Virus record (IMG/VR): IMGVR_UViG_3300009428_000004
Location: 1-64,000 of that record
Direction: 5' to 3' (one strand)
Length of the DNA: 64,000 bases
DNA from: a virus
Shown in pieces: positions 1 through 64,000 of this stretch. The notes below the pieces were generated by a model. It had not been told where the DNA came from, searched no databases, and saw nothing but the letters and a program-made list of their open reading frames with translations. How positions within the stretch are numbered: the first letter of the stretch is position 1; the number at the start of each line of letters is the position of its first letter. A program made the position numbers and the translations under genes.

Positions 1-8
1 ATAGGATC

Positions 9-37
9 AGTATAACACGTGATCTTTTACCTGTCAA
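9..37 (-). promoter_or_regulatory. sigma70-like promoter at left edge
   Basis: On the minus strand a perfect TTGACA (32-37) is followed after 17 bases by TATACT (9-14). It lies just downstream of the permease gene and would fire off the left edge of the window. The downstream gene is not visible. Confidence 0.5.
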
Positions 38-62
38 TGCTTTCCTGACCCTATCTATCATT

Positions 63-1022
63 TTATAGTCCGTTTGGTATCAGTACATAATGTATTGTTA
101 AGACGATAGCAACTGAAGCACCGAGTCCAATCATCATCTTCATAAAGTCTCTTCCCACTAAAGGGAATACAGATTTTATTTTCATCTTACCTGTAAACGT
201 TGCGATAGCAAGTTCACGACCAGCAAGCATACCAACAAAGACCCACGTAGTTGACATAGGAATATCATTAAGTTCTTTGAAGAAGTACAGACATAACCAA
301 TAGAACAAATCGATCAGAGTTGCACTACGGACATATCTTGTGTTGTGCTTCTCTAGTACAATCTGTTGAATCTTACCACCTCGTTCTTTAAACATAAAGA
401 ATAGACCAATCACGAAAACAGATGATATCAAGAACATTAGATCGACTGGCACAACACGAGGTAAGAACACAGCAATATTAGCCATATCATGCGACAACCA
501 AGTCCACCATAATCCGCCTGTTGCAAACCACTGCGCTATTCGCCAATAGTTTTTGTTCTTTTCTTGTACTGGTTCTGCCTCATCAAGTGTACGTGATACA
601 ACGTACCACACACCGTATGCAAACAGAGCGGCAATACCATAACCCATGATGCTCTTCATCAACATCTTTTCTAGCACAAAAGTACTTGCAAAAGCACTCA
701 ACACTAGAAAGGATGTTGATACCGGTACACCTAGTCTTGTAAGTAGTACGAGTATTCCTGGTGCGGCGGCATGATACCACTGAACTTCTTGCCAGGGAAT
801 CTTATTCAATCGACCATAACTGATGTCTCCACCATTTACAGTCCAACCATACCACAGTGTTGCTAGTAGCACAGCACTTGCGGCTGCCCACATAGTCTTG
901 TAGTTGAATCGCTCATTGTTTGATGCCATCCAAGTGCCGAGCGTCTGCACTGAATCATTTGCAATTACTGCATAAGCGGCAAAAAGAAACCCAATAAGGC
1001 TCCAGATAGTTAGTAGTTCCAT
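63..1022 (-). CDS. PiT/PHO4-like phosphate permease-like membrane protein
   Basis: A 319-residue hydrophobic protein with about eight to ten predicted membrane segments. Near the N-terminus it carries an ANDS-V-x-T-L-G segment that resembles the GxND signature of PiT (PHO4) inorganic phosphate transporters. A later PVSTSF segment resembles their PVSTTH signature in the second repeat. The protein is somewhat shorter than typical bacterial PiT proteins. It is the last gene of a minus-strand run behind a small outer-membrane-like protein, so both may remodel the envelope or nutrient uptake during infection. Assignment is by motif only; another ion substrate is possible. Confidence 0.6.
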   Translation of the reverse strand: MELLTIWSLIGFLFAAYAVIANDSVQTLGTWMASNNERFNYKTMWAAASAVLLATLWYGWTVNGGDISYGRLNKIPWQEVQWYHAAAPGILVLLTRLGVPVSTSFLVLSAFASTFVLEKMLMKSIMGYGIAALFAYGVWYVVSRTLDEAEPVQEKNKNYWRIAQWFATGGLWWTWLSHDMANIAVFLPRVVPVDLMFLISSVFVIGLFFMFKERGGKIQQIVLEKHNTRYVRSATLIDLFYWLCLYFFKELNDIPMSTTWVFVGMLAGRELAIATFTGKMKIKSVFPLVGRDFMKMMIGLGASVAIVLTIHYVLIPNGL

Positions 1023-1031
1023 AATATATCC

Positions 1032-1346
1032 TTACTTAAATGTGTACCTGATCTCAGTCTCAACAGTGTGTCTCAGCTTATCGGTATTGGAACCTTCCCA
1101 CTTACCATTAATGCTCAGTCGCTCGTTAAAATTGAAACTATATCCAGTCTCAAAAGCGTTGCCGTCTTGATCTCTACCTGCTTCGAGGTATATTCCATTG
1201 TCTGCTTTGTATCCAATGCGTACATGATTGTACTTACCTGAGTAGTCCAGGTCTGTGTATCGTTGTTGATTCGAATATTCTACGTATGGTGCGGCGAATG
1301 CGCTCGTAGACAGTACTGCTAGTATTACAACTAGTAATGATTTCAT
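1032..1346 (-). CDS. small exported beta-barrel-like protein
   Basis: A 104-residue protein with a clear signal peptide (MKSLLVVILAVLSTSAFA) and a mature part of alternating polar and aromatic residues ending in IRYTFK. This looks like a fragment-sized outer-membrane beta-barrel or porin-like protein. The start at 1346 is chosen because AAGGAGA precedes it and the signal peptide begins there; an upstream in-frame start adds 13 non-signal residues. It sits 9 bases upstream of the permease gene and probably shares its transcript. The family was not recognised; the outer-membrane location is inference. Confidence 0.6.
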   Translation of the reverse strand: MKSLLVVILAVLSTSAFAAPYVEYSNQQRYTDLDYSGKYNHVRIGYKADNGIYLEAGRDQDGNAFETGYSFNFNERLSINGKWEGSNTDKLRHTVETEIRYTFK

Positions 1347-1390
1347 ATCTTTCTCCTTGTTTGACAGCTTTACCCTGTCGCTCACAAAAT

Positions 1391-1410
1391 GTAGGGCAGA
1401 ATTACCCTAC
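1391..1410 (-). terminator. hairpin terminator after bilin reductase
   Basis: GTAGGG (1391-1396) pairs with CCCTAC (1405-1410), and on the minus strand the stem is followed by ATTTTGT. It sits just downstream of the bilin reductase gene and would end the bilin transcript. Confidence 0.6.
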
Positions 1411-1432
1411 TTTCTATGTATACGAAAGACTA

Positions 1433-2116
1433 TTAAAGCTCTGGAAAAAGACACTTCTGAATGAATAAGTCTACGTCATCAGGATCGATGCCTAGGCTCT
1501 TCATTACGTTAGGTGTGTGAGGATTCTGTTTCTGATAATGTGCATAGTTATTCTGTGTGGCTATGCCCAATTCTTGTGAAGAGTATCCGTTATAGTTACC
1601 GATTTCTTTGAGATAATATGATAGTGTTTCCATTGCCGTGCCAGTTATCTGTGCAATCTCTATAGGATCTTTAACCATACCTGCGGCAATCATATGATCA
1701 GTGAATATAGCTTTAGCCCATTCAGGTAACTCTCGCTCTCTCTTCCATGATAGTGCAGATGCGACCGTACCAAACCAATCAATCATTGGGTGTTCTATAT
1801 TAGTCGTAGCAGAGAAATCGTGGAATGCGCCAGTCATCTTATTAGCACCAGCTATTACATCAAATCCATAGATAGGTGCATCACTATCGGTGTGAGGAAA
1901 CACACAGACGTGCATCATCCACATCTTCTTCTCTTCACGCATATCGACAACATCAACGTGTGCCCTACGATAGTCTTGGGATGTCCAAACTCTATTTACC
2001 CAACCAGGTTTGTTGAACTGCTCCATACCAGGTTCTTGTACTTCGATTCCACTGCCAGAAAACTCCTCTATGAAGTGATCTTGTAGATCGATGAGACTTT
2101 TCCATACTATACTCAT
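1433..2116 (-). CDS. ferredoxin-dependent bilin reductase (PcyX/PebS-like)
   Basis: A 227-residue protein of the ferredoxin-dependent bilin reductase family, which reduces biliverdin using reduced ferredoxin. The central signature is visible: a cytosolic-type HVCVFPHTD strand, then PIYGFDVIAG, matching the family pattern of FP...P(I/L)(L/Y)G.D(L/V). Length fits PcyA/PebS/PcyX enzymes. Start 2116 (MSIVWK) is preferred because GGGAG lies 7 bases upstream and its ATG overlaps the stop of the preceding small gene. Heme oxygenase lies just upstream in the same run, so both probably act in sequence. Phage PcyX enzymes are known from marine viral sequences next to heme oxygenase; whether this one makes phycoerythrobilin cannot be read from sequence. 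Confidence 0.85.
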   Translation of the reverse strand: MSIVWKSLIDLQDHFIEEFSGSGIEVQEPGMEQFNKPGWVNRVWTSQDYRRAHVDVVDMREEKKMWMMHVCVFPHTDSDAPIYGFDVIAGANKMTGAFHDFSATTNIEHPMIDWFGTVASALSWKRERELPEWAKAIFTDHMIAAGMVKDPIEIAQITGTAMETLSYYLKEIGNYNGYSSQELGIATQNNYAHYQKQNPHTPNVMKSLGIDPDDVDLFIQKCLFPEL

Positions 2117-2265
2117 AACCATGCTCCCACAAACATAGTAATCACTATTACTGCATATAGACCTAAGATCATCAGGTTCATTCGTTTTTGGCGATGTTCT
2201 CGCCTATCGAATGCTTCCATGACTTTCTCGTATGTTGCGTCAAGTTCGCTCTTACTTTCTTTCAT
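2113..2265 (-). CDS. 50-residue single-span membrane protein
   Basis: A small gene preceded by GAGGAG. It encodes a charged N-terminal helix followed by one hydrophobic segment (about residues 31-50) and ends in GAWL. Its start overlaps the heme oxygenase stop and its stop overlaps the bilin reductase start, so all three are translationally coupled. Function unknown; it may anchor or accompany the bilin enzymes. Confidence 0.65.
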   Translation of the reverse strand: MKESKSELDATYEKVMEAFDRREHRQKRMNLMILGLYAVIVITMFVGAWL

Positions 2266-2798
2266 TGTAATAACTCCTCAAATAGCCTTATTGCAAATTT
2301 AAAACATCTATTAGCCTCTGGTGCCATACTGTCACTCAACAGATTACGAACATTCGTTTTTAGTTCTTCTACTTTCTCAAACTGGTACATCTTGCCACTA
2401 CCAGGAATACGTTTAGCGATCATAGCTCCGCCGTACATATCTCCAAAGTGTCGGACATACATATGTGCCACTAGACCATCTTTATCATTCTCATATAAGT
2501 TCTCGCAGTACTCGGTATAATCCTTAGTACATTGTGCGATTGTAATATCCATTCTATCAAATCCATATAAGTCTTCGAGTTCACGAATATCTTCTCCTAT
2601 CAATTGAGACCTGGCAATATCGGTCAGACCAAGTTCCGTTAGAGGTAACTTGTACTCTAGTGAAACGTAGTTATAAAATTGATTTACGAGGTATCGATGA
2701 TAGAGGGCTGGGTCTATCTTGCCACTCATTAGGATTGATGCAAACTTCTTGCGTTCAGCATCTCTGTGGTTATCCCACGTTAGTTCTTTTAAATTCAA
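2262..2798 (-). CDS. heme oxygenase
   Basis: A 178-residue heme oxygenase of the HO-1/HmuO type, which opens heme to biliverdin, CO and iron. The proximal heme ligand is His11 in the N-terminal HRDAE segment. The distal helix shows RHFGDMYGGAM, matching the family GDLSGGQ region. It starts at a TTG codon with GGAG seven bases upstream. The product would feed the adjacent bilin reductase, and the ALAS gene upstream could raise heme precursor supply. The protein is slightly shorter than bacterial and cyanobacterial enzymes (about 200-240 residues), as is usual for phage copies. Confidence 0.9.
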   Translation of the reverse strand: MNLKELTWDNHRDAERKKFASILMSGKIDPALYHRYLVNQFYNYVSLEYKLPLTELGLTDIARSQLIGEDIRELEDLYGFDRMDITIAQCTKDYTEYCENLYENDKDGLVAHMYVRHFGDMYGGAMIAKRIPGSGKMYQFEKVEELKTNVRNLLSDSMAPEANRCFKFAIRLFEELLQ

Positions 2799-2833
2799 TT
2801 AACATCTCCAATTCAAACGCTCAATGCGTTACA

Positions 2834-2983
2834 TTAAATATCTTTCTCTTCCATAAGACGCTGGAGTTTTTGTATCTCTAGCATCTGCAATTCAATAAGG
2901 GTAGCCTGTTCTCCTATTTGTGTAGCTTGAAGTTCAACTTCGGTAGGCTTCGGCTTTGTAGGAAATTCGATCACGTTAGACAT
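2834..2983 (-). CDS. 49-residue helical protein
   Basis: A small gene with a strong AGGAGG site 6 bases before ATG. The product begins MSNVIEFPTKPKP and continues as a Gln/Glu/Leu-rich helix likely to form a coiled coil. A similar MSNVIDF start is found in the gene at 27159-27524. Function unknown. Confidence 0.65.
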   Translation of the reverse strand: MSNVIEFPTKPKPTEVELQATQIGEQATLIELQMLEIQKLQRLMEEKDI

Positions 2984-2997
2984 ATTGCCTCCTAAGA

Positions 2998-3702
2998 TTA
3001 CCTTGTTTTTCGTTGTGCCTTAATCCATGCTTTAGCACTGGAATTATCAGGCTTTGCTTTCACGAATTTAGCGACTTCTTTATAAGCTCGTAGAGTCTCT
3101 ACGCCGTAGTCTTTACCTTCAGAGTTATCTACTACAGTAAACTTTTGCTTGCCGAAAAACGTCTGGAATGCACCAATGTTTTTCTGAACTGTTGTCCAAT
3201 ACTTCTCTACTTCATCTTCAGGTAGTGTACGTTTACGTGCTTTATTACGTGACTGCGCTGTAGCTAGATCGGTGTTAACAAAGATCATACTAGTGTCATA
3301 CCCAATAGATTTTAACGATTTTGCCTGTTTGATCAACTTCTGAGTATCTTTACCAGTACCATCGATGACTAACCCTAAACGACCTTTAATATACATTGCT
3401 TGCTTAACGCCTGTTAAGACTTTTGCTTTACCACGTAACTCTTGACCTTGCACAGAGAAGATATTCTCTGGGTCCATCTCCATACCTGCTTTAGCCATTG
3501 CTTTCTCGAATGCGTCATCAGAGTTGACAACTTTGAATCCAAGCGATGTGAGTCCAGTCTTACCAACAATGAATGATTTACCAGAGCCAGGTCCACCGGC
3601 TAAGAACACTGCTTTAAAAATAGCTGGATCGTTGACACCTTCTTCTAGTTCCCTCTTAAGGGTAACAAACTCTTCTTTAAGATAATTTTCAAACGTTAAC
3701 AC
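2998..3702 (-). CDS. zeta-toxin-like P-loop kinase, late, possible internal protein
   Basis: A 234-residue P-loop protein with Walker A GGPGSGKS near residues 36-43, a conserved SDD further on and a basic C-terminus. The overall plan fits zeta-toxin/AAA-like small kinases common in T4-like phages. It starts at GTG with AAGGA upstream and lies behind a TATAAATA late promoter at 3736-3743. The N-terminus MLTFENYLKEEF resembles the T4 capsid-targeting sequence with a gp21-type LxE site. This suggests it is packaged in the head and injected; that is inference. It splits the early bilin genes, so its timing differs from theirs. Confidence 0.7.
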   Translation of the reverse strand: MLTFENYLKEEFVTLKRELEEGVNDPAIFKAVFLAGGPGSGKSFIVGKTGLTSLGFKVVNSDDAFEKAMAKAGMEMDPENIFSVQGQELRGKAKVLTGVKQAMYIKGRLGLVIDGTGKDTQKLIKQAKSLKSIGYDTSMIFVNTDLATAQSRNKARKRTLPEDEVEKYWTTVQKNIGAFQTFFGKQKFTVVDNSEGKDYGVETLRAYKEVAKFVKAKPDNSSAKAWIKAQRKTR

Positions 3703-3735
3703 GATTGGGTTCCTTATTATTTGATTTACTAGTCT

Positions 3736-3743
3736 TATTTATA
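3736..3743 (-). promoter_or_regulatory. T4-type late promoter TATAAATA
   Basis: An exact TATAAATA on the minus strand overlaps the 3' end of the ALAS gene and lies 34 bases before the kinase start. T4 late promoters, read by the gp55/gp33 RNA polymerase, have this box. Confidence 0.65.
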
Positions 3744-4947
3744 AAAAGTTTGACTTTCTAAATCCTATTATTTCTTTGAGTTTTTCAGCTAAATCGAGCA
3801 TCATAGCATCTGTGTGTAGTGGAGTAGGCGCAAATCTAAGTCTTTCAGTTCCCATAGATACTGTCGGATAATTTATAGGTTGTACATATATATCGTAACG
3901 TGTAATAAGTTCATCGCTGACAGACTTACATCTTACAGCATCTCCTATCATAACAGGCACGATATGAGTTTCATTCTCTAGCACATCTATATCTCTTTCC
4001 TTGAGTACGTCTTTTAGTTTCTTTGCACGTTCTTGGTGAATAGCTCTCAGCTCCACACCATTACTGCTCTTAAGATACTTGATAGCACTCAATGCACCTG
4101 CACACATCACTGGGCTTAGACTTGTTGTAAATATGAATCCACTCGCAATACTGCGTATAGCATCGATAGCAATGGCATCGCCAGATATGTATCCTCCTTG
4201 ACAACCAAAAGCCTTACCTAGCGTTCCATTGATGAAGTCAACTCTATGTTGCACTCCCAATAACTCAGTGAATCCTGCGCCAGTATTTCCATATAATCCA
4301 ACAGCATGTACTTCATCTATATACGTCATAGCTTTATATTCTTCAGCTATATCCAGTATCTCTTCGATTAAGCTTACATATCCATCCATACTATACACGC
4401 TTTCAAACACAATGCAAGGAGTACCCTTTATATTAGATAGGACTTCACGCAACTGTTCCATGTTATTGTGTTCAAATACGTGCTTGGGTGCACCACTGTG
4501 TTTCATGCCTTGAATAAGACTTGCGTGGTTCTTACTGTCGCTCACAAATTCTATATCTGGAATAATCTTACTGAGAGCAATTAACGTCCACTCGTTTGCC
4601 ACATAAGCACTAGTATACAACAGTGCGCTTTCTTTATTGTGCAATTCGGCAAGTTCACGCTCTAATGCAACATGATAGTGGCTAGTACCTGCAATATTTC
4701 TAGTACCGCCACTACCTGCACCAGTCTGATCTAAAGCCGTGTGCATTGCATCTAATACTACTTTGTGTTGTCCCATGCCCAGATAGTCATTACTACACCA
4801 ATTAACTATGTTCTTAATGTTATATGGACCGTAATATAATGCTTGAGGGAATTCACCTCTCTCACGTATTATGTCATTAAAGACTCTGTAATTACCGCTA
4901 TTTTTTAAGCCCGTTATCACGTCCTGGAACTTGCTTGTATCTATCAT
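3739..4947 (-). CDS. hemA: 5-aminolevulinate synthase (ALAS, Shemin pathway)
   Basis: A 402-residue PLP enzyme of the alpha-oxoamine synthase family, joining glycine and succinyl-CoA into 5-aminolevulinate, the first step of heme synthesis in Alphaproteobacteria. Visible features are the NDYLGMGQH start, GTRNIAGTS, the YIDEVHAVGLYG strand and PLP lysine Lys245 in TLGKAFGCQGGY. A C-terminal RFAPTPLHTD segment is typical of ALAS rather than KBL or BioF. Full length, no lesions. It follows the SleB-like hydrolase on one transcript. With heme oxygenase and bilin reductase downstream it forms a precursor-to-bilin module. Phage ALAS genes have been described in aquatic phage sequences. Confidence 0.88.
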   Translation of the reverse strand: MIDTSKFQDVITGLKNSGNYRVFNDIIRERGEFPQALYYGPYNIKNIVNWCSNDYLGMGQHKVVLDAMHTALDQTGAGSGGTRNIAGTSHYHVALERELAELHNKESALLYTSAYVANEWTLIALSKIIPDIEFVSDSKNHASLIQGMKHSGAPKHVFEHNNMEQLREVLSNIKGTPCIVFESVYSMDGYVSLIEEILDIAEEYKAMTYIDEVHAVGLYGNTGAGFTELLGVQHRVDFINGTLGKAFGCQGGYISGDAIAIDAIRSIASGFIFTTSLSPVMCAGALSAIKYLKSSNGVELRAIHQERAKKLKDVLKERDIDVLENETHIVPVMIGDAVRCKSVSDELITRYDIYVQPINYPTVSMGTERLRFAPTPLHTDAMMLDLAEKLKEIIGFRKSNFL

Positions 4948-4967
4948 TACTAACTTTCACACCTATC

Positions 4968-5561
4968 TTATTTGTAGAATATATGACTATCTATTCGTAC
5001 TGTACGCTCGTATGCCTTAGACCAGTATGGATTACTGTAGTGAGCATGGTACATAATAGCACCACCTGTCATATCAGGTATCTTATTATATTGCGACATG
5101 ACATATTCTGCCACTAACATGGCAGTATGAATACGTTCTTTATCTTTTGGGGTGTCTGATTTACCGTCACAATACCAAGAAAATTGGCACTTGTTTATGA
5201 TTGGACTACCCTTTGCGTTCACGTGTGCTTGATACACAACGTCACATATGGTCTCAGGATACCTATCATTCTCTACCCTATTCATAGTAACAAAGCCAAC
5301 TGCTTGTTGACCTAAGTCTCCATCACTTCTAGCCTCGTGATATATATTTAACGCTAGACAGCGATGTTGAGTTGCGTACTCATACTCTCTTTCTTCACGG
5401 AGTATTTGTGCTTGGACAATAGAGACTTCTTGAGCTTTCTTTATTGTCGCAACTTCATTAGCTTGCACTTGAGCAACATGAACACCCATGTACGACAAAC
5501 CAAGTAAACATGCTACTGACATAGCACCCGATAACCAATATCCAGTTGTTTTAATATTCAT
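4968..5561 (-). CDS. SleB-type cell-wall hydrolase (endolysin candidate)
   Basis: A 197-residue protein with an N-terminal membrane anchor or signal-arrest segment (residues about 10-30), a short helical linker and a C-terminal Hydrolase_2/SleB domain. The domain shows CLALNIYHEARSDG with the likely catalytic Glu, GFVTMNRV, and CQFSWYCDGK. It would cleave peptidoglycan from the periplasm. An early-type promoter (5605-5632) precedes it, and a late box lies further up. A second lysin of GH19 type is encoded at 55419-56309, so one may act at lysis and the other at entry or in the head. Confidence 0.8.
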   Translation of the reverse strand: MNIKTTGYWLSGAMSVACLLGLSYMGVHVAQVQANEVATIKKAQEVSIVQAQILREEREYEYATQHRCLALNIYHEARSDGDLGQQAVGFVTMNRVENDRYPETICDVVYQAHVNAKGSPIINKCQFSWYCDGKSDTPKDKERIHTAMLVAEYVMSQYNKIPDMTGGAIMYHAHYSNPYWSKAYERTVRIDSHIFYK

Positions 5562-5604
5562 TTAGATTAGCCTCTGTTGATTATACTTCTAAGTCTATAA
5601 CTTT

Positions 5605-5632
5605 ATTATACACGATATAAATCCTGTGTCAA
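5605..5632 (-). promoter_or_regulatory. early sigma70-like promoter
   Basis: TTGACA (5627-5632), 16-base spacer and a perfect TATAAT (5605-5610) on the minus strand, about 44 bases before the SleB-like hydrolase start. Confidence 0.75.
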
Positions 5633-5654
5633 GTCTTTTTATGCAAAAGTGAGA

Positions 5655-5662
5655 TATTTATA
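5655..5662 (-). promoter_or_regulatory. T4-type late promoter TATAAATA
   Basis: Exact TATAAATA on the minus strand in the gap between two genes, upstream of the early promoter for the SleB-like hydrolase. The hydrolase and ALAS genes could therefore be expressed early and late. Confidence 0.45.
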
Positions 5663-5848
5663 CTACCTTTTTAGCTTGACGAATTTTCTGCGGGACTTAG
5701 AAAACTGCTTCATGGGCTTGCCGAAGATGATTTCTTCGGTGGTACCTGTTTTGATGTACCCAACGAGATGACCGTCTTTATCGATCATGTATGTGTGATT
5801 TGGGATATTGCTATCCCACACCGTGATTTCTTTAAAATACTCTATCAT
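5663..5848 (-). CDS. 61-residue basic protein of unknown function
   Basis: A small protein starting MIEYFKEI with a very basic C-terminus (SKSRRKFVKLKR). GGGGAAG precedes the ATG, which overlaps the stop of the upstream gene as TAATG. No family recognised; a nucleic-acid-binding role is only a guess. Confidence 0.6.
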   Translation of the reverse strand: MIEYFKEITVWDSNIPNHTYMIDKDGHLVGYIKTGTTEEIIFGKPMKQFSKSRRKFVKLKR

Positions 5849-6138
5849 TAACACTTCCCCTTGTAACCTAAGGCTTTCATCGCACCGACTGGATGCTCTG
5901 CTTCTTGTAGAGCCAAGTATTGCTCAACAGTAGTGTTCTTAACTAAGAAGTTGACCCAAGCTTTCCAAGGCTTATATCCGTACTTGAATCTAGCGATGAA
6001 TTCTGGCTTTGGTAACCCATGCCAAGATGGGTGACAAGTAGGTCTTGCGACTTCCATGTTCACACTCTGGGTGTGTCTGCCTCTATACATTAGGTACATT
6101 CCGTCCCAGGTAAAGTCTTCTTTGGTAAATGCTGTCAT
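5848..6138 (-). CDS. 96-residue protein of unknown function
   Basis: A protein rich in Trp, Lys and His with no recognised domain. Start 6138 (MTAFTKEDF) is preferred: the predicted transcription start of the promoter at 6171-6198 lies near 6164, so the longer frame starting at 6168 would not be in the message. An AGAGAG site lies upstream. It is coupled to the following basic protein. Confidence 0.6.
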   Translation of the reverse strand: MTAFTKEDFTWDGMYLMYRGRHTQSVNMEVARPTCHPSWHGLPKPEFIARFKYGYKPWKAWVNFLVKNTTVEQYLALQEAEHPVGAMKALGYKGKC

Positions 6139-6170
6139 ATTATCACTCTCTTTCATTATTTTATACAACT

Positions 6171-6198
6171 ATTATAGCATGGCTGGCAGAAAAGTCAA
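6171..6198 (-). promoter_or_regulatory. early promoter, GGTTGAC family
   Basis: TTGACT (6193-6198), 16-base spacer and TATAAT (6171-6176). It belongs to the repeated early-promoter family of this genome, with GGTTGAC at the -35 end and an imperfect CCAGCC in place of the second arm. Confidence 0.75.
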
Positions 6199-6276
6199 CC
6201 ATTATTTTGAAGTTTTTTGAGGAAAGTGAGCAGTTTTACGACATACTCAGGTCACGGTCCCAAGGTATGGGACTAA

Positions 6277-8313
6277 TTACTTGCTAGTGGCTCTAAAGAT
6301 TCCGTCCCAATCGTCTGGAAGGTTCAGTGTTTCCATGTAGGCACAGCGTTCTATCCATATGTCGTAGTACCCGTCCATATGACCTTCGAAGCTTCCTTTG
6401 AGTTCTTTGCATAGCTCAATAGCTTCATTGAACTGTCTAGAACTGTATTTATGATGCATGTACCCGTGTTTAGCGATCTCAACTCCGTAATGCTCTTCGG
6501 AATCTAGATCAAGTACTGTGTATATGTCTAGTCCTACTGTCTTACCTTTAACTGCCAAATCATCTAATTTTAAGTAGAAAAAGTCTTCACGGGTTGCTTG
6601 ATATGTTGATGGACCTACGATCAGAACAACACCATATGCTTTGCACGAACTTTCTAATCTGGCTGCCGTACTAACTGCGTCTCCGAGAATGTCGTAGGAG
6701 TGTCGTGCAGTAGAGCCCATTTCGCCAATATAACCAAGACCAGTATTAATACCGGCACCCATGCCGACTGGTGGGCGACCAGTTTTTGTAAGTTCTTCAT
6801 TGAATTCCTCCACTGCTCTTAGCATGTTGAGACATGTCTGTATGCCAGTCTTAGGGTGATCTGGATCGTCTATGGGAGCATTGTGTATGTGCATAGACGC
6901 ATCACCGATATACTTGATAACCATTCCATTTACATCTAGAATTGGTTTAGATATTGCATCCATGTATCCGTTCATCACTTGAGTAAGACCCTTTACATCG
7001 TCACCAAACGACTCACCAAGAGGCGTGAAGCCACGAAGATCAGAGAACACAATTGACACTTCTTTCTTAACTCCATCCTTGACTAAGGCAGGGTTTTCTT
7101 GAAGCATCTTGACGACCGCAGGAGATGCATATCCAGCAAACTGCTTCTTGATAGCCATCTTTTGAAAGTATTCTTGTCCATACTTGACGGCATAGACATG
7201 AGTGAAAATCATGATGCCCATCAATCCTTGAACTGTAGTGATCAGTAGTGATAGATCAGTATTGAAGAAATATACAGGAAGATAGATCAGTGCGCCTGTC
7301 ATGCCTATAGACAATGCCCAACCAAATCTAACATAGCTCAGACCAATAATAGAAAGACCTAGCACAATGATTCCGATAAGTTTAATGAATTCTTCTAATG
7401 GGTGAGTAACAATATTATACTGATTCTTTACGGATGTGAATGCCCTAGCAGTAAGATCGTGCCCATAGACAGCACCAGAAGCCGTAGGTACGGGGTTTGA
7501 TATGCCGTCAGCAGTAACCCCAACAAAAACTGTTGCTCCATTCAAATCTGGCATCGTATCCGTTAGATCATATCGAGTAAAATCATAGTTTGGGTTCATC
7601 CATATGCGGCTTAAGGAATCCGTATTGATGATTGGAAACCCTTTTACTCTAACTGCTGTCACACCAAATTCGCTGTTTTTTACTTGAAAGGTATTTGATC
7701 CAGTGTAAGCCTTGAATATCTCTAAAACGATTGAAGGATATAAGGATTCCTGTACTCCAGCAAGCATGGGTAATCGTCTTACTACTCCATCAATTTCTGG
7801 TAGAGTATTTGCAATTCCAATGCCTGTTGCTACGTTCTCGTACTTCTCTAAGTTTGCGGCTATACCAGGATAATTGTAAATATAATCCAAAGCATCACCG
7901 CCAACCTGTACAATAGCAGTACTGTATGCTGATCTGTTTTGAGCCTTATTACTAGGGAAATGAGATAAGATGACGCCTTGCCCGAGCATATCCGTGAAAT
8001 ATTCGTCTTGACCTGTTCGATCTTCTTCTGGGAATGATAGATTAAATACGATAATGCCTGCATTCGCTTGACGCAATCTGAGGATTAAATCCCCGTAGAT
8101 GTCTCTTGGTAGTGGGTATTGCCCATGAGTTTCTAAAGTCTTTTCTGATATGTCTACTAATACCACATCATCGATGAATTGCTTTTCTTCGACTATGAGT
8201 TGATCTGCGATCTTTAGATCAATGCTTTGTAGTAGAGTTGGATTAGATAGTGTTACCCACGCTAGAATTAGCGTAGTGATAATAGCAAATAATGGCGAAA
8301 GGATGATTTTCAT
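6277..8313 (-). CDS. CHASE2-domain adenylate cyclase (membrane-bound)
   Basis: A 678-residue sensor cyclase: N-terminal membrane segment, extracytoplasmic CHASE2 domain (about 30-320), three membrane segments (about 325-400) and a class III cyclase domain (about 415-610). Metal-binding residues are Asp425 (VFSDLRGFT) and Asp471 (YIGDA). Lys467 and Asp541 (YDILGD) are the pair that selects ATP, so adenylate cyclase is predicted. The usual catalytic Asn after GDAV is Ser548 while Arg552 is kept, an odd change that could lower activity. A short C-terminal tail follows. It ends the curlin/FecR/CsgG operon; a 6-bp hairpin (6257-6273) lies downstream. CHASE2 cyclases often neighbour FecR-domain genes in bacteria, suggesting capture as a unit. 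Confidence 0.85.
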   Translation of the reverse strand: MKIILSPLFAIITTLILAWVTLSNPTLLQSIDLKIADQLIVEEKQFIDDVVLVDISEKTLETHGQYPLPRDIYGDLILRLRQANAGIIVFNLSFPEEDRTGQDEYFTDMLGQGVILSHFPSNKAQNRSAYSTAIVQVGGDALDYIYNYPGIAANLEKYENVATGIGIANTLPEIDGVVRRLPMLAGVQESLYPSIVLEIFKAYTGSNTFQVKNSEFGVTAVRVKGFPIINTDSLSRIWMNPNYDFTRYDLTDTMPDLNGATVFVGVTADGISNPVPTASGAVYGHDLTARAFTSVKNQYNIVTHPLEEFIKLIGIIVLGLSIIGLSYVRFGWALSIGMTGALIYLPVYFFNTDLSLLITTVQGLMGIMIFTHVYAVKYGQEYFQKMAIKKQFAGYASPAVVKMLQENPALVKDGVKKEVSIVFSDLRGFTPLGESFGDDVKGLTQVMNGYMDAISKPILDVNGMVIKYIGDASMHIHNAPIDDPDHPKTGIQTCLNMLRAVEEFNEELTKTGRPPVGMGAGINTGLGYIGEMGSTARHSYDILGDAVSTAARLESSCKAYGVVLIVGPSTYQATREDFFYLKLDDLAVKGKTVGLDIYTVLDLDSEEHYGVEIAKHGYMHHKYSSRQFNEAIELCKELKGSFEGHMDGYYDIWIERCAYMETLNLPDDWDGIFRATSK

Positions 8314-8531
8314 GTCTCTGTATCTACTTTCATTGGCTCTGATCTATCGCATTCGAATTGCACTAGCCAGTAGCAAGCCTCTTGTTTTGTTATAAAGCGA
8401 GGACTTACAGTAACACCATCATCGTTAACCCAGTGCCACTCTCCCCATGTTTTATCTATTCGCACAACATATACTCTTCTATGTGTATCTTTTGTACATC
8501 TATTTAGTAACGTCTTGCTATAGGTTTCCAA
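8310..8531 (-). CDS. 73-residue protein before the cyclase
   Basis: A small protein with a basic N-terminus and a TWGEWHWVNDDG strand. Its TGA overlaps the cyclase ATG, so the two are coupled. The only plausible start is TTG at 8531, with no clear ribosome site, and it overlaps the 55-residue gene upstream by 28 bases. The start is uncertain. No family recognised. Confidence 0.5.
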   Translation of the reverse strand: METYSKTLLNRCTKDTHRRVYVVRIDKTWGEWHWVNDDGVTVSPRFITKQEACYWLVQFECDRSEPMKVDTET

Positions 8532-8671
8532 TTGGGATTTCGTTCGCCTACCAGACTAAGTTCGGGTCTAGTACGCTTGTCACCGTTCTTATCTGCATAG
8601 ACTTCTGTCTTACCAGTTTTCACCCATTCTGATGTCCAGTAAACAACAGGAGATTTATCGACTCTAGTCAT
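8504..8671 (-). CDS. 55-residue protein after curlin-like gene
   Basis: A short frame starting MTRVDKSPVVYW whose ATG overlaps the stop of the curlin-like gene (AATGACTAG). It is basic, with no signal peptide or known domain. Translation would rely on coupling, since no good ribosome site is visible. Confidence 0.45.
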   Translation of the reverse strand: MTRVDKSPVVYWTSEWVKTGKTEVYADKNGDKRTRPELSLVGERNPNWKPIARRY

Positions 8672-9650
8672 TTTGATATACTATTAGGTTGCAACCGCCT
8701 GAAGCATTACAAGTTCCACTAACTCCAGCTCCATCACTCATGGTATGTGGCAATGTGTAATTCTTATCGGTTGCTCCTCTTTGCTCTAACTTGAAATCCC
8801 ATGGCTGTGAGCCATCGAGTTCGACTCTAGCAGAATGAGCGCCTGATCCGTTTTGAAATATATCTGCCTTGTGATTATCGCCAGTAATCTCTAAGTCTAT
8901 AAATTTATCACCAAGACCGTGTTGCGCTATATCGACATCATTACTATCTCCCGTTACGGTAAGTACAGCGGCTTTGTTGCCGATGCCTTTTTGTAGTATG
9001 TCTATGTCATTACTGTTACCAATTATAGTGGCATCGATATATCCGTGTGATCCTGAATTTAGATCCTGCTCAGTATCGACATTATTAAGATTGCCGGTAA
9101 TTATTAAGTCTAGGTAACTTATACCACCAGCTTGTGTTATGAATATATCATTGAAGCTACCTGTTATGCTTGCTTCAACTGTGTCACCTTGTCCTGCGGC
9201 GGCTAATGCGAGTTTTGCATTTATTTTAGTCTGCTGTGCGGTAGTTGGCGCAGTTGATCCGTAAACTGGAGTTGCGTCGGCTGCAGGAGCTGAAAAGGAG
9301 TACCAGGAACCTGCCGCAGGGGTAAAACTATTGCCATCAGCGTCACACATAGTTAAAAATAGATTGTCGCCACTGCCACTGACACCGCATACAAAAGCAG
9401 TATCTCCTACCGAACCAGATCCAAAGCCGCTATAAGATGTCATAGTAGCAATCCATCCAACAATACTATTGCCTAAGGCTACTAGATCAGCAAAGGTTGT
9501 TGTATCATTGCCATTATAGACGTAGATATAAGTAGAGCCTTGTGAACTTACGTTCATCACTGGAGTACCCGTATCAGCATAAGCGTCTGAGGATATGAAC
9601 CACGCTAGAATTATAATACTACTGGCTTTGCGTAATATTGATGATAACAT
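8664..9650 (-). CDS. curlin-repeat (CsgA/CsgB-like) exported protein
   Basis: A 328-residue exported protein. After a signal peptide ending SSDAYA, an N-terminal domain of about 130 residues carries no repeat. From about residue 155 to 285 there are six or so curlin-type strands with the pattern G(D/N)SNDxDIxQxGxGxK, close to the S-x5-Q-x-G-x2-N-x5-Q repeat of CsgA/CsgB. It would be secreted through CsgG and assemble into, or nucleate, amyloid. Start 9650 has GGAGG five bases upstream. The C-terminus is IVYQND, a curlin-like half strand. Four cysteines occur in pairs, unlike CsgA. Confidence 0.75.
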   Translation of the reverse strand: MLSSILRKASSIIILAWFISSDAYADTGTPVMNVSSQGSTYIYVYNGNDTTTFADLVALGNSIVGWIATMTSYSGFGSGSVGDTAFVCGVSGSGDNLFLTMCDADGNSFTPAAGSWYSFSAPAADATPVYGSTAPTTAQQTKINAKLALAAAGQGDTVEASITGSFNDIFITQAGGISYLDLIITGNLNNVDTEQDLNSGSHGYIDATIIGNSNDIDILQKGIGNKAAVLTVTGDSNDVDIAQHGLGDKFIDLEITGDNHKADIFQNGSGAHSARVELDGSQPWDFKLEQRGATDKNYTLPHTMSDGAGVSGTCNASGGCNLIVYQND

Positions 9651-10722
9651 CTCCACCTCCGTTTAGCTGAATGAGTGCAGGCACATTGTCTTTGTATAGG
9701 TTTACGTCACCGTCTGTTATACGCTCGGTAGTTACGTCTGAAATGTGTACAGAGCTTTCACTATAAATGCCTATCTTTTCCTCATCGTAGAATGCTTGAA
9801 CTGTGGTCCTATATGCATTTATTGTAGGAAGAACTGGGTCAATAGCCAATTGTTCGTCTTGTAGCATAGCAGTAGCGTCTAGCACGTTGAATAGAAAATC
9901 TATGTCTAGCCTGTTTACATCAAGCTCTTTGAATTCTAGTTTATCTTCTTCTAATTCGTCTGAATTTAGTTCAGCATATTCTAGCAAATCACTATCTAAG
10001 TATTCGGCAACTTCTGCTTGAACTATGTATCCTATACCTTTCAATTCTGGCGGTGGTGTGATGATTAACATGTTACCAATATTGGCTTCAGTGATGTCTA
10101 GTATCTTAGGCTTAGTCGGAGTAGCCATTTTGTTCGATACTAATGTTGCTTGATATGCCTGATTTAATATGACCTGTCCCACTTCGGTAGAGACCATAAT
10201 CTCACCTGTCCAGCAATCGCCCACGGGAGGACAACTCGGTAACAGAATAACAATACTTCTGCCCAGTTCATCTACGGTCATAGTGAAGTCAGTACCACGA
10301 ACAGATATTGTCGCAGTGGGCGTTTTTAGGGATACATTTTCTCTTGAGTTTCTTGCGATTGCACCAGATGAGTACTTAACAGTGCCGAGTGCGATGTTCA
10401 TTGCTAGTTTGCCTGTACCAGTACTTGGATCATAGATAAAGTCATCGATGATTAGTACGGATTGTTCGGTGACACTTACTCTAGTATCGTCTATGAATGT
10501 GAGTCCCAGTTTGGTTTTTGCTGTAACGATCTCATCGTCCATAGATAAACCAGTTCCCTTCTCCGTAGAAATGCTATCACCATCTCTCGTTATTTGTGCA
10601 GGGTTGCCCTTTTGCGAAGTAATACTACCAATCGTTTCCGTAGTATTACCCAACGCAAAGGAACTAGCAAAACATAGTATAAATGTAAATAGTAGATTAA
10701 TTCTGTATGATGTTAATCGCAT
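9619..10722 (-). CDS. FecR-domain exported protein
   Basis: A 367-residue exported protein with a signal peptide (MRLTSYRINLLF... ending FALG), then a FecR domain: IGSITSQKGNPAQITRDG, a GLSMDDEIVTAK strand, LTFIDDTRVSV and LKTPTATISVRGTDF. The C-terminal half is acidic and helical, and the last residues VIINITQSQ resemble a curlin strand. FecR domains act in periplasmic signal relay or polymer binding, and FecR genes commonly sit next to CHASE2 cyclases in bacteria. It overlaps both curlin-like neighbours, so the three are translated together. Confidence 0.75.
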   Translation of the reverse strand: MRLTSYRINLLFTFILCFASSFALGNTTETIGSITSQKGNPAQITRDGDSISTEKGTGLSMDDEIVTAKTKLGLTFIDDTRVSVTEQSVLIIDDFIYDPSTGTGKLAMNIALGTVKYSSGAIARNSRENVSLKTPTATISVRGTDFTMTVDELGRSIVILLPSCPPVGDCWTGEIMVSTEVGQVILNQAYQATLVSNKMATPTKPKILDITEANIGNMLIITPPPELKGIGYIVQAEVAEYLDSDLLEYAELNSDELEEDKLEFKELDVNRLDIDFLFNVLDATAMLQDEQLAIDPVLPTINAYRTTVQAFYDEEKIGIYSESSVHISDVTTERITDGDVNLYKDNVPALIQLNGGGDVIINITQSQ

Positions 10723-11389
10723 TACTATCACCATCAACTGTCATAGTAACTACAGGAATATCTGTAGTAGATTGTGTGAGATTTATCTCATTGAAGTTAC
10801 TAGACACATTACCGCCAACTGTTATAGTATTCACTGCATCGGCAGCATCCAATTCTAGATTGACTGTGTTATAATCACCAGTGGTCGCTAGAGTTGTAGT
10901 CGTATCAGTAACGCTGACCTCTGTTGTACAGGTTGCTATTGTGCCTGTGGTAGAAGCAGTCGATACTCCGTCCGTAACTGATCCTACAGATGCAACTCCA
11001 GAGTTGTCGTTGGTACCGCAGACTGTTACCAGATTGCTGTCGCCTGTCACCGTTGAAGTGAAGGTCGTTCCGGTTGTGGCAATACCCATCACAGTTTCGT
11101 TCGAGTCACCAGTATTCAATATATTGATGGTTGTTGAACTAGATCCTGCACTCGTGGATATATCCGTTTTGTTGGAATTACCTTGTTGACTGATATCTAT
11201 GTCCTGACTATCGCCATTTAAGGTTGTGGCAGTTGTTGAATTACCCACGGTGTTGCCATTACCGGTTTGAGTGATATCGATTGTACTGCTAGAACCAGCC
11301 TGCACAATGTACACGTCACTAGCGTGTGTGGTTGTAGCAAAAGCCGCAAATGCGATCAGTGCTATAGTGTAAAGCTTTAAATTGCTCAT
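10697..11389 (-). CDS. curlin-repeat (CsgA/CsgB-like) exported protein
   Basis: A 230-residue exported protein with a signal peptide ending THAS and a mature part very rich in Thr, Ser, Asn and Gly. Repeats such as STIDITQTGNGNTVGN and QDIDISQQGNSNK match the curlin strand pattern with regular Gln and Asn. Start 11389 has GGAG upstream; a longer frame adds 12 non-signal residues. The C-terminus ends SNAINIIQN. It is the first curlin-like gene after csgG and is a likely CsgG export substrate. Major versus nucleator subunit roles cannot be told apart. Confidence 0.75.
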   Translation of the reverse strand: MSNLKLYTIALIAFAAFATTTHASDVYIVQAGSSSTIDITQTGNGNTVGNSTTATTLNGDSQDIDISQQGNSNKTDISTSAGSSSTTINILNTGDSNETVMGIATTGTTFTSTVTGDSNLVTVCGTNDNSGVASVGSVTDGVSTASTTGTIATCTTEVSVTDTTTTLATTGDYNTVNLELDAADAVNTITVGGNVSSNFNEINLTQSTTDIPVVTMTVDGDSNAINIIQN

Positions 11390-11487
11390 ATGTATTACTC
11401 CGTTTTGTTCGATCTCTCCCGACAACGAACATATTTTTTTAGTTTTACTTACTCCTCATATCAAAGGTGTTATAATTTTATAAAGGT

Positions 11488-12276
11488 CTACTTAACGTAT
11501 TGCCAGTATTCCTTCCTTTCTCCTTCTTTAATCAACTCAACGACGGCTTGCTCTATAGCAACTCTTACGGCATAATTGACGGGTTCATTAATAGAATGAC
11601 CCATTTCTGCCTCTAGCGAGTTTGTGCCCATATCGAAAAATCTAAAGAATGTCATGCTTGTTCCAGTGCTTATAATAGTTTTTGTAGTTGAAACACTTAA
11701 CAACACTTCTCCGCTTTGTACGCTTACCATTCTAATAGTTACAGTCACTATGTCCTGTCTGTATTGGGTACTGGGACCGACACCTAAGTATCGAGCACCT
11801 GCACCACCGGTTAGCACATTGGAATCATATCCAATTATGCCTCCCTCTACTAAGACCCCTGCAAATAGCATCGGTCTCAATTCTCTTGTATCCTTCACAG
11901 CCGCTCGGCTCTGACGAATTATTTGCCTTTCTTTAGTTAGATTTTCTAACCCTATTCTCTCTACTACTTGAAACCAAGTGCCTCCTCCAACTTCTTGAAG
12001 CGCCTTGATCAGCCAAACTTCAGAGCCCTGCGTGACAGCGGTACTAATGTTAGCCATTCTTTCACTAGGCTTTCTCTGTCCTGTCTTATCAGTGAACCCA
12101 TATACTGCTACAACTGCTTTACCTGTAGAAGGAGCTGGCATAGTAAGAAATTCCGTATTTTCATTCTTAACTACTTTTGCTGTTTCTGGCTCGGGCTTAA
12201 ATCCAAAGTCTTCGGTCAGTGTAGCACATCCACTTGTAGTCAGTACTAATGCTAATAGCGCAAGAAATTGTTTCAT
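11488..12276 (-). CDS. csgG: CsgG-family outer-membrane curli secretion pore
   Basis: A 262-residue lipoprotein with lipobox TSGC at about residue 17. The body fits CsgG: VVAVYGFTDKTGQRKPS, a GGTWFQVVERIGLENLTKERQIIRQSR stretch, VEGGIIGYDSN, and RYLGVGPSTQYRQD before the transmembrane hairpin region. CsgG forms a nonameric outer-membrane channel that exports curli subunits. It directly follows csgF (shared base at 12276). Length matches bacterial CsgG. CsgG/CsgF homologues have been reported in some marine phages; here the channel is accompanied by its likely substrates. Confidence 0.9.
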   Translation of the reverse strand: MKQFLALLALVLTTSGCATLTEDFGFKPEPETAKVVKNENTEFLTMPAPSTGKAVVAVYGFTDKTGQRKPSERMANISTAVTQGSEVWLIKALQEVGGGTWFQVVERIGLENLTKERQIIRQSRAAVKDTRELRPMLFAGVLVEGGIIGYDSNVLTGGAGARYLGVGPSTQYRQDIVTVTIRMVSVQSGEVLLSVSTTKTIISTGTSMTFFRFFDMGTNSLEAEMGHSINEPVNYAVRVAIEQAVVELIKEGERKEYWQYVK

Positions 12277-12749
12277 TAGAACGAAAAATCTCCTACAGGA
12301 ACGTCAAATTCGGAAACGATATCACCATTGGAATCTGTGACAGTTACGTATATTCTACCGCCCTCTTGTTTCCATGCAATTATATCTCCAAATGGAGTAG
12401 TTGCTTCGTACCATTCTCCTTCTATTGTTTCTCCACCACCTTCACCGAATAGCGAGTCCGCTATATTCTTAGAGAGGGTTGCATAAATTCTAGACTCTAA
12501 ATTGTTCTGGAACTTATACGCATTGGTAGATTTCAAATCACGTTCTGCTTCGTCTTCCCGTGCCTTTTTCTCGTCCTTAATCTCTTTTCTTCTATTAGCC
12601 TCTAACTGCTCTATTGTCAGTATGTGCGAACTGTAACCGTTGCCATTAAAAGCTGGAGATACAAATACATGCGTCAGCTCACTTGCTGTCGAATGAGATG
12701 TCATCACCGCTGTTAGTACTATCACGGTTGTTATCAAATATTTTTTCAT
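12276..12749 (-). CDS. csgF: CsgF-like curli assembly factor
   Basis: A 157-residue exported protein with a signal peptide ending STAS. The mature N-terminus ELTHVFVSPAFNGNGY matches the CsgF segment (FxxPxFGGN) that inserts into the CsgG channel. The rest is a charged helix (about 50-80) and a beta-rich C-terminal domain. In bacteria CsgF narrows the CsgG channel exit and couples secretion to nucleation. Its start lies inside the end of the upstream membrane-protein gene (71-base overlap). Confidence 0.85.
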   Translation of the reverse strand: MKKYLITTVIVLTAVMTSHSTASELTHVFVSPAFNGNGYSSHILTIEQLEANRRKEIKDEKKAREDEAERDLKSTNAYKFQNNLESRIYATLSKNIADSLFGEGGGETIEGEWYEATTPFGDIIAWKQEGGRIYVTVTDSNGDIVSEFDVPVGDFSF

Positions 12750-13002
12750 AATCGTTTTTATCCTGTTGTTGTAAGATCATGTCCAGTTTAGTTTTGAGCC
12801 TAATCAAGTCATTATCTAACATTCTTACTCTATCGATCAGTGCTATCAGTGTCATATGTGACTCGCCAATAACCGGATCGACCTCTTCCGTTACCCAGTT
12901 CCAGATATAGTATATGAAGTACCCTAGTCCTACTGCGGCTATAATTGGAAAGCCGTATTGCGAGATCATCTCAGCAATATTAAGTGTTTCTGCCTCAGGC
13001 AT
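12679..13002 (-). CDS. small membrane protein with coiled coil (holin-like)
   Basis: A 107-residue protein with one membrane segment (about 18-36, GFPIIAAVGLGYFIYYI) followed by a helical IDRVRMLDNDLIRLKTKLD stretch. It is related in plan to the 92-residue protein at 13379-13657 (shared GFPI-AA segment and following helix). Similar small proteins in marine phages are sometimes called holin candidates. It overlaps csgF by 71 bases in another frame, an unusually long overlap. Confidence 0.6.
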   Translation of the reverse strand: MPEAETLNIAEMISQYGFPIIAAVGLGYFIYYIWNWVTEEVDPVIGESHMTLIALIDRVRMLDNDLIRLKTKLDMILQQQDKNDYEKIFDNNRDSTNSGDDISFDSK

Positions 13003-13189
13003 CTTCTTTATCTGATCCTATTTTCATTAACCATCCATTTTCGTTTACAACGAAAGTATCTCCTGGCTTATATAAGTGGTTGTTTTTAGCTGTTCCATCT
13101 TTTTGAACACCCATGACTTCTCCTTCCCACTCTCCCTCAACTTTAAAATGTGCGCCAACTTGGTTAATATTATAATCAAGCCAAAGCAT
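12995..13189 (-). CDS. 64-residue SH3-like small protein
   Basis: Start 13189 (MLWLDYNINQ) follows GAGGATACAG; the longer frame to 13252 lies in another gene. The product ends in PGDTFVVNENGWLMK, matching the GDTFVVGPSGYF segment of the next gene upstream, so the two are paralogues. They may be a small beta-barrel family. Function unknown. Confidence 0.6.
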   Translation of the reverse strand: MLWLDYNINQVGAHFKVEGEWEGEVMGVQKDGTAKNNHLYKPGDTFVVNENGWLMKIGSDKEDA

Positions 13190-13379
13190 TATCTGTATCC
13201 TCAAATGCGTCCATAATATTGCCTCTATGTTCGAAGTAGCCACTAGGACCAACTACAAACGTATCCCCTATCTTCAATAGACCTTCATCGATCATATGAA
13301 ACTTATCGTCTGGATTGTCTTTTTTGACAACCCTAAACCCGTTATCGAACTTCATTAAGTCGTAGTCTTTATAGTACAT
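13176..13379 (-). CDS. 67-residue SH3-like small protein
   Basis: A small protein starting MYYKDYDLMKFDNGF with a central GDTFVVGPSGYF segment shared with the following gene. It sits between two membrane-protein genes in the run leading into csgF. Start and stop overlap both neighbours. Confidence 0.6.
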   Translation of the reverse strand: MYYKDYDLMKFDNGFRVVKKDNPDDKFHMIDEGLLKIGDTFVVGPSGYFEHRGNIMDAFEDTDNALA

Positions 13380-13657
13380 TAATCTTTCCTCGCATCTTTC
13401 TGACCATCGGCTCTCGCCACTCTATCCAGGTCTGGGCTTACATTGTGAGCGTGACAAATCATGAGGTCTATTCTCATGACTTCATTGTTCATCGTCTTAA
13501 TTCTATTATCTAAGGCTTGTGCAAAGCCTCTTTGTGTTTTGATGTCCGACAATACTCCGTCGAGGATAAACCTTAGCGTAAGAAACACGAAAAATCCACC
13601 TGACAGGGCTGCCGCAATTGGAAACCCAACATCTGCTATCAAACTTAGCACGTCCAT
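13379..13657 (-). CDS. small membrane protein with helix tail (holin-like)
   Basis: A 92-residue protein with one or two hydrophobic segments (GFPIAAALSGGFFVFLTL and the following turn) and a helical LDNRIKTMNNEVMRIDLM tail. AGGAG precedes the ATG, and a TATAAATA late promoter lies 23 bases upstream, so it opens the curli cassette transcript. Paralogue of the protein at 12679-13002. Confidence 0.65.
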   Translation of the reverse strand: MDVLSLIADVGFPIAAALSGGFFVFLTLRFILDGVLSDIKTQRGFAQALDNRIKTMNNEVMRIDLMICHAHNVSPDLDRVARADGQKDARKD

Positions 13658-13679
13658 AAATTCACTCCTTTACTATAGT

Positions 13680-13687
13680 TATTTATA
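13680..13687 (-). promoter_or_regulatory. T4-type late promoter TATAAATA
   Basis: Exact TATAAATA directly abutting the T-tract of the preceding terminator. The predicted transcription start near 13674 leaves the AGGAG of the 92-residue gene a few bases into the message. It probably drives the csgF/csgG/curlin/FecR/cyclase run. Confidence 0.7.
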
Positions 13688-13712
13688 AAAAAAGGCTCGT
13701 TAGAGCCTTTAA
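13688..13712 (-). terminator. rho-independent terminator
   Basis: On the minus strand AAAGGCTC-TAAC-GAGCCTTT is followed by a T-run. It ends the transcript of the membrane-protein gene at 13738-14112 and separates the Fe-S/CobS region from the curli cassette. Confidence 0.85.
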
Positions 13713-13737
13713 AATTAGTAAATAAGTGTGAAGATAC

Positions 13738-14112
13738 TCAGTCTTCCTCGTCTGGATCCCTATCACCACTATATTCTATGAATCCTATTAACATAAGAGT
13801 CGCAAATATGTCACCAACTGTGCCCATTAAGATGTATGGAAGACAGTAGTAGAATAGTTCAATGTAACCAAGCTCATACACGATGAACATTGCCATCAAT
13901 AGAATCATGCGTATCTGCCACATCTCAGATAGATTTCCCTCTTCTATCTCTATTCGCATATCTTTCATTCCGATAAGAACTTGAGTAGTGATGAAGTAAA
14001 ATAAGGAAGAGTATCCGCCAAGTATTATCATGATGATATATTCTGCTTCTGGGAGGGGATTGACAAAAACTCTAGCTAGTATTGCTAGACATAATGTATA
14101 GATGAATATCAA
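13738..14112 (-). CDS. 124-residue multi-span membrane protein
   Basis: A hydrophobic protein with about four membrane segments and an acidic C-terminus (GDRDPDEED). It overlaps the IscU stop by four bases and ends before a strong terminator. No family recognised. Confidence 0.6.
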   Translation of the reverse strand: MIFIYTLCLAILARVFVNPLPEAEYIIMIILGGYSSLFYFITTQVLIGMKDMRIEIEEGNLSEMWQIRMILLMAMFIVYELGYIELFYYCLPYILMGTVGDIFATLMLIGFIEYSGDRDPDEED

Positions 14113-14510
14113 ATTGCTTCCTCTTTTTGCTTTTGTATTTTGTCTCGTAAATCTTTGACTGCGGTCTTAATCGCATCTTCGGCAAGTACGGAACAATGTA
14201 TCTTGACTGGCGGTAATGCCAACTCTTCAGCAATCTGGGTATTCCTGATAGACTCTGCATCATCTAATGTTCTACCTTTAACCCACTCTGTTAGTAGTGA
14301 GCTAGAGGCAATGGCTGAACCGCACCCGTAAGTTTTAAACTTAGCGTCTTCGATAATACCATCTTCTCCAACTTTGATCTGTAACCTCATTACATCTCCG
14401 CAAGCAGGGGCACCTACCATACCAGTACCAACTTTAGGATCTGTAATGTCGAAAGAACCCACATTGCGTGGGTTCTCATAGTGGTCGAGTACTTTGTCGC
14501 TGTAAGCCAT
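14109..14510 (-). CDS. iscU: IscU-type iron-sulfur cluster scaffold
   Basis: A 133-residue complete IscU. The three cluster-binding cysteines are Cys37 (PACGD), Cys63 (YGCGSAIAS) and Cys106 (IHCSVLAED), with the partner Asp in CGD. The LPPVK loop (99-103) that binds the HscA chaperone is intact. AGGAG precedes the start. The protein would assemble 2Fe-2S/4Fe-4S clusters using the host cysteine desulfurase. A separate IscA-like gene lies at 31817-32161. Likely clients are ferredoxin (for the bilin reductase) or host enzymes; that link is inference. Confidence 0.92.
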   Translation of the reverse strand: MAYSDKVLDHYENPRNVGSFDITDPKVGTGMVGAPACGDVMRLQIKVGEDGIIEDAKFKTYGCGSAIASSSLLTEWVKGRTLDDAESIRNTQIAEELALPPVKIHCSVLAEDAIKTAVKDLRDKIQKQKEEAI

Positions 14511-14540
14511 AAGAGGCTCCTGTTAACGCATGTACTGTAT

Positions 14541-15731
14541 TTAGTACTGGCTGCCTTCATAGTCTCCAGTGTTCTGGATTTCTTCACCAGTAGGCTCTTC
14601 AGTGGTTACATCAGCATCGATCTTACTGTAGAGATCAAGGAATGCCGCACGGGTATCAGCATCAAAACGATTGACACATAACTCGATGGCTTTCATACGA
14701 TCACTGAAGATCGAGAAGGTCTGTACAATGTGGCACAACCTACGAGTTGAGATAATCTCATCAATCCCACCATCTTCGAAAGTCTTACGAATCGCTTGAG
14801 CCCACTGAACTAGTTTTTCTGTAAACTCTTTATCGTTTGCACCAAACTTTGACATGTGGTTAGTAACGATACGCTTCTCAGTAGCCGCTGTTGGGTAAGG
14901 TTGCTCAAGAGTAATAGTGAAACGCTCGAGGAATGCCTCATCGATAATCGTAGCCGCAATGAAGCGACCCTGTTCATCACCTTGACCTTTAGTGTTAGCA
15001 GTAGCAATCACGTTAAAGCCAGGAGCAGGCGTAATCACTTCACCAGTTTTCTTGATAAGAACTGGCTTGCCTTCTAGCACACCCTGTAGACACATTAGCT
15101 TGTTAGAGCCACGGTCAATCTCATCGATCATCAGTAGGGCACCAGCTTCCATCGCTTTGATGACTGGACCTTTTGCAAAGACTGTCTCGCCATTCAGCAA
15201 GCGGAATCCACCAATCAGATCATCTTCATCAGTTTCGGGTGTAATCTGAACACGAACATATTCACGTTTGGCGTTAGCACAGGCTTGTTCGATCATCATC
15301 GTCTTACCGTTACCAGACAGACCGGCAACATACATTGGGTAAAACATATTAGACTTGACGATCTTAAGAACGTCAGAGAAATATCCCCACTTCACAAAAG
15401 TAGGATCAGCAGAAGGTATGTAGACTTCATCCGAAGAGGTAGACTGGACCCTAGCAACTGCTTTTGCTATGGGAGTCTGCTCGACTTGAGGTGCGGCAAC
15501 TGGTGCGGCTAAAGGAGCATTCATCTGGATCACATTGCCAGATCCTACCATCTGATAGACACCACGTGCGACACGAGGCATTTGCTTCATTAGTGTATAA
15601 GCGGCAGAGCCAGAAAAGCCCTGTTCTTCAGCGAACTTGAAAAGCTCGGCTCGCTCAAACGAGTCTTGGTTAGGATTAGATGCTACAAAGGCATCGATTA
15701 GTTCAGCTTGGGTTTTTGAAATATTCATCAT
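14541..15731 (-). CDS. cobS: CobS/MoxR-like AAA+ ATPase
   Basis: A 396-residue protein. An N-terminal helical part (about 1-100) precedes a AAA+ domain with Walker A GLSGNGKT, Walker B LLMIDEIDRGS and a sensor-type IATANTKGQGD. The pore region and GRF arrangement match the CobS subunit of aerobic cobaltochelatase and MoxR-type ATPases. Start 15731 is chosen because the promoter at 15776-15803 predicts transcription from about 15769. It pairs with the CobT-like VWA gene at 16092-18305. In phages this pair is usually viewed as a chaperone or remodelling system rather than a cobalamin enzyme. Confidence 0.8.
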   Translation of the reverse strand: MMNISKTQAELIDAFVASNPNQDSFERAELFKFAEEQGFSGSAAYTLMKQMPRVARGVYQMVGSGNVIQMNAPLAAPVAAPQVEQTPIAKAVARVQSTSSDEVYIPSADPTFVKWGYFSDVLKIVKSNMFYPMYVAGLSGNGKTMMIEQACANAKREYVRVQITPETDEDDLIGGFRLLNGETVFAKGPVIKAMEAGALLMIDEIDRGSNKLMCLQGVLEGKPVLIKKTGEVITPAPGFNVIATANTKGQGDEQGRFIAATIIDEAFLERFTITLEQPYPTAATEKRIVTNHMSKFGANDKEFTEKLVQWAQAIRKTFEDGGIDEIISTRRLCHIVQTFSIFSDRMKAIELCVNRFDADTRAAFLDLYSKIDADVTTEEPTGEEIQNTGDYEGSQY

Positions 15732-15775
15732 AATATAGGTACTCTCTTCATTGGTTAATCTCAATCTATACAAGT

Positions 15776-15803
15776 ATTATAGCAGGTTGAGCCACAATGT
15801 CAA
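15776..15803 (-). promoter_or_regulatory. early promoter, GGTTGAC family
   Basis: TTGACA (15798-15803), 16-base spacer and TATAAT (15776-15781). GGTTG and CAACC form an inverted repeat across the -35 box and spacer. Drives the CobS-like gene. Confidence 0.85.
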
Positions 15804-15819
15804 CCATTATTTTCACTTT

Positions 15820-16011
15820 TTATTGCTCAAATGGCTTGGTTGCAAACCATCGGACGGCATGGTCATCTTGGATATCCATTAGATCGACTTTCAGTTCGGC
15901 TAACAATACCTTAGTCTCGTGAGGTATTGCACCTGGTCGAATACTTTCTATAGTAGCGAAGGCATTCTGAGCGGCAGTAATTGCCTGCATTTTTTCTTGA
16001 ACATTTTGCAT
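15820..16011 (-). CDS. 63-residue helical protein
   Basis: A small protein starting MQNVQEKMQAITAAQNAF. Start 16011 has GGAG six bases upstream, better placed than the two ATG codons before it. It lies between the CobT-like and CobS-like genes with its own promoter. Function unknown; it may serve the neighbouring ATPase pair. Confidence 0.6.
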   Translation of the reverse strand: MQNVQEKMQAITAAQNAFATIESIRPGAIPHETKVLLAELKVDLMDIQDDHAVRWFATKPFEQ

Positions 16012-16047
16012 TTTCATCTCCAAAGGTTTAACTCAATTTCAGATTAT

Positions 16048-16075
16048 ATTTTAACAGGATTGACACTAATGTCAA
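16048..16075 (-). promoter_or_regulatory. early promoter with TTGACA/TGTCAA dyad
   Basis: TTGACA (16070-16075), 16-base spacer and TAAAAT (16048-16053). Here the inverted repeat is extended: TTGACA-CTAA-TGTCAA on the plus strand. Confidence 0.75.
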
Positions 16076-16091
16076 CCCTTATTTTCGTTAT

Positions 16092-18305
16092 TTATGCAAC
16101 TAATTCCGCAAACTTAGTGGTAATTACTCTGTTACCCTTCTTAGATCCACTGAACTTCTTAAAAGCTCGGGCGATCTGGGCTGGGGTAGCTTCAGCATCA
16201 ACTTGAAACTCATCATTCTCACCAGACATACTAGCAGACTTGTCGACCATGATGAAGCGGCGATCATATCCGTCAGCATTGTCCATGATCCAAACTCCAT
16301 TATCTCTCATATCTTTCTGAGCCTTTCGTTGGGCAGTAGTGTCCCAAGGCAATAAGCGATGCTGTTCATATTTGAAGTCTCTTCGAGTACAGATGAAGAA
16401 GTTGGCTGTTTGAACATTTTTACCAGCAACAGCGTTCAACAATGCTGAGGTGTTCGAAGAATCGTATCCATAACGTGAAGCAATTTCAACTTGCTTTCCC
16501 TTGACGTTCATAACGTATCGTTTAGCCCAACCACGATCTTGGTTCTCAACATCTTTTCCGCTAATGTGTCGAGCAGGATCACTAGCTCCATCTGTCAGAG
16601 TAATCAGGTTCATCTTATGCACTGGATTAGTACGCAGGAAGTCCTGAATGGCAAACTGACTAGCTAGTATTGCCGCATTCAAAGGCGTACTACCTAAACG
16701 CTCTAGAGGTCCCATGCATCGTGGTTGCTGACCGTGAAAGAATGAAGTACGCATTGCGTATTCTAACTCACTTTTGGACATCTTATTAGAAAACAGTTCG
16801 ATGAAAACCAGGTCTTCATAATCAAACTTAGTGTTAACACCACCAGCTTGTCTGATATTTGCCAATCTGTTACGTCCATTATTATCAGTAGTGAATGCAA
16901 AGACCTCGAAAGGAATATTAACTCGCTTGCAGAACTGAACCAGAGATATCGTTTGACGTATCACTGAATCGAGTTGCTGGTACATTGAGCCAGAATAATC
17001 GACTAGCATCATCATGCCGTGGTTCTTACCGTCTGCTAGTGTAGTCACTTGCTTAAACAGGTTATCGTCATACTTGTAGGCGTGAAGCTTGTTAACGTCA
17101 ATCGAACCCTTAGTAGAAGTACGGGCTCTGGCTGAACGATAGGCTGCCTTACGCATCTCAAATTCTTTAGCCATAAGATTTACAACGCCCTTGTTTTCGG
17201 ACATGAAAGCGTCATAATCTCTGCTCGAATCATCCATCTCGGTTTGATAATCATGTTCAGTAAGCTTTTTACGAAATTCTTTACGATTTTCTAGCACTTC
17301 TTTATAGCCAACTTTAACTATATCGTAGACTGCACGGTTCATGCCTTGAAGAAACAGCTTATCAGTTTCTTCAACTAGATCACTCATATTCTCACGTTGA
17401 GCTTTCTCAGTTTTGATTTCAGGAAGATTTTCAGGTACATCATCAGGCGAATTACCAGCACCGCTACTGACTGAACTCTCAGAATTCTCTTCAGACTTCT
17501 CTTCAGACTCCTCGCCGCTAGAAGATTTCTCACCCTCTTGATCAGACTCTTCACTTTCACCAGAAGCTTCACCAGCTCCGGACTCTTCGCCCTCATCACC
17601 ATCTTCATCAGAGTCGGATTCTGATTCCGAAGGCTCACCCTCTTCACTCTGCTCTTCAGAACTCTCACCGAATAGATCGGCTATGTCTTGGGCAGTCATT
17701 TCGGACTCTTCAGACTGGCTTTGACCGTTCGTGGTCTCATCACCGTCTTCTTGCTCCTCTTTCTTGCCGTCACCTAACCAAGCGACCAATTCTTTACAAA
17801 CATTGGCAACATCTTCGAAAGTTTCGACAGCCATTGCTTTTTTGAAGTAAGGCATTTCCTCTTCAGAGAACTCGACTTCGACTAGATCACGACCCTTAGC
17901 TTTAAGGTTCAATCGATCCATGAAACCCATTTCGTTAATGTCATTATCTTTGGTACCGAATATGTCTCGATTCATGAGACCAAGATAACCACGTTTGAAA
18001 TTAGAAACTAGACCAGGATACTTGTCAAGAACTTTACGCTCGATGCGGATATCTTCGACAACGTTCATATAAGAATGTGGAACACCAGGAACGGTGATCT
18101 CTTCTTTAGTCTGTGGGGTAAATAATGCGTGACCAATTTCATGACCAATCAGAAGATCGGTCTCATCAGCAGACATCTCTTTCCAGAGAGGCAAACCAAG
18201 AGTACGATTTTCTACATCAAAAAATGCTGTGGGATAGTTGCCCTGCTCAACACTGATATTCTCGTTGGCAAGCAATCTGGCTAATACTGACTTTGACTGT
18301 AACAT
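16092..18305 (-). CDS. cobT: CobT-like VWA protein with HEIGH metalloprotease motif
   Basis: A 737-residue protein. The N-terminal part carries HEIGH (55-59), a zinc-metallopeptidase motif. The centre (about 190-310) is a very acidic Ser/Glu/Asp low-complexity linker. The C-terminal half has a von Willebrand A domain with MIDAS motif DYSGSM and a further TLTDGASD segment. This plan matches CobT cobaltochelatase subunits and phage CobT-like peptidases. A GAGGAGAAAG site precedes the ATG. With the CobS-like ATPase it forms a MoxR-VWA pair. Retention of HEIGH suggests it may still cleave proteins. Confidence 0.8.
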   Translation of the reverse strand: MLQSKSVLARLLANENISVEQGNYPTAFFDVENRTLGLPLWKEMSADETDLLIGHEIGHALFTPQTKEEITVPGVPHSYMNVVEDIRIERKVLDKYPGLVSNFKRGYLGLMNRDIFGTKDNDINEMGFMDRLNLKAKGRDLVEVEFSEEEMPYFKKAMAVETFEDVANVCKELVAWLGDGKKEEQEDGDETTNGQSQSEESEMTAQDIADLFGESSEEQSEEGEPSESESDSDEDGDEGEESGAGEASGESEESDQEGEKSSSGEESEEKSEENSESSVSSGAGNSPDDVPENLPEIKTEKAQRENMSDLVEETDKLFLQGMNRAVYDIVKVGYKEVLENRKEFRKKLTEHDYQTEMDDSSRDYDAFMSENKGVVNLMAKEFEMRKAAYRSARARTSTKGSIDVNKLHAYKYDDNLFKQVTTLADGKNHGMMMLVDYSGSMYQQLDSVIRQTISLVQFCKRVNIPFEVFAFTTDNNGRNRLANIRQAGGVNTKFDYEDLVFIELFSNKMSKSELEYAMRTSFFHGQQPRCMGPLERLGSTPLNAAILASQFAIQDFLRTNPVHKMNLITLTDGASDPARHISGKDVENQDRGWAKRYVMNVKGKQVEIASRYGYDSSNTSALLNAVAGKNVQTANFFICTRRDFKYEQHRLLPWDTTAQRKAQKDMRDNGVWIMDNADGYDRRFIMVDKSASMSGENDEFQVDAEATPAQIARAFKKFSGSKKGNRVITTKFAELVA

Positions 18306-18330
18306 CTCTTTCTCCTCAATCTATGTATCT

Positions 18331-18358
18331 ATTATATCAGGCTGGACAGCAATGTCAA
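18331..18358 (-). promoter_or_regulatory. early promoter, GGTTGAC family
   Basis: TTGACA (18353-18358), 16-base spacer and TATAAT (18331-18336), about 26 bases before the CobT-like gene. The second inverted-repeat arm reads CCAGCC. Confidence 0.85.
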
Positions 18359-18376
18359 CCTTTATTTTCATTTATT

Positions 18377-18619
18377 TTAAAATAAATTCTTTAATAGACC
18401 ACCAAAGAGCATGATAAACATCACTGTATTGAGAATGATCAGTGCCCTGTCATTCCATAGTATAGACACCCATAACCACATTACGGCACCTGCACTACCA
18501 AAAGCCAAGTCTAGTACATGATATTCGACACCGGCATATCTAAAAGATACCGACACCAGAACAGCCATCGTTGCGATCCACTTAACGTACCATACTAAAG
18601 GCGTTTTCTTTTTACTCAT
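18377..18619 (-). CDS. 80-residue two-span membrane protein
   Basis: A small inner-membrane protein with a Lys-rich start (MSKKKTPLVW) and two or three hydrophobic segments. It has its own early promoter at 18650-18677. No family recognised; such early membrane proteins often act in host takeover or exclusion, but nothing here shows that. Confidence 0.65.
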   Translation of the reverse strand: MSKKKTPLVWYVKWIATMAVLVSVSFRYAGVEYHVLDLAFGSAGAVMWLWVSILWNDRALIILNTVMFIMLFGGLLKNLF

Positions 18620-18649
18620 TTATATCACTCTTTTCATCATTAAGAGTAT

Positions 18650-18677
18650 ATTATAACAGGTTGGACGGAGATGTCAA
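18650..18677 (-). promoter_or_regulatory. early promoter, GGTTGAC family
   Basis: TTGACA (18672-18677), 16-base spacer and TATAAT (18650-18655), with both GGTTG and CAACC arms. Confidence 0.85.
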
Positions 18678-18685
18678 CCTTTATT

Positions 18686-18886
18686 TTACTGAGGAGCTAT
18701 TGGAGATAACATTTCATCTTCAAATTCTTCTAATTCTTCCGCAGTTATTTCATGTCCATGATATGTATATTCTACCTCAGGTTCATCCTTTAGGACTTCA
18801 GCCCATCCAAACCATATGTAAAATAAGGTCGTAGCTAGTAAAAAAGCTATTATCATGTACAGTGTTTCTTTATTCTTTTCAGTCAT
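18686..18886 (-). CDS. 66-residue single-span membrane protein
   Basis: Lys-rich N-terminus, one membrane segment (about 10-28) and a very acidic tail (EELEEFEDEM). It overlaps the upstream acidic protein gene by eight bases. Function unknown. Confidence 0.65.
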   Translation of the reverse strand: MTEKNKETLYMIIAFLLATTLFYIWFGWAEVLKDEPEVEYTYHGHEITAEELEEFEDEMLSPIAPQ

Positions 18887-19442
18887 CGTCTTCTAGACCC
18901 TCGTCTAATATATTTCCATGTTCATCGCTTTCTTCTAGCGATACGGTACAATGTATTTCCCAGTAGCAACCTCGCATATCCCAACCATCTGCTTCGATGC
19001 CCTCTTCATACTCTTCATCATAGATGTCGTAGATTTTATCTAGCATCTCATCTTTCTGTTCGACACTCAAGACTCCTTCGTCTCCAGCACCGCTAGAGGT
19101 GTACTGATTTATCGCCCAGTCACTCCAGCATCCATCGTGTGCCTGAAGAAACTCGTGATCGTAATCATCTACATCGATCCAATCTAAATCGGCGGTGGGC
19201 AAAAACGGCCATGAGGTGTGATCGGCGCCATAGGATTCTACAGCTTCGTCAAAGGTAATATCACGCTCCTTGAGCCAGTCATCTAGTTCACCCAGTGTTT
19301 CAGGAACTTTTACTACGAAGCTTCCGCCACGATAGCCTTCCTCTTTAACTAAGTGTGTGCTGATACCATCGATTTCTTTGGTAAACCTAGTGTACTCGAC
19401 CATGCTCTTTTTATGATCTGGCGTCATTAGATAATATCTCAT
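18879..19442 (-). CDS. 187-residue acidic protein
   Basis: A strongly acidic soluble protein (Asp/Glu-rich, tail DEGLEDDD) with many Trp and Tyr residues. No recognised motif. Acidic early phage proteins often mimic DNA or bind host polymerase or nucleases, but that is speculation here. It is coupled to the membrane protein downstream. Confidence 0.65.
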   Translation of the reverse strand: MRYYLMTPDHKKSMVEYTRFTKEIDGISTHLVKEEGYRGGSFVVKVPETLGELDDWLKERDITFDEAVESYGADHTSWPFLPTADLDWIDVDDYDHEFLQAHDGCWSDWAINQYTSSGAGDEGVLSVEQKDEMLDKIYDIYDEEYEEGIEADGWDMRGCYWEIHCTVSLEESDEHGNILDEGLEDDD

Positions 19443-19452
19443 ATCTTTTCTC

Positions 19453-20001
19453 CTATGCTACCTGAAACCAATCAGGAATTTCACGTTTAGTCCAAGCCAT
19501 CTTGAACCTCTCTTGTTTTGTGTGATAGAATGCACGATATGATTTTACGACATCTTCCATCATACACTGCGGTGCCGCACCCATCGCTAACGGCCATTTA
19601 GACATTTCACCCTTTGGTATGTTCGTGGGTTGCTTCTCTAAAGCCTCTAGCAACAACGATTCACTTTTGTGTACTTTACCATAGCGATACGTGTACTCTT
19701 TACAAAGTGCTTTGAAATGCACCCAGTGCCAAGAGTAGTTACCGCTATTCATCATCGTCCACACAGTGCATGGATGATTGAAGTGTACAGCTTTGTAAAA
19801 CGTTTGTTCACGCCAGTCTGGGAGCGTGTAGTGCGGCACCATTCTTTTGCCAGACTTTGATGGACGTTTTGACATTGTACCATCGAGCATTCGATGTGCC
19901 GTAGATAGCATTTGGGCGCTCTCGACAATCATCTTTACCACGTGCTTATCGCATTGCATATTAGCGGCGATTACGGGATCTCGGTGTAGTACAAATACGT
20001 T
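19453..20001 (-). CDS. conserved phage protein of unknown function
   Basis: A 182-residue protein starting MNVFVLHRDPVIAANMQCDKH. The start was chosen because GGAGGAAG lies just upstream, while the longer frame begins within that site. The N-terminal pattern (DP..AA..xCDKHVVKM) is widespread among marine phage proteins of unknown role. Conserved His, Cys and Trp residues suggest an enzyme. No function is claimed. Confidence 0.65.
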   Translation of the reverse strand, partial: NVFVLHRDPVIAANMQCDKHVVKMIVESAQMLSTAHRMLDGTMSKRPSKSGKRMVPHYTLPDWREQTFYKAVHFNHPCTVWTMMNSGNYSWHWVHFKALCKEYTYRYGKVHKSESLLLEALEKQPTNIPKGEMSKWPLAMGAAPQCMMEDVVKSYRAFYHTKQERFKMAWTKREIPDWFQVA

Positions 20002-20003
20002 CA

Positions 20004-20336
20004 TCAGTGGTTTCTTCCTCCATTGAACACACACACGAAGTGTAGTCCCAAATCAGAGTCATTATAGACCCTATGGTATTCTCCTGAGTCTACTAGTATT
20101 ATGTCACCAGCATCGACAGGAAATGTTTTGTCATCGATCTGCATACTGCCTCTACCTTTAGTAAAGTGATACACTTCTTCTTGACCTTCGTGTGAATGAC
20201 CAGAGGTCATTTGCTTGGCTCTGAGCATAGTACTACTCACAGTCAAGTCTTTTAGGTGGTTGTTGTCCTTGACAGTGTAAACATCTGTGTCATGAACAAC
20301 TTCCCCACCCACATCGGCAATACTAACTTTAAGCAT
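20004..20336 (-). CDS. cupin-domain protein
   Basis: A 110-residue single-domain cupin. Motif 1 is SGHSHEGQEEVYHFTKGRG, with His and Glu metal ligands; motif 2 is PVDAGDIILVDSGEYHRVYN, ending in the His ligand. It is probably a small metal-binding isomerase or sugar-binding cupin. The start at 20336 overlaps the upstream gene's stop region and has GGTGAG upstream. Confidence 0.8.
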   Translation of the reverse strand: MLKVSIADVGGEVVHDTDVYTVKDNNHLKDLTVSSTMLRAKQMTSGHSHEGQEEVYHFTKGRGSMQIDDKTFPVDAGDIILVDSGEYHRVYNDSDLGLHFVCVFNGGRNH

Positions 20337-20481
20337 TAGACATCTCACCGATTTCAATTTGATCTTCTGCAAGACCATCTTCAGCAATCAGAGAGGTTTT
20401 AAGCCACTCTACTTGCTCTTTGGTGAACATCTCATACATCGATGTCCAACCAGACTTCTTCGTTACTTTCAAATAGAACAT
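20329..20481 (-). CDS. 50-residue small protein
   Basis: A small gene with AAGGA before ATG, first in a transcript from the promoter at 20512-20540. The product begins MFYLKVTKKSGWTSMYEMF and is helical. It overlaps the cupin start and is coupled to it. Function unknown. Confidence 0.65.
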   Translation of the reverse strand: MFYLKVTKKSGWTSMYEMFTKEQVEWLKTSLIAEDGLAEDQIEIGEMSNA

Positions 20482-20511
20482 ATATTATCCTTTTTCATGT
20501 TGTACCAGGCT

Positions 20512-20540
20512 ATTATACACGGATTTTAAATACCTGTCAA
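20512..20540 (-). promoter_or_regulatory. early sigma70-like promoter
   Basis: TTGACA (20535-20540), 17-base spacer and TATAAT (20512-20517). It overlaps the end of a 37-residue membrane-protein gene. Confidence 0.75.
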
Positions 20541-20639
20541 GTTAATAATTACCGCTAGGATTATTAACATTACGATCAGGTACAAGGAAACATTCCAGAT
20601 TAATTTGAAAGTTCCCCATACCCAACCTAACCACCTCAT
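20526..20639 (-). CDS. 37-residue membrane miniprotein
   Basis: A very short frame starting MRWLGWVWGTFKLIW that is almost entirely hydrophobic, forming one membrane span. Its ATG overlaps the stop of the upstream gene (ATGA). Coupling and hydrophobic character support it, but length keeps confidence moderate. Confidence 0.5.
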   Translation of the reverse strand: MRWLGWVWGTFKLIWNVSLYLIVMLIILAVIINLTGI

Positions 20640-21043
20640 GCCGCAATCCCAACCTTATTAAAACGAATGTACTCAGTACGGTCGCCTTCGGGCATCATGA
20701 CATATGACTCAGTGTAGGTCTCGTGGTTTCTGTTGGCTATGTATAACCCATAACCATTTCTCTGAAGAATGTAAGGTACTTCCCACTCCTCGCAAACAAC
20801 ACTATCATCCTCTTCAAGATGACAATGTAATAGGTACTCTTCAGACCCCTCATCACTATACTCAATCAGACGAGTAACGCTATTCTTCAGAGCGGAATAC
20901 TCCACGCTAGAAATAACTCCAACGTTCTCAATAACGTAGGTCGAGCCGCCTTTGAACTTCCAGTACTGAGGACATTCACCCTCACCGTCCCAATCATGGG
21001 CGCCATAGTTCTCACGATACTGCGTTTGAATTACTAGTTTCAT
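20636..21043 (-). CDS. conserved phage protein of unknown function
   Basis: A 135-residue protein starting MKLVIQTQYRENYGAHDW, a start common among marine phage proteins of no known role. It is acidic, with several Tyr and Trp residues. It overlaps neighbours on both sides, within an operon from the promoter at 21210-21237. Confidence 0.65.
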   Translation of the reverse strand: MKLVIQTQYRENYGAHDWDGEGECPQYWKFKGGSTYVIENVGVISSVEYSALKNSVTRLIEYSDEGSEEYLLHCHLEEDDSVVCEEWEVPYILQRNGYGLYIANRNHETYTESYVMMPEGDRTEYIRFNKVGIAA

Positions 21044-21177
21044 ACTAAGTCCTCATCATTTAATCCACCGAGTGCTTCAATTTTCTCTAGCACTTCGTTC
21101 TCATCACCCATATAGGCATTAGCCATTATAGCTTGATACTCTGCCCACAACTCTTTTATCTTATCTTCCCTACTCAT
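21040..21177 (-). CDS. 45-residue small protein
   Basis: Preceded by GGAGAAATATT. The product begins MSREDKIKELWAEYQ and is helical and acidic. It lies first behind the early promoter at 21210-21237 and is coupled by ATGA to the next gene. Function unknown. Confidence 0.6.
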   Translation of the reverse strand: MSREDKIKELWAEYQAIMANAYMGDENEVLEKIEALGGLNDEDLV

Positions 21178-21209
21178 AATATTTCTCCATTTTTTTAACA
21201 TCAGATTAT

Positions 21210-21237
21210 ATTATAGCAGGTCATCAGGAATTGTCAA
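21210..21237 (-). promoter_or_regulatory. early sigma70-like promoter
   Basis: TTGACA (21232-21237), 16-base spacer and TATAAT (21210-21215). The -35 end overlaps the 3' end of the 64-residue gene. The second inverted-repeat arm is degenerate. Confidence 0.8.
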
Positions 21238-21418
21238 CCCTTTTCTTCCACAATTTTTCAATTATTTCCCAGTCATAGGTGATCTCTTTGGTCTTACGAT
21301 TTCTATCATAAGCCATTTCAATCCCGGTGTATTCCTCAAGGTAAGCTACAGCTTCTTTAGCTGTCGGGAACTCTTTGATTCCGTTTTTGTTATTCAGATT
21401 TGGTTTTGCTACCCACAT
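21224..21418 (-). CDS. 64-residue small protein
   Basis: AAGGATATAAT precedes the ATG. The product begins MWVAKPNLNNKNGIKEFPTAKEAVAYL and is basic at the end. No known domain; its end overlaps the next promoter. Confidence 0.65.
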   Translation of the reverse strand: MWVAKPNLNNKNGIKEFPTAKEAVAYLEEYTGIEMAYDRNRKTKEITYDWEIIEKLWKKRVDNS

Positions 21419-21427
21419 ATTATATCC

Positions 21428-21628
21428 TTAATGTATATGATCTTCGATGGCTTGATAGAGGACATCGTAGTATTGTTGATCGTCATTAACGATATCTAGT
21501 TCTTGCTCAGTAAGAGCAACTCCATCAGCAGTTTCAGCATACGCAATGAATGCGTCACAGAACTTTGGATAGTCCTGCATGTCGATTCCCTCGACTTCAA
21601 TGTTAGTTAGATTATTTAAATTTGTCAT
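21428..21628 (-). CDS. 66-residue acidic protein
   Basis: An acidic small protein starting MTNLNNLTNIEVEG, with its own promoter at 21659-21686. Possible DNA mimic by composition only. Function unknown. Confidence 0.65.
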   Translation of the reverse strand: MTNLNNLTNIEVEGIDMQDYPKFCDAFIAYAETADGVALTEQELDIVNDDQQYYDVLYQAIEDHIH

Positions 21629-21658
21629 ATTGACTCACTTTCTTTAGTTTATACACAT

Positions 21659-21686
21659 ATTATAACAGGTTGGACCACAATGTCAA
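21659..21686 (-). promoter_or_regulatory. early promoter, GGTTGAC family
   Basis: TTGACA (21681-21686), 16-base spacer and TATAAT (21659-21664), with full GGTTG and CAACC arms. Confidence 0.85.
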
Positions 21687-21694
21687 CCTTTATT

Positions 21695-21850
21695 TTAACT
21701 CTTTTCAGAGATATATACCTTGTATGCCTCGATTACTTTGATTGGCATAGCGTATGGGTTACGTTGAATAAAGATCATCAGTTGATCCCAGGTTAATCCT
21801 AGAAACTCACACTCTTTGTTCAAAACAGTCGTTGCACCTTTAATTCTCAT
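21695..21850 (-). CDS. 51-residue small protein
   Basis: A small gene behind its own promoter. The product begins MRIKGATTVLNKECEFLGLTW. Lys/Arg and aromatic residues are spread evenly. A GAGTGATG stretch precedes the start. Function unknown. Confidence 0.6.
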   Translation of the reverse strand: MRIKGATTVLNKECEFLGLTWDQLMIFIQRNPYAMPIKVIEAYKVYISEKS

Positions 21851-21881
21851 ATCATCACTCTTTTCATCAATTTATACATGT

Positions 21882-21909
21882 ATTATAGCAGGTTGGACAG
21901 CAATGTCAA
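21882..21909 (-). promoter_or_regulatory. early promoter, GGTTGAC family
   Basis: TTGACA (21904-21909), 16-base spacer and TATAAT (21882-21887), with full GGTTG and CAACC arms. This is close to the family consensus. Confidence 0.85.
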
Positions 21910-21918
21910 CCTTTATTT

Positions 21919-22587
21919 TCAAATTCCCTTCAATTTTCTGTATTTTTCTCGTAGAGCTACGAACTTGTGGAGATGATTCAAAGGCTTCTCGATGAATACC
22001 TGAGGCTCATTATCATCGACAGCAATAACTGTGACGATCTGTTTGATTGGAATACCAGTCATCTCATAGAAACAAGCGGCATAAACCGACTCTTGAATAA
22101 AGTAGCTTTCTACATATTCGATTCTTTTTGGACGTCTGGATGTCTTGTAGTCGATGATCGATAGAACACCGTCCCACTCTGCAATACAGTCAACTCGACC
22201 AGCTACCGAAAGCTTCTCACTGTAAAGTGGAACTTCTTGCATCCAGACGTTATCTAGATGCTTGTCTAGAACGGTCTTGATTGTATTGAATGTGAATAGA
22301 TTTGCGGGCATTGCGCCCTTCTTCCAATTAGCGTCATTGTTGACGTAATCTTCTGCGAGTTGGTGAACGGCAGTACCACGAGTGGCAGCCTGATTCATGA
22401 CTCTATTAGCTTCATCTTCTCCTACACGTTTTCTCCAAGCATCTAATCCAGATTTATCTTGGACACTTAGAACTGTAGTTACTGATGGTAGAACTGCACC
22501 GGATGGCGTAGTATAAAATCGTCCTTTATCTGAGGTGTCTGCTGACATCTCCTGGACAACTAAATTGTGATCAACGTGTGTAAACAT
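21919..22587 (-). CDS. RecB-like PD-(D/E)XK exonuclease
   Basis: A 222-residue nuclease of the RecB/Cas4-like PD-(D/E)XK superfamily. The active site reads GRVDCIAEWDG...IIDYKTSRR, giving the Asp and Asp-x-Lys residues, followed by QESVYA (motif QxxxY). An upstream His in GTAVHQLAEDY is also typical. It probably resects or degrades DNA in recombination or host DNA breakdown. It has its own promoter and GAGAGGA ribosome site. No four-Cys Fe-S cluster is seen. Confidence 0.85.
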   Translation of the reverse strand: MFTHVDHNLVVQEMSADTSDKGRFYTTPSGAVLPSVTTVLSVQDKSGLDAWRKRVGEDEANRVMNQAATRGTAVHQLAEDYVNNDANWKKGAMPANLFTFNTIKTVLDKHLDNVWMQEVPLYSEKLSVAGRVDCIAEWDGVLSIIDYKTSRRPKRIEYVESYFIQESVYAACFYEMTGIPIKQIVTVIAVDDNEPQVFIEKPLNHLHKFVALREKYRKLKGI

Positions 22588-22611
22588 AATATTCCTCTCA
22601 ATTGAATATAT

Positions 22612-22640
22612 ATTATACTACACTTTTAGGTGGTTGTCAA
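22612..22640 (-). promoter_or_regulatory. early sigma70-like promoter
   Basis: TTGACA (22635-22640), 17-base spacer and TATAAT (22612-22617), just before the RecB-like nuclease gene. Confidence 0.8.
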
Positions 22641-22645
22641 CCTTT

Positions 22646-22948
22646 TTATCCGCCTATTATCACTTTAGTTGAACCGCTTATGATAGCTCCCATATCAGCG
22701 ACATCTCCTACTCTGTTTGCAGAAAACCCTCCACAGAATACTTTAGTCGAGCCTGGACCAGTTACAGCGGCATGAGGAACACAAGATGAGCCAGCGAGAA
22801 TGGTGTGAGGAGCTATAGCATCGCCCACTACGGCTGCCATTTGACCTTGAATGAATACCTTAACTGCTTTAGTTGCTACGATAGTCGAAGTAACATCGCA
22901 TGGATGCCCTGTAAGAATATCATCAGTGTTTCTGGCTGCCATTGGCAT
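22646..22948 (-). CDS. PAAR-motif spike tip protein
   Basis: A 100-residue PAAR protein that sharpens the tail spike (as T4 gp5.4 caps gp5). Three glycine-proline repeats with metal-binding His/Cys are visible: GHPCDVTST, GDAIAPHTILAGSSCVPHAAVTG and a C-terminal NRVGDVADMGA. Length fits. It is followed upstream by two structural-looking genes and belongs to the tail/baseplate group. Confidence 0.85.
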   Translation of the reverse strand: MPMAARNTDDILTGHPCDVTSTIVATKAVKVFIQGQMAAVVGDAIAPHTILAGSSCVPHAAVTGPGSTKVFCGGFSANRVGDVADMGAIISGSTKVIIGG

Positions 22949-22960
22949 ATGCTTATTCCT

Positions 22961-23461
22961 CTATGCTAGTGCTTGTACGATACTTATAAAGCTTTGAGCT
23001 TTAAAGTGATTCGATTGGTTCAATGTGATTGCCGAATCCGATGTAGTGAAAACGTGAGATTCTTCGATAGTCACAGGATTTGGAATAGTTAGGGACATCA
23101 ACGTGAGCAACGCAGGACTAGATGCCGCTAGTGCGGCTGTATGAGTAGTAAAGGTCTGAGTTGTGTAATCTTCCATAAGGCAAGAATAGGAAACACTAAA
23201 CGGATCATTCTGTTGAGTGATAGTCACATTATCAGTGCCGGCAGTGAAATTAAAGTTTGCATTGTTAGGTGTTGAGACAGAAGTTACTGCCGTTCCTCCA
23301 GCATCTTCAAAAGACACGTTCACAGAATATCCATCGTTTGCATACACGGGAGGTAATCTAGTGATCTCTTCGCCAACACCAGTATTGCCAGCAAAGAATG
23401 CGTCTCCGCTTTGATCGCTTGCAATATTAGAGTTTGCACCTAAAAGAGCAGTGGTTGCCAT
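22961..23461 (-). CDS. probable virion structural protein
   Basis: A 166-residue Ala/Thr/Ser/Asn-rich protein with low Lys content and beta-strand-like sequence. It sits between the PAAR tip and a short protein and is probably part of the tail or baseplate. No family recognised. Confidence 0.6.
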   Translation of the reverse strand: MATTALLGANSNIASDQSGDAFFAGNTGVGEEITRLPPVYANDGYSVNVSFEDAGGTAVTSVSTPNNANFNFTAGTDNVTITQQNDPFSVSYSCLMEDYTTQTFTTHTAALAASSPALLTLMSLTIPNPVTIEESHVFTTSDSAITLNQSNHFKAQSFISIVQALA

Positions 23462-23465
23462 GCGT

Positions 23466-23591
23466 TTACCTTATTAAAGATGATCCAGCGTTGGCTGCCA
23501 AGAATACAGCGACTTCTGCATTAAGTAATTGTTTACCAACTCTAGTTCCATCTTCAAGTTCAAAAATTCTTATTCTAGGTTGTTCTGCCAT
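23466..23591 (-). CDS. 41-residue small protein
   Basis: GAGGATAAG precedes ATG. The product is MAEQPRIRIFELEDGTRVGK followed by an alanine-rich end. Its stop lies 5 bases before the structural gene. It probably travels with the baseplate genes. Confidence 0.6.
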   Translation of the reverse strand: MAEQPRIRIFELEDGTRVGKQLLNAEVAVFLAANAGSSLIR

Positions 23592-23592
23592 C

Positions 23593-23781
23593 TTATCCTC
23601 TCAGCAATTTCTTATCTGTTAAGTCTGCGATTTCAGCATCTTCTCCAAAATCCCAGCCCATTTGTCCGAGGGATTCTGGTCGAATCTCAACGAGAAGGCT
23701 TTCGCCCTCCCGTCCTCGAGTTTCATTACCGTCAGCGTTTAGCTCGGTCATGCCTTTTAATTTTTGTTTGTAATTTTCCAT
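23593..23781 (-). CDS. 62-residue acidic protein, possible leaderless late gene
   Basis: Starts MENYKQKLKGMTEL. No ribosome site is visible, and the TATAAATA box at 23787-23794 puts the expected transcription start at or beside the A of ATG. The gene may be leaderless, or translation may begin at the internal Met11. The product is acidic, unknown. Confidence 0.55.
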   Translation of the reverse strand: MENYKQKLKGMTELNADGNETRGREGESLLVEIRPESLGQMGWDFGEDAEIADLTDKKLLRG

Positions 23782-23786
23782 AATAG

Positions 23787-23794
23787 TATTTATA
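23787..23794 (-). promoter_or_regulatory. T4-type late promoter TATAAATA
   Basis: Exact late box overlapping the 3' end of phoH; it would drive the 62-residue, 41-residue, structural and PAAR genes as a late unit. Confidence 0.65.
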
Positions 23795-24545
23795 GTCCTT
23801 GTCTGTCTCGTTCTAGAATATATGCCTTGACTAATGCACTACGTACAATGTCAGACGCTTGGAATTCAATGAATTTAAACTCTTTCATACGTTCAATGAT
23901 TCTCATAAAAACTCGTAAGCCAGACATCTCTTTCTTACGCTCACTAGTCAAATCATCTTGCTTAACGTCACCGCAGAAAATGATTCTGCAATTTTCGCCA
24001 ACACGTGTCATGACTGTGTGGAGTTCCTGATCGCTCATGTTTTGAACCTCATCTACCACAAGGATGCAATCATCGAATGTGGAACCTCTGAGGAATGAGG
24101 TAGATATAAACTCTACTTGATTTCGTTGCTTAAGTATCTCGTAAGCATCACCTCGATTAAACAGCTTGGATGCGATATCATAGTAAGGAGCTTCATAGAC
24201 TTTCATCTTATCCTTCTGTGATCCAGGTAAAAAACCAATGTCCCTAGTCGGCACAATCGACCGGACGATATACACTTTTTTGTAATATGAGTTTTTTGCC
24301 ATGACTTCCTTGAGTGAGAAGAGTAATCCTAGAAACGTTTTACCTGTTCCTGCGATGCCGTGAAGCATCAGATTATCTCCATTATCCCAAGCATCGAATG
24401 CAACAGATTGATTATCTGTCATTGGTCCGATGTCTTTACTGACTGTAAAATTTGATGTGAGGTTATTCTCTGTGTCTAATATTCCTTGCTGTCTAAGTAC
24501 TCGCCGTTGCCTTTTGGTTAACCGCTCTTGTTGTTGTGCAGGCAT
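23790..24545 (-). CDS. phoH: PhoH-like ATPase
   Basis: A 251-residue PhoH-family P-loop protein. Walker A is GIAGTGKT, Walker B is CILVVDEVQNMS, and a sensor segment CRIIFCGDVKQDDL follows. The N-terminus is basic (RLTKRQRRVLRQQG). PhoH proteins bind RNA/ATP and are very common in marine phages; their role in infection is not settled. It lies between the FmdB-like and late structural genes. Confidence 0.88.
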   Translation of the reverse strand: MPAQQQERLTKRQRRVLRQQGILDTENNLTSNFTVSKDIGPMTDNQSVAFDAWDNGDNLMLHGIAGTGKTFLGLLFSLKEVMAKNSYYKKVYIVRSIVPTRDIGFLPGSQKDKMKVYEAPYYDIASKLFNRGDAYEILKQRNQVEFISTSFLRGSTFDDCILVVDEVQNMSDQELHTVMTRVGENCRIIFCGDVKQDDLTSERKKEMSGLRVFMRIIERMKEFKFIEFQASDIVRSALVKAYILERDRQGL

Positions 24546-24558
24546 GTGAAATCCATCC

Positions 24559-24795
24559 TTATCTAGTTTGTATTTTAGACCCCGGATTGTTTTTATGAAT
24601 GTTCTTCATTAGTGAGTTAAAACTATCTGGTGTCTTGATGACTCCCATACGATGTGGATCACCCAAAGACGGAGCTTTAGTGATGACTTGTTTCATATTG
24701 GGATTGGAAGACAGGTAAGATTCACGATCATCCATTTTCATAATCTTATCAACTTGCTCACCAGTTTCGATGTTCTCGAAAGTGTATATCGGCAT
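24559..24795 (-). CDS. FmdB-like protein lacking its cysteines
   Basis: A 78-residue protein starting MPIYTFENIETGEQVDKIM. The frame resembles FmdB-type zinc-ribbon proteins (MPxYxFxCxxCG), but here the Cys positions are replaced, so no zinc site remains. Marine T4-like phages carry the same altered version next to phoH. Function unknown. Confidence 0.65.
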   Translation of the reverse strand: MPIYTFENIETGEQVDKIMKMDDRESYLSSNPNMKQVITKAPSLGDPHRMGVIKTPDSFNSLMKNIHKNNPGSKIQTR

Positions 24796-24807
24796 TATTT
24801 ATTCTCC

Positions 24808-24846
24808 AATTTATAAAAGAAAGGCGACCCTGAGATCGCCTTCATA
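24808..24846 (-). terminator. rho-independent terminator
   Basis: AAGGCGA-n8-TCGCCTT (24821-24842) followed on the minus strand by TCTTTTATAA. It ends the HAD-phosphatase transcript and sits ahead of the FmdB-like/phoH genes. Confidence 0.8.
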
Positions 24847-24862
24847 GTGTACCCATCATGGA

Positions 24863-24870
24863 TATTTATA
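24863..24870 (-). promoter_or_regulatory. T4-type late promoter TATAAATA
   Basis: Exact late box between the HAD gene and the terminator. A late message would begin with the terminator hairpin in its leader. Confidence 0.5.
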
Positions 24871-24884
24871 TCTTCATAACGCTG

Positions 24885-25472
24885 TTATGCTACCATTTCG
24901 TAAATTTCTTTCCAGTTATTTACCCTAGTAACATCGTCATGACTATAATACGCATTGTGGTCATGATTGATCAGTATCGCATTAAGTCCCAATTCGGCAC
25001 CTAGTTCAGCGTTCTGTGGTTTATCTTCGACCCAAATACATCCTGTATCCATGTAAGGCTTAAGTGCATCATCTTTATCTGCACCAGTATCTAAGCAAAT
25101 GATCTTCTCAAATGCTGTCTTACCGAATAGATTTTCGATGTTTTGTTTACGTAATATACCAGCATGTTGATCGAGACTTAGACTAGTGATACAGTGAAAT
25201 ACGTATCCTAAATCTTCGTGCATCTTTCTCACATACTTGAGTGCATCACGCAGAGGTGGAATGCAACAGATAGCCGCACTCTCGTTGAAGTGTTTAATGA
25301 GTCCCTTCATCTCAGCTTTAGGTAGCCCATAAACGGCACCCAATTCGTATTCAGTAACTCCAGAAATAGCAAAATGTCCATGCTGTTCCATCCAGTTATT
25401 GAAGCTATAGAGCCAGTCGACCAGAACACCGTCACAGTCGACCAACATCAATTTCTCATTCTTTTTTATCAT
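24885..25472 (-). CDS. HAD-superfamily phosphatase
   Basis: A 195-residue HAD hydrolase. Motif I is MLVDCDGVLVDW with the nucleophile Asp, motif II a Ser/Thr in HCITSLS, and the C-terminal IWVEDKPQNAELG holds the acidic pair. It resembles 5'-nucleotidase-like phage HAD proteins; the substrate is unknown. Start 25472 has AAGGTATATT upstream. It has its own early promoter and a strong terminator, so it forms a single-gene unit. Confidence 0.75.
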   Translation of the reverse strand: MIKKNEKLMLVDCDGVLVDWLYSFNNWMEQHGHFAISGVTEYELGAVYGLPKAEMKGLIKHFNESAAICCIPPLRDALKYVRKMHEDLGYVFHCITSLSLDQHAGILRKQNIENLFGKTAFEKIICLDTGADKDDALKPYMDTGCIWVEDKPQNAELGAELGLNAILINHDHNAYYSHDDVTRVNNWKEIYEMVA

Positions 25473-25498
25473 AATATACCTTTTCATTTGATGCTGTT

Positions 25499-25527
25499 AT
25501 TATAGCATCGTTTCATTATAAAGTCAA
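25499..25527 (-). promoter_or_regulatory. early sigma70-like promoter
   Basis: TTGACT (25522-25527), 17-base spacer and TATAAT (25499-25504), before the HAD gene. Confidence 0.75.
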
Positions 25528-25530
25528 CCC

Positions 25531-25695
25531 CTAATTAAAGAAAGTGTCCTTGTGCTTATTCTTAGCACGTCTAGCTTCTTTGATACTAGCCTTACGCTTG
25601 TCGTATCGCTTTGAGTCTTTCTTCTTGAATCTGAGTTCTTCATTCTTCTCAGCCTCATCTTCGATCCACTCACGAAACTTCTTACCTTTGCCCAT
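25531..25695 (-). CDS. 54-residue highly basic protein
   Basis: A small Lys/Arg-rich helical protein starting MGKGKKFREWIEDEAEKNEE. It is a likely nucleic-acid binder by charge only. A longer overlapping frame in the same region is a shadow. It follows the AT-hook-like protein gene. Confidence 0.6.
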   Translation of the reverse strand: MGKGKKFREWIEDEAEKNEELRFKKKDSKRYDKRKASIKEARRAKNKHKDTFFN

Positions 25696-25725
25696 CTGTC
25701 CATCACTCTTTTTGTTGGTGTAACG

Positions 25726-26247
25726 TTATGCTGGTTGAGTACCAGCTTCGGTCTGCGTTTCCCACGATTCAGTCTTGACCTTAGCTGGTCGACCACGCTT
25801 CTTTTTTAGAGGTGTGGCAGGAACTGGATCTGAGATAATTCCATCAAACGCTTCGTTAATGGTCTCTGCCAATAATTCGGCAAAAGGCTCTTTACGTAAC
25901 ATCTGTAGAAGCAACTTAGCGTCTGCCTCATCAACAGTTTCCAGTATTTGAATGAACATGGACTCTTTCTTAACAGTGTTAAGATTTTCACCTTCTTTCA
26001 TTTCATTAACAAAGTACGACAACTTACGTGCCTCACGATACAACATGCCGTGCGATTCTAGATGCACAGATGGTGTGTATGGTGGTGCGCTAGAAGGGAT
26101 ATTAAAACTCCACTTCTTGTCGTACATTAATATGAGGATATTCCTCAGTTCGATTGAGTTGTTCTCTCTCAAGTATGCTATCTGTTCAGACGGCTCTTTC
26201 AATTCACAACATTTAGCAGTAATTTCTGCTAGTGATTCTGTAGTCAT
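25726..26247 (-). CDS. DUF6433-like protein with AT-hook-like tail
   Basis: A 173-residue helical protein. The core (SIELRNILILMYD, PPYTPS, LYREARKLSYF, KKESMFIQILE) matches a conserved family of marine T4-like phages placed beside RNase H (DUF6433 as I recall). The C-terminus carries KKKRGRPAKVK, an AT-hook-like minor-groove-binding motif. It may bind DNA in replication or recombination. It starts 3 bases after the RNase H gene stop. Confidence 0.7.
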   Translation of the reverse strand: MTTESLAEITAKCCELKEPSEQIAYLRENNSIELRNILILMYDKKWSFNIPSSAPPYTPSVHLESHGMLYREARKLSYFVNEMKEGENLNTVKKESMFIQILETVDEADAKLLLQMLRKEPFAELLAETINEAFDGIISDPVPATPLKKKRGRPAKVKTESWETQTEAGTQPA

Positions 26248-26249
26248 AT

Positions 26250-27101
26250 TTAAAACTCCGATATACTTTCCATTAGATTTCTTAATTTATTCTTAATGAA
26301 GTAATTGATTAACTGGCTTCGATCTTTTGGATTCTCTGCGTCATACTCACTAAGTATCTGATTCTTGATTGGGTCTGGGACCTGCGTCAAGTCGATCATT
26401 GCCTTATTGCGTAAATAGTTTCTCTTTACTTCGTTATCCATATTATTTATATCAGCCCAATCGAGCAACCTTTTCTTGGTCACTGGTCTTTGACGGATAC
26501 CCATAACAAGTGCATTGTCTGCTGACAGAACGTTAGGAACACCATCACCTGCATCGCCCTTAATGATATGCTCGTGTAAGAACGTATCTGGGTTAGCATT
26601 AGAGATCCAACGCTTGCGTGTAGGATCATATTGTTTAACGTTTGCATATGTGTGCAACTGAACGTAGTCTTTGTCTCCTGAGAGAATTAGAATAGGCTCA
26701 CCTGTGTTCAAAGTAGTGCCTTCTTTGTGTACGATAGTACCAATGATGTCATCTGCTTCACACGTTTCGATCTGTATTACTTTATACGGAAAGTATGTTT
26801 TAAGCTCATCACGAATACGATTCAGTGAAGTAAATACAGCGTTCCAATCTATCTCTGAGGACTCACGTGCTTTTCTTCGACCCGCTTTATAGTACGGGTA
26901 TATGTCTCGTCTCCAGTAGTTCTTATCATCACAAGTAATAAGCAACTCACCGAATTCACGATGGAACTTCTGTCTATTGAATCTCAGAGTATTAAGAATC
27001 ATGTGTCTTAACATGTTCTCATCTACTTGAGCATTTTGGTGATTTCCAATCTGCATCATCATATTGGAAATCATAACTTGGTTCATATCAACCAGTATCA
27101 T
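26250..27101 (-). CDS. rnh: T4-type RNase H (5'-3' exonuclease)
   Basis: A 283-residue FEN-like nuclease similar to T4 RNase H, which removes RNA primers and adjacent DNA from lagging strands. Acidic clusters are visible: VDMNQVMIS near the start, CDDKNYWRRDIYPYYKAGRR, ETCEADDIIGTIV, ILSGDKDYVQL, and a GDAGDGVPNV helix-hairpin-helix region. Length fits T4 Rnh (about 305). It has its own early promoter. Confidence 0.9.
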   Translation of the reverse strand: MILVDMNQVMISNMMMQIGNHQNAQVDENMLRHMILNTLRFNRQKFHREFGELLITCDDKNYWRRDIYPYYKAGRRKARESSEIDWNAVFTSLNRIRDELKTYFPYKVIQIETCEADDIIGTIVHKEGTTLNTGEPILILSGDKDYVQLHTYANVKQYDPTRKRWISNANPDTFLHEHIIKGDAGDGVPNVLSADNALVMGIRQRPVTKKRLLDWADINNMDNEVKRNYLRNKAMIDLTQVPDPIKNQILSEYDAENPKDRSQLINYFIKNKLRNLMESISEF

Positions 27102-27133
27102 AATATTCTCCTTGTTTGTATTATTGATGTATT

Positions 27134-27162
27134 ATAATAACACAAACTGGCCGGCTTGTCAA
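27134..27162 (-). promoter_or_regulatory. early sigma70-like promoter
   Basis: TTGACA (27157-27162), 17-base spacer and TATTAT (27134-27139) before RNase H. Confidence 0.65.
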
Positions 27163-27524
27163 GTAATTTCTTCATCTTCTGCTTTGTACATCTCATCTAG
27201 AAACTCTTCTAGAGCCTCACTGTAATCCATTTCTTCATCTTGAAACACCTGTTCAGATATATGCTGATAGTGATAATCTTCGCCAACACTCCTAAACATT
27301 AGAGCCCTAACCGTCTCGATCAAGGACATAATGTCTAGCACAGATTTAGGTCGATTTGCCACATCGTATCCCATCTCATGCATAGCAGTTACTACATCAC
27401 GGGCTACATCAATCGAAAACCTCATTATAACTTTCTTATCATAGTCCTCGAATAGAGCTTCGGACTCTTTTGTTTCCTCTGCTCTTTTCTTAAGTCTTGC
27501 TGTGAAGTCTATGACATTGCTCAT
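27159..27524 (-). CDS. conserved phage protein of unknown function
   Basis: A 121-residue acidic helical protein starting MSNVIDFTARLKKRAEE. It resembles small conserved proteins near RNase H in marine T4-like phages. It overlaps the upstream 384-residue gene by four bases. Function unknown. Confidence 0.6.
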   Translation of the reverse strand: MSNVIDFTARLKKRAEETKESEALFEDYDKKVIMRFSIDVARDVVTAMHEMGYDVANRPKSVLDIMSLIETVRALMFRSVGEDYHYQHISEQVFQDEEMDYSEALEEFLDEMYKAEDEEIT

Positions 27525-28675
27525 TGTAGTACCTTAAGTATGATGGTATCCCTATTAATACGACCGTCTGTCGTATTCTCTTTGGTCTTTAATGCTTTCA
27601 ATTCCTTGAGAGACTTGGCTTTACTACCTTTACCCAGAAGGGCTATGTACTCTTCAGGCTTTCTAAGCATCTTCTTAAACGATCTTTCAGCACAGAATCC
27701 AGTTACAGTACTACCTTTCACCTGAAATCCATCTCTTCGATCAGACACCAGATACTTCATGACCCTAGTCTTAGTATTGAACAAGTACATGGATTCAGCA
27801 CCCACCATCTTTTCAGGACTGACACTAGCGATCTTGAACTCCGATGAAGAAGGCAAGTATAATACCTTAGCCACTTGCTTATGTGCGGGAGTAGCTTTTT
27901 TAGTGCGAGGCTTACGTGTTGCTTTCTTGCTGACAAGAAATTTCTCACAGTCAGTAATGATATTGCTAACGAACTTGTAGAATGCCTTCTGCTGTTTAGG
28001 AGTAAAGTTGTCATATCCCTCAATAAGGTCTTCTGTCTTATCTTCGACTAGTTCACGCAACTCTTCCTGAACGCTCTTATAATACTTAATAGTATCGTGG
28101 GCAGTCTGTGCGGCAGAGTTCAACTTGATCATCTCATTATAGATCGACCAATCTTTATCTAAAGTACCCTGTGTAAATTCGTCAACAAAGCCTTCGATCT
28201 CTCCTATGAACTCATTAGTCTTTTCGCCCAATAGTTCGGATGGACTCTTTCGCTTTACAGGCTCAGAAGCTTCTGGATCAATCACAGTCTTTACAGTCTT
28301 ACCATAAGCGATAACGTTATTCAAATTAGTCTCTAAGAAACTCTTTGCAGATTTACTCAACACACAGCCATCTCTTTCCATCTTACATAATGATGCAAGT
28401 GTCGAGCTAGTACGCCAGTCATCAGCGGCTTTATAGTCTTTAAGATCCGAAGGACGATTGTCTTTGATCCAAGCTATAGTCCAGGCTAAGTAACTCTTCT
28501 TATCATAGAAGTACCCGTAATGGCGCATAGTCTCCATAGTTCGAGCTTCATATTTTTCAGCAGGGACACTAGACCAATCGGTAGTCTCTCTACCAATATG
28601 ACCTTCTTCTATCAACTTTACGGATTTGCTTTTTCGAGGTGCTGACCTCATTACTTTTTTTGCTGATTTAGCCAT
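27521..28675 (-). CDS. 384-residue phage protein of unknown function
   Basis: A Lys-rich protein. Parts seen are a basic N-terminus (MAKSAKKVMRSAPRKSK), a helical middle, a basic KKATRKPRTKKATPAHK linker and a C-terminal domain with a beta-rich segment (VAKVLYLPSSSEFK) ending in a KEL-rich helix. No catalytic motif is evident. It is probably a DNA- or RNA-associated protein by charge. Confidence 0.6.
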   Translation of the reverse strand: MAKSAKKVMRSAPRKSKSVKLIEEGHIGRETTDWSSVPAEKYEARTMETMRHYGYFYDKKSYLAWTIAWIKDNRPSDLKDYKAADDWRTSSTLASLCKMERDGCVLSKSAKSFLETNLNNVIAYGKTVKTVIDPEASEPVKRKSPSELLGEKTNEFIGEIEGFVDEFTQGTLDKDWSIYNEMIKLNSAAQTAHDTIKYYKSVQEELRELVEDKTEDLIEGYDNFTPKQQKAFYKFVSNIITDCEKFLVSKKATRKPRTKKATPAHKQVAKVLYLPSSSEFKIASVSPEKMVGAESMYLFNTKTRVMKYLVSDRRDGFQVKGSTVTGFCAERSFKKMLRKPEEYIALLGKGSKAKSLKELKALKTKENTTDGRINRDTIILKVLQ

Positions 28676-28704
28676 TAACTAACTCCATTTCGATTTATGT
28701 ATAC

Positions 28705-28733
28705 ATCCTAACACACTATGAGGAGCTTGTCAA
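28705..28733 (-). promoter_or_regulatory. weak early promoter
   Basis: TTGACA (28728-28733), 17-base spacer and a poor TAGGAT (28705-28710). It is kept because of its position before the 384-residue gene and its likeness to other promoters here. Confidence 0.4.
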
Positions 28734-29660
28734 GAGGTTTTTTAATAAATCTTCCCATTGTTCTTTTCTTCGTCTCCAGGAATATATAGCATCTACGGTA
28801 TGTTTAGCAGTATTAAGATGTTCAATTAACCTCTCTCGCTTTGTCGGATTTGAATACACATTTAGAGCATTCTCTAATTCGTGTAGAAATTTGACGCCGT
28901 GAGTCGGTCTATCTTCTATAATGCCGTACATTGATGTAACGCCCAAGCACATTTCAGGAAAAGAACCTGTAGAAGAATGTATGCACATACAGCCTGCAGA
29001 AATAGCTTTCAGTAAAGGAGTGTACGACATCTCAGGATAATCAGTAGGGTACACAAATATGTGTGCTTCCTGCATATAAGATAGTAGTTCCTTTTCGGTA
29101 GCATCTCTGAACACACTGACTTTAGGATTATCTCGTATATCATTAGACAGTGATTGAAGCGATGGAGTCATCTCTTCAGGATTTGTTAGATTTGTTACGA
29201 CTATCATACGTGTATCTTCATGCATCTTTCTAGTAAGCTTTTTAAAAGCACCATAAGCCAGGTCGAGTCCTCGATTCATTTCACCCACATACAATATATT
29301 AGTAAATTTCTTAGGCTTATTTCTAGAAAGTTTGTTAGGTACAGTGTCTATAGCATTACGTAGAACTATTCCAGCACCATAAGGTATATCTAAGAATAGA
29401 TTATACATTTGCTGTTGCCAGTGAGACGCAAATATGATTGCTTCATATTCTTTCCATCGACCATCTTCTAGACATTCAAGCGAAGGATGATCAGCAGGCA
29501 CCGACGGCATGAAGATAGTCCTCACACCGTCAGTTACCTTACTGGGAGATGTGACAAACTCGAACTCATCGAGTAATGTGTGCTTAACGTCTCGCCTAAT
29601 AAGGTCTAACGTCAAGTCAACACTGGTCACAATCGCAGAGTTTCGACTATTGGACTCCAT
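28716..29660 (-). CDS. GT-B glycosyltransferase
   Basis: A 314-residue glycosyltransferase of GT4/GT1 type. The C-terminal nucleotide-sugar half is clear: FTNILYVGEMNRGLD, a KELLSYMQEAHIFVYPTDYPEMS segment and LLKAISAGCMCIHSSTGSFPEM with the E-x-x-S..L/A pattern. Start 29660 overlaps the WYL_2-like gene stop by 14 bases; the longer frame begins inside that gene. Substrate unknown: it could modify phage DNA bases, virion proteins or host polysaccharide. Confidence 0.75.
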   Translation of the reverse strand: MESNSRNSAIVTSVDLTLDLIRRDVKHTLLDEFEFVTSPSKVTDGVRTIFMPSVPADHPSLECLEDGRWKEYEAIIFASHWQQQMYNLFLDIPYGAGIVLRNAIDTVPNKLSRNKPKKFTNILYVGEMNRGLDLAYGAFKKLTRKMHEDTRMIVVTNLTNPEEMTPSLQSLSNDIRDNPKVSVFRDATEKELLSYMQEAHIFVYPTDYPEMSYTPLLKAISAGCMCIHSSTGSFPEMCLGVTSMYGIIEDRPTHGVKFLHELENALNVYSNPTKRERLIEHLNTAKHTVDAIYSWRRRKEQWEDLLKNLLTSSS

Positions 29661-29919
29661 TAGGCAACAACTGTCCTGCCACATCACGTAAGCTATCCCA
29701 TCTGAATGATCTCCAGCCAACAGCGTCTACATCCCAAACAGGTAATGCAAACTCGTTAGACTTTTTCTTGCCCGCAACTGTGCCCTCAATAGGGGGCGAA
29801 ACCACGATCAGGGATTCACTCAACGTAGCATTCATCTCTCTACGTGCGCCGTTTGCTTTAATGAACTCGATCCTTACTGATCCAGCTTTAAGCATATCTT
29901 TTATTTCATCTTTAGTCAT
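29647..29919 (-). CDS. WYL_2/Sm-like SH3 beta-barrel protein
   Basis: A 90-residue protein of the phage WYL_2 (DUF2693) family. It has an N-terminal helix, a strand with FIKANGARREMNATL, and a diagnostic VWDVDAVGWRSFRWDSL segment. Members are thought to bind nucleic acid. Start 29919 has TGGAGAATATA upstream. Confidence 0.75.
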   Translation of the reverse strand: MTKDEIKDMLKAGSVRIEFIKANGARREMNATLSESLIVVSPPIEGTVAGKKKSNEFALPVWDVDAVGWRSFRWDSLRDVAGQLLPNGVQ

Positions 29920-30160
29920 TATATTCTCCATTTTCATTTATTAAAACTTCATTCACTTTTTGAGCTAGTTGCTCGTATCCACCGATGTGTTCTTCATTCC
30001 ACAATATCTGTGGCACGACATTCTCACCGGGAAATCTCTTCTTGAAATCCTCAACATCATCTTCAACAAGTCTGTACTCATATTCCATCTCTGCCGTTTG
30101 GCATAACTGAATACACTTTAAGCACCAAACACAGTTGGCTGATCCGTATATAACAATCAT
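29912..30160 (-). CDS. glutaredoxin-like protein
   Basis: An 82-residue thioredoxin-fold protein with active site CVWC near the N-terminus, a cis-Pro (VVPQILW) and GGYEQL. It also has an extra Cys pair just after the active site (CIQLC), unusual for glutaredoxins. A second glutaredoxin lies at 42598 and a third is fused to NrdA. It may recycle ribonucleotide reductase or protein thiols. Confidence 0.8.
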   Translation of the reverse strand: MIVIYGSANCVWCLKCIQLCQTAEMEYEYRLVEDDVEDFKKRFPGENVVPQILWNEEHIGGYEQLAQKVNEVLINENGEYND

Positions 30161-30471
30161 CGTTGTTCAGGTTTCCATTTATTGATAAATTCAAGCTTTT
30201 GCTCGATTGACCACTCTGCGAGGTAATCATTCTCCTCATCGAATAGATCGAGTATGCCATCAGTGTCATATGTTTGCATATCGATAATATTTTCACCTAG
30301 CCACTTTTGAGAGAACTCGGACACGTCTTCACAAGTGACGGCATCTAATGCCCACTTAGGATCGACAGGAACAGAGGTGTTCTCAAGTTGTAGTTGGCTT
30401 TTAGGTACACAATACTTTTGTCGGAACATACTTACAGTTGTAACTACGATGTACTCTTCTTCTTCAGACAT
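30157..30471 (-). CDS. 104-residue acidic protein
   Basis: Starts MSEEEEYIVVTTVSMFRQKY. Acidic with several Trp residues, no domain recognised. It is coupled to the glutaredoxin gene and lies behind the early promoter at 30506-30534. Confidence 0.6.
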   Translation of the reverse strand: MSEEEEYIVVTTVSMFRQKYCVPKSQLQLENTSVPVDPKWALDAVTCEDVSEFSQKWLGENIIDMQTYDTDGILDLFDEENDYLAEWSIEQKLEFINKWKPEQR

Positions 30472-30505
30472 ATATTTTCCTTAGTCATCTTGCATTTATT
30501 AGTGT

Positions 30506-30534
30506 ATGATACACCATCAAGTCACGTTTGTCAA
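30506..30534 (-). promoter_or_regulatory. early sigma70-like promoter
   Basis: TTGACA (30529-30534), 17-base spacer and TATCAT (30506-30511). Confidence 0.6.
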
Positions 30535-30537
30535 GTC

Positions 30538-31005
30538 TTAATTGAAAAGTTTTTTCCAAATAGAAGTATTTTCTTCTTCAGATCGGGCTTCTTCAGCTTC
30601 AGTCTTAGCTTCTTCCATGTCACTGTTTGCTTCTTCTATAGCATCTTCGGATTCTTGATAGTATCCTTCATAAGCCGCAACAATGGCTTGCTGTTGTTGA
30701 ATGTATGCTCTTAAGTCTGATAGGTTGAGTCCCAAGTTTTGATAGCCTTCATCAGTCACACCAAAAATTGCAATTGATCTACCAGATTCTTTTACCTTAT
30801 TGAACTGCTCTTCTACGTTTTCAGGCGTAATGATAACCCAATCAATCTTTCTCTGAAATAGTTGATCCGAGACTGGTAGAACTAGCTTTGGCTTTTCAAT
30901 GGGCTTTGCCGATACCGTGATCGGCTGGGGCATACTACTGCAACCACTAATTACTGTTATAATTGTCAAACAACCAAGGACATTCACTATTGAACTTCTT
31001 GCCAT
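30538..31005 (-). CDS. lipoprotein, o-spanin-like
   Basis: A 155-residue lipoprotein with signal peptide and lipobox VISGC, a DQLFQRKIDWVIITPEN domain, then a long helical acidic tail (EEAKTEAEEARSEE). It overlaps by 59 bases the membrane-anchored Rz-like gene upstream, the usual layout of a spanin pair. Larger than typical Rz1; similar proteins lie next to Rz-like genes in marine phages. Outer-membrane spanin is the likely role. Confidence 0.65.
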   Translation of the reverse strand: MARSSIVNVLGCLTIITVISGCSSMPQPITVSAKPIEKPKLVLPVSDQLFQRKIDWVIITPENVEEQFNKVKESGRSIAIFGVTDEGYQNLGLNLSDLRAYIQQQQAIVAAYEGYYQESEDAIEEANSDMEEAKTEAEEARSEEENTSIWKKLFN

Positions 31006-31402
31006 TTTCTGCCTCCTTCTCTTTATCTGTTAATGGTGCACCAGAAAGCAACTCAAAACATCTACCTGCTTTCAGAGATGCTCCATTGATAACTCTTTCT
31101 ACTAAACCAGGTTTATTCTCTGCTAGATTACCTAGATCATGTCTACCTAGTTTATCTGATAGAACTCTGTTTTGTTGTCTGATAGCTGAAAACTCCGAGT
31201 TAACTTTAGTCAACTGTTCGTTTGCCTGAGCATATGATTGTTGTAAAGACGTTACAGCGTCTTCACTGATTTGAATGGCTGTCTCCAGCTTTGCGTTGTT
31301 GGCATTTAAAATGCGTAAACGCTCTTGTGTGTCATTGTAATACCAGTAGAATGCACCGATAGTCATGACTGTGATTATTGCAAATATTCCTGCTAATCTC
31401 AT
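30947..31402 (-). CDS. Rz-like i-spanin
   Basis: A 151-residue protein with an N-terminal membrane anchor (about 3-21), a periplasmic coiled coil (about 25-95) and a globular end with KLGRHDLGNLAENKPGLVER and two cysteines (GRCFELLSG, SECPWL). This C-terminal segment is typical of Rz-like spanins of marine podo- and myoviruses. With the lipoprotein downstream it would fuse inner and outer membranes at lysis. Confidence 0.8.
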   Translation of the reverse strand: MRLAGIFAIITVMTIGAFYWYYNDTQERLRILNANNAKLETAIQISEDAVTSLQQSYAQANEQLTKVNSEFSAIRQQNRVLSDKLGRHDLGNLAENKPGLVERVINGASLKAGRCFELLSGAPLTDKEKEAENGKKFNSECPWLFDNYNSN

Positions 31403-31412
31403 ATTATTCCTC

Positions 31413-31583
31413 CTATGTTTTAATATCTATAAGGTTTCCAGTTCGACTAGCGGCTTCAACAATTCTCACTCGCTTCTTACTAGCGGTGTTGACTTTATCT
31501 GCAACTATAGGATACACAGCAGGTATAGCAATTTGCTCACTTCTTTGTATTTCCATCTGCCTCATTAGGACGCTGTTTGTCAT
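31413..31583 (-). CDS. 56-residue basic protein
   Basis: Starts MTNSVLMRQMEIQRSEQ and has an Arg/Lys-rich centre. It overlaps the 54-residue gene upstream by 47 bases in another frame. No motif recognised. Confidence 0.5.
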   Translation of the reverse strand: MTNSVLMRQMEIQRSEQIAIPAVYPIVADKVNTASKKRVRIVEAASRTGNLIDIKT

Positions 31584-31701
31584 CTCTACTCGCATCTACC
31601 TTTTCCTTCTTTCCGAATATGGTATCCCAGTTATCTCTACCCTGTTTTGAAAGGGCTTTAGATCGGATGCTATCTCCGGTTATATCATTTTTTGTACTCA
31701 T
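31537..31701 (-). CDS. 54-residue hydrophilic protein
   Basis: GAGGAAGA precedes ATG. The product MSTKNDITGDSIRSK... is charged with no hydrophobic stretch. It is coupled to a 33-residue membrane protein upstream. Confidence 0.6.
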   Translation of the reverse strand: MSTKNDITGDSIRSKALSKQGRDNWDTIFGKKEKVDASRDDKQRPNEADGNTKK

Positions 31702-31799
31702 TCTTCCTCTTCTTCATCATCATATATACACGCTCTTATCGTTATTAAAACTACCACAAACAAAATTATTACCCATTCAATAACCGTACCCTCAAACAT
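31698..31799 (-). CDS. 33-residue membrane miniprotein
   Basis: AGGAGTAGGATC precedes ATG. The product is one membrane span (IEWVIILFVVVLITI) followed by a run of acidic residues. Its stop overlaps the next start (ATGA). Its place just before the spanin genes hints at a lysis role, perhaps holin-like. Confidence 0.55.
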   Translation of the reverse strand: MFEGTVIEWVIILFVVVLITIRACIYDDEEEEE

Positions 31800-31816
31800 C
31801 TAGATCCTACTCCTAT

Positions 31817-32161
31817 TTAGTTATAGTAGAAGCTTTCTCCGCATCCACATTTTCCGCTAACATTTGGGTTAACAAACTGATAACCCTCATTGAGTCCTAC
31901 CTTCTCATAATCTAATCTGGTACCCACTAAATGCACCAAACTTTTAGGATCAATTATAATAACTGCTCCATCTTTTTCAATCGTGGTGTCTTCCGAATCA
32001 GAGTTTTCTAATGCATATTCTAAGTGGTAGGCATATCCTCCACATCCTGAAGTTACTACTGATACACGTACAGCACAGCAATCTGGACGATCAGCTAAAC
32101 TATATTTAATTCTCTCAACTGCCTTTTCACTAATGTCTATCACAGCCCTATTAGACCCCAT
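31817..32161 (-). CDS. IscA/ErpA-type Fe-S carrier
   Basis: A 114-residue A-type carrier of the HesB/IscA family. Three ligand cysteines are present: Cys40 (TSGCGGY), Cys105 and Cys107 (GKCGCGESF), in the usual spacing. It would pass Fe-S clusters from a scaffold such as the phage IscU (14109-14510) to target proteins. It overlaps the small membrane-protein gene upstream by 22 bases. The two Fe-S genes sit 17 kb apart. Confidence 0.88.
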   Translation of the reverse strand: MGSNRAVIDISEKAVERIKYSLADRPDCCAVRVSVVTSGCGGYAYHLEYALENSDSEDTTIEKDGAVIIIDPKSLVHLVGTRLDYEKVGLNEGYQFVNPNVSGKCGCGESFYYN

Positions 32162-32319
32162 CCATGATTTGCTATTGCATTAGTTATAATGGCTACGCAA
32201 GTTATCATATGTGTAAGCCACCAAACTGTTCTAATACCTGCTACCGTATTTGCTTGTCTATCAGTTTCACCAACCTTTTCTCCTAGACTCTTAGCCCAGA
32301 TTCTCCACCATTTACTCAT
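32140..32319 (-). CDS. 59-residue two-span membrane protein
   Basis: AGGATGGTT precedes ATG 32319. The product begins MSKWWRIWAKSLGEKVGETD and has a membrane segment after IRTVWWLTHM. It is a paralogue of the adjacent 56-residue protein, with the same KxxW..W...LG and IRT motifs. Similar pairs occur in marine T4-like phages. Function unknown. Confidence 0.65.
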   Translation of the reverse strand: MSKWWRIWAKSLGEKVGETDRQANTVAGIRTVWWLTHMITCVAIITNAIANHGWGLIGL

Positions 32320-32486
32320 AACCATCCTATTAGAATGTTTATCATTATTAGATAAACGCACATTAGATTTGACAATACTATGAACGTACGGATATATGAG
32401 ATTCTATTCTCGTTAGTCGCATCATATCCATCTTCCTCATCGAAAGATCCTAGAGCGTGTTTCCATACAGTCCATAACTTTTTCAC
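32316..32486 (-). CDS. 56-residue membrane protein, GTG start
   Basis: Begins at GTG 32486 right after the upstream stop (GAATGAATTGTG). The product VKKLWTVWKHALGSFDEEDG... has one membrane segment after IRTFIVLSN. It is a paralogue of the next gene and matches a conserved marine-phage family in plan. No strong ribosome site, so it probably relies on coupling. Confidence 0.65.
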   Translation of the reverse strand: MKKLWTVWKHALGSFDEEDGYDATNENRISYIRTFIVLSNLMCVYLIMINILIGWL

Positions 32487-32489
32487 AAT

Positions 32490-32774
32490 TCATTCAATGT
32501 CTTTTATTACGGCATTATGAATAGCGAACATTCCGCAGTCCATGCCTCTGTCGTAAGAGTTGCCGCTCAGTCCCATGACTTCATACAACGTATGTCGATA
32601 AGATCCTTGATCTAACATCGAGCCTTGAAATATTTTTCTAGAAACTGCATACATTGCATGTTCCTTCTCATCATATGAAAGTGCATCCCACCAAGCATCA
32701 TTGAGCTTTTCGAATTCTTTTCTACGACTATCTCTTTTTGTGGTTTCTGCTAAATCTGCAATTTCTCTGTCCAT
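32490..32774 (-). CDS. 94-residue protein of unknown function
   Basis: Starts MDREIADLAETTKRDSRRK; the ATG overlaps the upstream stop as TAATG. An alternative ATG nine bases earlier has a badly spaced site. A helical, charged protein with Asp/Cys/His at the end. No family recognised. Confidence 0.6.
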   Translation of the reverse strand: MDREIADLAETTKRDSRRKEFEKLNDAWWDALSYDEKEHAMYAVSRKIFQGSMLDQGSYRHTLYEVMGLSGNSYDRGMDCGMFAIHNAVIKDIE

Positions 32775-33289
32775 TAGTCCCATAACCCTTCGTAATATTT
32801 ACCAAATAATTCAAACCCTTTTGTGATACGTGATTGATACTCTTCACGTCCTTCGCTATCGACCTTAAACGTGTCGTTCTCTATATCGCCCGAATAAAAC
32901 TGTTCTTCCCAATTGTTGTTCTTACTCTCAAAGGCAAAGATCATATCATCGAGAATGTTATTCCATTCTTCTTCAGTGAGACTTGAGGGATAACCATGAG
33001 TAGTAGCCTTTAGCTGTTTAAGCATAGGAACAACAATATGCGCTAAAGTAGTATCCATACTCCAAGTATCATACTTATGTATATCAACTTTAACACTTTG
33101 TTCCTTGTTATCTAGATATAAATTTATCGTATGATCGTATACCCAATCGATCATGCCGTCTAAAGCTTCGACATAGAAGTCAAAAGATTCAGAACTATCT
33201 AAGAACCTATCGCCATACTTTGTCTCCATGTAGTTCTCATGAACACTTGAGCGCCAGCGGGATGCGTAAGGACCAATTTTTACTTTCAT
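32774..33289 (-). CDS. conserved phage protein of unknown function
   Basis: A 171-residue protein starting MKVKIGPYASRWRSSVHENY with a central VDIHKYDTWSMDTTLAHIVVPMLKQLK segment, a pattern shared by a widespread marine-phage family. Start 33289 has GGATAG upstream and overlaps the previous stop. Conserved Trp/His/Asp residues suggest a structured enzyme or binding protein; the role is not known. Confidence 0.65.
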   Translation of the reverse strand: MKVKIGPYASRWRSSVHENYMETKYGDRFLDSSESFDFYVEALDGMIDWVYDHTINLYLDNKEQSVKVDIHKYDTWSMDTTLAHIVVPMLKQLKATTHGYPSSLTEEEWNNILDDMIFAFESKNNNWEEQFYSGDIENDTFKVDSEGREEYQSRITKGFELFGKYYEGLWD

Positions 33290-33624
33290 TTTACTATCCA
33301 ATTCATGTTTAACCAATCGTGATCTTCGTCAAGCAACTCAATTTTGTCACCGTGTATGTCTTTAAGCTGTGAATATATGCCGGTAATAGACATTCTCATA
33401 CCATAAGATTTCTCATGGCAGTGATATCTACTGCTACTCTTTCCTCTAAAAACATAGCACTCATCTACGTATTCAACACTCACGATTCCACTGTTTATTT
33501 TCCAGCTATCACCGTATAAGTATCCACCGCTCCATCCAGCAAGTACTCGATAGTGCGATTTGTCACCTTGAGACAGTTTAAGTATTACCCACGAATCTGG
33601 GTGAACTACATCAGGCACTGTCAA
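33286..33624 (-). CDS. 112-residue protein of unknown function
   Basis: Starts MTVPDVVHPDSWVILKLSQG. Beta-rich with DSWK and several Tyr/Trp residues. Coupled to both neighbours. No family recognised. Confidence 0.6.
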   Translation of the reverse strand: MTVPDVVHPDSWVILKLSQGDKSHYRVLAGWSGGYLYGDSWKINSGIVSVEYVDECYVFRGKSSSRYHCHEKSYGMRMSITGIYSQLKDIHGDKIELLDEDHDWLNMNWIVK

Positions 33625-33829
33625 CTTCTAACTCTGTTTCTCCAAATACCGATGGTGCAAGTTTTCGTGCCTCTTCCATGTGGTACTCACCTGGAAAATG
33701 CTTAATAGCGTAATACGCTTTAAGTCGTATCTCTTTGGGCACTCTAGGAGTTTTCTTAGGGTCCATTAATTCTACTAGAAACTCACGAGTGTTTCTAACA
33801 GCATAGAACCTTTCCTTAGGCATGGTCAT
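33611..33829 (-). CDS. 72-residue conserved phage protein
   Basis: Starts MTMPKERFYAVRNTREFLVEL; its ATG overlaps the GroES-like stop (TAATG). The LMDPKKTPRVPKEIR segment is shared with small marine T4-like phage proteins of unknown function. Confidence 0.65.
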   Translation of the reverse strand: MTMPKERFYAVRNTREFLVELMDPKKTPRVPKEIRLKAYYAIKHFPGEYHMEEARKLAPSVFGETELEVDSA

Positions 33830-34092
33830 TAGATGATACACTTAATGTGTTTAGCATCTATGATTGCCGCTTTCTGACCATCGATTGTTACAGGCATGGA
33901 CTCTTTCCAGTTGAGGTACACCTCTACTCCAACCATTAACTCTGGCATAATACTAGCAACTGTTTCACTAACACTCAGTACGATACCTGGCTTAACAGCC
34001 TTGTCAATATCAGCAGTTAGAATAATACCACCTGCCGTGGTGGTAGATTGTTCTGCTTCAGTGAGCAAAACGTTGTTATGTAGCATCTTCAT
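33829..34092 (-). CDS. GroES/gp31-like co-chaperonin
   Basis: An 87-residue Cpn10-fold protein. The mobile loop that docks on GroEL is recognisable (TTTAGGIILTADIDK), followed by KPGIVLSVSE and GVEVYLNWK strands. Shorter than GroES (97) and T4 gp31 (111). It probably steers host GroEL to fold the phage capsid protein. It sits among small conserved genes. Confidence 0.8.
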   Translation of the reverse strand: MKMLHNNVLLTEAEQSTTTAGGIILTADIDKAVKPGIVLSVSETVASIMPELMVGVEVYLNWKESMPVTIDGQKAAIIDAKHIKCII

Positions 34093-34093
34093 A

Positions 34094-34258
34094 TTAATCC
34101 TCAGTTTTTTGTAAAGACCAGGTATTATTACCCATGTCTGTAAATTCTATACTGTCCCCAACCTTCCAGCCGGCTTCAATAAGAAGATCGTCTGGAAAAT
34201 CAAGAGCAAGTGCAGTGGGATCATCTGGATCCTGAATAACTTCGACAGTTCTAATCAT
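34094..34258 (-). CDS. AbrB/MazE-like small DNA-binding protein
   Basis: A 54-residue protein whose centre LDFPDDLLIEAGWKVGDSIEF matches the swapped-hairpin AbrB/MazE fold (P-x-x-LL...GW..GD). Such proteins act as transition-state regulators or antitoxins. No toxin partner is visible nearby. Its ATG overlaps the upstream stop. Confidence 0.65.
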   Translation of the reverse strand: MIRTVEVIQDPDDPTALALDFPDDLLIEAGWKVGDSIEFTDMGNNTWSLQKTED

Positions 34259-34536
34259 CAGACAATCAATCCGCTATTAGCTGAATGATATGCCTTAGTC
34301 ACGACATCATTAGTCTTAGTGACGAACACGATGCCTCCTGTGTAAAACCTAACAGACTTGGGAGAATCTTCGCCTGTAACGCAGATACCTGTGCCAAATC
34401 CGACACCTTGCTCTCCAGATACTAGCATCTTAGGATCTCCCATTTCGAGCATTGCAGGACTTTCGTTCACATATTTGCCCACATATTCTCCAGCTACAGT
34501 TATCACTGTAATGATATCATTTTTCTTAAAGCTCAT
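34258..34536 (-). CDS. 92-residue Sm-like protein
   Basis: Starts MSFKKNDIITVITVAGEYVGK, a beta-barrel-like beginning with a glycine-rich middle (GVGFGTGICVTG). Similar small proteins neighbour GroES-like genes in marine phages. Function unknown. Confidence 0.6.
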   Translation of the reverse strand: MSFKKNDIITVITVAGEYVGKYVNESPAMLEMGDPKMLVSGEQGVGFGTGICVTGEDSPKSVRFYTGGIVFVTKTNDVVTKAYHSANSGLIV

Positions 34537-34661
34537 TCTTCATCCTCTTCTTCATTAAGTTGTTCAAGTCTGACCTTCATCTCAGATATAAGAGCAAGTA
34601 GCTCTAAGCCAATGTCTTTATCCTCGCTTGTGTCAATGTTAATATTAAATTCAATTTTCAT
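34533..34661 (-). CDS. 42-residue acidic helical protein
   Basis: GAGGTAAATT precedes ATG. Product MKIEFNINIDTSEDKDIGLE... ends in an EEEDEE tail. Coupled by ATGA to the Sm-like gene. Unknown function. Confidence 0.55.
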   Translation of the reverse strand: MKIEFNINIDTSEDKDIGLELLALISEMKVRLEQLNEEEDEE

Positions 34662-34680
34662 AATTTACCTCGAAGACTGG

Positions 34681-34818
34681 TTAACCCTGTCCTCTATATT
34701 TTTTAAAACTAGCCTTCTTTGATTTATTCATTGAAGACATCTTTACATTTCTACCATTGCCCTGGGAAGTCTTTTTGCTATTCGACTCTGGGCGCCATCC
34801 TCCTAACGTTTTTGCCAT
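34681..34818 (-). CDS. 45-residue basic protein
   Basis: GGAGAAAT precedes ATG. Product MAKTLGGWRPESNSKK... ends in ASFKKYRGQG. Very basic, likely unstructured. The same start and end motifs occur in marine-phage small proteins. Possibly nucleic-acid- or capsid-associated. Confidence 0.6.
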   Translation of the reverse strand: MAKTLGGWRPESNSKKTSQGNGRNVKMSSMNKSKKASFKKYRGQG

Positions 34819-34879
34819 ATATTTCTCCTATCGGTATGGGCTGTTGAACACGCACAGATTGATACTGTTTCAACTTTTC

Positions 34880-34929
34880 CCTCACTTCGGTGACAGTGAG
34901 GTTGGCGATTGTTTAACATTGCTGTTAAA
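34880..34929 (-). terminator. tandem hairpins after SprT-like gene
   Basis: Two stems lie in a gene-free 123-base gap. TTTAACA-TTGC-TGTTAAA (34912-34929) is perfect. CCTCAC/GTGAGG (34880-34901) is followed on the minus strand by GAAAAG. They may end the SprT transcript or protect the next message; T-runs are weak. Confidence 0.45.
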
Positions 34930-34941
34930 TAGCCCAAATTT

Positions 34942-35382
34942 TTAATTTACTAAACTCATGTGAAAGGGAAAGCATTTTGTAAACAAAACGTCTGCTAACC
35001 CCATCGCCTCTTTCTCCCATGGCTGGTTCTCATATTTATATCCACCAGCACTGCGCTTTTTCCACTGGAACTCTCCACTACTATTGTAGGATAATTCTCC
35101 ACGTATGTACTGTCTCACATGAACCAACTCATGGGCAAGTGTCTGCATCTGCTCAAGGAACGATAAGTTATCACCGTTCGACTTTCTCGCTATCTGGACT
35201 TTAGCAACGTTTTTATCACCGAAACACAAGCCCATACATTCACCATCTAAAACCGTCTCAAACTTTATTATAAGCGACTTACTTCTAAGTCTATGCAGTT
35301 TGAGACTGACCAGCATGTTAGCGACATACTGATCAACCACTTTTGTATTCTTATGTCTTCCGACAAGAAAATACTCCATCAT
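34942..35382 (-). CDS. SprT-like zinc metallopeptidase
   Basis: A 146-residue zincin with HELVHVRQ (about 86-93) and a downstream WEKEAMGLAD helix that supplies a third ligand or Glu. This SprT/WLM-like plan is found in small phage metallopeptidases. Possible roles are protein turnover or DNA-protein crosslink repair. AGGTAGTAT precedes the start. Confidence 0.7.
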   Translation of the reverse strand: MMEYFLVGRHKNTKVVDQYVANMLVSLKLHRLRSKSLIIKFETVLDGECMGLCFGDKNVAKVQIARKSNGDNLSFLEQMQTLAHELVHVRQYIRGELSYNSSGEFQWKKRSAGGYKYENQPWEKEAMGLADVLFTKCFPFHMSLVN

Positions 35383-35390
35383 ATACTACC

Positions 35391-35570
35391 TCAGCCTAAA
35401 TGACCTTGACGAATCAATTTAGGTATAGCTGAACTAATCAATGCTACACCAACAATACACCAAAATAAAGTTTGCATTAAGGGTGGTCCCTGTATGCCAG
35501 CTTCGGTTGCAAAGTCATCAGCACCTACTGTGCCAAGTACTATAAAGATTCCTAATATAAATCTAATCAT
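35391..35570 (-). CDS. 59-residue two-span membrane protein
   Basis: GAGAGTTAA precedes ATG, which overlaps the upstream stop. Two hydrophobic segments (MIRFILGIFIVLG and LFWCIVGVALISSA) are joined by an acidic loop. Similar small proteins occur in marine T4-like phages. Function unknown. Confidence 0.65.
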   Translation of the reverse strand: MIRFILGIFIVLGTVGADDFATEAGIQGPPLMQTLFWCIVGVALISSAIPKLIRQGHLG

Positions 35571-35761
35571 TTAACTCTCACAATATATGCTGGTTTACTG
35601 TTATCAAGAATGAGGTCTTCATTAGTGACAGGCTCCACGTAGTCTACCCACACCTCAGCAGGAATTAGATGCTCTTCTCGATAATCTAAAGCTTCTACTT
35701 GGTTGCGGAAGGTCTTAAGAACAGTCATAGCATCATCAGTAAGATTTCTTAGTACATACAT
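35567..35761 (-). CDS. 64-residue small protein
   Basis: Starts MYVLRNLTDDAMTVLKTFRN; the promoter at 35795-35822 predicts a transcript beginning close to the longer frame's start, so 35761 is preferred. Acidic centre; unknown. Confidence 0.6.
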   Translation of the reverse strand: MYVLRNLTDDAMTVLKTFRNQVEALDYREEHLIPAEVWVDYVEPVTNEDLILDNSKPAYIVRVK

Positions 35762-35794
35762 AATATAGTCTCTCAATCATTCAAATCAGATACT

Positions 35795-35822
35795 ATTATA
35801 GCAGGTTTGGCGCCAATGTCAA
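35795..35822 (-). promoter_or_regulatory. early promoter, GGTTGAC-like
   Basis: TTGACA (35817-35822), 16-base spacer and TATAAT (35795-35800); arms read GCTTG and CAAACC. Confidence 0.8.
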
Positions 35823-35830
35823 GCTTTTTA

Positions 35831-36298
35831 TCAAGAAAAGTTAAAATTTTCTACAAAGTCAGGGTAATCCACAGCCTCTTCGGGCAACATTTCACCATCT
35901 TTGACTCTAAACCTAGTTACCTCACCCGTAGATCGGACATACTCTCTACCACCATCAATCATGTTTCCATCTAGGAACAGACACTCATGATGTGATCTGG
36001 AATACCAGTACTTACCATCTCTGTCTTTTACCATTCCAAACTGATATCTATCAGAAGTCTCTATCGCATCTGCGTCTGTAATCATGATTCGGGCATCATT
36101 AGCAAAAGGATTCTTGTATAGTCCAAAGTAGCGATTGCCAAACTCTGGATGTGGACTCTCTCGGTAAAAGATATCTACTGGCAAATCGCTTGCCAATAGA
36201 TCAGTTGTACACACGTATTTGATAGACACGCCATCCTTGTTCTCGTAATAAGATATAGCTTTCTTTCTATCAAACACGGGTGCATGATTAATTTCCAT
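35831..36298 (-). CDS. 155-residue protein of unknown function
   Basis: Starts MEINHAPVFDRKKAISYY. A globular, beta-rich protein with many Tyr, Phe and Asp residues. No recognised motif. It overlaps the basic protein gene upstream by 11 bases. Confidence 0.6.
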   Translation of the reverse strand: MEINHAPVFDRKKAISYYENKDGVSIKYVCTTDLLASDLPVDIFYRESPHPEFGNRYFGLYKNPFANDARIMITDADAIETSDRYQFGMVKDRDGKYWYSRSHHECLFLDGNMIDGGREYVRSTGEVTRFRVKDGEMLPEEAVDYPDFVENFNFS

Positions 36299-36518
36299 TA
36301 CGTTCTCTCCAATTCTTAAGGCTGTTATAACCTTGCTTGGGCTCTCTCTTCTTTCGAAGTTGTCGTATTTGTTTAACGCCTTTTCGGGCTATACGTGCCA
36401 CATAAGATCGTCTGATCCTATCTGTTCTGGTAGGGCGTTCTAAATAAGGTTCATTGACGATTACGATTTCAGCTTCACTCTCTGCCATTTCAGCTAGAGC
36501 CTCTTCGACTTCATTCAT
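36288..36518 (-). CDS. 76-residue protein with acidic head and basic tail
   Basis: Acidic N-terminal helix (MNEVEEALAEMAESEAE) and a strongly basic C-terminal half (RIRRSYVARIARKGVKQIRQLRKK). It may bind nucleic acid. A terminator lies just upstream, so it needs its own start of transcription or readthrough. Confidence 0.6.
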   Translation of the reverse strand: MNEVEEALAEMAESEAEIVIVNEPYLERPTRTDRIRRSYVARIARKGVKQIRQLRKKREPKQGYNSLKNWRERNGN

Positions 36519-36534
36519 AGGAATTCTCCCCTTT

Positions 36535-36575
36535 CAGTAAAAAACCCCCTAAGACGATAAAAGCCTTAGAGGGTC
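36535..36575 (-). terminator. rho-independent terminator
   Basis: On the minus strand CCTCTAAGG pairs with CTTAGGGGG around a 10-base loop and is followed by TTTTTTA. It ends the transcript of the 72-residue gene and tRNA region. Confidence 0.8.
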
Positions 36576-36635
36576 AGGTATAAGATAATTGCTTGGGTCC
36601 ACGGTGTGTCGGGTCATATGTCTTACCTTATACCT
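36576..36635 (-). other. long-range stem enclosing 42 bases
   Basis: AGGTATAAG (36576-36584) and CTTATACCT (36627-36635) form a perfect 9-bp stem right before the terminator, between gene 36648-36866 and the T-run. It may be a structured 3' RNA element. Confidence 0.45.
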
Positions 36636-36647
36636 TTATTTATGATA

Positions 36648-36866
36648 TTAGATACGTGGTTCAGGCGCATCAAAGAACTCTTTGATGATATCAAGCTGAT
36701 CTCTATAAGTGGCTATTTGGTCCAACTCCGATTCGATAGCCTCTAAGATATTAGAGTGTTCACCAATACCCACAGGATTTGCAAGATACACCTCAATGTT
36801 CATTCGATGCTTTTCAATATGCCCTAATGCATGTTGATTCAGTGCTGTTAAAATTTGCTTTCTCAT
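36648..36866 (-). CDS. 72-residue conserved phage protein
   Basis: Starts MRKQILTALNQHALGHIEKHR and contains NIEVYLANPVGIGEHSNILEAIE. This pattern recurs in marine T4-like phages as a short helical protein of unknown role. It follows tRNA-Arg directly. Confidence 0.65.
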   Translation of the reverse strand: MRKQILTALNQHALGHIEKHRMNIEVYLANPVGIGEHSNILEAIESELDQIATYRDQLDIIKEFFDAPEPRI

Positions 36867-36886
36867 ATTATACTCCGTTTCTATGT

Positions 36887-36962
36887 TGGTGCGCTTGAAA
36901 GGATTCGAACCTTTGACCCTCGGTTTCGTAGACCGATATTCTATCCACTGAACTACAAACGC
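36887..36962 (-). tRNA. tRNA-Arg (anticodon ACG)
   Basis: On the minus strand a 76-base cloverleaf: acceptor GCGTTTG pairs with CAAGCGC, anticodon stem TCGGT/ACCGA with loop CTACGAA giving ACG, T-arm GGTTCGAATCC, discriminator A and an encoded CCA. It reads CGT (CGC/CGA after A34 deamination). Confidence 0.92.
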
Positions 36963-36975
36963 CTTATTAAAAGGT

Positions 36976-37067
36976 CTGGGTGCTCTTAACGCTTCCCTGC
37001 CTACTAAAGTGATCTGTTATTGATCATGAACTTTAGGGCTCCACGCTTCAGTGCTAACGCATCCCAG
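36976..37067 (-). ncRNA. candidate structured RNA next to tRNA-Arg
   Basis: In a 210-base stretch without a gene between tRNA-Arg and the gene at 37173, nested stems are seen: CTGGG/CCCAG (36976-36980 with 37063-37067) encloses CTAAAG/CTTTAG (37004-37009 with 37031-37036), which encloses TGATC/GATCA (37010-37014 with 37022-37026). It is not a tRNA. T4 has stable RNAs beside its tRNA cluster, so a co-processed RNA is plausible. Confidence 0.45.
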
Positions 37068-37172
37068 CACACGGACTACTGTCATCGGGTAATTTTTTTA
37101 CAGTTGCGAAACTGCTTCATCTTCATATGCATTACCATTAGCATACTATTCGGTGGCAAACCGACTGGTTAG

Positions 37173-37412
37173 TTATGCGCCATACGCCCAATGGCCGTAG
37201 TCGCTGAGATACTTCTCAGCCGCAAAGTTAAACTCGATTTCAAGCTCACTATCGTCAAGCTCTGATCCAAAAACCTCATGCATAGTCATAGTGATATCTG
37301 CATCAACGAAGTTCCAATTAATAGAATTGTCTGCTTCGTGGTTTTCAGTGGACTCAACAGCACTCCTAAAAGCTCTGTTAAATTCTTCAAGTTGATATTT
37401 AGTCATCATCAT
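37173..37412 (-). CDS. 79-residue acidic protein
   Basis: Starts MMMTKYQLEEFNRAF; a GAGAGTGAG stretch precedes the ATG codons, and the exact Met is uncertain. Acidic, aromatic-rich. It is first behind the promoter at 37446-37474 and would lead the tRNA/structured-RNA transcript. Confidence 0.6.
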   Translation of the reverse strand: MMMTKYQLEEFNRAFRSAVESTENHEADNSINWNFVDADITMTMHEVFGSELDDSELEIEFNFAAEKYLSDYGHWAYGA

Positions 37413-37445
37413 ATAGGTCTCACTCTCTTATCAAGTTATGTACAC

Positions 37446-37474
37446 ATTATCGCATATTACGAACCGTTTGTCAA
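37446..37474 (-). promoter_or_regulatory. early sigma70-like promoter
   Basis: TTGACA (37469-37474), 17-base spacer and GATAAT (37446-37451). It probably drives the 79-residue gene and the tRNA-Arg(ACG). Confidence 0.7.
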
Positions 37475-37483
37475 GTACTTTCT

Positions 37484-37657
37484 TTATAACTTTGGCACAT
37501 CATCACATTGACAGAGTTTAGCTTCTTGCCTATCAATAAGCAAGTCTAGCTTTCGCTCAATATCATCACACTTATCCATGAACTCGGACAAAAGTAATGA
37601 CATCTCATCATTGTTAACCGCTGATTTAACAGTCGGGCTATTCCTCGATTTGATCAT
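37484..37657 (-). CDS. 57-residue protein with C-terminal CxC
   Basis: AGGATCAGGG precedes ATG. A short helical protein (MIKSRNSPTVKSAVNND...) ending in LCQCDDVPKL. The CQC pair could bind metal. Function unknown. Confidence 0.6.
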   Translation of the reverse strand: MIKSRNSPTVKSAVNNDEMSLLLSEFMDKCDDIERKLDLLIDRQEAKLCQCDDVPKL

Positions 37658-37678
37658 CCCTGATCCTTTCTTTTGTTA

Positions 37679-37873
37679 CTAGACGCTGATATCACGAGGT
37701 ATCATGATACATTTGGCATAGAATTTTGCCGTGTCTGATGGACTAGTGTTTCTGAGAACCTCTGTGTTCATATTCTTAACACGCTCACATGTCTCTAGAT
37801 CAGGAAACACCATGTTAGGTGCTTGTACTGAGTACATTCCATTTACCATTAAGACAACTAGAAAAACATACAT
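37679..37873 (-). CDS. 64-residue exported protein with two cysteines
   Basis: AAAGGAATTAG precedes ATG. N-terminal hydrophobic signal (MYVFLVVLMVNGMYS) then a short domain with Cys in DLETCERV and AKCIMIP, likely a disulfide-bonded periplasmic peptide. Its neighbour at 37875 has a similar plan. Confidence 0.65.
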   Translation of the reverse strand: MYVFLVVLMVNGMYSVQAPNMVFPDLETCERVKNMNTEVLRNTSPSDTAKFYAKCIMIPRDISV

Positions 37874-37874
37874 T

Positions 37875-38024
37875 CTAATTCCTTTCTTTTATAACTCTTT
37901 TACATTGTTCAAAACTTCTCATACTGTATCTTACACCATATAAATCGTCTGTATTCTTCACTGAGAAGGATAACCATAACATTAACAAAACTCGAAGTAT
38001 CCAAACTCCATTTTCTCGATTCAT
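37875..38024 (-). CDS. 49-residue membrane-anchored protein
   Basis: A short frame starting MNRENGVWILRVLLMLWLSFSV with one membrane segment and a basic end containing EQCKRVIKERN. The FEQCKRV segment resembles LETCERVKN in the next gene, so the two may be related. The ribosome site is weak. Confidence 0.5.
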   Translation of the reverse strand: MNRENGVWILRVLLMLWLSFSVKNTDDLYGVRYSMRSFEQCKRVIKERN

Positions 38025-38051
38025 ATTTATCTTTTGTAGTCATACGTAAAT

Positions 38052-38128
38052 TGGCGTCCCCTGCAAGATTCGAACTTGCGACCTACGGCTTAGAAGGCCG
38101 TTGCTCTATCCAACTGAGCTAAGGAGAC
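38052..38128 (-). tRNA. tRNA-Arg (anticodon TCT)
   Basis: On the minus strand a 77-base cloverleaf: acceptor GTCTCCT/AGGGGAC, D-arm AGCTCAGTTGGATAGAGC, anticodon stem ACGGC/GCCGT with loop CTTCTAA giving TCT, T-arm GCAAGTTCGAATCTTGC and encoded CCA. It reads AGA and AGG, codons favoured by AT-rich phage genes. Confidence 0.93.
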
Positions 38129-38134
38129 TAAAAT

Positions 38135-38245
38135 TCATCCTAGTCTCTTTAACCAGTATTCGCTGAAGAGGGACGGGTGACACTGTTCATAGTATCTATT
38201 ACCCGCCCATTTTTTGATTTCTTCTAGAACCATAGATTCTAACAT
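38135..38245 (-). CDS. 36-residue small protein
   Basis: Starts MLESMVLEEIKKWAGNRYYE with AAAGACGAA upstream and ends in SEYWLKRLG. The longer frame to 38380 runs antiparallel through the hydrolase gene and is rejected. The short form is plausible but small. Confidence 0.45.
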   Translation of the reverse strand: MLESMVLEEIKKWAGNRYYEQCHPSLFSEYWLKRLG

Positions 38246-38252
38246 TTCGTCT

Positions 38253-38771
38253 TTATACAAGAGGCGTTCCTTTCTGCTCTTCCCAAATGTGGGTAGTTCC
38301 CATTGCTTCAAGCAATGCAATAGTTTCTGCCTTAAAGACAATCCAAAAGTTAGGATCGTTAGCTTCAATAGTAGTTGCATTGTGCATCATGTCAAAAGTC
38401 TTGATCACCCTAATCAACCAAGGGGCAGCCGCAAGTCTTGCCTGACACAACTCTTTTCTAACAGCCCTGTTTCCAACGAAGCTAGGAGTCTTAGTCAAGT
38501 ACCAAACACCTTCAGCAACTTCTTTACTGAAACGCTCAACGATGTTCTCTTCAGTAGCAGGAGTATCTTCAACAGTATCGTGAAGAAGAGCGATCTGTAT
38601 TGCTGTAATAACGATCTCTTCTTCAGTCTCTTGCTCGTCTAGATAAGCCTCAACAAGATCAGCAACAGCGATTGGATGCTCAATATAAGCTCCACCGTTG
38701 TACTTTCTTGTCTGCCCCTCATGCATCTCAGTGGCAAATTCTAACGCTTCAACAAAGGTATTCTTCAACAT
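38253..38771 (-). CDS. SpoT/Mesh1-like HD hydrolase ((p)ppGpp hydrolase)
   Basis: A 172-residue single HD domain. The pattern EMHEGQTRKYNGGAYIEHP, followed by ALLHDTVEDT (HD and ED metal residues), matches the hydrolase half of RelA/SpoT and small Mesh1-like alarmone hydrolases; no synthetase domain is present. It would remove (p)ppGpp and keep transcription and growth active during infection. The promoter at 38796-38824 supports the start at 38771, which has a GAGAGAG site. Confidence 0.8.
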   Translation of the reverse strand: MLKNTFVEALEFATEMHEGQTRKYNGGAYIEHPIAVADLVEAYLDEQETEEEIVITAIQIALLHDTVEDTPATEENIVERFSKEVAEGVWYLTKTPSFVGNRAVRKELCQARLAAAPWLIRVIKTFDMMHNATTIEANDPNFWIVFKAETIALLEAMGTTHIWEEQKGTPLV

Positions 38772-38795
38772 ATTAACTCTCTCAATTAGATGTCT

Positions 38796-38824
38796 ATTAT
38801 ACGACATCCGAGGTGTATTGTCAA
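38796..38824 (-). promoter_or_regulatory. early sigma70-like promoter
   Basis: TTGACA (38819-38824), 17-base spacer and TATAAT (38796-38801). Confidence 0.8.
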
Positions 38825-38854
38825 GAACTTTTTCGGAATTCTTGACTTTTTTTA

Positions 38855-39193
38855 TCAGAGGTATCTAGGACCAGTCCACTGGATTGTGTAACCACCGTCT
38901 ATCACATTTCCACGTGGCTTGTTTCTCGCAGGAGCATTGTAACCAGCGGCTTTCAATATATCACCTTGCTTGAACAACTTATCAGTAGTGACTTTAACAA
39001 CAAAGCCCCAAACACTGCCTCTGCTGAGAATCTTGATATACTTCTGTCCTTCAGTGACAGAGAGACCTTCATTAAACTCAGCGATCATCTTCTTGTTAAC
39101 ATCAGTCAACTCATAGTCAGCAGAACGACTTGTCCACTTAAGGTAGTCAGTTTTGATTGCTTCGATCAGTGTTTCAATTTGCTCATTCATCAT
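38855..39193 (-). CDS. 112-residue protein of unknown function
   Basis: Starts MMNEQIETLIEAIKTDYLKW; GAGAGAGTATATT precedes. The C-terminal part (KQGDILKAAGYNAPARNKPRGNVIDGGY) is typical of a conserved marine-phage family with no known role. Single-gene early unit. Confidence 0.65.
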   Translation of the reverse strand: MMNEQIETLIEAIKTDYLKWTSRSADYELTDVNKKMIAEFNEGLSVTEGQKYIKILSRGSVWGFVVKVTTDKLFKQGDILKAAGYNAPARNKPRGNVIDGGYTIQWTGPRYL

Positions 39194-39227
39194 AATATAC
39201 TCTCTCATTTCTTTAGTTTATACAAGT

Positions 39228-39255
39228 ATTATAGCATGGATGGCAGTAATGTCAA
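39228..39255 (-). promoter_or_regulatory. early promoter, GGTTGAC family
   Basis: TTGACA (39250-39255), 16-base spacer and TATAAT (39228-39233); second arm CATCC. Confidence 0.85.
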
Positions 39256-39264
39256 CCATTATTT

Positions 39265-39393
39265 TCACTTTTTTTCATCTTTTTTACATAGCATATCAGA
39301 AGCTTTTGTTTCCCACATGAAGGGAAATAGACCATGCACAATAAGGACTCCAGCGATGGACCACCCATGGATAAGGTGTTTAACATAAGACAT
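39265..39393 (-). CDS. 42-residue membrane protein (DUF6356-like)
   Basis: GAGATAGAG precedes ATG. MSYVKHLIHGWSIAGVLIVHG with one membrane span, then LFPFMWETKASDM. The HGLFPF segment recalls a small phage/bacterial family I know as DUF6356; the match is tentative. Confidence 0.5.
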   Translation of the reverse strand: MSYVKHLIHGWSIAGVLIVHGLFPFMWETKASDMLCKKDEKK

Positions 39394-39444
39394 CTCTATC
39401 TCTTTTAGGTGTTTCACTGGTAATCTCCCTTGGTGGCTCTATTG

Positions 39445-39711
39445 CTATTTAGCGTTCTTACTAGAACTATATAGGGCAAAGTTGTTGAATATCACAATCG
39501 CTGACTCAAGTAGTTCACTGGCACCTTCATCAGTATCAAAGCCCTCTTCTGAAGCAAAGTCAACTGAAGAAGAGGCATACACAGCATCAGCGAAACCTCC
39601 GTTTTCGAAAATAACATTGGCTAGGTCATTGGCGTCTGAACTCGAGGCTACAATGCCTGCTTCATCCCAAAGTTGGACTTGACTCTCTGAGGCGCTTATA
39701 TAGTTGATCAT
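39445..39711 (-). CDS. 88-residue acidic protein
   Basis: Starts MINYISASESQVQLWDEAG; Ser/Ala/Asp/Glu-rich, almost no basic residues until the end. Possibly a DNA mimic by charge; no evidence beyond composition. It has its own promoter. Confidence 0.6.
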   Translation of the reverse strand: MINYISASESQVQLWDEAGIVASSSDANDLANVIFENGGFADAVYASSSVDFASEEGFDTDEGASELLESAIVIFNNFALYSSSKNAK

Positions 39712-39740
39712 AGTATCATCTTTCTCTTTATTACTCTTAT

Positions 39741-39769
39741 ACTATAAACCAACTATTGGTTGATGTCAA
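39741..39769 (-). promoter_or_regulatory. early promoter, GGTTGAC family
   Basis: TTGACA (39764-39769), 17-base spacer and TATAGT (39741-39746). A second GGTTG copy lies inside the spacer on the plus strand. Confidence 0.65.
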
Positions 39770-39927
39770 CCATTATTTTCACTTTTTTCTATTTTATTTC
39801 CATAATAATCATGGGTGCCCGCTCTATAGTTCTTCTTTCTCTGATCTAACAACAGAGTACTGATCCAGAGGGCTTTTACCATGAAGTACATTATAGGTAA
39901 AAATAACAATGATAGTAAAAGTTCCAT
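39766..39927 (-). CDS. 53-residue membrane protein
   Basis: AAGGAGAG precedes ATG. MELLLSLLFLPIMYFMVKALW has one membrane span, then a basic hydrophilic tail. Its TGA lies inside the -35 box of the next promoter. Confidence 0.6.
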   Translation of the reverse strand: MELLLSLLFLPIMYFMVKALWISTLLLDQRKKNYRAGTHDYYGNKIEKSENNG

Positions 39928-39940
39928 AACTACTCTCCTT

Positions 39941-40150
39941 TTATCGAGGCGTAGACTTATATAGTTTTTTCAGGAACCACTTATTTTTACTAAAGTACTC
40001 TTTAGATGTGTACTGGACTAAGTCACCTTCCCAGGTAAAGACCTCTTCTTTATGATCTTCCCACACGTTCATAGCGAATGCTCGAAATGGGCTCACTGTT
40101 GCGATCTCAAGAACTTTTTCCAAATCTTCTATAGTTTGTTTATCTAACAT
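39941..40150 (-). CDS. 69-residue protein of unknown function
   Basis: Starts MLDKQTIEDLEKVLEIATVS and ends in a basic KNKWFLKKLYKSTPR. It is the first minus-strand gene next to the divergent lipase unit. No family recognised. Confidence 0.6.
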   Translation of the reverse strand: MLDKQTIEDLEKVLEIATVSPFRAFAMNVWEDHKEEVFTWEGDLVQYTSKEYFSKNKWFLKKLYKSTPR

Positions 40151-40182
40151 ATAATGACCTGTGAGTTATGATTTACTCTCTC

Positions 40183-40211
40183 ATAATACACCATAATACG
40201 GTGCCTGTCAA
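40183..40211 (-). promoter_or_regulatory. early promoter, divergent from lipase
   Basis: TTGACA (40206-40211), 17-base spacer and TATTAT (40183-40188). It lies back to back with the plus-strand late promoter at 40221. Confidence 0.6.
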
Positions 40212-40220
40212 GTCTTTTAT

Positions 40221-40228
40221 TATAAATA
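40221..40228 (+). promoter_or_regulatory. T4-type late promoter TATAAATA (plus strand)
   Basis: Exact late box 23 bases before the lipase ATG; the predicted start near 40234 leaves AGGAG just inside the message. The only plus-strand late box seen. Confidence 0.75.
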
Positions 40229-40250
40229 AATTGATATAGGAGAAATAAAT

Positions 40251-41018
40251 ATGACCCAAATCACTTCACAACCAATACTAGTTCGTTCACTGTTATTCGC
40301 AAGGCTCTCACAGATAGCATACTTAGATGAACCAGAAGCAAGCAAGGCAGCCAGAGCATTAGGATTTACCACAACAGAGTTTTATGAAAGAGATGGAGCT
40401 CAGGCATACAGATTTCAAAATAAGTCTGATCTAGTTATCGCATGTAGAGGCACACAGCCTACGGAATTTGGCGATATCAAAGCTGATCTAAAAGCATTCC
40501 CAGTATTAGCTGAAACAATCTCTAGAGTTCACAGCGGATTCAAGACTGAAGTAGACGATCTATGGCCGATGATTATTGAAGACATTGCAAGAACAGTAAA
40601 CGCTAAGAAAATGCTATGGTTCTGCGGTCATTCTCTGGGTGCGGCAATGGCTACTATCATGGCGTCTAGATGTACTCACGATGATACACTAACTAGTCCT
40701 TCAATGGTATTTACGTTCGGTTCACCTAAAGTTGGTTGGCCAACATACTGTAAGTCTTTAGACGTTGTGCATCATAGATGGAAGAATAACAACGACATCG
40801 TAACTACTGTTCCTTTACGTGTAATGGGATATAAGCATCACGGTGAAGAGCATTACATCAATGCGTATGGCTTAGTTAGGAATCCAACTGGATGGCAAAG
40901 AGTTAAAGATAAGTTTCGTGGTATTTGGATGGGATTAAAACAGGGCAAGATAGACTCATTCTCCGATCATAGTATCGATGAATACATCAAACACATTGAT
41001 AACGCTATTCGTGGATAA
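40251..41018 (+). CDS. class 3 lipase
   Basis: A 255-residue alpha/beta hydrolase of the lipase class 3 family. Nucleophile Ser128 lies in GHSLG, Asp182 in NNDIVTTVP and His240 in SDHSIDEY, a full triad. An oxyanion-side segment VIACRGTQPTEFGD is also typical. No signal peptide, so it would act in the cytoplasm on the inner membrane or be released at lysis. It is the only gene group on the plus strand, under a late promoter with AGGAG. A role in lysis or membrane turnover is inferred. Confidence 0.85.
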   Translation: MTQITSQPILVRSLLFARLSQIAYLDEPEASKAARALGFTTTEFYERDGAQAYRFQNKSDLVIACRGTQPTEFGDIKADLKAFPVLAETISRVHSGFKTEVDDLWPMIIEDIARTVNAKKMLWFCGHSLGAAMATIMASRCTHDDTLTSPSMVFTFGSPKVGWPTYCKSLDVVHHRWKNNNDIVTTVPLRVMGYKHHGEEHYINAYGLVRNPTGWQRVKDKFRGIWMGLKQGKIDSFSDHSIDEYIKHIDNAIRG

Positions 41019-41169
41019 TAGACCTCTTCTAGATAAAGACGGTAACGAATATAAGCTAATACAAGCAGGACAAGACTGGTCTGACTCAGATACTTGGGGC
41101 GGATTAATCTTAGCCCTCGTAATTCTAGCGGTTGCTATATCTGGATTATACTTTAGATGGTGGAATTAG
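40978..41169 (+). CDS. small membrane protein coupled to lipase
   Basis: A 63-residue frame overlapping the lipase end, with one membrane span at the C-terminus (LILALVILAVAISGLYF). A shorter start at GTG 41011 would leave only an 8-base overlap; neither start has a clear ribosome site. It converges on the SET gene (stops overlap at 41166-41169). It may tether the lipase or aid its release. Confidence 0.55.
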   Translation: MNTSNTLITLFVDNRPLLDKDGNEYKLIQAGQDWSDSDTWGGLILALVILAVAISGLYFRWWN

Positions 41170-41462
41170 TCACACTTGTAGAACGTGTATGTACAAGTAA
41201 GTTCTTCACCTGATAGAATGTCTTTGCTTGCAATCATGAAGTATCTACTATCCCTTCGTGCTTTGTGTATGTTTGGAGAATCAGAATGATTGTAGAATGC
41301 TCCTAAAGGAGTTCTTTGAATATCTTCTCCCCAATAAAAATGAGACATCCCTATCTCAGTTCCTTCCTTGATATCTTCGACAGCCCATAGTCCTAGACCA
41401 TGAATATCGGATCTCTTAATTGTCACACTAGACGGTAACGGCAAGTAAGTAGTATCAGTCAT
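41166..41462 (-). CDS. minimal SET-domain protein
   Basis: A 98-residue SET-domain protein, a lysine methyltransferase fold using SAM. Visible motifs are RSDIHGLGLWAVEDI, the pseudoknot motif NHSDSPN and GEELTCTYTFYKCD at the end. It is at the short end of the family; viral vSET is about 119 residues. Targets could be ribosomal or host chromosomal proteins. It lies between the lipase unit and SHMT. Confidence 0.78.
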   Translation of the reverse strand: MTDTTYLPLPSSVTIKRSDIHGLGLWAVEDIKEGTEIGMSHFYWGEDIQRTPLGAFYNHSDSPNIHKARRDSRYFMIASKDILSGEELTCTYTFYKCD

Positions 41463-41465
41463 ATT

Positions 41466-42608
41466 TTAATCCTCTAAAATATCTGCAATTTTATGCGCTA
41501 GTTTTCTAAACCACATATCGTCATGACCACGAGTTGTTTCTGCGGCGGTACCCAATCGAATACCACTTGTCTCTACAAAAGAGCGTGGATCATTTGGAAC
41601 ACCGTTCTTGTTTACAGTAATACCATTTTCTTCTAGCAAGTCTGCGGCTTCACGACCACTGTACTTACTATCACTTAAATCCATTAGGATAATATGGCTG
41701 TCAGTGCCGCCTGTCTGCACAGGCATATCACGCTGTCTAAACACATCACACATAGCCTTAGCGTTGCGTACAACGTCTTTGCTGTACTGCTTAAACTCTA
41801 GTGTATCTGCTTCAATAAAGGACTGTGCTTTGGCCGCAATGATGTGCATCAACGGACCGCCTTGTGTGCCTGGAAAGATAGCACTATTAATCTTGCGAGT
41901 GAGTTCTTCATTGTTCCATAGGATGATACCACCTCTTGGTCCACGTAATGTTTTGTGGGTTGTAGATGTTACAACATCTGCGTAAGGCAAAGGATTATCA
42001 TATACACCACCAGCGATTAGTCCCGAATAGTGAGCCATATCAACTACAAGATATGCGCCTACAGAATCAGCAATATCTCTAAAACCTTTCCAGTCGATCT
42101 GTCTTGGGTATGCGCTTGCACCAGCAACAATCACTTTAGGTTTATGAAGTTCTGCCAACATTTGAACTTGATCCATGTTAATATAACCATTCTCTTCAAC
42201 GCCATAAGCATAACAGTCATAAATCTTACCGGAAATATTAGGTGCGCTACCGTGTGACAAGTGTCCACCACTTGCTAGATCCATGCCTAATAGTTTATCG
42301 CCTGGTTTCAGTAGTGCTTGGTAAACTGCTGTGTTTGCATTTGCACCTGAGTGTGGTTGTACGTTAGCAAAGTTTGCTCCATATAATCTACACAGTGTAT
42401 CAATAGCAAGTTGTTCAATCTCATCTGCGTGATCACATCCGTTGTAGTAACGCTTTCCAGGATAGCCTTCAGCATATTTGTTAGTAAAGATACTGCCTGA
42501 TAAGTCCATCACAGCTTGGCTTGCAAAGTTTTCACTAGCAATAAGCTCAACAGTACTATCCTGGCGATGTTTTTCATCATCCAGAATATTTAGTATTCTA
42601 TAATCCAT
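41466..42608 (-). CDS. glyA: serine hydroxymethyltransferase
   Basis: A 380-residue PLP enzyme that turns serine and tetrahydrofolate into glycine and methylene-THF. Complete family features: ELIASENFAS, NKYAEGYPGKRYYNGC, VVDMAHYSGLIA and PLP-lysine motif TTHKTLRGPRGG. It is shorter than bacterial GlyA (about 417), with a compact C-terminus. With thymidylate synthase and DHFR in this window it closes the dTMP cycle. Glycine produced is also a substrate of the phage ALAS. Confidence 0.93.
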   Translation of the reverse strand: MDYRILNILDDEKHRQDSTVELIASENFASQAVMDLSGSIFTNKYAEGYPGKRYYNGCDHADEIEQLAIDTLCRLYGANFANVQPHSGANANTAVYQALLKPGDKLLGMDLASGGHLSHGSAPNISGKIYDCYAYGVEENGYINMDQVQMLAELHKPKVIVAGASAYPRQIDWKGFRDIADSVGAYLVVDMAHYSGLIAGGVYDNPLPYADVVTSTTHKTLRGPRGGIILWNNEELTRKINSAIFPGTQGGPLMHIIAAKAQSFIEADTLEFKQYSKDVVRNAKAMCDVFRQRDMPVQTGGTDSHIILMDLSDSKYSGREAADLLEENGITVNKNGVPNDPRSFVETSGIRLGTAAETTRGHDDMWFRKLAHKIADILED

Positions 42609-42873
42609 TTAGTGCATCCTTTAATTCAGTAAAACCACCAATATATTTCCAATTTATTTTGCTGTGACGGCCGGCCCAGAATTCGTTAGTCTCTTTTGTA
42701 AATATTTGTGGTACTGATCTGAATTGCTCTCCAGCAATCTTCATCAGTTCGTCTTGTTCTTCTTCAGTCACTTCGCTTAGATCGACATATTCAAAATTCA
42801 ATCCATTCTGTCTCAGTATACTCTTAGCTTGATGGCAGTAGCCACAAGTTTTTGTTCCGTAAATTATATGCAT
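42598..42873 (-). CDS. glutaredoxin
   Basis: A 91-residue glutaredoxin with CGYC active site, cis-Pro VPQIF and IGGFTEL glutathione loop. It overlaps the SHMT start by 11 bases. Likely electron donor for the class Ia ribonucleotide reductase nearby. Confidence 0.88.
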   Translation of the reverse strand: MHIIYGTKTCGYCHQAKSILRQNGLNFEYVDLSEVTEEEQDELMKIAGEQFRSVPQIFTKETNEFWAGRHSKINWKYIGGFTELKDALNGL

Positions 42874-42877
42874 AATG

Positions 42878-43291
42878 TCATCCTCTAAGCTTTGTTACAT
42901 GTGTCCTATGTATTTTACAGTTAATAATGCCGTTGTAGTAATCATCTGATAAAAGGACTTCTCTATCAAATTGTTCTTTTGCCTCTAGATATGACATAGT
43001 ACCACGTGTCGGACACAGGTGCAATATCTCTCTATGAAATGCTTTGCTACCATGTTCTTCAACCAGTAGCTTGACTTCTTCGCTTGATCCATAGTAAGTC
43101 ATCCAATCAGACTCCTTAATGACCTTGCGCTTTCTAGTCTTACCTTTCAGTGGCGGTAAAGTTCGCTTGGATTGAAATAGCTTCTTTCCAACATACTTCT
43201 TTTTGTTCATGAGGTCTGTGATAACGTACACGAATCCAACATAGTCTCCTATCATATCGCTAGTGAATTCTACATCGTCTAGATACCACAC
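42878..43291 (-). CDS. GIY-YIG-like endonuclease
   Basis: A 137-residue protein with GFVYVITDLMNKKKYVGKK near residues 19-37, a variant GIY-YIG motif, then a basic region and a conserved YYGSSEEV. Marine T4-like phages carry similar proteins near nucleotide genes. It could be a DNA nuclease; there is no sign that it is a mobile homing element, as neighbours are intact. Confidence 0.65.
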   Translation of the reverse strand: MWYLDDVEFTSDMIGDYVGFVYVITDLMNKKKYVGKKLFQSKRTLPPLKGKTRKRKVIKESDWMTYYGSSEEVKLLVEEHGSKAFHREILHLCPTRGTMSYLEAKEQFDREVLLSDDYYNGIINCKIHRTHVTKLRG

Positions 43292-43459
43292 TTAATTCCA
43301 GCCCTCTTCGTTCTGCTCATCCCAATCTTCCATTTCAGATTCTTCATAATCTACTTCTGATCCACATATTGGACAGAATACAATTGGGTCTTCCATATTA
43401 GTTGTTTCTACGGTACATTCACTATCACAATACTCGCAGACTAAATCTTGTCTCTTCAT
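43292..43459 (-). CDS. 55-residue zinc-ribbon protein
   Basis: AGGGTAG precedes ATG, which overlaps the dCMP deaminase stop. Cys pairs CEYC and CPIC make a zinc ribbon, followed by an acidic tail. Small regulators of this type occur near nrd genes in T4-like phages. Function unknown. Confidence 0.65.
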   Translation of the reverse strand: MKRQDLVCEYCDSECTVETTNMEDPIVFCPICGSEVDYEESEMEDWDEQNEEGWN

Positions 43460-43884
43460 AGTTTTTCTACCCTTATATTGCAGGACTTGAGAAAATCTAT
43501 CCCCTCTGTGTTCCTGTATGATGTTCTATAATACACATTCTTTATGCCAGTGCCGTATACCAACTTTGCACATTCTACACACGGAGCGTGAGTTATATAT
43601 ATGTCAGCGTCTAAACCACTTTCGCTTGATCTAGCAAGTTTACTTATAGCGTTAGCTTCTGCATGTATTACCTCAGATTTAGTTACCGTGGTGGTTGTTC
43701 CGAGTTCGTGATGATGAAAAGTATCTTCGCACACGTTGTCCCAGCCAGATGGCGTACCGTTATAACCAATAGAGATAATACGATTGTCTTTTACAACAAT
43801 AGCACCGACTTTCAGTCTAACAGCAGTTGACAGAGACCCGAAGGTCTCTGCCGTTTTCATGTAAGCGTCTTGCCACTTATTCAT
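43456..43884 (-). CDS. deoxycytidylate (dCMP) deaminase
   Basis: A 142-residue zinc deaminase converting dCMP to dUMP, the substrate of thymidylate synthase. The zinc site is HAE (74-76) with PCVEC (101-105). Length is shorter than T4 CD (193) but complete for the core. It lies downstream of nrdB. Confidence 0.9.
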   Translation of the reverse strand: MNKWQDAYMKTAETFGSLSTAVRLKVGAIVVKDNRIISIGYNGTPSGWDNVCEDTFHHHELGTTTTVTKSEVIHAEANAISKLARSSESGLDADIYITHAPCVECAKLVYGTGIKNVYYRTSYRNTEGIDFLKSCNIRVEKL

Positions 43885-43902
43885 AATATAGCCCTGTGTT
43901 AT

Positions 43903-44907
43903 TTAAGCTGGACAACCGTTTCCATCGACTCCACAAACTTCGCCTTCAGATGCGTTTGCATCCCAACCCCAATCACCTTCCATACCATTAACAGAGTATT
44001 CAGTAACTCGCTTCTCAAAGAAGTTGTCGTGTGATGCTCCGTTCAGTACCCAGTCTAACCATGGCATTGGATTCTCTTTTACTCCAAACTTAGGCTTCAT
44101 GCCCAACTGAAGTAATCGACGGTCAGCGATATGTCTAATGTATTGCTTGACCTCTTTCTCAGTGATACCTTCTTGATCTTTGCCATCGAAAGCCAGTTTG
44201 ATGAACTTGTCTTCTAGCGTAACAGCGTTAGTAGCCATCTCATACACCTTAGACTTCAACTCATCGTTGACAATACGTGGATGCTCTTCTACAAATTCAC
44301 GGAACAATTTAGCGTTACCTTGAACGTGCATAGTCTCATCACGGATAGACCATTCAACAATTGTTCCCATGCCTTTCATTTTGCCAAAACGCTGAAAGTT
44401 CAGTAGCATTACAAAGGATGCGAATAGTGACATCCCTTCGTTAAACACTGACTGAGCCACTACGAGAGCGAGACCTGTATGGGAGTTAATGTTACCTTCT
44501 TTCATAAAGTCTAACTTGTCTGCCATCTCAGAGTATTCAAGGAAAGTGTGAAACTCTTCGTCTGGTAAACCCAGTGTATCATTCAGTAAAGCATATGCAC
44601 GTTGATGCACACCTTCACGATTAGCAAATGACGCAAGCATGTTGCGGATTTCATTGTTCTTAAATTTTGGAATCATCAGTTCGTGATAGTTCTCACCAAC
44701 TTGTACATCTGACTGCGTGAACAATCGAAGAATTTGGGTCACAAAGTCCTTCTCATCTTCAGTTAGTTTTGTTTTCCAGTCTTGAACGTCTTCGCTCAAT
44801 TCTGCTTCGTCTTCGACCCAGTGGATCTCTTCGTGCTTTTTAGTTAACTCTACTGCCCATGGGTAATGAAATGGGCGATAGCTTTTTGATAAATCTAATA
44901 GTGACAT
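43903..44907 (-). CDS. nrdB: class Ia ribonucleotide reductase, beta subunit
   Basis: A 334-residue R2 subunit carrying the diiron-tyrosyl radical. Ligand motifs are seen: HWVEDEAEL, GENYHEL, REGVHQRAY (with the likely radical Tyr) and WSIRDETMHV. Its C-terminus, which docks on R1, is short and ends CGVDGNGCPA with two Cys, an odd feature for R2. It pairs with NrdA directly upstream. Confidence 0.93.
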   Translation of the reverse strand: MSLLDLSKSYRPFHYPWAVELTKKHEEIHWVEDEAELSEDVQDWKTKLTEDEKDFVTQILRLFTQSDVQVGENYHELMIPKFKNNEIRNMLASFANREGVHQRAYALLNDTLGLPDEEFHTFLEYSEMADKLDFMKEGNINSHTGLALVVAQSVFNEGMSLFASFVMLLNFQRFGKMKGMGTIVEWSIRDETMHVQGNAKLFREFVEEHPRIVNDELKSKVYEMATNAVTLEDKFIKLAFDGKDQEGITEKEVKQYIRHIADRRLLQLGMKPKFGVKENPMPWLDWVLNGASHDNFFEKRVTEYSVNGMEGDWGWDANASEGEVCGVDGNGCPA

Positions 44908-44943
44908 GTATTCTCTTTCCTTTAATGTTTGTTTGTTATATGT

Positions 44944-46932
44944 TTAGCCTTCGCAAGCTCTACACTCTTCGCCTTCTTCTATGGCGAGTGGTTTGTTTAA
45001 AAAGTCCATCAACTCGTTATAGCCGCCTACATATTCACCTGCGATATATACTTGCGGCACACTTTTGACATCTTTACGTCCAGTTACTTCTGCGGCTGTT
45101 TTGCCGATCTCTTTAAGGTCAATCTTATCGAATGGAATACCTCGTAACTTTAACTCTTCCATAGCCATGGAACAAAACGGACAATCTTTTTTGGAGTATA
45201 CGATGCTACGCATATCTCCAGCTAGTGCAACTCTTTCGACTTTCTCACTAACGTTCTCTGCACGTTGCTTTGCCTCTGTACGCAGATAATACAGCCCTTT
45301 GAGTCCTTCTTTCCATGCACGTAGATGTACTTGACTTACGTATGATTTAGGTGCTCCTGCAGGGAAGAATAGATTAACTGATTGTCCTTGACAGATATAC
45401 TTCTGTCTGTCTGCGGCATGTTGTACCACCCAGTTCTGATCTAATTCATCAGCAGTTTTAAATATAGCCTTTTCGCCTTCTGTTAAGAATGGCAGGTGTT
45501 GGACTGAACCCTTTTTAGTAATAATAGAAGTCCAATTAGTGTCATTGTTTTCTCCTTTAAATGTTAACAATGCTGATAGATACTTGTTCTTTACCAAGAA
45601 AGAGCCAGCACGTGTTCTATGAGTGTATGCATTAGCTTTCAAAGGCTCGATGGAGGGAGACGTGGCTAGGATCACACCAGATGATGCGTTAGGCGCAATT
45701 GCAAGCAAGTGTGAGTTACGTCTGCCCGAACCAATCCCATCTGGGTACTCACCACGCTCTACAGCTAGTCTCTCAGTCTCGGCCACAGCTTGCCTCTTAA
45801 TCTGACTGAAAACGACATCATTGATCTCTTTAGCCTTCTCAGACTCCCAAGCAACACCGTGCTTTTGCAGTAAACTATGGAATCCCATAGCTCCAAGTCC
45901 TAGAGAGCGTTCACGACCAGCACTAAACTTGGCACGTGAAATAGTATCAGGAGCATTCTCAATGAAGTACTCGATAACGTTATCTAACATACAGATAAGA
46001 TCAGCAACAATACTCGTATCTTTCCACTCATCATAGTATTCTAGATTCAAGGATGATAAGCAACACACAGCGGTGCGATCTTCGCTAGTTGGTAAATGAA
46101 TTTCATTACAGAGATTAGATCCATTGATCTTGAGACCCAAATCTTTCAGAGGTTGAGGCAGATCACGATTAGCAGTGTCGATGAAATTCATGTAAGGCTC
46201 ACCAGTTCTAAAGCGTGTCTCTATAATACGCTCCCACAGTTTACGAGCATCTACACTATCTTTAACACTTCCATCTTTTGGATCACGGAGGTCAAAAGAT
46301 TTCCCTTCTGCCGCGGCATTCATAAACTCATCAGTAATGTTTACAGCGTTGTGCAAGTTCAGAGCTTTACGTTGTACGTCACCTGTAGGTATACGCATGT
46401 TAAGAAATTCGATGATGTCTGGGTGAGAGATGTCCATGTATGCCGCATAAGAGCCCTTACGAGTTTTACCTTGACGATATGCAATCATGTCAGCATCTAC
46501 TGTGTGGAGAAAAGGCATAGGACCAGGTGCTACATCAGATACAGTACGCACATCAGACCAGTGACCACCAACTCCACCACCGTAAACAGATAGCCAACGT
46601 AACTCAGAAGTGTGACCAATAAGACCCTCAAGAGTGTCTGGAACATATGTCAAGAAACATGAGATGGGCATTCCTTTACCTTGTTTAGCACCATTAGGAG
46701 CATTAGACAATACTGGTGATGCGAACATGAACCACTTGTTAGAGACATAGTTATACAATCGTTGTGCCATGTCTTCATTCATATCTTCTCGGTATTTCGA
46801 CCATGCAGTTGATGCACGTTTGAAAGCCTCTTGTGGCGATTTCTCATACTCTGTTAAGTAAAAGTCTTTTAGCATTCCTACAGCGTAGGACTCTAGTAGA
46901 CTATCTTTTGTTTTATCTATCTTTATTGTCAT
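44944..46932 (-). CDS. nrdA: ribonucleotide reductase alpha subunit fused to glutaredoxin
   Basis: A 662-residue class Ia R1. It lacks the N-terminal ATP-cone. The substrate-site cysteine pair (PISCFLTYV and AVCCLSS) and the radical triad N-x-C-x-E (GSNLCNEIHLP) are present. From about residue 575 a glutaredoxin domain is fused, with active site CPFC (584-587), VPQVYI and GGYNEL, and the tail ends CRACEG, the usual R1 shuttle-cysteine type. The fusion would place the electron donor on the enzyme itself. Start and spacing to nrdB are normal. Confidence 0.93.
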   Translation of the reverse strand: MTIKIDKTKDSLLESYAVGMLKDFYLTEYEKSPQEAFKRASTAWSKYREDMNEDMAQRLYNYVSNKWFMFASPVLSNAPNGAKQGKGMPISCFLTYVPDTLEGLIGHTSELRWLSVYGGGVGGHWSDVRTVSDVAPGPMPFLHTVDADMIAYRQGKTRKGSYAAYMDISHPDIIEFLNMRIPTGDVQRKALNLHNAVNITDEFMNAAAEGKSFDLRDPKDGSVKDSVDARKLWERIIETRFRTGEPYMNFIDTANRDLPQPLKDLGLKINGSNLCNEIHLPTSEDRTAVCCLSSLNLEYYDEWKDTSIVADLICMLDNVIEYFIENAPDTISRAKFSAGRERSLGLGAMGFHSLLQKHGVAWESEKAKEINDVVFSQIKRQAVAETERLAVERGEYPDGIGSGRRNSHLLAIAPNASSGVILATSPSIEPLKANAYTHRTRAGSFLVKNKYLSALLTFKGENNDTNWTSIITKKGSVQHLPFLTEGEKAIFKTADELDQNWVVQHAADRQKYICQGQSVNLFFPAGAPKSYVSQVHLRAWKEGLKGLYYLRTEAKQRAENVSEKVERVALAGDMRSIVYSKKDCPFCSMAMEELKLRGIPFDKIDLKEIGKTAAEVTGRKDVKSVPQVYIAGEYVGGYNELMDFLNKPLAIEEGEECRACEG

Positions 46933-46953
46933 CTCATTTCCATTTATTTGTTA

Positions 46954-47841
46954 TTAGACTGCCATCATTGCTTTGATAGCACTCATTGGTTTATATCCCT
47001 CTAACTGGAAGTCAGAGACGTCCAAATCTAGTACTTCATCTAGTGAAGTAAACTTTGGCATACGTAGTGAAGGTAGGTTTTGCGGAATGCGCTTTAGTTG
47101 TTCGCTCACTGCTTCATAGTGTGTATTGTATATATGTACATCGCCAACCGTATGGACGAAATCACCGACTTGTAGACCAGTTATTTTCGCTATAATGTGT
47201 GTCAATAAAGCATAGCTTGCGATGTTAAAGGGTACACCTAAAAACATATCTGCGCTTCTCTGATACATTTGACAACTCAGTTTTCCATTGTTGACGTAGA
47301 ACTGCGACATAGTGTGACAAGGAGGTAAAGCCATCTGGTCGATCTGATTAGGATTCCATGCACTTAGAATTAATCTACGACTGTCCGGATTTGTTTTTAT
47401 CTCATTGATGAGCCACGTGATCTGGTCTGTCCCTTGAAGATGCGGCGCACTATTGTACATTGAGCCGTTGAAATTTCTCCATTGAAAGCCGTAAACTGGA
47501 CCAAGCCCTTTGTGCATGTAGTCATTGTGATAGCCTAAAGCTACACCTTGATTATCAGCATTAGCTGTCCATATAGTACTACGGTCATATAACTCTTTCC
47601 TATCTTCTCCGAACGTAATCTCTGCTAGTCTACGCTCATCGGTACTGCCTTCTAAGAACCACAGTAGTTCACCTACTACAGACTTCCAAGCCAACTTCTT
47701 AGTTGTAACAGCTGGAAACCCTCGTCTCAGGTCATACCTCATCTGATAACCAAAAATACTTTTAGTACCAGTTCCCGTTCGGTCCATACGCTCATCACCG
47801 TTGTCCATAATGTCTTGCATAGCTTCTAAGTATTGCTTCAC
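46954..47841 (-). CDS. td: thymidylate synthase (ThyA type)
   Basis: A 295-residue folate-dependent ThyA making dTMP from dUMP. Hallmarks are the N-terminal RTGTGTKSIFGYQMRYDL, active-site LPPCHTMSQFYV, the RSADMFLGVPFNIASYALL segment and DVHIYNTH. It overlaps DHFR by one base, the classic T4 td/frd layout. No intron interrupts it. Confidence 0.95.
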   Translation of the reverse strand: MKQYLEAMQDIMDNGDERMDRTGTGTKSIFGYQMRYDLRRGFPAVTTKKLAWKSVVGELLWFLEGSTDERRLAEITFGEDRKELYDRSTIWTANADNQGVALGYHNDYMHKGLGPVYGFQWRNFNGSMYNSAPHLQGTDQITWLINEIKTNPDSRRLILSAWNPNQIDQMALPPCHTMSQFYVNNGKLSCQMYQRSADMFLGVPFNIASYALLTHIIAKITGLQVGDFVHTVGDVHIYNTHYEAVSEQLKRIPQNLPSLRMPKFTSLDEVLDLDVSDFQLEGYKPMSAIKAMMAV

Positions 47842-48332
47842 TATATTGACCTTCTATACTTTTCGATTCGTAAATTTTTATCGACATCATACTCTTTATG
47901 AAACAATTCATAGTCGCACATATCGCTGAGATGTGTATCACAGTCGTAAACTCCGTTAATACGGCTTATCCATAACTCTTCGCACACATGCATTAGTGCC
48001 TTAAATGTAGTCGAACCACCTATTACCCAAACGTCTTGTTGAAATAGCGTCATCGTATGAGTCAGACTATCAACTTCTTGAAAGATCATATTAGGTCCAG
48101 ACAACATTTTAGGTCCAGTACTAAGGTCTTTAGTTGTTAATACTATGTTGTAGCGATCAGGAAGAGGAGCTGGCATAAGTGGATCATTCCAAGTTCTCCT
48201 TCCCATCACTACTACACAATTTTTGGTACTTCTCTTAAACCATTTTAAATCTTCACTGTTGTGCGGCCATGGTAGAGTGCCATTTTTTCCAATGCCATTC
48301 TCACGATCACACGCAAATATACCTCTAATCAA
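47841..48332 (-). CDS. frd: dihydrofolate reductase
   Basis: A 163-residue DHFR with GIGKNGTLPW, VVMGRRTW and WVIGGSTTFKALM. It restores tetrahydrofolate after thymidylate synthase. Coupled to td. Confidence 0.93.
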   Translation of the reverse strand: MIRGIFACDRENGIGKNGTLPWPHNSEDLKWFKRSTKNCVVVMGRRTWNDPLMPAPLPDRYNIVLTTKDLSTGPKMLSGPNMIFQEVDSLTHTMTLFQQDVWVIGGSTTFKALMHVCEELWISRINGVYDCDTHLSDMCDYELFHKEYDVDKNLRIEKYRRSI

Positions 48333-48353
48333 CTCACTTCTCCATGTTAAGTT

Positions 48354-48773
48354 TTATATCTTGTAGAACTTACCTATAAGCATCTTGATGGCTACAGTAC
48401 TTGGAATGAACATCCATTTTGAAAACACATAGCCCTTTGATTCCATCTTTTCTTTAGTGACGAATTTCTTCTGAATATTATCAGCGAATTCTCCATCGTA
48501 TCGTAATACAGCGTGTCCACGATCTGGAGTTTCTACGTAACAATAACAGATTTTAGCTTTGCGTGAAATGAGGTTCCACCAAAACTTCACATAACTATGA
48601 TCAGATATGTGCCATAAAAGAGTTAAAGCGAAGTCTTCGCAGTCACCCTCTAGTTTACCCTTAGCAGTCTCTTCTCGCATGATGTACCATGCATCTCTTT
48701 TACTGTACTGCTCACTATCATACCTGTATTTAAACTTCTTGCCAAGTGATTTGGCTAGGTCTTCTTTACTCAT
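48354..48773 (-). CDS. transglutaminase-like cysteine peptidase (BTLCP type)
   Basis: A 139-residue protein of the bacterial transglutaminase-like cysteine proteinase family. Cys lies in GDCEDFALT, His in GHAVLRY and Asp in FADNIQK, a complete triad. Such genes occur in marine T4-like phages. The target is unknown; head protein cleavage or host protein attack is possible. It has its own early promoter. Confidence 0.75.
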   Translation of the reverse strand: MSKEDLAKSLGKKFKYRYDSEQYSKRDAWYIMREETAKGKLEGDCEDFALTLLWHISDHSYVKFWWNLISRKAKICYCYVETPDRGHAVLRYDGEFADNIQKKFVTKEKMESKGYVFSKWMFIPSTVAIKMLIGKFYKI

Positions 48774-48796
48774 AAACATCTCTCCAATATTTAGTT

Positions 48797-48825
48797 ATAA
48801 TAACATAGTATTGAGAGGGTGTCAA
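48797..48825 (-). promoter_or_regulatory. early sigma70-like promoter
   Basis: TTGACA (48820-48825), 17-base spacer and TATTAT (48797-48802). Confidence 0.55.
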
Positions 48826-48839
48826 TACGCAATGCTATC

Positions 48840-49901
48840 TTAAGTTACTTTTTTCCATTCAGCCACCTCTAATTTTCCAGAGAGTCCCTGATAGGTGTTC
48901 ATATCTATAATCATCTCTATATCTATAGGATTGGTACCATTAAGAACCATATCATTGATATCTTTGACTATCTCCTTCTTAGGGAAGATGCAGACTTTGA
49001 AGCCTTTGTCTAGACATCTTTCCATACGCTGGACTATCTCTTTATTTCTTGGTTCGTTATCAAACACGAAAACAGCATTCTCTGTGTTCTCTAAACCTCT
49101 AGCATTACCATCAGCACCTGCCATAGCGACAGCGTTACTCAAGAAGAGACTGTCGATAGGACCTTCTGTAACATAGTACTTCTTGTTAAAGTCAACCTTG
49201 TCTAGATTAAACATCTTAGGCATAGTATCGTCTAGCATTATAGTTATATATCTTAGTTCGTCATCACCAAAAGCTCTAGCATTAAATCCGAACAAATTGC
49301 CGCCCTTGTCTATGAATGGCATGATCAGTCTAGGACGATCTCTCTCTATTGTAGGGAGCTTCCCAGGTACGATAGAGTTTACCCACTCATTAAACTTTGG
49401 CGCATAGTATAATTTATATTGTACCGATGCCGGGATCAGTCGTTTTTGCAAATAAATCTTAGCTTTATGATCATAATTTAGCTGAGAAATCTTTTTAATT
49501 TTTAGTAGAGGTGAGCCTTTCTTACGAAAGTTTGGTGCTTTCATTCTTAGCTTGTCTAACGGCTTTATTGGTTCTTGATGTCTATTCTGAAAGATTTCAC
49601 GTCTCTGACCTTTCTCTAAAGCAGAGTCGATCACATATTCATTGAATAGATTGTTGTCGATGAATCTAAGAAAACTACGCATATTGTGTGATGCGTTACA
49701 ATTATGGCAATAGATGATTGCGGTGTTTTCTTTCTCAAGAATCCATCCACGTGCCTTAGTTTTGTTCTTTTGAGAGTCACCACAGATAGGACATCTGAAG
49801 TTAGCCCTGTAAGGATTATGTGCCTTGACAGTAAATCTCTCTAATCTTACAGAGAGGATACCAGCATATTTTAGATCAGTAATATTCAATATAAACTCCA
49901 C
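48840..49901 (-). CDS. DNA primase (gp61-like)
   Basis: A 353-residue primase of the T4 gp61/DnaG type. An N-terminal zinc-binding domain has CPIC (37-40) and CHNC (65-68). The Toprim core shows KKYYVTEGPIDSLF and AVFVFDNEPRNKE, the acidic metal sites. It makes RNA primers for lagging-strand synthesis; no helicase gene lies in this window. The start is either GTG 49901 or TTG 49889; the latter has GGAG six bases upstream. Confidence 0.9.
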   Translation of the reverse strand: MEFILNITDLKYAGILSVRLERFTVKAHNPYRANFRCPICGDSQKNKTKARGWILEKENTAIIYCHNCNASHNMRSFLRFIDNNLFNEYVIDSALEKGQRREIFQNRHQEPIKPLDKLRMKAPNFRKKGSPLLKIKKISQLNYDHKAKIYLQKRLIPASVQYKLYYAPKFNEWVNSIVPGKLPTIERDRPRLIMPFIDKGGNLFGFNARAFGDDELRYITIMLDDTMPKMFNLDKVDFNKKYYVTEGPIDSLFLSNAVAMAGADGNARGLENTENAVFVFDNEPRNKEIVQRMERCLDKGFKVCIFPKKEIVKDINDMVLNGTNPIDIEMIIDMNTYQGLSGKLEVAEWKKVT

Positions 49902-49925
49902 GTATACAATTCAACCAATAAGTCT

Positions 49926-49953
49926 ATTATACACTATTGGTACGTGGTGTCAA
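49926..49953 (-). promoter_or_regulatory. early sigma70-like promoter
   Basis: TTGACA (49948-49953), 16-base spacer and TATAAT (49926-49931), before the primase. Confidence 0.8.
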
Positions 49954-49959
49954 GACATA

Positions 49960-50415
49960 TTATCGAAGGATATGTAAGAATCCTTCTAATTCAGCTAATA
50001 GGAATCCTACAACAGTAGCACCGCCTAGCATGACCCATTTCCATCGCTCTAGTTGAGTAATACGGTCATTCATTTTTGTGATGTATTGCTCACTTCTTTC
50101 ATCGTGTTCTTTGAGGAATGTCATGAGGCTTTCATGATTCTTTTCGGCTTGAAGCCTGTGTTCAGCTTCTTTCTCAGATATACGCTTATGTAACAATTCG
50201 TTTGCCGTCTCCCTAAGTCTATTGGACTCTATATTATCCGTAGAAGCTTTATCAAGTTGTGTATCGTGTACAGCGAGTATTCGGGATATGCCATTACTAG
50301 CATCCGCTATCTTATCTATAGCCATGTCTAATCTGCCTAATAAACCCTGTATATTAGACACATCATTTTTGAGTATTTCAACATCCGTACGGACGCTATT
50401 CAAATCTGTTTCCAC
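49960..50415 (-). CDS. coiled-coil protein with C-terminal membrane segment
   Basis: A 151-residue protein, nearly all helix with heptad-like spacing, ending in a membrane segment (VMLGGATVVGFLLAELEG). The plan resembles phage tail-anchored or holin-like coiled-coil proteins of marine phages. It follows the conserved 187-residue gene. Function unknown. Confidence 0.6.
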   Translation of the reverse strand: METDLNSVRTDVEILKNDVSNIQGLLGRLDMAIDKIADASNGISRILAVHDTQLDKASTDNIESNRLRETANELLHKRISEKEAEHRLQAEKNHESLMTFLKEHDERSEQYITKMNDRITQLERWKWVMLGGATVVGFLLAELEGFLHILR

Positions 50416-50423
50416 TGATTTAC

Positions 50424-50987
50424 CTATTTTGTTTGATTAGGAGTGCTATCGATCTCTATCGTAGCATCTCTAAAGCGTTTCAGCGGTTGTTTCTTCTTCT
50501 TCTTTTGCTGTGACTTACTAACGCCTGGCTCACCATCTGATCCTACACCAATACCTGCAATGTTACCGCTACCTGCACTATTAGCAGGAGCGTCTTCGTC
50601 AAAGGCACTTTCGAAGATTTTATCGATATCAATAGTAGATTCAACTAGATTCATATATTGCTCTAGTTTTTCTGTAAGTTGCTCTTCCGTGAGCGTGTTG
50701 CAGTCCGATTCAATTTGATTGTTTTCTTTAATCAAATATAGGGCAGCGGCATAAGATCCAATTCGACTCTTACCGCCAGGTACTTTCTCTAACAAACGCT
50801 TGAGCTTTGCGATCATAATATCAAAAATTTGAAATGAATCTTTTTGCTCACGTGTTGTAAAGTTTTTTCTTTTTATAAGTTGTTTGCCAGTTTCGTCAAT
50901 GATTCCTAATTTGAATGCCGACCATTCATTGAAGGGTGTTGCCAACCTTCGTATAAACTGGTAGACTAAAAATAGATCAACAATCAT
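50424..50987 (-). CDS. conserved T4-like marine phage protein
   Basis: A 187-residue protein starting MIVDLFLVYQFIRRLATPF. The FEKW-like WSAFKLGIID, KRLLEKVPGGKSRIGSYAAALYLIKE segments match a family conserved across marine T4-like phages, located near structural genes. The C-terminal half is a low-complexity linker and a KKKKKQPLKRFR basic patch. Possibly a head or tail assembly factor. Confidence 0.65.
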   Translation of the reverse strand: MIVDLFLVYQFIRRLATPFNEWSAFKLGIIDETGKQLIKRKNFTTREQKDSFQIFDIMIAKLKRLLEKVPGGKSRIGSYAAALYLIKENNQIESDCNTLTEEQLTEKLEQYMNLVESTIDIDKIFESAFDEDAPANSAGSGNIAGIGVGSDGEPGVSKSQQKKKKKQPLKRFRDATIEIDSTPNQTK

Positions 50988-51358
50988 AGCTCTCTCAACT
51001 CTTTAATAATTCTTGCGTCCAGAGGTATTTCTGAACTTATAATTTTCTCTTCGCTATACTCTACTAGTTCAGGCATAAAAGCTAAAAATACCACAAAAGG
51101 TTTTAAATACTTGTGATAGTCTCTAAGCTTAAAGAACAGCATAGTCGTAGCGGCTGAACCAAAACAGTTATACAAAACTGTCAAATGATTAAGAATCAAT
51201 CTGACCTTTAAATCATCATCATCTTCATATCTCTTAAACAATCTCTTTAAATGCTGAAAGCGTTTAAGATCGTCATAAAATTCATCTGCCGATGCTGCCA
51301 TTCTAATATCATAGTACTTTGCGGCATACAGCAAAAAGCTGTCTTCGTCTAGCTTCAT
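50984..51358 (-). CDS. conserved T4-like marine phage protein
   Basis: A 124-residue helical protein: EDSFLLYAAKYYD, FYDDLKRFQHLKRLF, LILNHLTVLYNCFG and TTMLFFKLRDY. It matches a small family found beside structural genes in marine T4-like phages (DUF7207-like as I recall). A TATAAATA late box and a large hairpin lie upstream. Confidence 0.65.
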   Translation of the reverse strand: MKLDEDSFLLYAAKYYDIRMAASADEFYDDLKRFQHLKRLFKRYEDDDDLKVRLILNHLTVLYNCFGSAATTMLFFKLRDYHKYLKPFVVFLAFMPELVEYSEEKIISSEIPLDARIIKELREL

Positions 51359-51382
51359 AGTTTATTCACCTTTAGTTAAATT

Positions 51383-51414
51383 ATACTGAAGAGCGATGTT
51401 CTGCTCTTCAGTAT
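51383..51414 (-). terminator. 12-bp perfect hairpin
   Basis: ATACTGAAGAGC (51383-51394) and GCTCTTCAGTAT (51403-51414) pair perfectly around an 8-base loop. The T-run is weak (ATAATTT). It could end the structural-gene transcript or form the leader of the late message starting at about 51409. Confidence 0.6.
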
Positions 51415-51422
51415 TATTTATA
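51415..51422 (-). promoter_or_regulatory. T4-type late promoter TATAAATA
   Basis: Exact late box directly before the 12-bp hairpin; downstream genes are 50984-51358 and 50424-50987. Confidence 0.65.
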
Positions 51423-51440
51423 ACTTCATTTATAATCAGT

Positions 51441-52592
51441 TTAAGACTGAGTAGCCACTACTTCGCTTGAAGTCAAGTCTTTCGCCGCTGTAGCACTTAC
51501 AACACAACGATACTTCTTACCAGCTAAGTTATTAGTGGTTCCAGTAATAGTCATTGTTGCAGTTGTTACGTTGGTGTAGATACCAGATGCAGAGATGTTA
51601 GATCCATCTTCTTGCCACTGATATGCTAGACCTGTATTTCCAGGTAGTGCTGTAGCAACTACAGCTAGAACGATGTTAGCATCGCCAGCTAAGTTAACTG
51701 TTGCTGAAGCTTGCGTAGGCTGAGTAGTGATTGCTACTTCTCTATCGAACAACAAGACATCATCAGTTCCGTCAACACCAACATCACCAGCAGTTCCTGC
51801 GGCAACTTTCATTGGTACGATATTTTCAATAACGTTTCGTGTTACACTGTCTGCGGCTGTAAAAGTTTGAGTTCCTACGCCTACAACTGTAAGTGCTTTA
51901 AGACCAGTTGCTCCACCAGCAATTGCTTGAGCGGCTGTAGTGTATAACTTAATCATGCCAGCGCCTACGTTATGTACGTAAACTACAGCACCGTCTGTTA
52001 GACCCGTTACGATTGTTTGACCGCCTCTAGAGTAAGTTACTGCGCTACCGTTAATCAATACAGGTTGATTATCAACTCTGACGATATTGTTAGCCAGATC
52101 GACTCCCACAGCAGTAGCATTAAAAGACAATACTGTTGCTGGTACTGCTTTAGTAGAGTACTCGTTCCAACCTGGAGTTTTAAATCCTTTAACACGGTTA
52201 GTCGATAAGCTTGCTTCAGTAGTATCGATGAAGTATGTGTCATCAGGTACTCTAACAAAGTTATGACCTGCACCAACTCCAACACCAGTAAGTCCTTTAA
52301 GACCTGTTGATGCGTGACCAGTGATAGCCTGTGCTTTAGTGCCATATAGCTTGATAGTGTCTGCGTCAACTCGATTAACAAATACGGTAGTCGCATCGGT
52401 CAAACCAGTGATAACAGTACCACCTGCATCATTGTACTGTACACCGTCGCCGGTGACATAGCTATGACCTGGTAGTTTAATTGTATTTGATGCTAGAACG
52501 ACCACTGCGGCGTTGGTTGCGTCAAATGTTGTTGTTTTTGTATTAACTTTTGGCGTTGCTGCCAAAGTGTCTACTGTTCCCCATAATGCCAT
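51441..52592 (-). CDS. virion surface protein with duplicated module and Ig-like domain
   Basis: A 383-residue protein. Two similar modules of about 95 residues (about 22-115 and 155-250) share V-x-VxANxI, a G-x-x-V-x-Y box, TVITGLTD/TIVTGLTD and a IKLYxTxAQAI-GLK(A/G)L pattern. The C-terminal 100 residues form an Ig-like domain (ITTQPTQASATVNL, YQWQEDGSNI, YRCVVSATA). Ig-like decorations bind capsids or host surfaces. Rich in Thr, Val, Ala and Asn, with few Cys. Confidence 0.75.
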   Translation of the reverse strand: MALWGTVDTLAATPKVNTKTTTFDATNAAVVVLASNTIKLPGHSYVTGDGVQYNDAGGTVITGLTDATTVFVNRVDADTIKLYGTKAQAITGHASTGLKGLTGVGVGAGHNFVRVPDDTYFIDTTEASLSTNRVKGFKTPGWNEYSTKAVPATVLSFNATAVGVDLANNIVRVDNQPVLINGSAVTYSRGGQTIVTGLTDGAVVYVHNVGAGMIKLYTTAAQAIAGGATGLKALTVVGVGTQTFTAADSVTRNVIENIVPMKVAAGTAGDVGVDGTDDVLLFDREVAITTQPTQASATVNLAGDANIVLAVVATALPGNTGLAYQWQEDGSNISASGIYTNVTTATMTITGTTNNLAGKKYRCVVSATAAKDLTSSEVVATQS

Positions 52593-52593
52593 T

Positions 52594-52761
52594 TCATTTC
52601 TCCTTGTTTAAATGGTTCGTTTCTTCATTTTGAATTTCTTCTGACTGATGCCCAGTAGCGTGGTATACGCTATCTATAAACATCTGTGCTTCATACATTG
52701 TTGCGTGGTTTGGCCAATTCTCGACTACATCCGCACAAAATCTTTTTATCCACTCTTTCAT
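52594..52761 (-). CDS. 55-residue small protein
   Basis: Starts MKEWIKRFCADVVENWPNHA; ends just before the Ig-like gene. No clear ribosome site; an AATAAATA late-like box overlaps the start. Unknown function. Confidence 0.5.
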   Translation of the reverse strand: MKEWIKRFCADVVENWPNHATMYEAQMFIDSVYHATGHQSEEIQNEETNHLNKEK

Positions 52762-52766
52762 ACTAT

Positions 52767-53945
52767 TTATTGAACGTAGCAGTTCAACTCGTACTTCGAA
52801 CCCATGTTATATACTTGGATTTGTAAGAACTTTCTTGTTGGCTTGCCGCCCTTCTCTAGTTTGATAGAATATCTGTTTGTCTTATCTTTACTAGGTTTTT
52901 TAGGACCAGTAGCGACTTTATTAGACCAATCGTCCTCATCAACGTCATATCCCTGCTTCTTAGCAACTGCAATAGCTTCTTGCACTGCGGCAGAAAATGT
53001 GTTATGAAGTACTTTATAGGCTGAAGCTTCTACAGTATACGTTAAATCTTTGCCCTCGTCAAGCTCTAATTCAACTTCTTCCTTAACAATCTTGAAGTGA
53101 GTAGCTGGTACAGCCTTTAAAGCAGGATCTTTCCAATGCTTCATAGCTTTGTTGATTGCTTCGAATGCACTACGTGCCTTGACAGTTACGTTCTGACCCT
53201 TCTTTAGCTTATTAACAGGCTTAACTACACTAATTGTCCAGTTACCCATAGCTTCTACAAGATCAAAAGCTTCGTCTAGTAATACTTCTTCCTTGAGTTG
53301 AGCTTTAAGTTTATCAAGCTTCTTCTGCATAGCAAGCTTCTTCATCTTAACTGAAGAGGTATTACCGAAGAACGTCTTCATGTGCTTCTCAGTTTGATCT
53401 ATCTGCTTTTGAATCTTAACTTTATCTACAGAGGCATTCATTGATCCATAGGATTCGTCAAGGTCTTCGTTTACTCTTTTGAGTACCGCTTTCACTTGAG
53501 GATGATTAGACAGACCCTTTTTGATCTTGTCAATAGCTTGAGTTGCGCCAGTCATATCGCCACCTTTGTAGCGTTTGTCTGTAGCAACACCAATTGCCAT
53601 TTTTATTTCTTTAGGTGAAAAGCCTTCGTCCATCTGAGTTTCCTCTTTGAAAGTTTTGAGTGTCGTAATCATATCTTTGTATGATTTGCCCATAGCATCT
53701 TGCATCTTCATTTTAGAATCTGGCTTACGTACCTTAGCAAACTTGTCTAAAGCGATCTTCATGATATTCATAGGCACCTTCTGAGACTTACCGTCACCAA
53801 ATTTGATAGCTAGATTACCACGAACATCCATAGACTTTCTCAACTGCATGACGATATTCATCTTAGCAGAGGCTTTATCTTTGTCTGTTGCAACTAGATC
53901 GAAATCAGCTGGATCAAATTTAGCTTCGTCTATTACATCAGTCAC
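52767..53945 (-). CDS. multidomain head-core-type protein
   Basis: A 392-residue Lys-rich protein made of small helical or beta domains joined by acidic linkers: EETQMDEGFS, NEDLDESYG, KEEVLLDEAFDLVEAMG and EEVELELDEGK. Linkers carry LxE-like sites of the kind cut by T4 gp21 prohead protease. The C-terminal domain ends in a strand-rich KLEKGGKPTRKFLQIQ. It adjoins two similar core-type proteins and may be a scaffold or internal head protein that matures by cleavage. Confidence 0.6.
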   Translation of the reverse strand: MTDVIDEAKFDPADFDLVATDKDKASAKMNIVMQLRKSMDVRGNLAIKFGDGKSQKVPMNIMKIALDKFAKVRKPDSKMKMQDAMGKSYKDMITTLKTFKEETQMDEGFSPKEIKMAIGVATDKRYKGGDMTGATQAIDKIKKGLSNHPQVKAVLKRVNEDLDESYGSMNASVDKVKIQKQIDQTEKHMKTFFGNTSSVKMKKLAMQKKLDKLKAQLKEEVLLDEAFDLVEAMGNWTISVVKPVNKLKKGQNVTVKARSAFEAINKAMKHWKDPALKAVPATHFKIVKEEVELELDEGKDLTYTVEASAYKVLHNTFSAAVQEAIAVAKKQGYDVDEDDWSNKVATGPKKPSKDKTNRYSIKLEKGGKPTRKFLQIQVYNMGSKYELNCYVQ

Positions 53946-53947
53946 GT

Positions 53948-54805
53948 CTAGTCCTCCAAAGCTTTAGCGATTGCTTTTCTGCGTCTATGTAGATACTTGT
54001 CTGACTCATCTTCATCGCCATCGTTGTCGAGGTCTTTATCTTTACGATCTGTAAACTTCTTCTTGACAGCTTTCTGATCTACATCATCCAAACCTTCTTT
54101 AACTTCTTCATGACTGGCGCACTTGCCTTCGTACACTTCGCTTATCGACTTTTGAACGTCTGCGATTGTTTTACACTTTGCATCACATCCAAGACTTCTC
54201 TTTGCGTATGCAATAATCTTTGCATCTGGACCAGACATCTCTACGTCATCACCGCCAAAGCTTGAAGAGCCAAGCTTCTTCATCTTGATACCAGCTGGTG
54301 CTTTACCAGTGAAAGATTTTACAGTGATAGTACCTTCTGACAATTCCTCGTCTTCGTCTTCGTCTTCGACTTTTTTGCCATCTTTCTTAGCATTTTTCTT
54401 ATCGATTGCTTTCTGAAGAGCAGGTGGTAAAGTACCCTCTTCTACTTCAGCACTGTCGGGTTCACAGTCTTCTTTTACTGCTTTGTCTTCACTATAGCTC
54501 GCTTTTAATGCAGTAGGCTTATCTGAAACGTCTTTGTCTAACTTGCGCTTCGCTTTTGTTTTAATTTCACCGATTTCAGGAGTAACATCTCCTGCTTTAG
54601 GCACTGCTACGTCTCCATCAGCTTGGTCTGCTTTGCGCTTACCAGCAGATTCGGATAGTTCTGCGTCTGCTTCTACAGCAGGTGCAAGGTCTACAGCAGG
54701 TTCTTCTACAACAGGCGATTTAAAACCTTGCTGAGAAAGGGCAGCATCGAATGCATCTGCCATGCCTGCGGGTAATGGGTTAATATCTTTGGCTTTCTTA
54801 AACAT
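53948..54805 (-). CDS. acidic head-core-type protein with calcium-loop-like tail
   Basis: A 285-residue charged protein. The N-terminal 130 residues are Ala/Glu/Asp/Lys-rich and disordered. Linkers AELSES and DEELSEGT contain LSE sites like gp21 targets. The C-terminus has DRKDKDLDNDGDEDESD, an EF-hand/dockerin-like Asp loop, then YLHRRRKAIAKALED. Similar tails occur in cyanophage and marine T4-like head proteins. Likely a scaffold or core protein. Confidence 0.6.
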   Translation of the reverse strand: MFKKAKDINPLPAGMADAFDAALSQQGFKSPVVEEPAVDLAPAVEADAELSESAGKRKADQADGDVAVPKAGDVTPEIGEIKTKAKRKLDKDVSDKPTALKASYSEDKAVKEDCEPDSAEVEEGTLPPALQKAIDKKNAKKDGKKVEDEDEDEELSEGTITVKSFTGKAPAGIKMKKLGSSSFGGDDVEMSGPDAKIIAYAKRSLGCDAKCKTIADVQKSISEVYEGKCASHEEVKEGLDDVDQKAVKKKFTDRKDKDLDNDGDEDESDKYLHRRRKAIAKALED

Positions 54806-54854
54806 TATAATGTTCTCCTAATTTTTGAATTTATATTAATACTATTTATCTTTA

Positions 54855-55184
54855 TCAGTTATCTACTTTTGAACCGGCACGCCACTGATAGCAACTCCAG
54901 TACTTCGCTTTCCACTTGGGTCCTGGACTATCACATCCGTGTCTGGCTCTGAAACTTTTTCTTCTTGCCGGATCGTCTCTTTTGATCTCTGAATTAGGAT
55001 CGCCAAAGGTTACCTTAACTACATTATCTTTATCGTTCTTAACGTAGACTCCGAACTTGCCCTTTGAACCAGTAGGTAATCGAAAAGGATCATTAAGTGT
55101 TACCTTACGTCCTTGATACTCACTTTCTTCTGTGACTAGCTCTTCGCAGTTACAAACGTCTAGGAATTTTTGAAAAGACTTCAT
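54855..55184 (-). CDS. conserved phage protein with CTS-like N-terminus
   Basis: A 109-residue protein. MKSFQKFLDVCNCEELVTEE resembles a capsid-targeting start with a following VTEE cleavage-type site. The body has YQGRKVTLNDPFRLP, FGDPNSEIKRDDPARRKSF and a Cys/Trp end (CDSPGPKWKAKYWSCYQW), a family widespread in marine T4-like phages. Four Cys could bind metal. Head-internal location is inferred. Confidence 0.65.
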   Translation of the reverse strand: MKSFQKFLDVCNCEELVTEESEYQGRKVTLNDPFRLPTGSKGKFGVYVKNDKDNVVKVTFGDPNSEIKRDDPARRKSFRARHGCDSPGPKWKAKYWSCYQWRAGSKVDN

Positions 55185-55414
55185 TCATCTTCTCCACTAT
55201 TCATCATATATCGATGAGCAGTATTCAAATAATCTGCGGCTTTCGTGATCTTACTTTGAACCCATTCAGGCAAGTTCTCTTCATCTTCAAACATTCCAAT
55301 CATATGCTCTGCATCTGAAAGTATGCCTTTAAGCTGAGTCTTAGCCATCTTGCCCTCGTTGTCGTATTCTTTAGAGTTTTTATCTTCCGATACGAATGTC
55401 GCAAAAGTTTTCAT
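55181..55414 (-). CDS. conserved phage protein with CTS-like N-terminus
   Basis: A 77-residue protein: MKTFATFVSEDKN (VSE site) then EYDNEGKMAKTQLKGIL and ENLPEWVQSKITKAADYLN, a family common in T4-like marine phages. The start closely parallels T4 internal-protein peptides (MKTYQEFIAEA). Coupled by ATGA to the next gene. Confidence 0.65.
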   Translation of the reverse strand: MKTFATFVSEDKNSKEYDNEGKMAKTQLKGILSDAEHMIGMFEDEENLPEWVQSKITKAADYLNTAHRYMMNSGEDE

Positions 55415-55418
55415 CTTT

Positions 55419-56309
55419 TTATCCTAAAAGTTTTTGAAGTGTAGCAGGACCAGCGACACCATCTGGAGTCAGTCCACTTTTTGTTTGATACTCTTTGATA
55501 GCTCTTTTGGTACCTGGACCAAATATTCCATCTGCTGTCAAGCCTAGTTTTGCTTGAACTGCTTTGACTGTATCGTTATTATCACCTATTGATATTGTCA
55601 CATATTCAACAGATCCCGTTTTCTTAGATGATTTCTTAAGTACAGGCTTCTTACCAGTTAGTAATTCCATTGCACTCTCATAGCGACTAGTGCGATCAGC
55701 AAGACCGATATCACCACCGTTAATCTTTTTAGTCATCTTAACTATATCGCATTGGTCTGCGATAGCGTTTAACTTAGATGTTTTCCAAAACCAGCAAGCC
55801 GACTCGATAGCGCCCTTTTCAGTGGCTACGTATGCGGCTGCCTTCTCAGCAGTCATCTTAACTGTTTTACCAAACTTGGTATAATTCTCACGACCAGTAA
55901 GTTGCTTTAGTCCACGACCTCTGAACAACCAACCGTCACCAGATTTTGTGTTGCCCATTTTATACTTACGGAACTCGTCCATGTATACGTAGTTAGCGAT
56001 CTTCTCTGGGTTACGTGCGTACTCTTTTGCATTACGCTTAGTTCCACCAGTACCAAAATACCGACCAAACACTCGCTTGAGTGCATCTTCGCTATAGTTT
56101 AAATTCTCTTCTAACGATCTAAAATTATTAGACTCATGGGCACACTGTGCTATGAATCCTGCTATTCTTTCAGGCGTGTTAATTTCATACTTGGGAAATA
56201 TTTCCACAATAGCATCATACCACATGTCTACCTTATCATTACCAGGTATCATCTGGGCTAGCATTTCTTTCGTGAGTGCGCTATCACTCTTGTTCTTTTT
56301 CCAAAACAT
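55419..56309 (-). CDS. GH19 lysozyme/chitinase-like endolysin with PG-binding domain
   Basis: A 296-residue lysin. The N-terminal GH19 domain (about 15-215) shows AQCAHESNNFRSLEENLNYS with the two catalytic Glu, and GDGWLFRGRGLKQLTGRENY. The C-terminal part (about 235-296) is a PG_binding_1 repeat (DTVKAVQAKLGLTADGIFGP). No signal peptide, so export would need a holin or it may be virion-borne. It sits inside the head/core block, unlike the SleB-type hydrolase at 4968. Confidence 0.85.
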   Translation of the reverse strand: MFWKKNKSDSALTKEMLAQMIPGNDKVDMWYDAIVEIFPKYEINTPERIAGFIAQCAHESNNFRSLEENLNYSEDALKRVFGRYFGTGGTKRNAKEYARNPEKIANYVYMDEFRKYKMGNTKSGDGWLFRGRGLKQLTGRENYTKFGKTVKMTAEKAAAYVATEKGAIESACWFWKTSKLNAIADQCDIVKMTKKINGGDIGLADRTSRYESAMELLTGKKPVLKKSSKKTGSVEYVTISIGDNNDTVKAVQAKLGLTADGIFGPGTKRAIKEYQTKSGLTPDGVAGPATLQKLLG

Positions 56310-56740
56310 TATTCGTTTATCCCTTTTGTAAAAGTTTTACTGAAGCTGTAGACGTGCTTCAACAGTTCCTTCACCTTAACATTTGACTGCATAACATCTA
56401 TACTGCCACCAACATTCTTAGCCGCTAACCATCTATGGTGTCCATCAATTATATAGTTGTCTGAACTAACAATGAGAGGCTTAGCCTTACCCAAAGTTTT
56501 AATGTTAGATATCTTATCGACAATTTTGTCTACATTGAAATCACTTTGCGTGGCTTTTAATTTTGTAGCCTTAACGCTCTTCTTCTGAACTCGCACGCCA
56601 TTCTTCTTAAGATGCACTATCAACTCATCATAGTCCTTAGACCTGACTTGCGGCATCTTATCTCTCTTTATTCCGAGAGTGTCTTTAGCATCAGGTCTTT
56701 CGACCTTCAACTCAGCGATATATGTTCTAAACTTCTTCAT
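56309..56740 (-). CDS. ParB-like nuclease-domain protein with CTS-like N-terminus
   Basis: A 143-residue protein starting MKKFRTYIAELKVERPD, with an IAE gp21-type site, then a KDTLGIKRDKMPQV segment and a ParB/sulfiredoxin-like core ending YIIDGHHRWLAAKNV. The DGHHR motif is the ATP/nucleotide-binding box of that fold. It may be an injected enzyme acting on DNA or nucleotides. One-base overlap with the lysin gene. Confidence 0.7.
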   Translation of the reverse strand: MKKFRTYIAELKVERPDAKDTLGIKRDKMPQVRSKDYDELIVHLKKNGVRVQKKSVKATKLKATQSDFNVDKIVDKISNIKTLGKAKPLIVSSDNYIIDGHHRWLAAKNVGGSIDVMQSNVKVKELLKHVYSFSKTFTKGINE

Positions 56741-59700
56741 ACTTTAATTACTTTATCTGATGTGCCAAAGTTTTTCTTACGCATGATAGTCTTGTTAACT
56801 ACTTCATACTCGTCTTTATCTTTATTATAGTTGATTACGATAGGCAGATTCAAGTCAGCTTGCATGTCTTTTAATACAGCTTCACTATCTGGATTCTGTC
56901 TGATCTCTACTGCTTTTCTCTTAGCAATTTTCTTAAACACTTTTTGCAACTCTGCCACAGTGATTGCCGGCTTGTTACGTGAATCGTTCATACGATCTGC
57001 AAAGTGTCTAGTGAATTCGATATCGATTTTGAATTTAGCAAGTAGTCGATCACCAAACTTCTCTAGGTCTTGCAACTGCTTCTGCGTAACGTCTTCACTG
57101 AACATCTCATCAAATGATTCGTTAATACTTTGTCCAGGAGTATCTTTCTTGTAACGCTTAGTAACTTTATCAGTACCTTTGTCTCCAGCTCCACCCTCTT
57201 CGGTTACCATCTTCGCTAATAGCTTAGAGTCAACGTTTTTGTAGCTTCTAGCGATCTGTGCGGCGTAGTAACCTACGTCATGTCGCATACTGCCTTTTGG
57301 TCCAGTAGTCTCTTTTTTCTTTCTAGAGATTAAATCTTTTAGTGTTTTAAGTGCGTGTTGGTATTGTGTTTTATATAGCTTTAGACCTAACTTATCTTTG
57401 ATCATCTCGGTTGGACTTTTCTCCATAAATAGATTTTCAAAGGATTCATCTACACTTTCTTTCGGTACACAATTAGGAACTAGCTTGCCGTTTTTCTTCT
57501 TCATGCCTTTTTGCTCATGAGAGTCCCAACAAGGGTCGTCTTCTTTAATTGATTTGCCTTCGCTGTCGTATCCTGGCTTGCCAGCTTTCTCTTTCTTAGA
57601 GATAGCAATTGCGGCTCTTTGTGCAGGAGATACTGCGCCTTCTTCTAGATCAACTTCTTCTTTACGTACTTTAGCGGCAAGGTCTGCGTCAGCTTTACCC
57701 CATGTACCAGATGATTTAGTAATGAAAGAGTTAACACGTGCAAAGCCCCATTGTTGAGGAGTAGTACCAGGTCTGTGACCAGTTCTCCATGCGGCAATAC
57801 CTCTGTCATAAACTTTCTTTAGAACACTCAATGGCATTCCAGACTTCTCTGCTTTCTTTTTTAAACCTTCATTACCCTTCTCTTCGTCTAGTAATACTTG
57901 ATTAAAGATGTCATTAGAGGTCTCTTCGATGAAAGATATCAGATCAGCATCACAATCGAACTCTTCATTTCTGGTCTCGGGTCTGTTTATTGAACGAACT
58001 TTCTTACGTAATTCACGTGTCAGTAAACCGTCCATCTCACGCTCATGCTCTCGACTCAGATTATTTCGTTCATCTTTGTGGTGCTTCTTTAGAGTCTTTT
58101 CTGCATCAGTATTGATAGCTATCTCTTCTAATTCTTGAGCTTCTGGAGTCTTTTTCTTGAATGCACGAAATCTAGCGTCTAATTTTATTTTACCGTCTTT
58201 CTTAAACATCTGATGAAATCTTTGCACTTTAGGAGATTCGAACTCTTCATCGAACTGTTGATTTACTACAAACTCTTCAAAAGTCTCGTTTACTTTACCG
58301 TATGTCTCGCACGGAGTTTTACCACATCCACAGTTTTTTTGCTCTTCAACAGGCTTCTCATGAGTGTATCCCATTTTCTTCATACGAAGATGATCTTCTT
58401 CTTTATCAGCTTTGTAACTTTTTCCAGTCTTTGGGTCATACATCATATGAGGCTCGAACGCTTCACCATACATTTGATCATATTTTTTAGTGTGCTTCGA
58501 TGTCTTAGTTTTAGCCTGTGCATCGCCAGGAGCTGGCTCATATGCGGCAGGATTATCGTCATTCATTTCAGCGCCCTTCTTGAAATGTGCGTCACGTTTT
58601 ACTTTAGTTGACTTAGCAAGACCTTTGTGATACACTGCAGGCTGTGTGCCTTTACGATCAGCAATATCTTTATCTTGACCAACACTTGGAGCTTCAAATA
58701 GTCTTTCGAATTGCTCGTTAAACTCCTCATTCTTGCTCTTGCTGTTTAATCTAGCTAGGTCTGCTTTACGCACACTAGGAAGGATCTTCTTAGCAATCTT
58801 ATCGATAGCTGCCTTCTTCTTAGAAACTCTCTTGTCAATCATCATCTTTTCTGAGGGAGAAAGTGATGCATACTTTTCGCCTTTCTTACCAGCGATCTTC
58901 TTACGAATAATCTTGATAGCGGCCTTTCTCGCACGAGACTTCAGCATAGTCATAGTTGCGGCTTTTTTAGACAGACGCTTACGTGCGGCGGCAATCTTGT
59001 TTTTATACTTACGCATTACAATGCCACGATTACGGCGTTGCTGTACTGTTAGAACTGCTTCGTCTAGTTCCATCTCTTCAGCGATCTTTAATCCACCACG
59101 AACCAAATCGTAGATGTCTTCTGCATCTCTCTGTAATTTCTTAGGTAGTCCAGTTGTGAACTTCTTCATGTCGCCTTGAGATGCCAATAATCTCATTTTA
59201 GATGCAGACATGCCCGAAACGTCATCGGCATCTGGATCACGATCACCAGCAGATACAACTTCAATGTTATCAAACTTGTAGTCTTTACCGTTATATTTAT
59301 TGAGTAGTTCGTCAAATTGCTTGATTCTGTCTGAACCTACAACCAAGATGACTTTAGAGTACTTTGACTGTAGCTCTTGCATGATTTGGATAATAGTCTT
59401 GGATTTAGACTTCTCGATCACATTGTTGCCGAATGCTTTCTTGGCAAGCATGATCTTATCGTCATACGCCAAAGGATTCTTTTTAGCATCCTGTGTATGA
59501 GATATGTAAACTTTTGGGACTGCGGAAGCTTTACGTGCAACAGCTTTAATCTTGTTGACTAGCTTCTCATGTCCAACAGTGATGGGATTCATTCTGCCCC
59601 ATCCAAGAACTACAGTCTTATCGACCGCTTCGTCTAGAGTGGGATTGATATCAATAGTGTTCTTTACTAAAACTTCGTTTTCTTTATCTAACTTAGCTTT

Positions 59701-59757
59701 AGCCTTTTTCTTGACAACCTTCTTCTCAACAGGTTTAGTGTCTTCTATATCGTCCAT
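56737..59757 (-). CDS. 1006-residue multidomain protein with N-terminal nucleotidyltransferase
   Basis: The longest gene here. Residues about 45-230 form a cytidylyltransferase-like domain (VVLGWGRMNPITVGHEKLV, SGMSASKMR). A Lys/Arg-rich helical region (about 235-345) follows. Small domains are separated by acidic linkers: FNEQFERLFEAPS, NETFEEFVVNQQ, DESFENLFMEKS and NESFDEMFSEDV. These repeat an (E/N)xF-x2-(L/M/F)F-x-E pattern like prohead-protease sites. Later parts include AQRAAIAISKK, a CWDSHEQKGMKKKNGK segment and a C-terminal toxin-like EFTRHFADRMNDSRNKP domain. GAGGAT precedes the start. It may be a polyprotein of head-internal enzymes. Confidence 0.7.
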   Translation of the reverse strand: MDDIEDTKPVEKKVVKKKAKAKLDKENEVLVKNTIDINPTLDEAVDKTVVLGWGRMNPITVGHEKLVNKIKAVARKASAVPKVYISHTQDAKKNPLAYDDKIMLAKKAFGNNVIEKSKSKTIIQIMQELQSKYSKVILVVGSDRIKQFDELLNKYNGKDYKFDNIEVVSAGDRDPDADDVSGMSASKMRLLASQGDMKKFTTGLPKKLQRDAEDIYDLVRGGLKIAEEMELDEAVLTVQQRRNRGIVMRKYKNKIAAARKRLSKKAATMTMLKSRARKAAIKIIRKKIAGKKGEKYASLSPSEKMMIDKRVSKKKAAIDKIAKKILPSVRKADLARLNSKSKNEEFNEQFERLFEAPSVGQDKDIADRKGTQPAVYHKGLAKSTKVKRDAHFKKGAEMNDDNPAAYEPAPGDAQAKTKTSKHTKKYDQMYGEAFEPHMMYDPKTGKSYKADKEEDHLRMKKMGYTHEKPVEEQKNCGCGKTPCETYGKVNETFEEFVVNQQFDEEFESPKVQRFHQMFKKDGKIKLDARFRAFKKKTPEAQELEEIAINTDAEKTLKKHHKDERNNLSREHEREMDGLLTRELRKKVRSINRPETRNEEFDCDADLISFIEETSNDIFNQVLLDEEKGNEGLKKKAEKSGMPLSVLKKVYDRGIAAWRTGHRPGTTPQQWGFARVNSFITKSSGTWGKADADLAAKVRKEEVDLEEGAVSPAQRAAIAISKKEKAGKPGYDSEGKSIKEDDPCWDSHEQKGMKKKNGKLVPNCVPKESVDESFENLFMEKSPTEMIKDKLGLKLYKTQYQHALKTLKDLISRKKKETTGPKGSMRHDVGYYAAQIARSYKNVDSKLLAKMVTEEGGAGDKGTDKVTKRYKKDTPGQSINESFDEMFSEDVTQKQLQDLEKFGDRLLAKFKIDIEFTRHFADRMNDSRNKPAITVAELQKVFKKIAKRKAVEIRQNPDSEAVLKDMQADLNLPIVINYNKDKDEYEVVNKTIMRKKNFGTSDKVIKV

Positions 59758-59842
59758 TTTTATCCTCTTATCGTAGGTTTACCGTAGTCTAACTACAAAT
59801 GATATTGTAATAGTCCACTAACAAGTGCTAGTGAACTATCTT

Positions 59843-59850
59843 TATTTATA
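59843..59850 (-). promoter_or_regulatory. T4-type late promoter TATAAATA
   Basis: Exact late box about 86 bases before the 1006-residue gene. A hairpin with arms AGT(C)CACTA and TAGTG(A)ACT (59812-59837) begins right at the predicted transcript start. Confidence 0.65.
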
Positions 59851-59861
59851 ATATATGGTTG

Positions 59862-60365
59862 CTATGAATCTGTAGTTGTCGGTGACATATGCTGATTATA
59901 AACATCTCTCAACGTTCTAGCATCTTCTTCTGCGGCATCAGCGTGAGCCTTAGCTTCTTCTAATGCGATATTGGCTGCCAATAGTCTAGCCTCAGCCATT
60001 CTAACATCTTCTTCCATACGTTGCAACATACGTGCCATATCTTTGGCTTCTTGAATCTTTGCCGCTTCAACGACAGGATCAACCATAGGCTGTATCTCAG
60101 CAAAAACTTCAGATAGAAGTGGATCGTCCTGAGGCTCTGGTATATCAATCAACTCTTCTGAGAATTCTGGGTGTAATGGATGCTCTGACACCTCAAACTC
60201 ATAAGCGACATCTTCAGCTTCCATGTCTTCTTCAATCTTCTTGAGAGTGATAAATTCTTGAAGTTGGGCAATTAGATGAGACTTAACAAGTCTTCTATCC
60301 AATTCAATACCAATCGTTCTTCCATATGATTCTAGATCAGACTTGCTCATTGATTCGAATTCCAT
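59862..60365 (-). CDS. SAP-like/helical phage protein
   Basis: A 167-residue protein. The start (FESMSKSDLESYGRTIGIELDRRLVKSHLIAQL) is a SAP-like helix-extended-helix common in T4-like phages. The second half is an acidic Ala/Glu-rich coiled coil. GGAGAAG precedes it. Possibly a head-assembly or DNA-linked protein. Confidence 0.65.
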   Translation of the reverse strand: MEFESMSKSDLESYGRTIGIELDRRLVKSHLIAQLQEFITLKKIEEDMEAEDVAYEFEVSEHPLHPEFSEELIDIPEPQDDPLLSEVFAEIQPMVDPVVEAAKIQEAKDMARMLQRMEEDVRMAEARLLAANIALEEAKAHADAAEEDARTLRDVYNQHMSPTTTDS

Positions 60366-60368
60366 ATT

Positions 60369-60530
60369 CTACTTCTCCGACTTCATGAATGTCCAGATAC
60401 CGTATGCTAATCCAGCCCAGGCTGCGATCTTCACGATACCACCAAATAGAATGATTGCTATGCAACCAGCTACAATAACACCAGCGTCTAAGCTAGTTCT
60501 TTCTAAAAATCTTTCTTTTAACCAATTCAT
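60369..60530 (-). CDS. 53-residue membrane protein
   Basis: Start 60530 (MNWLKERFLERTSLD) has AAAGGAGA upstream; the longer frame begins before that site. One or two membrane segments (VIVAGCIAIILFGGIVKIAAW). A late box and hairpin lie upstream. Unknown function. Confidence 0.65.
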   Translation of the reverse strand: MNWLKERFLERTSLDAGVIVAGCIAIILFGGIVKIAAWAGLAYGIWTFMKSEK

Positions 60531-60550
60531 AATTATCTCCTTTAAATGCA

Positions 60551-60573
60551 AAAGCAGGCATTAAGCCCGCTTT
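60551..60573 (-). terminator. hairpin before the 53-residue gene
   Basis: AAAGC-A-GGC (60551-60559) pairs with GCC-C-GCTTT (60565-60573) with one mismatch and a 5-base loop, followed on the minus strand by TTTTGC. It acts either as terminator of the upstream genes or as leader hairpin of the late message. Confidence 0.6.
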
Positions 60574-60592
60574 ATTAGTTGACTCGTACTAT

Positions 60593-60600
60593 TATTTATA
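60593..60600 (-). promoter_or_regulatory. T4-type late promoter, overlapped by early-type -35
   Basis: Exact TATAAATA. A TTGACA at 60616-60621 lies 17 bases upstream of TAAATA within it, so the site may be read by both early and late polymerase forms. Confidence 0.65.
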
Positions 60601-60630
60601 ATAGCACGAATATGATGTCAAGTGAATTTA

Positions 60631-60795
60631 TTAGTCCTGCATCATAACTCGCTTGGCTTCTTCATGCATTCCCATCTGACTGAGTTGGGCTGCGGCTCTC
60701 GCACGACCAACACGCTCCGTAGACTTGATCCACGCTCTACCAAAAAATCGTAGAGACGCACAGACTGAACAATAAGTGGCTGTTAAAGTACTCAT
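60631..60795 (-). CDS. DUF1127-like small basic protein
   Basis: A 54-residue protein: MSTLTATYCSVCASLRFFGRAW, then RVGRARAAAQLSQMGMHEEAKRVM. The Arg-rich helix pair resembles DUF1127 proteins, although the diagnostic DIG box is missing. It overlaps a clearer DUF1127 gene upstream by four bases. Confidence 0.55.
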   Translation of the reverse strand: MSTLTATYCSVCASLRFFGRAWIKSTERVGRARAAAQLSQMGMHEEAKRVMMQD

Positions 60796-61034
60796 ATGTC
60801 CAATATTCCTTCTGGCATTTTATCGTATAAAGGAACTTTTTTACCATTCATGCGTTCTATGATATCATCATAATGCTTATTAGCTATGTAATGTATATCA
60901 CCTCTGCAAAGTCCAATGTCATTCAAGTCTTTATCTGAAAGTCTTGACAATTCTTTTACAGTATCTCTGGCTGCCCAGTGTGCGTTAAATCTAACTCTAA
61001 TGCCTTTAGCAACTCTAATGAATTTTTCAATCAC
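60792..61034 (-). CDS. DUF1127-type protein
   Basis: An 80-residue protein with ARDTVKELSRLSDKDLNDIGLCRGDI, the hallmark DUF1127 pattern (L..L.D..L.DIG..R.DI). DUF1127 proteins are small Arg-rich regulators common in Alpha- and Gammaproteobacteria, tied to RNA and nutrient control in some. GTG 61034 is preferred, with AGGAGA seven bases upstream; ATG 61049 is the alternative. The C-terminal tail (NGKKVPLYDKMPEG) is extra. Confidence 0.75.
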   Translation of the reverse strand: MIEKFIRVAKGIRVRFNAHWAARDTVKELSRLSDKDLNDIGLCRGDIHYIANKHYDDIIERMNGKKVPLYDKMPEGILDI

Positions 61035-61146
61035 AACATTTCTCCTCATATTTGTGCTGTAGCCCTTTGACTACACTATTATTTATGAGAGAAATGTGTA
61101 TTTTAGCTTTGCAAGTATAGTATACTCGCCATGCACGTGGTGAATT

Positions 61147-62379
61147 CTACTTCTGCCAGCCTTTGATGTACTCTGAATTGAAGTTGGCGTTACTGAACTG
61201 CAATCTATCTACCAGCTTTACTGCGTTCTTGCCCATACGATCAATAGCAACGAAGCCTTCTTGCTCAGTCACTTTGTATCCGTCTGCCGTTTTCAAGAAT
61301 GTGCCAACGTTCTTAGCTCTATCAAGTTTACGTATGATAGTCAACTTAGCCTCAACAATCAAATTGTATAGCTCGAATAGCGCAACGATTTGGCTCTTAT
61401 CAGTATTGGAAAAGTATGATAGTATCTCTGTACGTTTAGCGGTCTTCTTTTCTTTACCCTTTTCAGACTTAAGCTTATCAATCTCTTTCTGGTAGTATGC
61501 ATAGATGAAGTCCATAAGCTCACTGACAAATGATGCAGGATCTTTGATCTTTTCACCAGCTCGTACTTTCACATTAACAAACGTCTTAACTCTAGTGAGA
61601 AGTTCTTCGTTCTCTGTGATTCCGTCGAAGGTAGACTTTTTAATAGTGTTGAATTTCTTGCCAGCTTGAGATAGAAGTTTTGTTACTGCATCAGTTTCTT
61701 TCTGTGTCATAGTGGCATCACCACTCATGTCTTTGTAGATAGCGTCTACCGACCAGACGCCTGTCGATTTTTTGAGATTGCTTGCGATCTCTTTTCCAAA
61801 ACTTGCTGACATTGATTCAAAAGATTTACCTCTGTATTCAGTGTGCCAAACCACACCGATCTCGGATCTGAGGATTTGTGAAGCAAGCTTGCTTTTCGCT
61901 GGTATCGCATAAACAATGGTATTAGGATGGAAAGTAATATACGATTCTCCATCAACACTAACCTTTTTGATATCCTTTTTCGCATATAAGAAATCACCCT
62001 GTATCACCCCCTTAATATTCAATGCTGGCAAGTTCTTTAACGCCAACTTCATTTTTATATTCAAATCACCCTTTGCGATATCATCATCGATATCTTTATT
62101 AGTCTTGTATACTTTAGGATTCTTATTAAAGATACCCTTCTTAGCAACAAAGAACTTGCCATCAGTCGGATCAATACCAGCAAATACTGCTGGTGCTCCA
62201 TCCCACTTTACAGTCACATTGACCTTAGCTTTAGATTTACCAGCCAACATATCTCGCAATGCTCTTAGGTAGTTGATAGACTCCCTAGCACCATCGACAC
62301 CTGCGTTCAGCAGATTATCTTCGAGGTGTTCCATATGAGTATTCTTGTCTTCAGTCAAAAATGACGATAAGCGTATCAT
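61147..62379 (-). CDS. nucleotidyltransferase/ligase-like protein with CTS-like N-terminus
   Basis: A 410-residue protein. MIRLSSFLTEDKN carries an LTE gp21-type site. Lys58-Trp-Asp-Gly61 fits the KxDG adenylation motif of RNA/DNA ligases and capping enzymes. Downstream, KKGIFN, IQGDFLY and near the C-terminus EGFV (374-377) with VKL (Lys388) resemble motifs III, IV and V. The family occurs in marine T4-like phages without an assigned activity (DUF6267-like as I recall). GGAG precedes the ATG at 62379. Confidence 0.65.
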   Translation of the reverse strand: MIRLSSFLTEDKNTHMEHLEDNLLNAGVDGARESINYLRALRDMLAGKSKAKVNVTVKWDGAPAVFAGIDPTDGKFFVAKKGIFNKNPKVYKTNKDIDDDIAKGDLNIKMKLALKNLPALNIKGVIQGDFLYAKKDIKKVSVDGESYITFHPNTIVYAIPAKSKLASQILRSEIGVVWHTEYRGKSFESMSASFGKEIASNLKKSTGVWSVDAIYKDMSGDATMTQKETDAVTKLLSQAGKKFNTIKKSTFDGITENEELLTRVKTFVNVKVRAGEKIKDPASFVSELMDFIYAYYQKEIDKLKSEKGKEKKTAKRTEILSYFSNTDKSQIVALFELYNLIVEAKLTIIRKLDRAKNVGTFLKTADGYKVTEQEGFVAIDRMGKNAVKLVDRLQFSNANFNSEYIKGWQK

Positions 62380-62380
62380 G

Positions 62381-63184
62381 TTATACTCCAAATAACTTTT
62401 TTATGTCTTCGGGATTATCAAGGCTATACTTAGATTTGATATTTGTTTTTAATCTACCTTGACATCTATATCCAGCACCGACAACACGATAATCTTCGCC
62501 TTCAACTTTTCTCGCTTTACTTCCAGATGGTCCAAGTCTGAACTCGATATTCACAGAGCCTTTATACTCAGGCACATCTAGCTTCAATGGATTACTGCCT
62601 AGATAAAACAGTCCTGCTTTACCAATCTGAATGTAGTACACATTCTTTCTATTGTATGCTTTTGCGATAGTTCTTGCTGAATCAAAAGACTGAATGGTAT
62701 TCATCTTCGCAAGATATCCAGCTTTCTGTGCCGCTGACCATGCTTCTTTTGTTACTGATCCAAATGGAATAGTATACGGAATCTTTTTATGTAATGCTAG
62801 TGGCTCTTGCTTACGAACGAAGTTGACCCAATCCTTTAGTGCCTTGTCTTGCTTCTTAGCCGCTTCTATAAAGAAGGGAATAGCGTCTTCGTCTACCGCA
62901 TCGGGCTTGACTAGCGTGTGTGTCTTGTTTAACGTATCAATGCGAATAGAAGTACCACCCATTTGAGCGTTCTTATCCAGCTTGATTTCGATATTGAATT
63001 CTTTACCGTTATATAATGCTTCAATATCACCTGCGCCTTGGTTACTGTATCCTGCGCCTGGCTTACTTCCAACATTTAGTCCTTCAATGCCCGCAGACTT
63101 CATCGCATCGAAAACTTTCTTCTCGTATGCTAGTCCCTTAGCGCCAACGCTTTCGGTAATAAAACTTTTAAATCTGACAGTCAT
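62381..63184 (-). CDS. PD-(D/E)XK-like nuclease with CTS-like N-terminus
   Basis: A 267-residue protein: MTVRFKSFITESVG has an ITE gp21-type site. Asp53 in GAGDIEALYNG followed by Glu66-Ile-Lys68 fits a PD-(D/E)XK nuclease core. The rest is a mixed alpha/beta domain with a Lys/Arg-rich end. AAGGTT precedes the ATG. It overlaps the ligase-like gene and the partial gene upstream, making a nuclease-ligase tandem. Confidence 0.65.
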   Translation of the reverse strand: MTVRFKSFITESVGAKGLAYEKKVFDAMKSAGIEGLNVGSKPGAGYSNQGAGDIEALYNGKEFNIEIKLDKNAQMGGTSIRIDTLNKTHTLVKPDAVDEDAIPFFIEAAKKQDKALKDWVNFVRKQEPLALHKKIPYTIPFGSVTKEAWSAAQKAGYLAKMNTIQSFDSARTIAKAYNRKNVYYIQIGKAGLFYLGSNPLKLDVPEYKGSVNIEFRLGPSGSKARKVEGEDYRVVGAGYRCQGRLKTNIKSKYSLDNPEDIKKLFGV

Positions 63185-64000
63185 TTTTTAACCTTAAATT
63201 TTGTATCGTTTGGATATTCACCAGCTTTAGAATTTCTCAACTCAATCACATAATCCTCAACGTCATTGCTACACAATATAGTGATCTGCTTGGACGTTTT
63301 TGTAGGATACCTTATGCTATTAACTCGTATATTTTTAGATAGCTTATCCAACTTCGTTTTTCCTAACCAGAAGACTTTCCATCCACTAGTTAATCGTCTC
63401 ACATAGAAGTAGTTCATACCCCAGGCTCTGTTGAAAATCTTTTCGATTTCTCTTGCGTTAACTCTAGAGACTGAAAGCTTTGGTCTACCTATACTAGCAG
63501 TATTTATATTACCTCGTTCATCGAACCCCGATTGGACTTTATTCAAGTCTACGCCAAAAGTGTTTAAGAATGTAGCACCTTCAGAATCTGGCTGAAGATT
63601 TCCTTCTTTATCAAAGAGTGATGCGGCACCAGAGTACGAACTAAACGTATTGCCTTTAATATCTTTAAGTGAGATGTACCAAGTATTTCTTTGAGAATCA
63701 GTGAGAATGATGTCTCCAATAATAGCACCCAAATCTGCAATGGGAACGCCTTCTTTCTTAGTAGCACCACGTCTCTGCGTAGCACTCACTATCTCTGAAC
63801 TAGCAAATGGAGCGTGTGATTCGTTCATCATGGTAACTACTTTAGCTATCTCAGAGTTGCCTCTGGTCTTAAAGTAATCGTCTAGATTTGTCACTGTGCG
63901 TGTTTCAAACCTTTCGCCAGCATTCGCACCACGAGCAATGATTATATCAAACATTTGCCTATCAAAGATGAAAGAGTAACTAGGAAACTTAGAACTGTTT
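63181..64000 (-). CDS. partial restriction-endonuclease-like protein, runs off right edge
   Basis: The frame stays open to the window edge, so the N-terminus may lie outside; an internal ATG at 63954 would give 257 residues. A segment TWYISLKDIKGNTFSSYSG looks like the Lys-containing strand of a PD-(D/E)XK fold. The C-terminal domain has WGMNYFYVRRLTSG and Arg/Lys-rich strands. Likely works with the nuclease-like gene that overlaps its end. Confidence 0.55.
   Translation of the reverse strand, partial: NSSKFPSYSFIFDRQMFDIIIARGANAGERFETRTVTNLDDYFKTRGNSEIAKVVTMMNESHAPFASSEIVSATQRRGATKKEGVPIADLGAIIGDIILTDSQRNTWYISLKDIKGNTFSSYSGAASLFDKEGNLQPDSEGATFLNTFGVDLNKVQSGFDERGNINTASIGRPKLSVSRVNAREIEKIFNRAWGMNYFYVRRLTSGWKVFWLGKTKLDKLSKNIRVNSIRYPTKTSKQITILCSNDVEDYVIELRNSKAGEYPNDTKFKVKK

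Follow-up and report, generated by a model that had tools for sequence, protein, structure and literature searches.

That abundant ocean phages carry curli genes has been an unexplained oddity since 2020, and the proposals made to account for it span from 'sibling capture' to pinholins. The closest described system is the pelagiphage type VIII secretion (T8SS) module of Wittmers et al. 2022 (PMC9599517), in which one or two 'histidine kinase' genes come first, CsgF, CsgG, CsgA/B, FecR, CsgA/B and an adenylate cyclase follow in this order and CsgE is absent. We analysed a stretch of 64,000 nucleotides of viral DNA (positions 1 to 64,000 of IMG/VR record IMGVR_UViG_3300009428_000004, hereafter the window) and found the same run of families, likewise without CsgE; our reading differs from the published one, which treats the upstream genes as kinases and FecR as an iron regulator. 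In the GenBank records of Methylophilales phage Melnitz and Pelagibacter phage HTVC008M the cassette genes and their order also match the window. The novelty that an initial sequence-only reading of the window seemed to hope for was not borne out: synteny of the six families has been in print since 2022 (PMC9599517) and the Melnitz record carries it as annotation, and we therefore rejected the cassette as a novel find. What we add to this known cassette is a curlin-related tail on the FecR protein, head domains on the second curlin, a new name for the small membrane pair and chromosomal cassettes in bacterial metagenome-assembled genomes (MAGs). The tail, the head and the tie of the two small membrane genes to the cassette had all been missed by the sequence-only reading.

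On the minus strand, between positions 13687 and 6277, all named cassette genes are intact and run head to tail (Table 1), in the order TATAAATA motif, two short membrane coiled-coil genes, csgF, csgG, curlin, FecR-domain gene, second curlin, two tiny ORFs and CHASE2 cyclase. The gene junctions are overlaps or near-overlaps, except that 98 bp separate csgG from curlin 1. Pfam and motif searches thus bear out the earlier observation of overlapping genes behind a TATAAATA late promoter. Its extent has to be amended at one end: the run from csgF to the cyclase holds, but because both phrog_18771 genes belong to the cassette the transcription unit really starts at 13657 and not at csgF. The gene order recurs over diverse viral contigs (roughly 45-90% identity) and, judged from this recurrence of the sequences, is far beyond chance; a relative of this CsgG is encoded in no fewer than 598 IMG/VR stretches. 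The search for synteny in related viral genomes, suggested earlier, found the six-family order widespread and its genes intact. As to the promoter, the window holds 12 copies of TATAAATA compared to 5.3 expected, and equally many were found in 3 of 100 shuffles. In the related loci, 45 of 111 first small membrane genes have the motif in the 120 nt before them (vs 6 antisense), compared to 0 of 127 csgG and 0 of 122 FecR genes. From these counts a late promoter is credible, its place being with the membrane pair that precedes csgF, and the proposed late expression of the cassette is supported by the conservation of the motif before TMcc-A. A terminator-like hairpin is located at 13710-13691, its T-tract being overlapped by TATAAATA.

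Table 1. Features of the curli-type cassette in the window
Feature	Position	Strand	Remarks
T4-type late promoter motif TATAAATA	13680..13687	-	22 nt upstream of first gene
TMcc-A, 92 aa	13379..13657	-	Single-TM coiled coil; phrog_18771; probably the 'histidine kinase' of earlier papers, without kinase domain
67-aa ORF	13176..13379	-	GDTFVV motif
Small ORF	12995..13252	-	GDTFVV motif; start codon uncertain; by eye apparent paralogue of 67-aa ORF
TMcc-B, 107 aa	12679..13002	-	Single-TM coiled coil; phrog_18771; distant paralogue of TMcc-A
csgF, 157 aa	12276..12749	-	PF10614 (1.9e-13)
csgG, 262 aa	11488..12276	-	Outer-membrane curli export lipoprotein; lipobox-like TSGC; PF03783 (3.7e-54)
Curlin 1, 230 aa	10697..11389	-	Signal peptide; repeats from mature N-terminus, no head; PF07012
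Secreted FecR-domain protein, 367 aa	9619..10722	-	PF04773 (1.5e-7); model
FecR beta-domain, residues 30-205	10108..10635	-	pLDDT about 94
Acidic Leu-rich disordered linker of FecR protein, residues 206-305	9808..10107	-	
Curlin-related C-terminal domain of FecR protein, residues 306-367	9622..9807	-	Invariant Gln at residue 365
Curlin 2, 328 aa	8664..9650	-	N-terminal head; PF07012
Curlin 2 head, about residues 32-150	9201..9557	-	No Pfam match; common to L004, L005, L015, L016
Curlin 2 repeat ladder and C-terminal cap	8667..9200	-	Strand every 11-12 residues; conserved Cys-Cys cap
55-aa ORF	8504..8671	-	No family match
73-aa ORF	8310..8531	-	No family match
CHASE2 class III adenylate/guanylate cyclase, 678 aa	6277..8313	-	Catalytic residues
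CHASE2 extracytoplasmic sensor domain, residues 16-319	7357..8268	-	PF05226 (9.1e-33)
Cyclase catalytic domain, residues 416-592	6538..7068	-	Residue set D-K-D-D-S-R; Guanylate_cyc PF00211 (1e-15)

For the window csgG the PF03783 match is far above cut-off, whereas the NCBIfam CsgG match is below it. Together with CsgF and with the curlin repeats, which score above cut-off in both curlin genes (1.8e-5 and 1.6e-7), these Pfam matches support the earlier suggestion of a predicted export pore with amyloid-type substrates of its own. No match to the CsgE gate (PF10627) was found in the 91-kb record, which is possibly a fragment; its absence is not disqualifying, because alphaproteobacterial curli systems also lack the protein, CsgE being absent from all Alphaproteobacteria covered in PMC3521004. 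The missing gate would suit the suggestion in PMC7029224 and PMC9599517 that nutrients or cofactors are taken up through a CsgG pore during infection, but this leaves the substrates, heads and FecR tail, all of them conserved, without a role and we consider it very improbable. In the curlins themselves, the second but never the first often bears swappable heads of predicted sugar-binding type. N-terminal heads are present in 18 of 42 second curlins and in 0 of 70 first curlins, and those above Pfam cut-offs are PA14 (2.7e-6 and 3.5e-10) and F5/8 type C (1.1e-9); PA14, discoidin and carbohydrate-binding heads go unmentioned in PMC9599517. The beta-solenoid fold expected for the curlins by the sequence-only reading was recovered in part: the model of curlin 2 forms a regular strand ladder with modest confidence (pLDDT 65), but a Foldseek search of this model against the PDB gave nothing significant, so the proposed solenoid draws on the sequence repeats and the strand ladder only.

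In the AF2 model of the FecR protein the FecR domain, a disordered linker of ~100 residues and a separate C-terminal beta-domain can be distinguished. The FecR domain directly follows a signal-peptide-like helix (residues 3-23 of the model), and the cytoplasmic N-terminal sigma-binding segment and TM helix of the anti-sigma type are absent from the protein. The modelled domain matches FecR/PupR-type structures (4m0h, 6ovk); sequence searches with the FecR family or its parts against the PDB returned nothing usable. There is also a fold match to the 'cell surface anchoring domain' 5ix9, suggestive of a retention role, which we set aside because the part of FecR that it covers is not given in the output. 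A curlin-like Q-strand at the C-terminal end was found in 56 of 60 FecR proteins, compared to 5 of 67 CsgG, 6 of 66 CsgF and 1 of 63 cyclase sequences, and the C-terminal Gln is invariant among 43 FecR proteins. Profile-profile comparison of the FecR tail with the curlin C-terminus gave a score of 31.1 (E 4.4e-5), and 99 of 100 column-shuffled controls scored no higher than 11.9 (the exception, a 4-column hhalign artefact, was set aside). In our bacterial scan the curlin-like tail is present in all six full-length FecR proteins with curlin neighbours and absent from FecR proteins without a curlin neighbour. Secretion and a curlin-related tail that is lacking where curlin neighbours are lacking make this protein look like a fibre anchor or nucleator and not like an iron regulator, as far as can be read from its sequence. 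Alternatively, the entire protein might be exported to serve as a fibre subunit whose head is the FecR domain, in which case the cyclase would sense periplasmic load only. A curlin-like C-terminus suits any T8SS substrate and the curlin 2 heads demonstrate that head-tail fusions occur; however, FecR-CHASE2 pairs in bacteria without curli favour a periplasmic FecR partner, and the FecR domain is constant in kind whereas the curlin heads vary, which makes whole export unlikely in our view.

Both metal-binding Asp residues, Lys and Arg are kept in 104 of 104 viral cyclases, and a decayed enzyme was rejected on these grounds; the transition-state Asn is Ser in the window cyclase and in 60 of the 104 viral members. 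The window cyclase appears catalytically plausible, in line with the cAMP-making sensor proposed earlier, and the scan likewise agrees with the earlier statement that bacterial FecR genes frequently lie next to those of CHASE2 cyclases, such neighbours being common in bacteria without curli.

The TMcc-A/TMcc-B pair was seen only alongside curli genes, which names it as a strict curli partner; it is not universal, none being seen in a curli-bearing 204-kb contig (G001) and several shorter contigs. No kinase or ATPase domain was matched in either protein, and from these domain searches we rejected the idea that the genes before csgF encode a kinase domain. What has been reported as 'histidine kinase' genes is most likely this tandem membrane coiled-coil pair, and the genes so named in PMC9599517 are probably the same ones, wrongly named. 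This bears on the proposal of PMC9599517 that FecR is an iron-dependent regulator and that the histidine kinase and adenylate cyclase switch on the phage curli system. Although the FecR domain does resemble 4m0h and 6ovk and the cyclase looks active, a FecR protein with signal peptide, curlin-like C-terminus and no cytoplasmic anti-sigma segment, the lack of kinase domains in the 92- and 107-aa coiled-coil membrane proteins before csgF, and transcription apparently driven by a phage late promoter render it quite improbable. Two published names, the FecR 'regulator' and the 'histidine kinase', are hereby corrected. The pair also enters the proposal of a lysis or exit device (put forward for CsgGF in PMC9004378), with CsgG/CsgF as a pinholin- or secretin-like pore, holin-like membrane proteins and a nearby cell-wall hydrolase as endolysin. 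The late promoter at the pair, its weak YvrJ-like similarity and a cell wall hydrolase gene (PF07486) 0.7 kb downstream would fit; yet the conserved curlins, swappable heads, FecR tail and cyclase are left unexplained, and the pair is strictly tied to curli genes although every phage needs lysis. Moreover, PMC9004378 took Melnitz as curlin-free, whereas the Melnitz record annotates two curlins, FecR and cyclase. We regard such a device as distinctly unlikely and, given the conservation of curlins, heads and FecR tails alike, we do not favour the opening of the outer membrane at lysis, one of the roles considered by the sequence-only reading.

Taken together, the PA14 and F5/8 type C heads and the curlin tail of FecR favour a surface adhesive fibre over a lysis pore or an iron switch. 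We suggest a late, curli-type (type VIII secretion) surface adhesin fibre that is anchored by FecR and read by the cyclase, a reading to which we give about even chances of being right. At a late stage the cassette would furnish the infected cell with an adhesive fibre, with CsgG and CsgF as the outer-membrane pore, curlin 1 as the fibre body and curlin 2 as a subunit or tip showing an exchangeable, often carbohydrate-binding-type head. The FecR protein would most likely anchor or nucleate the fibre from the periplasm or the pore side: its FecR domain may stay inside while the linker passes through CsgG and the curlin-like end becomes part of the fibre, comparable to the C-terminal repeat of CsgB, which is reported to act in the interaction with CsgF (PMC10192328). 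From gene pairing only, we infer that the FecR domain contacts CHASE2 in the cyclase, which would then signal the state of the fibre through cAMP; the two small membrane proteins in tandem would be phage-specific partners. The likely benefit would be that infected cells stick to neighbours or particles, or that their surface is masked. Counting against this reading, Melnitz-infected cultures displayed no clumping under the conditions used (PMC9004378); the undetected CsgE, the modest curlin 2 model with no significant PDB match and the Ser at the Asn position of the cyclase weigh on the same side. An extended version is tentative and, as a whole, rather doubtful: a dual anchor-sensor FecR whose tail enters or nucleates the fibre via CsgG while its periplasmic domain gates the CHASE2 cyclase (assembly or tension being turned into cAMP), a modular adhesin with swappable lectin-type heads, and a cassette moving between bacterial chromosomes and phages.

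Compared to known bacterial systems, Escherichia csgBAC/csgDEFG and alphaproteobacterial csgF/csgG/csgA operons have the CsgG/CsgF pore and curlin-repeat substrates in common with the window, which differs by the lack of a detected CsgE and by the extra FecR, CHASE2 cyclase and membrane pair; neither FecR nor cyclase was present in two ordinary alphaproteobacterial curli operons examined. PMC9599517 holds that FecR, histidine kinase and adenylate cyclase are absent from bacterial T8SS operons, but two freshwater Caulobacteraceae MAGs carry FecR and cyclase in a chromosomal cassette, which corrects the published absence. The two MAGs differ in the site that the cassette occupies, and an empty site can be seen; reading the junction sequences revealed no obvious repeat at the insertion ends. 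The Burkholderia BiofilmReg operon (PMC5192318) resembles the window in that a secreted FecR-domain protein adjoins a CHASE2 membrane enzyme, but there the pair consists of LysM-FecR and a CHASE2 histidine kinase; and FecR proteins of bacterial FecR/CHASE2 pairs tested without curlin neighbours have no curlin-like tail, unlike that of the window. Among the cultured phages, the Melnitz cyclase is 47.5% identical to that of the window over its full length, whereas Melnitz curlin 2 is headless. HTVC008M CsgG is 48% identical to the window CsgG; its curlin 2 carries a PA14 head (unrelated to the head in the window) and its cyclase keeps the canonical Asn where the window has Ser. As the cassette is carried by these two cultured phages, HTVC008M and Melnitz, the question is testable.

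The source record of the window is a viral sequence of 91,017 bases, and the closest cultured relatives of its cassette genes are those of Methylophilales phage Melnitz and Pelagibacter phage HTVC008M. The sequence-only reading had described a curli, FecR and cyclase gene set running from csgF to the CHASE2 class III cyclase. Its account of the genes was accurate, as all are present and intact on the minus strand, and the extent from csgF to the cyclase holds; the proposed start at csgF does not, since the unit opens further upstream, at a pair of small membrane genes. Relatives of the window's CsgG are encoded on at least 598 stretches in IMG/VR. Among the best 80 of these at least 598 loci, the order csgF-csgG-curlin-FecR is retained wherever the contig is long enough, and a second curlin and the cyclase usually come next; in the variants there is an additional cyclase upstream, the cyclase is inverted, or FecR is preceded by an additional curlin. 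A second CHASE2 cyclase-like gene 5' of csgF was seen in the viral loci L052, L053, L065, L069, L084 and others. CsgF/CsgG were first reported by Zaragoza-Solas et al. 2020 (PMC7029224), and the series HK, CsgF, CsgG, CsgA/B, FecR, CsgA/B, AC was found in podo- and myo-type pelagiphages by Wittmers et al. 2022 (PMC9599517); our literature search found no more recent paper on the cassette. The cassette is a real, well conserved and previously described phage module, to which the window adds a new member.

Coordinates of the cassette, its bacterial counterparts and the cyclase substitution
Feature	Position	Strand	Remarks
Cassette	13657 to 6277	minus	All genes intact, nearly all overlapping
Cassette order		minus	Two small membrane genes with two tiny ORFs between, csgF, csgG, curlin 1, FecR-domain gene, curlin 2, two tiny ORFs, CHASE2 class III cyclase
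Chromosomal T8SS-FecR-cyclase cassettes	L097 7091-13045; L098 7107-13045		Different genomic sites
Asn-to-Ser site	Window cyclase 6277-8313		Ser within AVSTAARLE

The two genes 5' of csgF form one family (phrog_18771), with a single TM helix followed by a conserved coiled-coil stretch. Domain and profile searches found no kinase domain in them; they are most likely the 'histidine kinase' genes of the literature. In the annotated phage collection the family occurs in Melnitz and HTVC008M only. An IMG/VR scan for the pair gave 80 loci, 73 of which also contain curli-cassette genes (16/16 where full 10-kb flanks are available); the remaining seven are short or have the pair close to a contig end. 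As the pair lies on the opposite strand in many of these loci, its link to curli is not mere co-transcription. The converse holds less well: the membrane pair is missing from some contigs with curli genes, including one of 204 kb. In 45 of 111 cases, against 6 for the antisense motif, the T4-type late-promoter motif TATAAATA is found no more than 120 nt upstream of the first membrane-pair gene; in the same test over related loci it never precedes csgG or FecR. The single plus-strand TATAAATA of the window (40221-40228) precedes by 22 nt a gene that is lipase-like by eye (40251-41018), the sole plus-strand gene of at least 200 aa within 20-64 kb, which supports TATAAATA as a working late promoter. 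Both of the tiny ORFs that separate the membrane genes (12995-13379) encode a GDTFVV motif, as would be expected had a unit of membrane protein and GDTFVV protein been duplicated.

Structure prediction divides the FecR protein into a signal-peptide-like helix, a well predicted FecR domain (residues 32-205, pLDDT ~94), a disordered linker (96-143 residues in 43 members) and a separate C-terminal beta-domain (residues 306-367, pLDDT ~85), whose last strand holds a Gln invariant in the 43 aligned members. A curlin-like end motif closes 56/60 FecR proteins, compared with 5/67 CsgG, 6/66 CsgF and 1/63 cyclases. In profile-profile comparison the domain aligns with curlins C-terminus to C-terminus (score 31.1, E 4.4e-5); 99 of 100 column shuffles scored 11.9 or less, the lone exception being a 4-column numerical artefact. 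Its mean curlin-HMM score is 5.3 bits; residue shuffles give -0.06 +/- 0.43. In a survey of 80 loci from bacterial and archaeal genomes, the curlin-type C-terminal domain is present in each of the six full-length FecR proteins encoded beside curlins (E 5e-11 or better) and absent from those without such neighbours; a seventh curlin-adjacent FecR (L111), interrupted by a contig end, lies outside the full-length set. Because many FecR genes without curlin neighbours in this survey adjoin CHASE2 cyclases, FecR and the CHASE2 enzyme look like a pre-existing bacterial pair, whose FecR partner in the curli cassette appears to have, or to have acquired, a curlin-type end. The published reading of FecR and its neighbours as regulators is less likely, and the name 'ferric citrate regulator' unfit, since the protein lacks a cytoplasmic anti-sigma segment, carries a signal peptide and ends in a tail like that of a fibre subunit. 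It is probably a fibre component; as the C-terminal repeat of CsgB is implicated in CsgF contact (PMC10192328), nucleator or anchor would be the natural guess by analogy. Short secreted FecR-domain proteins also occur in SAR11 (Pelagibacteraceae single-cell genomes, L100-L138), where curli genes are absent and some have a gene scored cyclase-like nearby. On a Rickettsiales MAG contig (L099 5210-9160), a 1317-aa FecR-domain protein adjoins a CHASE2 cyclase, and two genes there score as members of the membrane pair, with no curli genes, possibly a variant with a giant FecR protein in place of curlins.

The two curlins differ in their N-terminal parts. None of 70 first-position curlins has a head, the repeats beginning directly after the signal peptide; 18 of 42 second-position curlins have at least 110 residues ahead of the first strand pair. 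By inspection these heads are of several, mutually unrelated kinds: PA14 in HTVC008M (L003) and L043 and F5/8 type C in L088, all above the Pfam cut-off, and a CBM_4_9 match under it in L040. The window head has no Pfam match and is common to four other loci. Two Cys are invariant in the repeat half, which also keeps the terminal Gln strand. PA14, F5/8 type C and CBM_4_9 domains commonly bind carbohydrate; the swappable heads are therefore likely to have an adhesive display role. Domains of these types go unmentioned in the text of PMC9599517.

Both metal-binding Asp, the substrate Lys and the Arg are kept in 104/104 viral cyclases. The transition-state Asn is replaced by Ser in 60 of them, including those of the window and Melnitz, and each time the base-selecting position is occupied by Asp. 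This uniformity of catalytic residues argues for a maintained, perhaps retuned, predicted enzyme.

Two freshwater Caulobacteraceae MAGs (L097, L098), the only carriers among 299 sampled Caulobacteraceae genomes, contain csgF-csgG-curlin-curlin-FecR-cyclase, in L098 surrounded by ordinary chromosomal genes. The published absence of FecR and cyclase from bacterial T8SS operons thus needs qualifying. The cassettes share 87% DNA identity across 5,975 bp and contain no obvious transposase. Their flanks are unlike, and in one genome the genes bordering the other MAG's cassette sit 346 bp apart on a separate contig (L273), which makes this an empty site. In bacteria, then, the cassette acts as a discrete unit that can move. 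A MAG binning error is unlikely to explain the flanks, since these lie on the same contig as the cassette, and may affect species assignment. In CsgG and cyclase trees both MAGs fall beside, not within, the viral groups, though support for this is moderate or in part unresolved; a bacterial source fits these positions, which do not prove direction.

Downstream of the cyclase gene by 0.7 kb lies a cell wall hydrolase with signal peptide (PF07486, 4968-5561), a candidate endolysin with its own TATAAATA upstream at 5655-5662. A tetrapyrrole set on one strand (1433-4947) comprises 5-aminolevulinate synthase (556.8 bits to TIGR01821, whose cut-off is 338.6), heme oxygenase and a PcyX-like bilin reductase, with a zeta-toxin-like kinase among them; the closest phage counterpart of the reductase, at 48.5% identity, belongs to Pelagibacter phage Mosig. 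Shemin-pathway genes of this kind have reportedly been described from phages before (PMC11480375).

At sequence level the cassette shows genes for the pore, two substrates of curlin type, the tail of FecR, the curlin heads, the cyclase residues, a late-promoter motif and a conserved order. These elements could fit together as follows. CsgG would export the curlins, with the FecR protein as anchor or nucleator; the fibre might bind neighbours, particles or glycans, and the FecR domain might signal via CHASE2, cAMP altering the host late in infection. Against this mechanism count the lack of clumping in Melnitz cultures (PMC9004378), the modest quality of the curlin 2 structure model and the fact that no CsgE was found in the 91,017-base record, possibly a fragment. 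For Melnitz, a pinholin-like role of CsgG/CsgF in lysis was proposed, argued from absent curlins (Buchholz et al. 2022, PMC9004378); contrary to this premise, two genes with curlin repeats are annotated in the Melnitz record, along with FecR and cyclase. Given the added anatomy, an adhesive, FecR-anchored fibre is the best-supported reading, and the published regulator and lysis readings are less likely.
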